12,925 bases of DNA, from positions 1 through 12,925 of the forward strand of contig LKUE01000365.1 of NCBI GenBank assembly GCA_001412365.1, given 5' to 3'. Below are positions 1-12,925 of this stretch, in pieces. The DNA is from Desulfuromonas sp. SDB. Its GTDB lineage: Bacteria; SDB-A. Position 1 is the stretch's first letter. Each line of letters opens with the position of its first letter. Position numbers and translations under genes: made by a program. Below the pieces are notes generated by a model. It saw only the letters and a program-made list of their open reading frames with translations. It ran no database searches and was not told the DNA's origin.

Positions 1-21
1 CTGTGAGAAAAAATTTTTCAT
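1..21 (-). CDS. 5' end of an unidentified downstream gene (partial)
   Basis: An ATG at 21-19 overlaps the gpsA stop codon in a TGATG junction, the usual sign of translational coupling. The frame stays open to the window edge, giving only seven residues (MKNFFSQ). The product cannot be named. It would be the next member of the era-to-gpsA block. The alternative is that these bases are simply untranslated sequence after gpsA. Confidence 0.35.
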
Positions 22-1022
22 CACCATATCTCAGGTTTTAAAGATCTTTCCATTAATTTTTTCACACCTTGTTCAGGAGTTAGAGTACCTTGTAAAATAT
101 CAACAATAACCTCGGTAATGGGCATTTCAACATTCTTTTCCCGGGCAATGGATTTTGCCAGAATTGCAGTTCTCACCCCTTCTGCGACCTCTACCATATC
201 CAGTTTAATTTCCTCTAAACTCTCTCCCCGGGCTAATCTTTCCCCTAAAGTTCTATTCCTACTGAATTTACTGAATGAAGTGGTAATTAAATCTCCCATT
301 CCGGATAAACCGGAAAAGGTTTCCCGGTTAGCCCCCAATACCTCCCCCATTCTGGTCATCTCCATCAACCCCCTGGTGATCACCGCTGCTTTGGCATTAT
401 TGCCCAAGCCCAATCCTTCCACTATTCCCCCCGCCAAGGCAATAATGTTTTTCAATGCCCCTCCCAATTCAACCCCCACCACATCAGCAGAAGTGTAAAC
501 TCTGAACTGTTCAGAGGATAACAACTGTTGAATTTTCTCAGCTAATTTCTGATTCACTGAAGCTACCACCGTAGTAGCAGGTAACCCTTTTATAATTTCC
601 CGGGCTATAGTGGGTCCGGAAATCACCGCAACATTATCAGGATCGAACAGGTTGAACAATCGGGTGCTCAATCCGGTTTTTAATTTTTCATCCAGTCCTT
701 TAGTGAAATTAACAATTTTCTGATGGGGATTCCAAAGTTCTGAAATTTTATCGGTTAATGGATAGAAAAAATCAGAAGGAATGACAATGAAAATATACTC
801 AGCACCTTGCAGGGCTTGATTAATTGATTCCGGTAATTCAATACTCCAAGGCAGGGGATGCCCAGGAAGGTATGTTTTGTTTTCCCGGTGCTTTAAAATA
901 CTATTACGGTTCCTGTCTACCGGTTCAAATAACCTCACTGATCTTTTTAAACTGTCAATATACAGGGCAAGGGTAGTTCCCCAGTTTCCTGCCCCGATTA
1001 TGGTGATGATTTCCTGTTCCAT
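21..1022 (-). CDS. gpsA: NAD(P)-dependent glycerol-3-phosphate dehydrogenase
   Basis: This cytoplasmic enzyme reduces dihydroxyacetone phosphate to sn-glycerol-3-phosphate, the backbone precursor of phospholipids. The 333-aa length is normal for the family. Visible hallmarks are the N-terminal Rossmann nucleotide loop GAGNWG (residues 10-15), the FTKGL segment with K108, SGPTIA (135-140), the catalytic-region motif ELGGALKNIIALAGG with K191, and the substrate-binding segment SGLSGMGDL followed by SRNRTLG (254-260). The ATG start lies 25 bases inside the end of plsY. Only a weak purine-rich stretch (AAAGAG) precedes it, so translation is probably coupled to plsY. Its product is the acyl acceptor used by PlsY, so the two neighbours form a direct pathway pair. 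Identity is very secure. Confidence 0.97.
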   Translation of the reverse strand: MEQEIITIIGAGNWGTTLALYIDSLKRSVRLFEPVDRNRNSILKHRENKTYLPGHPLPWSIELPESINQALQGAEYIFIVIPSDFFYPLTDKISELWNPHQKIVNFTKGLDEKLKTGLSTRLFNLFDPDNVAVISGPTIAREIIKGLPATTVVASVNQKLAEKIQQLLSSEQFRVYTSADVVGVELGGALKNIIALAGGIVEGLGLGNNAKAAVITRGLMEMTRMGEVLGANRETFSGLSGMGDLITTSFSKFSRNRTLGERLARGESLEEIKLDMVEVAEGVRTAILAKSIAREKNVEMPITEVIVDILQGTLTPEQGVKKLMERSLKPEIW

Positions 1023-1663
1023 GAAAATTTATTCTCTTTCCCGGTTAAAAGTCTTTTAATATTGGAGCGGTGAGATATAATTACAAACACAACTAAAATC
1101 AGCACATATACCCATTCACCCCAGGTTACTGAAATATTCAGCAAATTAAATTTTGTGAATTTAAACAAAGTCATAACTGCTAATACAGTGAGAGCAGCAA
1201 AAATTGATCCCACTGAAACATACCTTAAACCAATAACTAAAATTATAAAAATCCCCAGGCCAATTAAGGAAAATACCGGAGCTAAAATTATAATTGTTCC
1301 CAGTCCGGTAGCTACTCCTTTGCCCCCCCTGAATTTTAAGTAAGGAGAAAATATATGTCCCAATACCACCGCCATGGCAGCAAAACTAGGAAGCCATTGC
1401 TGATAAGAGATAATACCGATTTCACCTTGGGGACAATAATGCAGAAAAACCTTTGCTCCAATAACTACTACCGAACCCTTGAGTATATCTGCAATAAAAG
1501 TTATGATGCCGGGAATCTTCCCCACCGTACGGAAGACATTAGTTGCTCCGATATTTCCGCTTCCTTCCTTCCGGGGATCTTTATTCCACAGACGGGAAAT
1601 AATTAAACCGAATGGTATTCCCCCAATAAACCAAGCGAGAATTATAAAAACTAGTAAAGCCAT
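998..1663 (-). CDS. plsY: Glycerol-3-phosphate acyltransferase PlsY
   Basis: This integral membrane acyltransferase transfers an acyl group from acyl-phosphate to glycerol-3-phosphate, making lysophosphatidic acid. It is 221 aa, slightly longer than the usual ~200. The three family motifs are visible: GSGNIGATNVFR (residues 34-45), GHIFSPYLKFRGGKGVATG (102-120) and RYVSVGSI (147-154). About five hydrophobic membrane segments separate them. The ATG start is preceded by a modest AAAGTGG ribosome site. It follows der after the block's widest gap (101 bases), which holds a palindrome and a possible promoter, and it overlaps gpsA by 25 bases. PlsY normally works with PlsX, which is not in this window. 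Confidence 0.96.
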   Translation of the reverse strand: MALLVFIILAWFIGGIPFGLIISRLWNKDPRKEGSGNIGATNVFRTVGKIPGIITFIADILKGSVVVIGAKVFLHYCPQGEIGIISYQQWLPSFAAMAVVLGHIFSPYLKFRGGKGVATGLGTIIILAPVFSLIGLGIFIILVIGLRYVSVGSIFAALTVLAVMTLFKFTKFNLLNISVTWGEWVYVLILVVFVIISHRSNIKRLLTGKENKFSWNRKSSP

Positions 1664-1683
1664 AAGCCACTTTATTTTATTAA

Positions 1684-1701
1684 TTAAATGATATCATTTA
1701 A
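1684..1701. promoter_or_regulatory. 18-bp perfect palindrome upstream of plsY
   Basis: The sequence TTAAATGATATCATTTAA is a perfect 18-base palindrome 21 bases before the plsY ATG. It would lie just downstream of the candidate -10 box at 1715-1720, where a repressor could block transcription. It is AT-rich, so chance is not excluded. No known regulator is assigned. Confidence 0.35.
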
Positions 1702-1714
1702 ACCTGTATATAAT

Positions 1715-1744
1715 ATTATATTGCTTGAGGGGAACAATCAACAA
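1715..1744 (-). promoter_or_regulatory. Candidate sigma-70 promoter for plsY-gpsA
   Basis: On the minus strand a TTGTTG (1744-1739) is followed after 18 bases by a perfect TATAAT (1720-1715), inside the 101-base der-plsY gap. It could give plsY-gpsA transcription independent of the upstream operon. The -35 match is only partial and the region is AT-rich, so confidence is low. Confidence 0.35.
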
Positions 1745-1764
1745 TTTTTAAAAGAAGATAGCTT

Positions 1765-3069
1765 TTATGATCTGGGTCTAATTTTTACAATTACCCCTTC
1801 CAGTTCATAATCATCCCGGAAATTTTTCTCTAAATATTTTAAATAATTCTGTCCCACCCCCCGGGGATGGTTACATTTTGCTATTATTATATGGGGGAGC
1901 TGTTTAATTAAGGTAAATTGAGAAAATTTAATTCTCTTTTTTCCGTACAGAGGGGGCAGGTGATTGATTACCGCCTGTTTAAAGTAATTGTTAATGTCTT
2001 TTTTGGAAATTCTCCGAGAACCCCGCCGATAAATATCCAGCACTTTATCCAATAGACCGGTGATACCTCTTTTCTCCAGGGCAGAAGTAGTTGCAATGGG
2101 AATATAAGCATGTGATTTTAACTCTGCGGCAACTTTTTTAATTAATTGATCTCTCATTTCTGCAGGAACTAGATCAATCTTATTAATAACCAGCAATACA
2201 CCCCCGGAACGGTACTCCACTTCTTTGAGCACCCTCCAGTCGCCCCTGGTAAACCCCATACTGGCATCAATGACTACTATACAAATTGAACTTTCACTAA
2301 ATGTATTCCAGGCTCTGGTTAAACTGTAATATTCAATGCGATTCTCTAATCTGGAAATTCTTCGGTATCCTGCGGTGTCTACAATGTTTACAGTTTTATT
2401 TTTATAAATCACTTGCTGCTTTACCGGATCCCGGGTAGTGCCTGGCTGGGCATGGACCAAAGCTCTATTTTTTCCGCAAATAGCATTTAACAGAGAAGAT
2501 TTCCCCACATTGGGACGTCCGGCTATGGAAATGAAAATCTGATCCCGGTGTATTATGTTTTCTATTCCATCCAACCGGGAGTCTATTTCATCCAGCAAAT
2601 CCCCTATGCCCAATCCCTGCGCAGCGGAAATCGGAATGGGATTTCCAAATCCCAAGCAGAAGTAATTTGAAGCGGAAGGAAACAAGTCAGAATGGTCTAG
2701 TTTATTAACTACGGTAACTACAGGTGTCTCCACCTTTCTAAGTATATCCCCGATTTCTTGATCACCAGGAGTCAAACCTTCTTTCCCATCAACAAGAAAT
2801 AAAATCAAGTCCGCTTCATCGAAAAGTGAATAAACCTGCTGTTCAATTTTATCCATTAATCCGGTTACGGCGTCATAACCAAAAACTCCCCCCGTATCTA
2901 CAATATCATATTTTTTATTCAGCCATTCTATTTCCATGCTGTTGGAATCTCTGGTTATTCCCGGGGTTTTATCCACAATTGCCAACCTTTGTCCAATTAA
3001 TTTATTGAACAGTGTTGATTTTCCCACATTTTGTCTTCCCACCACTATTATCAAAGGTTTTTTATCCAT
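1765..3069 (-). CDS. der: Ribosome assembly GTPase Der (EngA)
   Basis: Der is a GTPase with two consecutive G domains that acts in maturation of the large ribosomal subunit. The first domain shows the P-loop GRQNVGKS (residues 11-18), DTGG and NKLD. The second shows GRPNVGKS (about 184-191), DTAGYR and NKID. The C-terminal KH-like domain follows, with the typical PPLYGKKRIKF segment. From the ATG at 3069 the protein is 434 aa, normal for the family. A TTG three bases upstream (3072) is also in frame, but the ATG has the better spacing (seven bases) from an AAGGA ribosome site. The start overlaps the end of the DUF512 gene by 8 bases, indicating coupling. Confidence 0.97.
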   Translation of the reverse strand: MDKKPLIIVVGRQNVGKSTLFNKLIGQRLAIVDKTPGITRDSNSMEIEWLNKKYDIVDTGGVFGYDAVTGLMDKIEQQVYSLFDEADLILFLVDGKEGLTPGDQEIGDILRKVETPVVTVVNKLDHSDLFPSASNYFCLGFGNPIPISAAQGLGIGDLLDEIDSRLDGIENIIHRDQIFISIAGRPNVGKSSLLNAICGKNRALVHAQPGTTRDPVKQQVIYKNKTVNIVDTAGYRRISRLENRIEYYSLTRAWNTFSESSICIVVIDASMGFTRGDWRVLKEVEYRSGGVLLVINKIDLVPAEMRDQLIKKVAAELKSHAYIPIATTSALEKRGITGLLDKVLDIYRRGSRRISKKDINNYFKQAVINHLPPLYGKKRIKFSQFTLIKQLPHIIIAKCNHPRGVGQNYLKYLEKNFRDDYELEGVIVKIRPRS

Positions 3070-4348
3070 CAATTAATCCTTGTATTTCAATTAATTCCTC
3101 AGTTAACTGTGCAGGGGTCTGAGGAGCTAAATATAGTTTTTTGTTTGAAATTGCGGAGAGTTGATCAATATTGTATCCGTCAATAGTCACCTGCTGATAG
3201 TTCAGACTTCTCTGAGGAATGAAGACCACCTTTCCCTGTTTAGGTTTAAGCTGAGACAATATATCTTTACCGGTCAAAAGTCCCGCTGTACCCACCATAG
3301 GTCCAAATAAGGTATTGTTTACGGTTACCACTTCAGCTAGTTCAGGATTTATAAATATTTTTTTGACCATTGATTTGACTAAAGGAGTCATGGAAACCCC
3401 GGTAACCAATAATAATTTCCGGTTTAATACCCGAGGAACAATCCGGTTGATATCATCTAAAAACAATCTGATACCCCCCACTCCATTTTCCAATTGGGGA
3501 AAATCATCATAATATTCAGCAGGGGGAATAGGCATTTCAGCAGTCAAAAACATGTTATCGGTCGGATAGATTAAGCCAGCAGGATTTTTACAAAGCAAAT
3601 TTCTGCGCTTTTGATCGGCTAAATTAATTATTGATCTTGCTTGAAATTTGCTTACCGGATTTAAGCGGAGTAAATTCTCCCTGGTGCCGGTTAATCCCAC
3701 CGGCACCAGGGATATTGAAGTCACTCCCAAATCTATCAATGCATCCAGGGTATAAGATAAACCGTCACCGTGGTTATATCCGGGAACAACCACAATTTGA
3801 GTATGAACCTCAATTTTATTTTTAACCAGTTTTTCCAGCAAAACTCTAACCGGAAAAACCGGTTTATTCTTTCTTCCCATTAACTTCATCCTCACCTCTT
3901 CATCAATGCTATGAACACTAATGTACAGGGGGGAAAGATTCATTTGTAAAATTCTGCTGAGTTCTCTGCCGGTCAAATTAGTTCCGGTAATATAGGCGCC
4001 TTCCAAAAAGGACAACCGGTAGTCGTCATCTTTAACATACAGAGATTTACGAAGATCAGGGGGATTCTGATCAATAAAGCAAAACACACATTTATTATTA
4101 CAATGTCTAATTTTAATTGGTTCAAGCTTAATCCCATACCTCTGGGGAGTATAATCTTTTAAGTTGACCCTGAATAATTCAGAGTCTCTCTCCCACACCA
4201 CTTCTCCCTGAAAATCTCCTCCCCAATAAGCTAAATCCAATTGATCATTGATGGAATGTTGATCAATGGAAATTAAAACATCTCCAGGCTGAATGCCCAG
4301 CTTTTCACCCAGGACTCCTCTGTCTACTTCAGTTACTTGCGCCGGCAT
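3062..4348 (-). CDS. DUF512 family protein, PDZ plus radical-SAM-type cysteine motif
   Basis: The 428-aa product has the layout of DUF512 proteins. An N-terminal PDZ-like segment (about residues 2-60, with LGIQPGDVLISID) is followed by a CX3CX2C motif with C83, C87 and C90 in HCNNKCVFCFIDQ, which is the iron-sulfur binding pattern of radical SAM proteins. A TIM-barrel-like middle contains the conserved VPVGLT element (residues 215-220), and the DUF512 C-terminal domain follows. The biochemical role of the family is unknown to me. Its position beside der fits an RNA or ribosome-linked role, but that is inference. The ATG has a good GGAG ribosome site four bases upstream and the stop overlaps der. 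The VPVGLT codons contain a 14-bp perfect inverted repeat (3678-3712). Confidence 0.9.
   Translation of the reverse strand: MPAQVTEVDRGVLGEKLGIQPGDVLISIDQHSINDQLDLAYWGGDFQGEVVWERDSELFRVNLKDYTPQRYGIKLEPIKIRHCNNKCVFCFIDQNPPDLRKSLYVKDDDYRLSFLEGAYITGTNLTGRELSRILQMNLSPLYISVHSIDEEVRMKLMGRKNKPVFPVRVLLEKLVKNKIEVHTQIVVVPGYNHGDGLSYTLDALIDLGVTSISLVPVGLTGTRENLLRLNPVSKFQARSIINLADQKRRNLLCKNPAGLIYPTDNMFLTAEMPIPPAEYYDDFPQLENGVGGIRLFLDDINRIVPRVLNRKLLLVTGVSMTPLVKSMVKKIFINPELAEVVTVNNTLFGPMVGTAGLLTGKDILSQLKPKQGKVVFIPQRSLNYQQVTIDGYNIDQLSAISNKKLYLAPQTPAQLTEELIEIQGLIDG
3678..3712. repeat. 14-bp perfect inverted repeat inside the DUF512 gene
   Basis: Arms at 3678-3691 (TCCCTGGTGCCGGT) and 3699-3712 are exact reverse complements separated by a 7-base loop. 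The arms are GC-rich in an AT-rich setting. They encode residues about 213-224, including the conserved VPVGLT motif, so the mRNA would fold into a strong stem in mid-gene. Confidence 0.85.
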
Positions 4349-4366
4349 AATACTCCGATAGGTTGG

Positions 4367-4909
4367 CTAATTATCTAAAAGGTAGTTGGCAAAATTCATA
4401 GTAGCTTGGATGCACTCCGGTCCAGTGAGATAATGATCTCTTTCCCCTGATAATATATGATTTCGGATAGCCCACTCCCATGATTGTATATAGACATCTC
4501 CCTGGATATCTTGCAGAGACAACATCTGCAATATTCGATAGAATATTATGCAGATTTGAAATTTTTTCACCTGATCATGAGGATAAAAATTTTGATCAGG
4601 CATACATCTCATTAATTTCCTATCCACCGCAGATTCAATATAATCTTCAGCCCAGTAATCACCTACATCTTCCGGATTGATATCCTCACTAGGAGGAAAT
4701 AAATTTAATATACCCATGGCATTAAATCTGGTTATCAGTATGTAAGCAACTTCTCCCCGGGAGATACCTGAAGATTGAGCTAAAACTGAATCAGGCAACC
4801 TAACCCGGCAAATATAAGGGGGTACCCGGTAAGTGCGGACAGATTTTGTTATCACCGGCACCCCGCAGCTTGCCGTAGCTAGTATTAACACCACCAAAAA
4901 ATTTTTCAT
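4367..4909 (-). CDS. Lipoprotein with SLH-like region, function unknown
   Basis: The 180-aa product opens with a short lipoprotein signal (lipobox ATASC, acylated Cys15), so it is expected to be membrane-anchored outside the cytoplasm. Residues 49-62 (ISRGEVAYILITRF) look like the end of an S-layer-homology repeat. Residues about 78-126 look like a fuller one: the DVGDYWAEDYIESAVDRKL part is followed by PDQNFYPHDQVKKFQ, parallel to the usual pattern of HWA, then PDGTFRP, then an ITRAE-like helix. SLH domains usually bind cell-wall polymers; that function is inferred here. The ATG overlaps the cupin stop codon (ATGA), so translation is likely coupled. The SLH match is by eye and degenerate, notably lacking the usual Gly before PDxxF. 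Confidence 0.75.
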   Translation of the reverse strand: MKNFLVVLILATASCGVPVITKSVRTYRVPPYICRVRLPDSVLAQSSGISRGEVAYILITRFNAMGILNLFPPSEDINPEDVGDYWAEDYIESAVDRKLMRCMPDQNFYPHDQVKKFQICIIFYRILQMLSLQDIQGDVYIQSWEWAIRNHILSGERDHYLTGPECIQATMNFANYLLDN

Positions 4910-5253
4910 TGATTGGCAACTGGAACCATACAGATAAACTTAAATTTCCCCTTACCGGTATTTCGATACTGGTGCTTCAGTTCGGGCTCAACTAAAACGC
5001 TGTCTCCAGGTTGAAGCGGATACTCCTGCTGCTGGGTAACCAATATTCCTTCCCCTTCCAGGATGTAATTTACATGCTCCCAGGAATGAGAATGATAAGG
5101 AGAATATCCACTTTCTTCCACTTCCATTATTCTCAAAGCCATGGTAGGACTGTTTTCCTTAGCTCCAATGAGTAGATGTTTTTTCATACCCTTAATTTGA
5201 TCATCATCATAGGTGGTGGTCTCAGCATCATTTAATTTTTTTATAACCGGCAT
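4906..5253 (-). CDS. Small single-domain cupin
   Basis: This 115-aa protein is a minimal cupin beta-barrel. Motif 1 is GYSPYHSHSWEHVNYILEGEG-like (residues 49-69) with candidate metal ligands H54, H56 and E59. Motif 2 is GDSVLVEPELKHQYRN (83-98) with H94. Such stand-alone cupins bind a metal and act as small enzymes, isomerases or ligand sensors, and the substrate cannot be told from sequence. No signal peptide is present, so it is cytoplasmic. A strong GGAGG site lies just before the ATG. It lies 14 bases after the upstream lipoprotein gene and overlaps the next one by four bases. Confidence 0.88.
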   Translation of the reverse strand: MPVIKKLNDAETTTYDDDQIKGMKKHLLIGAKENSPTMALRIMEVEESGYSPYHSHSWEHVNYILEGEGILVTQQQEYPLQPGDSVLVEPELKHQYRNTGKGKFKFICMVPVANQ

Positions 5254-5267
5254 AGCAATCCTCCAAA

Positions 5268-6110
5268 TTATTCAAAGGTTAATTGAATTTTATCGGTGTA
5301 AAAAGCAGTGGGAAAGCAGTAGTTGCCAATCAGAGTATCTCCAATGGCAGTAACTATAGTATCATACCGGAGAATGCTACCCTGCAGGGTATCCATGTTG
5401 ACTGCGGAAAAATATACAGTGACATTGCCCGTACTCAACAAAACGGTGGGAATAGGTATACTGGTAAAGGTATCGGGTAGAGGAATGGGCAGGGGACCAA
5501 AGGTGAAATCACCGGTTATTTCTAAAATAGCAGCGGCTACATCTACATTGACATTTGCTTGATTTACAGTAGTCCATCTGAACCACACAGTGTCGGTTGA
5601 AGAAATATCAATGGTAGCGCCATTGGCAGGATAGGTTAGATCAACATAGGGCATGATTACTGAACCGGCAGCTGATCCTGCATCAGTGGTAACCGTTACA
5701 GCATAACCATTGCCGGTGGTAAAGGGATAGTCATATTCCGGAGGAAAAGCAGGTAAAGCCAGAGTGGGGAAATATAGATGATCCAGGTCAGAAAACTCTT
5801 TTAGAAAAACTGAATCTCCTGCCTGTCCTTTGACCAATACATGCACTCCGGAAACTGGGGAATTGTTTTTTAAAATCTTGGCAATCATAGTCTGCAAAGA
5901 ACCATTATAGGGAATGTCAAAAGGCAAACAGGGCAAATCCACCGGAAATGACCCTAAAATAATCTGAAAATCAATATTGGTTCCTCCCTGAGGTGGATCG
6001 GTAGGATACCAGCGGTGAGGTTGTTCAACAGGATTGGTTGTCTTGTTGGAACAAGCTGCGATGAAAATTAAAATTGATGATATTATCATAGTTAAAGTTA
6101 ATTTTCTCAT
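5268..6110 (-). CDS. Putative lipoprotein, beta-rich, function unknown
   Basis: The 280-aa product begins with a clear lipoprotein signal peptide (MRKLTLTMIISSILIFIAAC, lipobox IAAC, Cys20) followed by a Ser/Asn/Thr linker. The remainder is rich in alternating hydrophobic and polar residues, Thr, Val and Pro, suggesting beta-sandwich folds. The segment around residues 155-200 (starting PYVDLTYPANGATI) resembles a fibronectin-III or Ig-like module. I do not recognise the family. A strong AGGAGGT site five bases before the ATG fixes the start. It follows the DUF192 gene after 33 bases and precedes the cupin gene by 14 bases. Confidence 0.75.
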   Translation of the reverse strand: MRKLTLTMIISSILIFIAACSNKTTNPVEQPHRWYPTDPPQGGTNIDFQIILGSFPVDLPCLPFDIPYNGSLQTMIAKILKNNSPVSGVHVLVKGQAGDSVFLKEFSDLDHLYFPTLALPAFPPEYDYPFTTGNGYAVTVTTDAGSAAGSVIMPYVDLTYPANGATIDISSTDTVWFRWTTVNQANVNVDVAAAILEITGDFTFGPLPIPLPDTFTSIPIPTVLLSTGNVTVYFSAVNMDTLQGSILRYDTIVTAIGDTLIGNYCFPTAFYTDKIQLTFE

Positions 6111-6143
6111 GTTAACCTCCTAAGATTATTAACCAATGCTAGG

Positions 6144-6680
6144 TTAAGGATCAGAGATAAAAATAATTTTATCCCCTGTTTCAATATTATTTATTTTAAA
6201 CCAATCTCGATTTACTTCCAAAGCATAAACACAATAACTGGATGAATAGACAGTTGATTCAGATCTCGGTTGTAGTTGATGAATCTCCATAATTTCTCCA
6301 TTTTGATCAATATAAGCAATATCCAGAGGAATATAGGTGTTCTTCATCCAAAATTTCATAATCTGGGGCTGTTCAAAAATAAACAGCATTCCTCTGTTCT
6401 GAGCCAGACTGTCCCTGAACATCAATCCTTTTACCCGTTGATCAGGGGTTCGGGCAACTTCAACAGTAAGTGTTTCTGAATTAACTACAATTTTCCTGGT
6501 ATTTAACTGAGCAGCATTCTCTTGACCGAAATAACGGGGAGAAGTGGTCTGATTATTCAGCTGAGAATGATTATCACTGCAGGAAGCTAAAAATAAAAAA
6601 CACAAATAAACAATCCAGAAGTTACTCCGTACTTTTGTTATTTTGCTGTAATAATAATGCATCCCATAAATGAGCTTCAT
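6144..6680 (-). CDS. DUF192 family lipoprotein
   Basis: The product is a DUF192 domain behind a lipoprotein signal. From the ATG at 6680 it is 178 aa, with a hydrophobic segment ending in LASC (Cys34). DUF192 signatures follow: GLMFR (85-89), GMLFIF (97-102), FWMKNT (110-115), LDIAYID (119-125) and near the end ALEVN and GDKI. The family folds as a small beta-barrel of unknown role, usually exported. I prefer 6680 because GAGGG lies eight bases upstream. An in-frame TTG at 6698 and an ATG at 6662 are alternatives, the latter giving a shorter N-region. All three starts lie inside the end of the MshEN-like gene, so the genes overlap by 41-77 bases. Confidence 0.87.
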   Translation of the reverse strand: MKLIYGMHYYYSKITKVRSNFWIVYLCFLFLASCSDNHSQLNNQTTSPRYFGQENAAQLNTRKIVVNSETLTVEVARTPDQRVKGLMFRDSLAQNRGMLFIFEQPQIMKFWMKNTYIPLDIAYIDQNGEIMEIHQLQPRSESTVYSSSYCVYALEVNRDWFKINNIETGDKIIFISDP

Positions 6681-6831
6681 CCAGCCATCCCTCTTCAATT
6701 AAAATTTCTCCAATTTTCTTGTGATCACCTTCTTCTCTATATATCTCCTGTAAATCCAAAGCAATATCCAGCAATTCAGGTTTAAGATGACCTTTATTCA
6801 CTAAAATTTCTCCAATTAATGCTCCGGACAT
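6622..6831 (-). CDS. Stand-alone MshEN-like (GspE N-terminal) small protein
   Basis: The 69-aa product consists almost wholly of two 24-residue copies of the MshEN/GspE-N pattern (LGxxLxxxGxLxxxxLxxALxxQ). Copy 1 spans residues 5-28 (IGEILVNKGHLKPELLDIAL core, ending at Q28). Copy 2 spans 39-62 (IGEILIEEGWLDEAHLWDAL core, ending at Q62). A 10-residue linker joins them. In type II secretion and pilus ATPases this tandem motif can bind cyclic di-GMP, but here no ATPase is attached. The usual leading Arg is Leu5 in copy 1 and Lys39 in copy 2, so nucleotide binding is uncertain. The ATG directly abuts the era stop codon (TAAATG) with GGTGG upstream. The 3' end overlaps the DUF192 gene. Confidence 0.82.
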   Translation of the reverse strand: MSGALIGEILVNKGHLKPELLDIALDLQEIYREEGDHKKIGEILIEEGWLDEAHLWDALLLQQNNKSTE

Positions 6832-7713
6832 TTAACCACCGTATCCCAATTTGTTAATACTTTCTGTTTTCTTCCTCCATTTTTCCATTATTTTAACCTT
6901 AATCTCAAGGTAAACTTGATGACCAATAAATTGCTCTATCTTCTCCCTGGATAAGATCCCCAGTTTTTTTATTGATTGCCCTCCCTTTCCAATTACTATT
7001 AATTTCTGAGATTTGCTTTCTAAAAAAATAGTCGCTTGGATAAAGTACTTGCCTCGAGATCTTTCCTTGAAATCATCTATTAATACTGAAAGGGCATAAG
7101 GTATTTCCTGGTGGTAGATATCATAAGCTGTTTCTCTGATTATTTCTCCACAGTAGAAACGTTGGTTACGGTCAGTAATTGTATTTTTATCAAAGTACCT
7201 AGGTCCGTAAGGTAAGTTAGACACAATTTTATCAGTTAACTGGTCAAGATTAATTTTTTCTTTTGCAGAAATCATCACCACATCAGTAAAATCATGCATG
7301 CTCATCCACTGCTTGGTTAGGGGCAATAATTCCTTCTTATTTTTCACCTTATCAATTTTATTAATTGCTAATATTACAGGTTTTTTGCTAAGCCTCAAGC
7401 TGTCTACTTCATAAGGCTGATTTGGTTCCACTACCAGCACTGAAAGATCACTATCCGACAATGATCGTTTTATTTGTTTAACCATTACTTTTTGTAATTT
7501 ATAACGAGGTTTAATTATTCCAGGGGTGTCTACAAAAATGACTTGATAGTCATCACCATTAAGAATACCTAAGATTCTATGTCTGGTCATCTGAGGTTTT
7601 TGAGAGGTTGAAGAAAGAGGGAAATCAATTATACTGTTGAGAAGAGTTGATTTCCCCGCATTGGGTTTTCCCACTATACTGACGTATCCGCTAATAAAAT
7701 TATCATCAATCAT
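6832..7713 (-). CDS. era: GTPase Era, 30S subunit assembly factor
   Basis: Era binds the 3' end of 16S rRNA and helps small-subunit maturation. The 293-aa length is normal. Visible motifs are the P-loop GKPNAGKS (residues 15-22), the switch region QKPQMTRHRILG (38-49), DTPG (62-65), NKID (118-121) and SAKE (149-152). The C-terminal KH domain carries GKGG (242-245) followed by SIKKLGILSREKIE. The ATG at 7713 is the only Met near the N-terminus. No Shine-Dalgarno sequence precedes it. Instead TATAAT lies seven bases upstream, which raises the possibility of a leaderless transcript. It is the first gene of the long minus-strand block. It contains no CCGG tetranucleotide, unlike most of the window. 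Confidence 0.97.
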   Translation of the reverse strand: MIDDNFISGYVSIVGKPNAGKSTLLNSIIDFPLSSTSQKPQMTRHRILGILNGDDYQVIFVDTPGIIKPRYKLQKVMVKQIKRSLSDSDLSVLVVEPNQPYEVDSLRLSKKPVILAINKIDKVKNKKELLPLTKQWMSMHDFTDVVMISAKEKINLDQLTDKIVSNLPYGPRYFDKNTITDRNQRFYCGEIIRETAYDIYHQEIPYALSVLIDDFKERSRGKYFIQATIFLESKSQKLIVIGKGGQSIKKLGILSREKIEQFIGHQVYLEIKVKIMEKWRKKTESINKLGYGG

Positions 7714-7720
7714 AAAATTA

Positions 7721-7726
7721 ATTATA
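7721..7726 (-). promoter_or_regulatory. Candidate -10 box of era (leaderless start)
   Basis: On the minus strand a perfect TATAAT ends seven bases before the era ATG, where transcription would begin at or next to the start codon. The -35 region is poor (TAGCTG at 17 bases). The absence of any Shine-Dalgarno sequence supports the reading, but the AT-rich context weakens it. Confidence 0.4.
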
Positions 7727-7805
7727 TCGGAAAATACAGAGTTCAGCTATTTTTTTCATAAAAATAAAGCATAACCACATCAAAAATTGTTATTATTTTT
7801 TCAGT

Positions 7806-7822
7806 TGCACAAAATTTGTGCA
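7806..7822. promoter_or_regulatory. NtrC-like enhancer site (TGCAC-N7-GTGCA)
   Basis: TGCACAAAATTTGTGCA is an inverted repeat with perfect 8-base arms around one central base. Its outer arms and spacing match the TGCAC-N7-GTGCA frame of NtrC-type upstream activating sites, although the inner bases (A and T where NtrC sites have Y and R) do not. Its centre is about 160 bases upstream of the predicted sigma-54 transcription start, a normal distance for an enhancer-binding protein. Which regulator binds it is unknown. Confidence 0.6.
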
Positions 7823-7947
7823 TATTATTTTCATTTACAACAGAATTTTATCCTGAGTTAAAATTTCAGCGCTTTATTAAAACATTAGAATCTACATATA
7901 TAACTTCATAATGTAATATATAAAATTAATTATTTTTATGATAATAT

Positions 7948-7962
7948 TGGCACAGTGATTGC
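7948..7962 (+). promoter_or_regulatory. Sigma-54 (-24/-12) promoter of the FecR/DUF6600 gene
   Basis: TGGCACAGTGATTGC matches the sigma-54 consensus TGGCAC-N5-TTGC exactly, with the required ten bases between GG (7949-7950) and GC (7961-7962). The predicted start is near 7974, leaving a leader of about 34 bases with a GGGGG ribosome site before the ATG at 8008. Such promoters need an AAA+ enhancer-binding activator, consistent with the inverted repeat at 7806-7822. Confidence 0.85.
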
Positions 7963-8007
7963 TTATCTATATACAAAAGAAGTTAAAAAATACCCAAAGG
8001 GGGAAAT

Positions 8008-9990
8008 ATGAATATAAATAAAATGAAGTACAAATTATGGGGAATATTGGTAATATCACTATTTATTTTATCAAATTCCGCTTTCAGCCAAGGACTACCT
8101 GCAAGAATTGGTAAAATTTCAGGCAACGTAGTAATTCAAAGATGGGTAAGTGCTGAACCTGAGTACGCAACTTTAAACCTGCCCATTGAACCTGGAGATT
8201 CAATATTAACCAATGAAGGTTATGTAGATGTGGAAATTGAAGATGGTTCAGTAATAAGAATTAATGAAAATTCCTATTGCCGGTTTATAACTGTGGGCAA
8301 TCAGGATAAAACAGATGAAACTTCAACCCGTATTTATTCAGAACAGGGCTGTTTCGAATTATTTCCCTCCCCTAATTATGAAACTTCAAAAAGTTATATT
8401 GATGTTGAAACGAAAACAGCAATTGTAACTGGATTTCCAAATTCAGTTATCAACCTTGAAGTCTTTCCCGATGGAAGCATCATCATTGAAGTAATTCAAG
8501 GAGATGGAGCTTATAAAACCAATCGGGAAGAAAAAATTATTTCCGCTGGTGATTATGTTGAAATAAACTCGATGGGTGTTGGCTCAATTACCCACCGCCA
8601 GGTTCCATCAACATATTCATCAAACACTGAAAATTCGTCATACTCATCCTCCTCTGTGGATTCACCGAGTAGAGCTTACCTGCCCAAAAAAATATATAAT
8701 TCCTGCGAAGTGTTTGATGAAAATGGAACCTGGGTTTATGTTTCCTCTTACGGTTATTGCTGGAAACCTAAGACCTATGTAGTTAAATGGCAACCTTATT
8801 CTTATGGAGAATGGGTCTGGACGCCTCGTTGGGGGTATGTCTGGGTTTCCAGTGAACCGTGGGGGTGGTACACCTATCACTACGGTTACTGGGTTTGGCA
8901 CAAGGGTTATGGATGGATTTGGATGCCAGGATCATACTGGGTTTCAGCCAGAGTAATATGGTCTTGGGGCAATTTATGGATCGGCTGGTTCCCCGCTCCC
9001 CCTTATTATTACTGGTGGCCATGGTATCCTTATGACTGGTGGTACTGTGTAACCTGGGATCATTTCTACACTCCCCGGTACCGCTATCATAATCCCAGAT
9101 ACGGATGGGTTGGAGATAAACCAGTATTTAGGTACCCCCGCTATTATCCTGATGAAAGAATTGAATTTTGTTCACAGGAAGATCCGGAACAACCTGGTTA
9201 TCTAACCACCAATCAGCCGTTTGAACAACCTCTGGAAAATATGACGCCTCCTACTAGAATTGAAGACAACAGCAACCGCATTCAGATGAGTACAGATCCA
9301 GTAAGGGATAACGGGAACCACCTTGAAATTTCAAATAATTCCAGAACATCGGATAGGCCTATTCAATCAAATCAACCGGTTATTGAGGATAGCAGAACTA
9401 ATGATTTTAACACCAGCAACCACACTCCCCAAGAAAATGCACCCAGGCAAAATACAAATAATCAACCTAACACCTCCTCCAATAACCGCAATCCGGAAAT
9501 CACCACTCCTGCTCCCCGGCCTAATGATAATTATTTTGAATCCACCAATCAGAGAACAAATCCTCCCCAAACCAACACCAGTGGTAATAATAATTCAAGA
9601 ACTTCTCCTCCCCAGGATAATACCGGATATAACCATACTCCCCAGACAAATCCTCCCAATGATAATAACAGAACTTACACCCCTCCTGAGGACAATAACA
9701 GAGAACAACCTCCTCAAACCAACCAACCCCAGGAAAATAATAATCAACCCAACCATAATTCAACAAACCATAATAATCAAGAGAATAGACCTGAACAAAA
9801 CAATCGCCCCCCCCAAAACAACAACAGCAATGAAAATCAAAACAACCGTACCCCTCCCCCTCAAAATAACTCAACCGACCATCAACCTCAAAACCGAACC
9901 AATCAAAATCACCGCAATAGTCCTCCCGATGATCAAGAAAACAACTCTCCCCGAGACAGTAACACACCTTCTCGGAGCAGAGATAATTGA
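8008..9990 (+). CDS. Secreted FecR-like / DUF6600 protein with Asn/Pro/Gln-rich tail
   Basis: The 660-aa product has four parts. Residues 1-28 form a signal peptide (hydrophobic stretch ending SAFSQ, no lipobox). Residues about 30-190 form a FecR-like beta domain, with PGDSILTNEGYVDVEIEDGS typical of its core. After a Ser-rich linker (about 195-220), residues about 240-355 form a DUF6600-like core of repeated Trp/Tyr/Gly motifs (24 Trp in about 110 residues, e.g. GEWVWTPRWGYVW). The last ~205 residues are a low-complexity Asn/Pro/Gln/Thr/Ser tail, likely disordered. A GGGGG site precedes the ATG, and a sigma-54 promoter lies upstream. The function is unknown. An envelope or extracellular-matrix role is inferred from export and composition. 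A C8 run at 9807-9814 could cause frame slippage. Confidence 0.9.
   Translation: MNINKMKYKLWGILVISLFILSNSAFSQGLPARIGKISGNVVIQRWVSAEPEYATLNLPIEPGDSILTNEGYVDVEIEDGSVIRINENSYCRFITVGNQDKTDETSTRIYSEQGCFELFPSPNYETSKSYIDVETKTAIVTGFPNSVINLEVFPDGSIIIEVIQGDGAYKTNREEKIISAGDYVEINSMGVGSITHRQVPSTYSSNTENSSYSSSSVDSPSRAYLPKKIYNSCEVFDENGTWVYVSSYGYCWKPKTYVVKWQPYSYGEWVWTPRWGYVWVSSEPWGWYTYHYGYWVWHKGYGWIWMPGSYWVSARVIWSWGNLWIGWFPAPPYYYWWPWYPYDWWYCVTWDHFYTPRYRYHNPRYGWVGDKPVFRYPRYYPDERIEFCSQEDPEQPGYLTTNQPFEQPLENMTPPTRIEDNSNRIQMSTDPVRDNGNHLEISNNSRTSDRPIQSNQPVIEDSRTNDFNTSNHTPQENAPRQNTNNQPNTSSNNRNPEITTPAPRPNDNYFESTNQRTNPPQTNTSGNNNSRTSPPQDNTGYNHTPQTNPPNDNNRTYTPPEDNNREQPPQTNQPQENNNQPNHNSTNHNNQENRPEQNNRPPQNNNSNENQNNRTPPPQNNSTDHQPQNRTNQNHRNSPPDDQENNSPRDSNTPSRSRDN
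9379..9987 (+). repeat. Degenerate low-complexity repeat encoding the Asn/Pro/Gln-rich tail
   Basis: This stretch encodes loosely repeated units of roughly 14-18 residues around a [T/S]PPQ-x-N-x(n)-NN-R core (for example TNPPQTN, TSPPQDN, YTPPEDNN, PPPQNN). On the coding strand it is rich in CCTCCC and AATAAC blocks and poor in G. The repeat is not exact at the DNA level. The same bias keeps other frames open and generates spurious reading frames on both strands. Confidence 0.75.
9807..9814 (+). repeat. C8 homopolymer tract inside the FecR/DUF6600 gene
   Basis: Eight consecutive C residues encode part of an Arg-Pro-Pro-Gln stretch. Tracts of this length are prone to replication slippage. Loss of one C would shift translation into a frame that stays open to 10015. 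Confidence 0.8.
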
Positions 9991-10021
9991 TATAATATCT
10001 CCACCTTTTCCCTGAATCATA

Positions 10022-10045
10022 AAAGCCGGCAATATTGCCGGCTTT
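10022..10045. terminator. Hairpin transcription terminator after the FecR/DUF6600 gene
   Basis: AAAGCCGGCAAT at 10022-10033 is followed directly by its exact reverse complement at 10034-10045. The GC-rich GCCGGC core is followed by TTTATTATTT. It lies 32 bases after the stop codon at 9990. With 12 paired positions on paper (the innermost few forming the loop), it is a convincing rho-independent terminator, although the T-tract is interrupted. Confidence 0.85.
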
Positions 10046-10074
10046 ATTATTTCGTCTTAATAAGATTATTGTTT

Positions 10075-10097
10075 TATGTTGAATTTTAGCTTATAAA
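10075..10097 (+). promoter_or_regulatory. Candidate promoter of the membrane glycosyltransferase gene
   Basis: A TATAAA at 10092-10097 lies 17 bases after a partial -35 (TTGTTT, ending at about 10074). Only eight bases separate the -10 box from the GTG at 10106, so the transcript would begin at or beside the start codon. No Shine-Dalgarno sequence is present, which agrees with a leaderless mRNA. The AT-rich background limits confidence. Confidence 0.4.
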
Positions 10098-10105
10098 TAA
10101 TCCTG

Positions 10106-11626
10106 GTGAAAAAATTAGTCATAGCAAGTGTTATTATCTCCCTGTTCTGGGCATTGGTTTTTATCGGGTTTGTCTTTGATGATTTATACATTTCCTGCAG
10201 ATATGCCTATAATTTAAGCTGCGGTCATGGACTTGTATTCAATGCAGGAGAACAGGTGGAAGGGTATACTAATTTTCTATGGACACTCATCTGTGTTATC
10301 TTTTTGAAAATTCCCGTTGACCCCGGAATCACTCTTAAGATTTTATCAATAATTCTGGGATGGTTATGCTGTTTGATTCTGATAGTTACATCCAACCATA
10401 TTTGGAAAAATAATAAAAAATCAACTGTAGTTATTTTACTTCTTTTAACCTCTCCTTATTTTGTGGTTTGGGTACAACCAGGGATGGAAACATCTTTGTT
10501 CACCTTATTTGGTCTACTCGCCCTGCTGTGTTTAATTAACAACAAAATATTGTGGTCTTTATTAAGCTGTAGTTTTGCCTGTCTAACCAGACCGGAAGGA
10601 TACATATTTTTTGCAGCAGTTATAGTATCTCTTTGCATAAATCACCGAAAAAAAACCTGGCTGATATTATTGAGGAACATTTGGCTGCCCCTTCTTATTT
10701 TAGTAATCTACCATCTCTGGCGTTTAGATTATTATGGAGATATTTTCCCCAACACCTATTATGTCAAGATGTCCGGCGGATTAACCAGAGTAGCCGCATT
10801 AGCCCCGATGATACCGGTAGGTTTGGGCTTGGGAGGATTATTTATATTTTACTTTTTCGCCTTTGTCAATAAAACCAGATCCATTCCCATAGTATTTTCA
10901 ATCACTGTTTCCTGGTTGTTTCTGATTTATGCAGTTACCGGTACTCCTGATTTTTTCACCACCTACCGTTTGCTCACTCCGGCCATACCCTTTGTTCTGA
11001 TTGCGGGGGTTGATTGGATTGACATTGGTTCGAAGAAATCAAAAATATTTCTGATAATTTTATCCTCGATCAACCTGATCACAATCGCAGTTATTGCAGT
11101 ATTTTTCACTCAAATGAAACCCTCATTGGAACGTTCTCATGGTAAAATTGCGGAAATCTTAAATGAACAGGCAAAACCAGGTGAGGTGGTTTTATCTCAG
11201 GAAATGGGCTTAATTCCTTTCCGCAATCCCCAACTTTATTTCTACGATGTCATCGGTCTGGTTACTGAACAGGTTTCAAAAAAACTCTACGATGAAGGAG
11301 TAAATCCCTACACTATGTATTATCTTTCATTTACAGAACAAGGTCGTAAAAAAGTGGTGCGGGTCAAGCAGGAAATGAGAAATATGTTCTTTGCCGCAGA
11401 TCCGGATTGGATAATTGTGGTTGCTTATCCGGATTGGGAAATGGGCGGAGAGTTGGAGCAAAGCTATGATCAGGAGCAGGGACAAAACACCTTAATCAGA
11501 TATGCAGAAGGAAATAGTTTCTTTTATAATATGATGTCCGATCCCCGGTTCAAGGAAAGATATAAACTTTACGGTATTTATCCTGCTTTCCGGATTTACT
11601 TCCTGCTTTTGTATAAAAAAATCTAA
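10106..11626 (+). CDS. Polytopic membrane glycosyltransferase, AftB-like (GT-C fold)
   Basis: The 506-aa product has about ten hydrophobic membrane segments over its first ~340 residues and a soluble C-terminal part. Near the N-terminus it carries D25-D26 in [14 protein letters not shown], then [20 protein letters not shown] (residues 40-59). This resembles the first-loop region of AftB-type arabinofuranosyltransferases and their many bacterial relatives, where acidic residues of the first extracytoplasmic loop are catalytic in GT-C enzymes. It would transfer a sugar from a polyprenyl-phosphate donor on the outer face of the inner membrane. The sugar and acceptor are unknown, and arabinan synthesis should not be assumed. 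The start is GTG without a ribosome site, directly behind a candidate -10 box. It stands alone between two terminator-like regions. Confidence 0.82.
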
Positions 11627-11909
11627 CCTCTTTTTGACTCCATTACATTAACAACTTACCAACATTGAGTAAGAATTACTCCAGCATATCTAAGTTATAT
11701 GTTTTAATCCTGCAAGTTAATACAGTTAATAAAGATCAATGGGGAATTTATTAATTTTATGACTTTTTTATATTATTTTAACTTGTTAAAACAGAACCAG
11801 TCAATTGTTAAAAATCATTGCGAATAACTTGAAAAAATCTCTAAAATATTTGATTGCTTAATTTAATTTAAAATTATTATATTAACAGCAAGATAAAAAG
11901 GAGGTTTCA
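11627..11909. other. AT-rich intergenic region with several inverted repeats
   Basis: This 283-base region holds a GAGTAA-GAA-TTACTC hairpin (11667-11681), an AT-only inverted repeat TTAATAAA-N13-TTTATTAA (11726-11754) followed by a T6 run at 11764-11769 that could act as a weak terminator, and the operator-like TTTTAACTTGTTAAAA (11776-11791). A possible promoter for the next gene is TTGCTT (11854-11859) with TATATT (11878-11883). I see no coding region or RNA gene. Confidence 0.6.
11776..11791. promoter_or_regulatory. Operator-like inverted repeat upstream of the 11910 gene
   Basis: TTTTAACTTGTTAAAA has perfect 7-base arms around TT. A further copy of one arm (TTGTTAAAA) occurs about 20 bases downstream. 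It lies about 120 bases before the next start codon. No regulator is recognised, and AT-rich chance pairing is possible. Confidence 0.35.
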
Positions 11910-12605
11910 TTGGAAGATTTAAAAAATTTAACTTTGCCTGAAATAACTGAATTCAACAAAGATACAGTTGATGAAATCGAAATCCAGGGACCATTAAATT
12001 ATTTTGTCAATATTAATAGAGCAAGTCCAATAAAAATATACAGATTCTTTTTTATGAAGGAGTTACAAAAATTCAGTGCTATTCAAAAACAGATAAAAAT
12101 AAAAGCAGAAGGAAAAGAAGCAATTATCCTCAATGAGAAAAGAAAGGGAAGGGGAAAGACATTTGAAATGACTGATTACTATATTCAACAAAAAAATTCC
12201 TGGAAATTAATTTTAGAAAAATTTCAGCAATCCTCTGATTTACTAAGAGTCAATAATTCATTGAGAAACAGTTTTCCCAAGATACTAAAAAAAGACCAAC
12301 CCTTTGTAAGCAATAAGAGAATTTTCAAGCTAATTGGTAAGCTGAAAATCCAAATTCAAAAAATTCATTTTGATTGTGTAAAGATATCCATGGAAAAGTT
12401 GCCCGGTTTCAATCAAAAAGGAATCATTATATTTTACCTGGATTTAAAGGGCAACTTAATGTACAAAGCGAACTATCATCCTAAAAGTGAATATGCCACG
12501 GTCTCCCCTGATCACTATATAATGGTAAACAGAAAAAAATACGGTTTATTGCACTGTGCAATTATTTCCTCACTGGTAGAAAAAAATTCAGTAGCGCCAA
12601 GTTAG
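11910..12605 (+). CDS. Hypothetical protein, Lys-rich, unrecognised
   Basis: The 231-aa product matches no family I can name. It has no signal peptide or membrane segment and is rich in Lys, Ile and Asn, so it is probably cytoplasmic and basic. The N-terminal 30 residues are acidic (MEDLKNLTLPEITEFNKD). Residues about 47-75 and 100-150 look helical and basic, and the C-terminal third (GIIIFYLDLKGNLMYKANY, then HYIMVNRKKYGLLHCAIISS) suggests a beta-rich module. The start is TTG, supported by a full AAGGAGG site five bases upstream, so the gene is probably real and expressed. It is monocistronic, placed between an AT-rich intergenic region and the tRNA promoter. It contains a single CCGG, unlike most of the window. 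Confidence 0.75.
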   Translation: MEDLKNLTLPEITEFNKDTVDEIEIQGPLNYFVNINRASPIKIYRFFFMKELQKFSAIQKQIKIKAEGKEAIILNEKRKGRGKTFEMTDYYIQQKNSWKLILEKFQQSSDLLRVNNSLRNSFPKILKKDQPFVSNKRIFKLIGKLKIQIQKIHFDCVKISMEKLPGFNQKGIIIFYLDLKGNLMYKANYHPKSEYATVSPDHYIMVNRKKYGLLHCAIISSLVEKNSVAPS

Positions 12606-12644
12606 TTACCCGTATTTGAAAAAATTAATTTGATTGATAAATAC

Positions 12645-12673
12645 TTGACAGTAATATAAGCTGGATATATAAA
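12645..12673 (+). promoter_or_regulatory. Consensus sigma-70 promoter for the tRNA-Ser pair
   Basis: A perfect TTGACA (12645-12650) is separated by exactly 17 bases from TATAAA (12668-12673). Transcription would start near 12680, about ten bases before the first tRNA. This is the best housekeeping promoter in the window and suits a stable-RNA unit. Confidence 0.88.
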
Positions 12674-12690
12674 TTTTAGTTAAAATTAGA

Positions 12691-12776
12691 GGAGAGCTAG
12701 TCTAATTGGTAAGGCACCGGACTTGAAATCCGGCGGGGGTTCGCGCCCCTTGGGGGTTCGAGTCCCCCGCTCTCCG
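12691..12776 (+). tRNA. tRNA-Ser (anticodon UGA)
   Basis: The 86-base gene folds as a class II tRNA. The acceptor stem GGAGAGC (12691-12697) pairs with GCTCTCC (12769-12775), with G76 as discriminator. The anticodon stem CCGGA/TCCGG encloses CTTGAAA, giving anticodon TGA at 12724-12726. A long variable arm (12734-12751, GGGG/CCCC) and a T arm GGGGG-TTCGAGT-CCCCC complete it. It reads UCA and, by wobble, other UCN codons. The 3' CCA is not encoded, so a CCA-adding enzyme is required. It lies nine bases before the next serine tRNA and is probably co-transcribed with it. Confidence 0.97.
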
Positions 12777-12785
12777 AAACATAGA

Positions 12786-12873
12786 GGAGAGGTGGCCGAG
12801 AGGCTTAAGGCACAGGTTTGCTAAACCTGCGTAGGAGTATATCCTACCGAGGGTTCGAATCCCTCCCTCTCCG
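12786..12873 (+). tRNA. tRNA-Ser (anticodon GCU)
   Basis: The 88-base gene folds as a class II tRNA. The acceptor stem GGAGAGG (12786-12792) pairs with CCTCTCC (12866-12872). The D stem is GCC/GGC. The anticodon stem CAGGT/ACCTG encloses TTGCTAA, giving anticodon GCT at 12820-12822. The long variable arm GTAGGA/TCCTAC (12831-12847) and the T arm GAGGG-TTCGAAT-CCCTC are perfect. It reads AGC and AGU. No CCA is encoded. The last two acceptor bases and the discriminator G (12871-12873) also form the start of the first downstream hairpin. Confidence 0.97.
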
Positions 12874-12925
12874 TTTTTCCACGAAAAACGGATCAATGCG
12901 TTAGCATTGTAAATACGAAGTATTT
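12871..12925. repeat. Three tandem perfect hairpins after the tRNA genes
   Basis: Hairpin 1: CCGTTTTTC (12871-12879), loop CAC, GAAAAACGG (12883-12891). Hairpin 2: CAATGC (12894-12899), loop GTTA, GCATTG (12904-12909). Hairpin 3: AAATAC (12911-12916), loop GAA, GTATTT (12920-12925). All stems are perfect, loops are only 3-4 bases, and the spacing is 1-2 bases. The array ends exactly at the window edge, so it may continue. There is no terminal T-tract, so it does not look like an ordinary terminator. Confidence 0.85.

Follow-up and report, generated by a model that had tools for sequence, protein, structure and literature searches.

It has been proposed that sigma-54 controls the exterior of bacteria (Francke 2011, PMC3162934), in an account that covers the transport and biosynthesis of exterior components and whose main text leaves FecR unmentioned. 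A known case is the PEP-CTERM/EpsH regulon (Haft 2006, PMC1569441), which has the PrsK-PrsR pair with its NtrC-family regulator, and in which secreted surface proteins are encoded as single-gene units, each preceded by an upstream activator motif and by a -24/-12 site that lies 23-221 nt from the start codon (PMC1569441). NtrC itself recognizes a palindromic box, which in E. coli is TGCACCAnnnTGGTGCA (PMC8743547; compare PMC4987338). Our literature search found nothing on the function or regulation of the DUF6600 family (PF20245), nor an open-access paper that mentions DUF6600. Here we describe a sigma-54 site in front of a DUF6600 gene in a 12,925-nt stretch of DNA from Desulfuromonas sp. SDB (hereafter the window, at its full length), and compare it with its counterparts elsewhere in bacteria.

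The sigma-54 site and its gene

The site, TGGCACAGTGATTGC at 7948-7962 on the + strand, has GG at 7949-7950 and GC at 7961-7962 with exactly 10 nt in between (TGGCAC-N5-TTGC, with a GG-N10-GC core), and is the sole match with 0 mismatches in the whole window. A previous sequence-only reading had described it as a near-perfect sigma-54 promoter with exact spacing, 45 bases ahead of the gene start and improbable by chance in an AT-rich region, and each part of this description was borne out. The pattern is matched in full; the -12 C lies 45 nt from the ATG (8008) of the DUF6600 gene, which is itself preceded by the purine-rich ribosome binding site AAAGGGGGA (7996-8004, + strand); and in a Markov-1 simulation of the intergenic region (7714-8007, 294 nt, 22% G+C) an 11/11 site arises with P=0.0007 and a site of at least 10/11 with P=0.004. 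From sigma-54 promoter geometry, a transcription start can reasonably be predicted near 7974 (+ strand), 12 nt past the -12 GC.

The three further genomes of the phylum that were available for comparison, which belong to one genus, all contain an orthologue of the gene (47-49% identity). In each of them AGGCAT-N5-TTGC occurs at the equivalent place (AAGGCATGTATATTGC, AAGGCATAATTATTGC and AAGGCATATTTATTGC), immediately ahead of the ribosome site, so that the conservation before orthologues proposed earlier as a check is found in 3/3 cases; the element is thus kept in 4/4 genomes, amid intergenic DNA that has diverged. The neighbour on the other side is the era GTPase gene (6832-7713, - strand; Pfam MMR_HSR1 and KH_2), divergent from the DUF6600 gene in all four genomes. 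Downstream, an intrinsic terminator at 10022-10045 (+ strand), made up of a stem of 10 pairs and a T-rich tail behind it, closes a single-gene transcription unit.

We consider it very probable that 7948-7962 is a real sigma-54 promoter of the DUF6600 gene. It could be argued instead that the -24/-12 match is a chance likeness and that the gene is transcribed from an ordinary housekeeping promoter, given that the region is 78% A+T, that weak -10-like sequences are easily found in such DNA, and that a single exact motif is by itself thin evidence. This is highly improbable, however, in view of the small chance expectation and the retention of the element throughout the four genomes, the lack of any sigma-70-like site on the + strand between 7700 and 8060, and the recurrence of this motif upstream of DUF6600 genes in different families, where the controls are clean (see below).

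The product of the gene (8008-9990, + strand) is a secreted, Trp-rich protein of 660 aa, consisting of a signal peptide, a FecR-like beta region (residues ~30-195), the DUF6600 domain (236-332) and a long Asn/Pro-rich tail. Its earlier designation as a secreted FecR/DUF6600 protein stands for DUF6600, for which the match to PF20245 (E 3.2e-23, 82.2 bits) is above the curated cut-off of 27, and is weaker for FecR, for which PF04773 gives E 0.1 and 13.5 bits, below the curated cut-off of 24, with E 0.005 for the best orthologue; 'FecR' is nonetheless a plausible label for the beta-rich region. Structure prediction from six sequences was poor (pLDDT 49), and an alignment of 55 DUF6600 sequences raised pLDDT to 80, yielding a model of four consecutive Trp-rich beta-hairpins (window 8677-9162) for which neither Foldseek nor VIA-align found a relative in the PDB. 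That such a hairpin array might bind glycan or the wall is a guess.

The genome from which the window derives, analysed by pattern searches and fetched stretches, contains rpoN (E 4e-47), a presence that the sequence-only reading had also named as a check, as well as ten full Sigma54_activat proteins, which supply AAA+ activators with a GAFTGA-type loop. The exact sigma-54 pattern has 7 matches in the 3.14 Mb genome versus 0 for the reversed control, and the looser, AT-rich WGGCAYN3WWTTGCW has 15 versus 0 reversed. Several of these matches lie 26-45 nt ahead of the start codons of genes for secreted proteins, response regulators and a type IV pilin, with a NifX-like gene also among the targets at promoter distance, and others adjoin activator genes. 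The organism thus appears to make use of sigma-54, since sites at promoter distance or beside activators coincide with an empty reversed control and with the presence of rpoN and activators.

Some of these other sites deserve brief description. On contig C257 the gene for a type IV pilin has a sigma-54 site (locus L056, 1350-1365) 39 nt ahead of it, which agrees with control by PilR in this phylum. On contig C103 a gene for a PAS-type activator is followed, near 5398 of locus L048, by a NifX-like gene that is driven by sigma-54 and has TGCAATATGC/GCATATTGC repeats upstream. On contig C130 (L052/L053) a different activator has two sigma-54 sites beside it; upstream of each site are repeats of the TTTCCG/CGGAAA type, probably the enhancer of this neighbouring activator. 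Kinase-fused activators of 1716-1717 aa, comprising Ser/Thr kinase, AAA, TPR, GAF, Sigma54_activat and Fis domains, are encoded on contigs C114 (L099, 5164-10314), C208 (L100, 3446-8599) and C353. Exact sigma-54 sites beside those on C114 and C208 precede genes for secreted proteins, namely a C25-type peptidase with a C-terminal sorting domain and a Peptidase_S74 protein, and these two activators probably adjoin their own secreted targets. A further site on C114 (L050, 1501) precedes the gene for a 110-aa PqqD-like protein, with the kinase-activator gene on one side and the gene for the C25 peptidase on the other.

An upstream palindrome and its candidate activators

A second element, absent from the sequence-only reading, lies upstream of the promoter: a perfect palindrome, TGCACAAAATTTGTGCA, at 7806-7822 (no strand), conserved in 4/4 genomes of the phylum and agreeing with the NtrC box at 12/14 fixed positions. 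The probability of GCACN7GTGC in the intergenic region is 0.00025. With zero mismatches, the 15-bp core consensus matches each of the four genomes at this locus only; with one mismatch allowed, a single extra match to the core appears in three of the four, on one strand only. MAFFT misplaced the palindrome in an alignment of the intergenic regions because its spacing varies, and motif anchoring was used in its stead. The distances from the palindrome centre to the -24 GG are 135, 84, 85 and 94 bp, which look helically in phase, on a sample (n=4, three of the genomes being related) that is too small for this purpose. A role as terminator was considered and rejected, the palindrome being situated between divergent genes and without a T tract after it in genome G001.

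By its sequence, the palindrome is probably an enhancer for an NtrC-family activator. Its proximity to era, however, suggests another reading, which accepts the sigma-54 promoter as real but takes the palindrome for an era operator, or for a shared one bound by a non-sigma-54 regulator: it precedes the era start by 41-92 nt in the four genomes, in all of which era is divergent. We regard this as unlikely, given that the half-site is NtrC-like, that enhancers typically lie this far from a sigma-54 site, and that two other lineages have a conserved element upstream of the DUF6600 sigma-54 site with no era alongside.

Only three groups of activators are common to all four phylum genomes. Group A, on contig C191, comprises an NtrC-like regulator in one gene run with a dCache histidine kinase and an LptD_2 outer-membrane protein; the best NCBIfam match of this regulator is ntrC (TIGR01818; 418.9 bits, below the cut-off of 558.6), and against PrsR (TIGR02915) it scores 386.8 bits, below the cut-off of 502.6. 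Group B adjoins pilB, pilT and pilC and is PilR (contig C339), and group C is the PAS-type activator of C103, beside its sigma-54-driven NifX-like gene. The recognition helix of the C191 regulator, HRNTLRDK, is identical or almost so in the four genomes, and weakly resembles the recognition helix of NtrC. As a means of assigning the activator this comparison was set aside as too weak, the helices of FleQ and ZraR (PDB hits) being comparable.

The C191 pair may be the activator that binds the palindrome, and is the likeliest single candidate, if at somewhat less than an even chance. The choice rests on elimination, since the sites near the likely targets of groups B and C look different, and on the weak likeness of the recognition helix. 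That PilR or the C103 PAS-type activator acts here instead is rather doubtful: both groups are likewise present in 4/4 genomes, but, read by eye, the motifs upstream of the sigma-54 sites at the pilin gene and at C103 are different ones (TTTGCGTATATTACG- and TGCATATTGC-like, respectively), and the two genera do not share a conserved recognition helix in group C.

Recurrence before DUF6600 genes

Of 290 genomes in a broad sample, 38 (~13%) contain DUF6600, as do 114 of the 195 genomes searched from one Myxococcota-like phylum (58%). Among the first 30 loci, which include one gene twice (L025 and L144, without a site), 12 have a site of at least 9/11 within 250 nt upstream, compared with 0.95 expected from shuffles and 1 for the reversed pattern. 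This first, unselected set suffices for the link between sigma-54 and DUF6600. The 9/11 cut-off gave 4 reversed matches in 40 and was too loose, and 10/11 was therefore adopted.

The full set combines the broad sample with second copies, a small phylum and the Myxococcota-like phylum, for a total of 116 distinct genes in 50 families. A site of at least 10/11 is present upstream of 32 of these genes, representing 14 families, in a set where members of one family do not count as independent, the window's own phylum (four genomes) is counted in, two later genome sets were picked for holding positives, and start codons were chosen by rule. The corresponding controls are an expectation of 0.36, taken from the remainder of the loci, and 0 for the reversed pattern, and of the other genes in the same loci only 3 of 681 have a site (Fisher p 1e-25). 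The median distance from site to start in the 32 genes is 52 nt. A strong site is absent from 36 of the 50 families, and sigma-54 control is therefore patchy; on a quick tree of the DUF6600 domain the site label switches 16 times, and sites have therefore been repeatedly gained or lost.

Some lineages offer a view of the accompanying regulators. In family f226 (Myxococcota-like), an activator gene is found directly upstream of the DUF6600 gene on the same strand in 9/9 genomes, with the sigma-54 site between the two. This activator is a membrane-anchored protein of 910-950 aa with dCache, HAMP, Sigma54_activat and Fis HTH domains (checked in three), and 8/9 of the loci share, by eye, a TGGAAT...ATTCCNTTTTGG-like element. 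The one-piece sensor/activator layout of these loci (L246-L254) is uncommon, and in several of the genomes genes for a GAF/PAS histidine kinase and a receiver-GAF-PAS protein precede that of the activator. In family f162 (Anaeromyxobacter-like), the element CACA(C/G)(T/C)GT(G/T), or CACAC-GTG element, lies 64-67 nt upstream of the GG in 10/10 sigma-54-linked genes versus 0.03 expected, with the motif defined on the same sequences. In the phylum of genome G221, an activator gene occurs 1-4 kb from DUF6600 in two families, joined in one case by a histidine kinase gene. At L163 (7615-12422) and L164 (5036-9202), from two families of one phylum, genes for DUF6600, a GHMP-kinase-like protein and an NtrC-type activator adjoin. 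Judging by the f162 element, the adjacent f226 activator and the neighbours in the G221 phylum, different activators seem to be wired to the same kind of gene in different lineages.

Proposed control and comparison with known systems

We hypothesize that RNA polymerase with RpoN sits at 7948-7962 as a closed complex, and that an AAA+ activator of the NtrC family, whose most likely binding place is 7806-7822, reaches the promoter via DNA looping and opens the complex, whereupon transcription of the single DUF6600 gene would begin near 7974. The dCache kinase and NtrC-like regulator of C191 would be the likeliest switch, and, if so, their place in a gene run with LptD_2 would point to an envelope or surface cue for DUF6600 expression. 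The basis for this scheme is the promoter match and its conservation, the presence of rpoN and activators, the conservation of the palindrome and the recurrence across phyla, all by sequence; the palindrome's function as enhancer, the identity of the activator, the signal and the role of the protein are what we infer. Additions to the sequence-only reading are the conserved palindrome, the recurrence in 14 of 50 families and the adjacent activator in one family; the nitrogen, surface or envelope signals that it offered as examples are conjectural.

More generally, DUF6600 proteins with such promoters appear to be made only once a dedicated sensor-activator is switched on, because the sigma-54 promoter type recurs before this family in unrelated bacteria. 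It seems likely that they form a widespread, hitherto unnoticed class of sigma-54-controlled exterior proteins, with lineage-specific activators and enhancers and a shared inducing condition, the wiring of different activators to the same gene suggesting a common condition that calls for a DUF6600 protein. Sigma-54 and the adjacent activators provide a first regulatory handle on DUF6600, and the question now is which signal the Cache-HAMP activator senses, and how switching on its DUF6600 partner affects the envelope.

There is a resemblance to the PEP-CTERM regulon: in both a surface protein is encoded by a single-gene unit with a sigma-54 site and an upstream motif. This shared logic (PMC1569441), including secretion of the product, might suggest that the DUF6600 gene belongs to the PEP-CTERM/exosortase (PrsK-PrsR) sigma-54 regulon. 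Such membership has next to no probability and was rejected, however, as two defining features are missing: the C-termini of the 32 sigma-54-linked DUF6600 proteins carry no PEP-CTERM tail, and the candidate full-length regulators score 363-387 bits, under the PrsR cut-off of 502.6. In addition, the upstream motif of DUF6600 genes differs by lineage, and the DUF6600 case is not confined to Proteobacteria.

Similarly, NtrC-controlled promoters of the glnA type share with this locus a 17-bp palindrome (12/14 positions) about 75-126 nt upstream of the -24/-12 site, but the DUF6600 locus has a single such site and its target is a secreted protein rather than a nitrogen gene, while its candidate regulator (C191) falls under the ntrC equivalog cut-off. 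The protein encoded in the window is a clear member of the DUF6600 family, to which the link with sigma-54 is added here. The case fits the sigma-54-exterior theme of Francke 2011 and makes DUF6600 a concrete cross-phylum instance of sigma-54 governing the bacterial exterior. Control by sigma-54 of the exterior, and of PEP-CTERM proteins, was known; what is new is DUF6600 as a recurrent target of this otherwise ordinary machinery.
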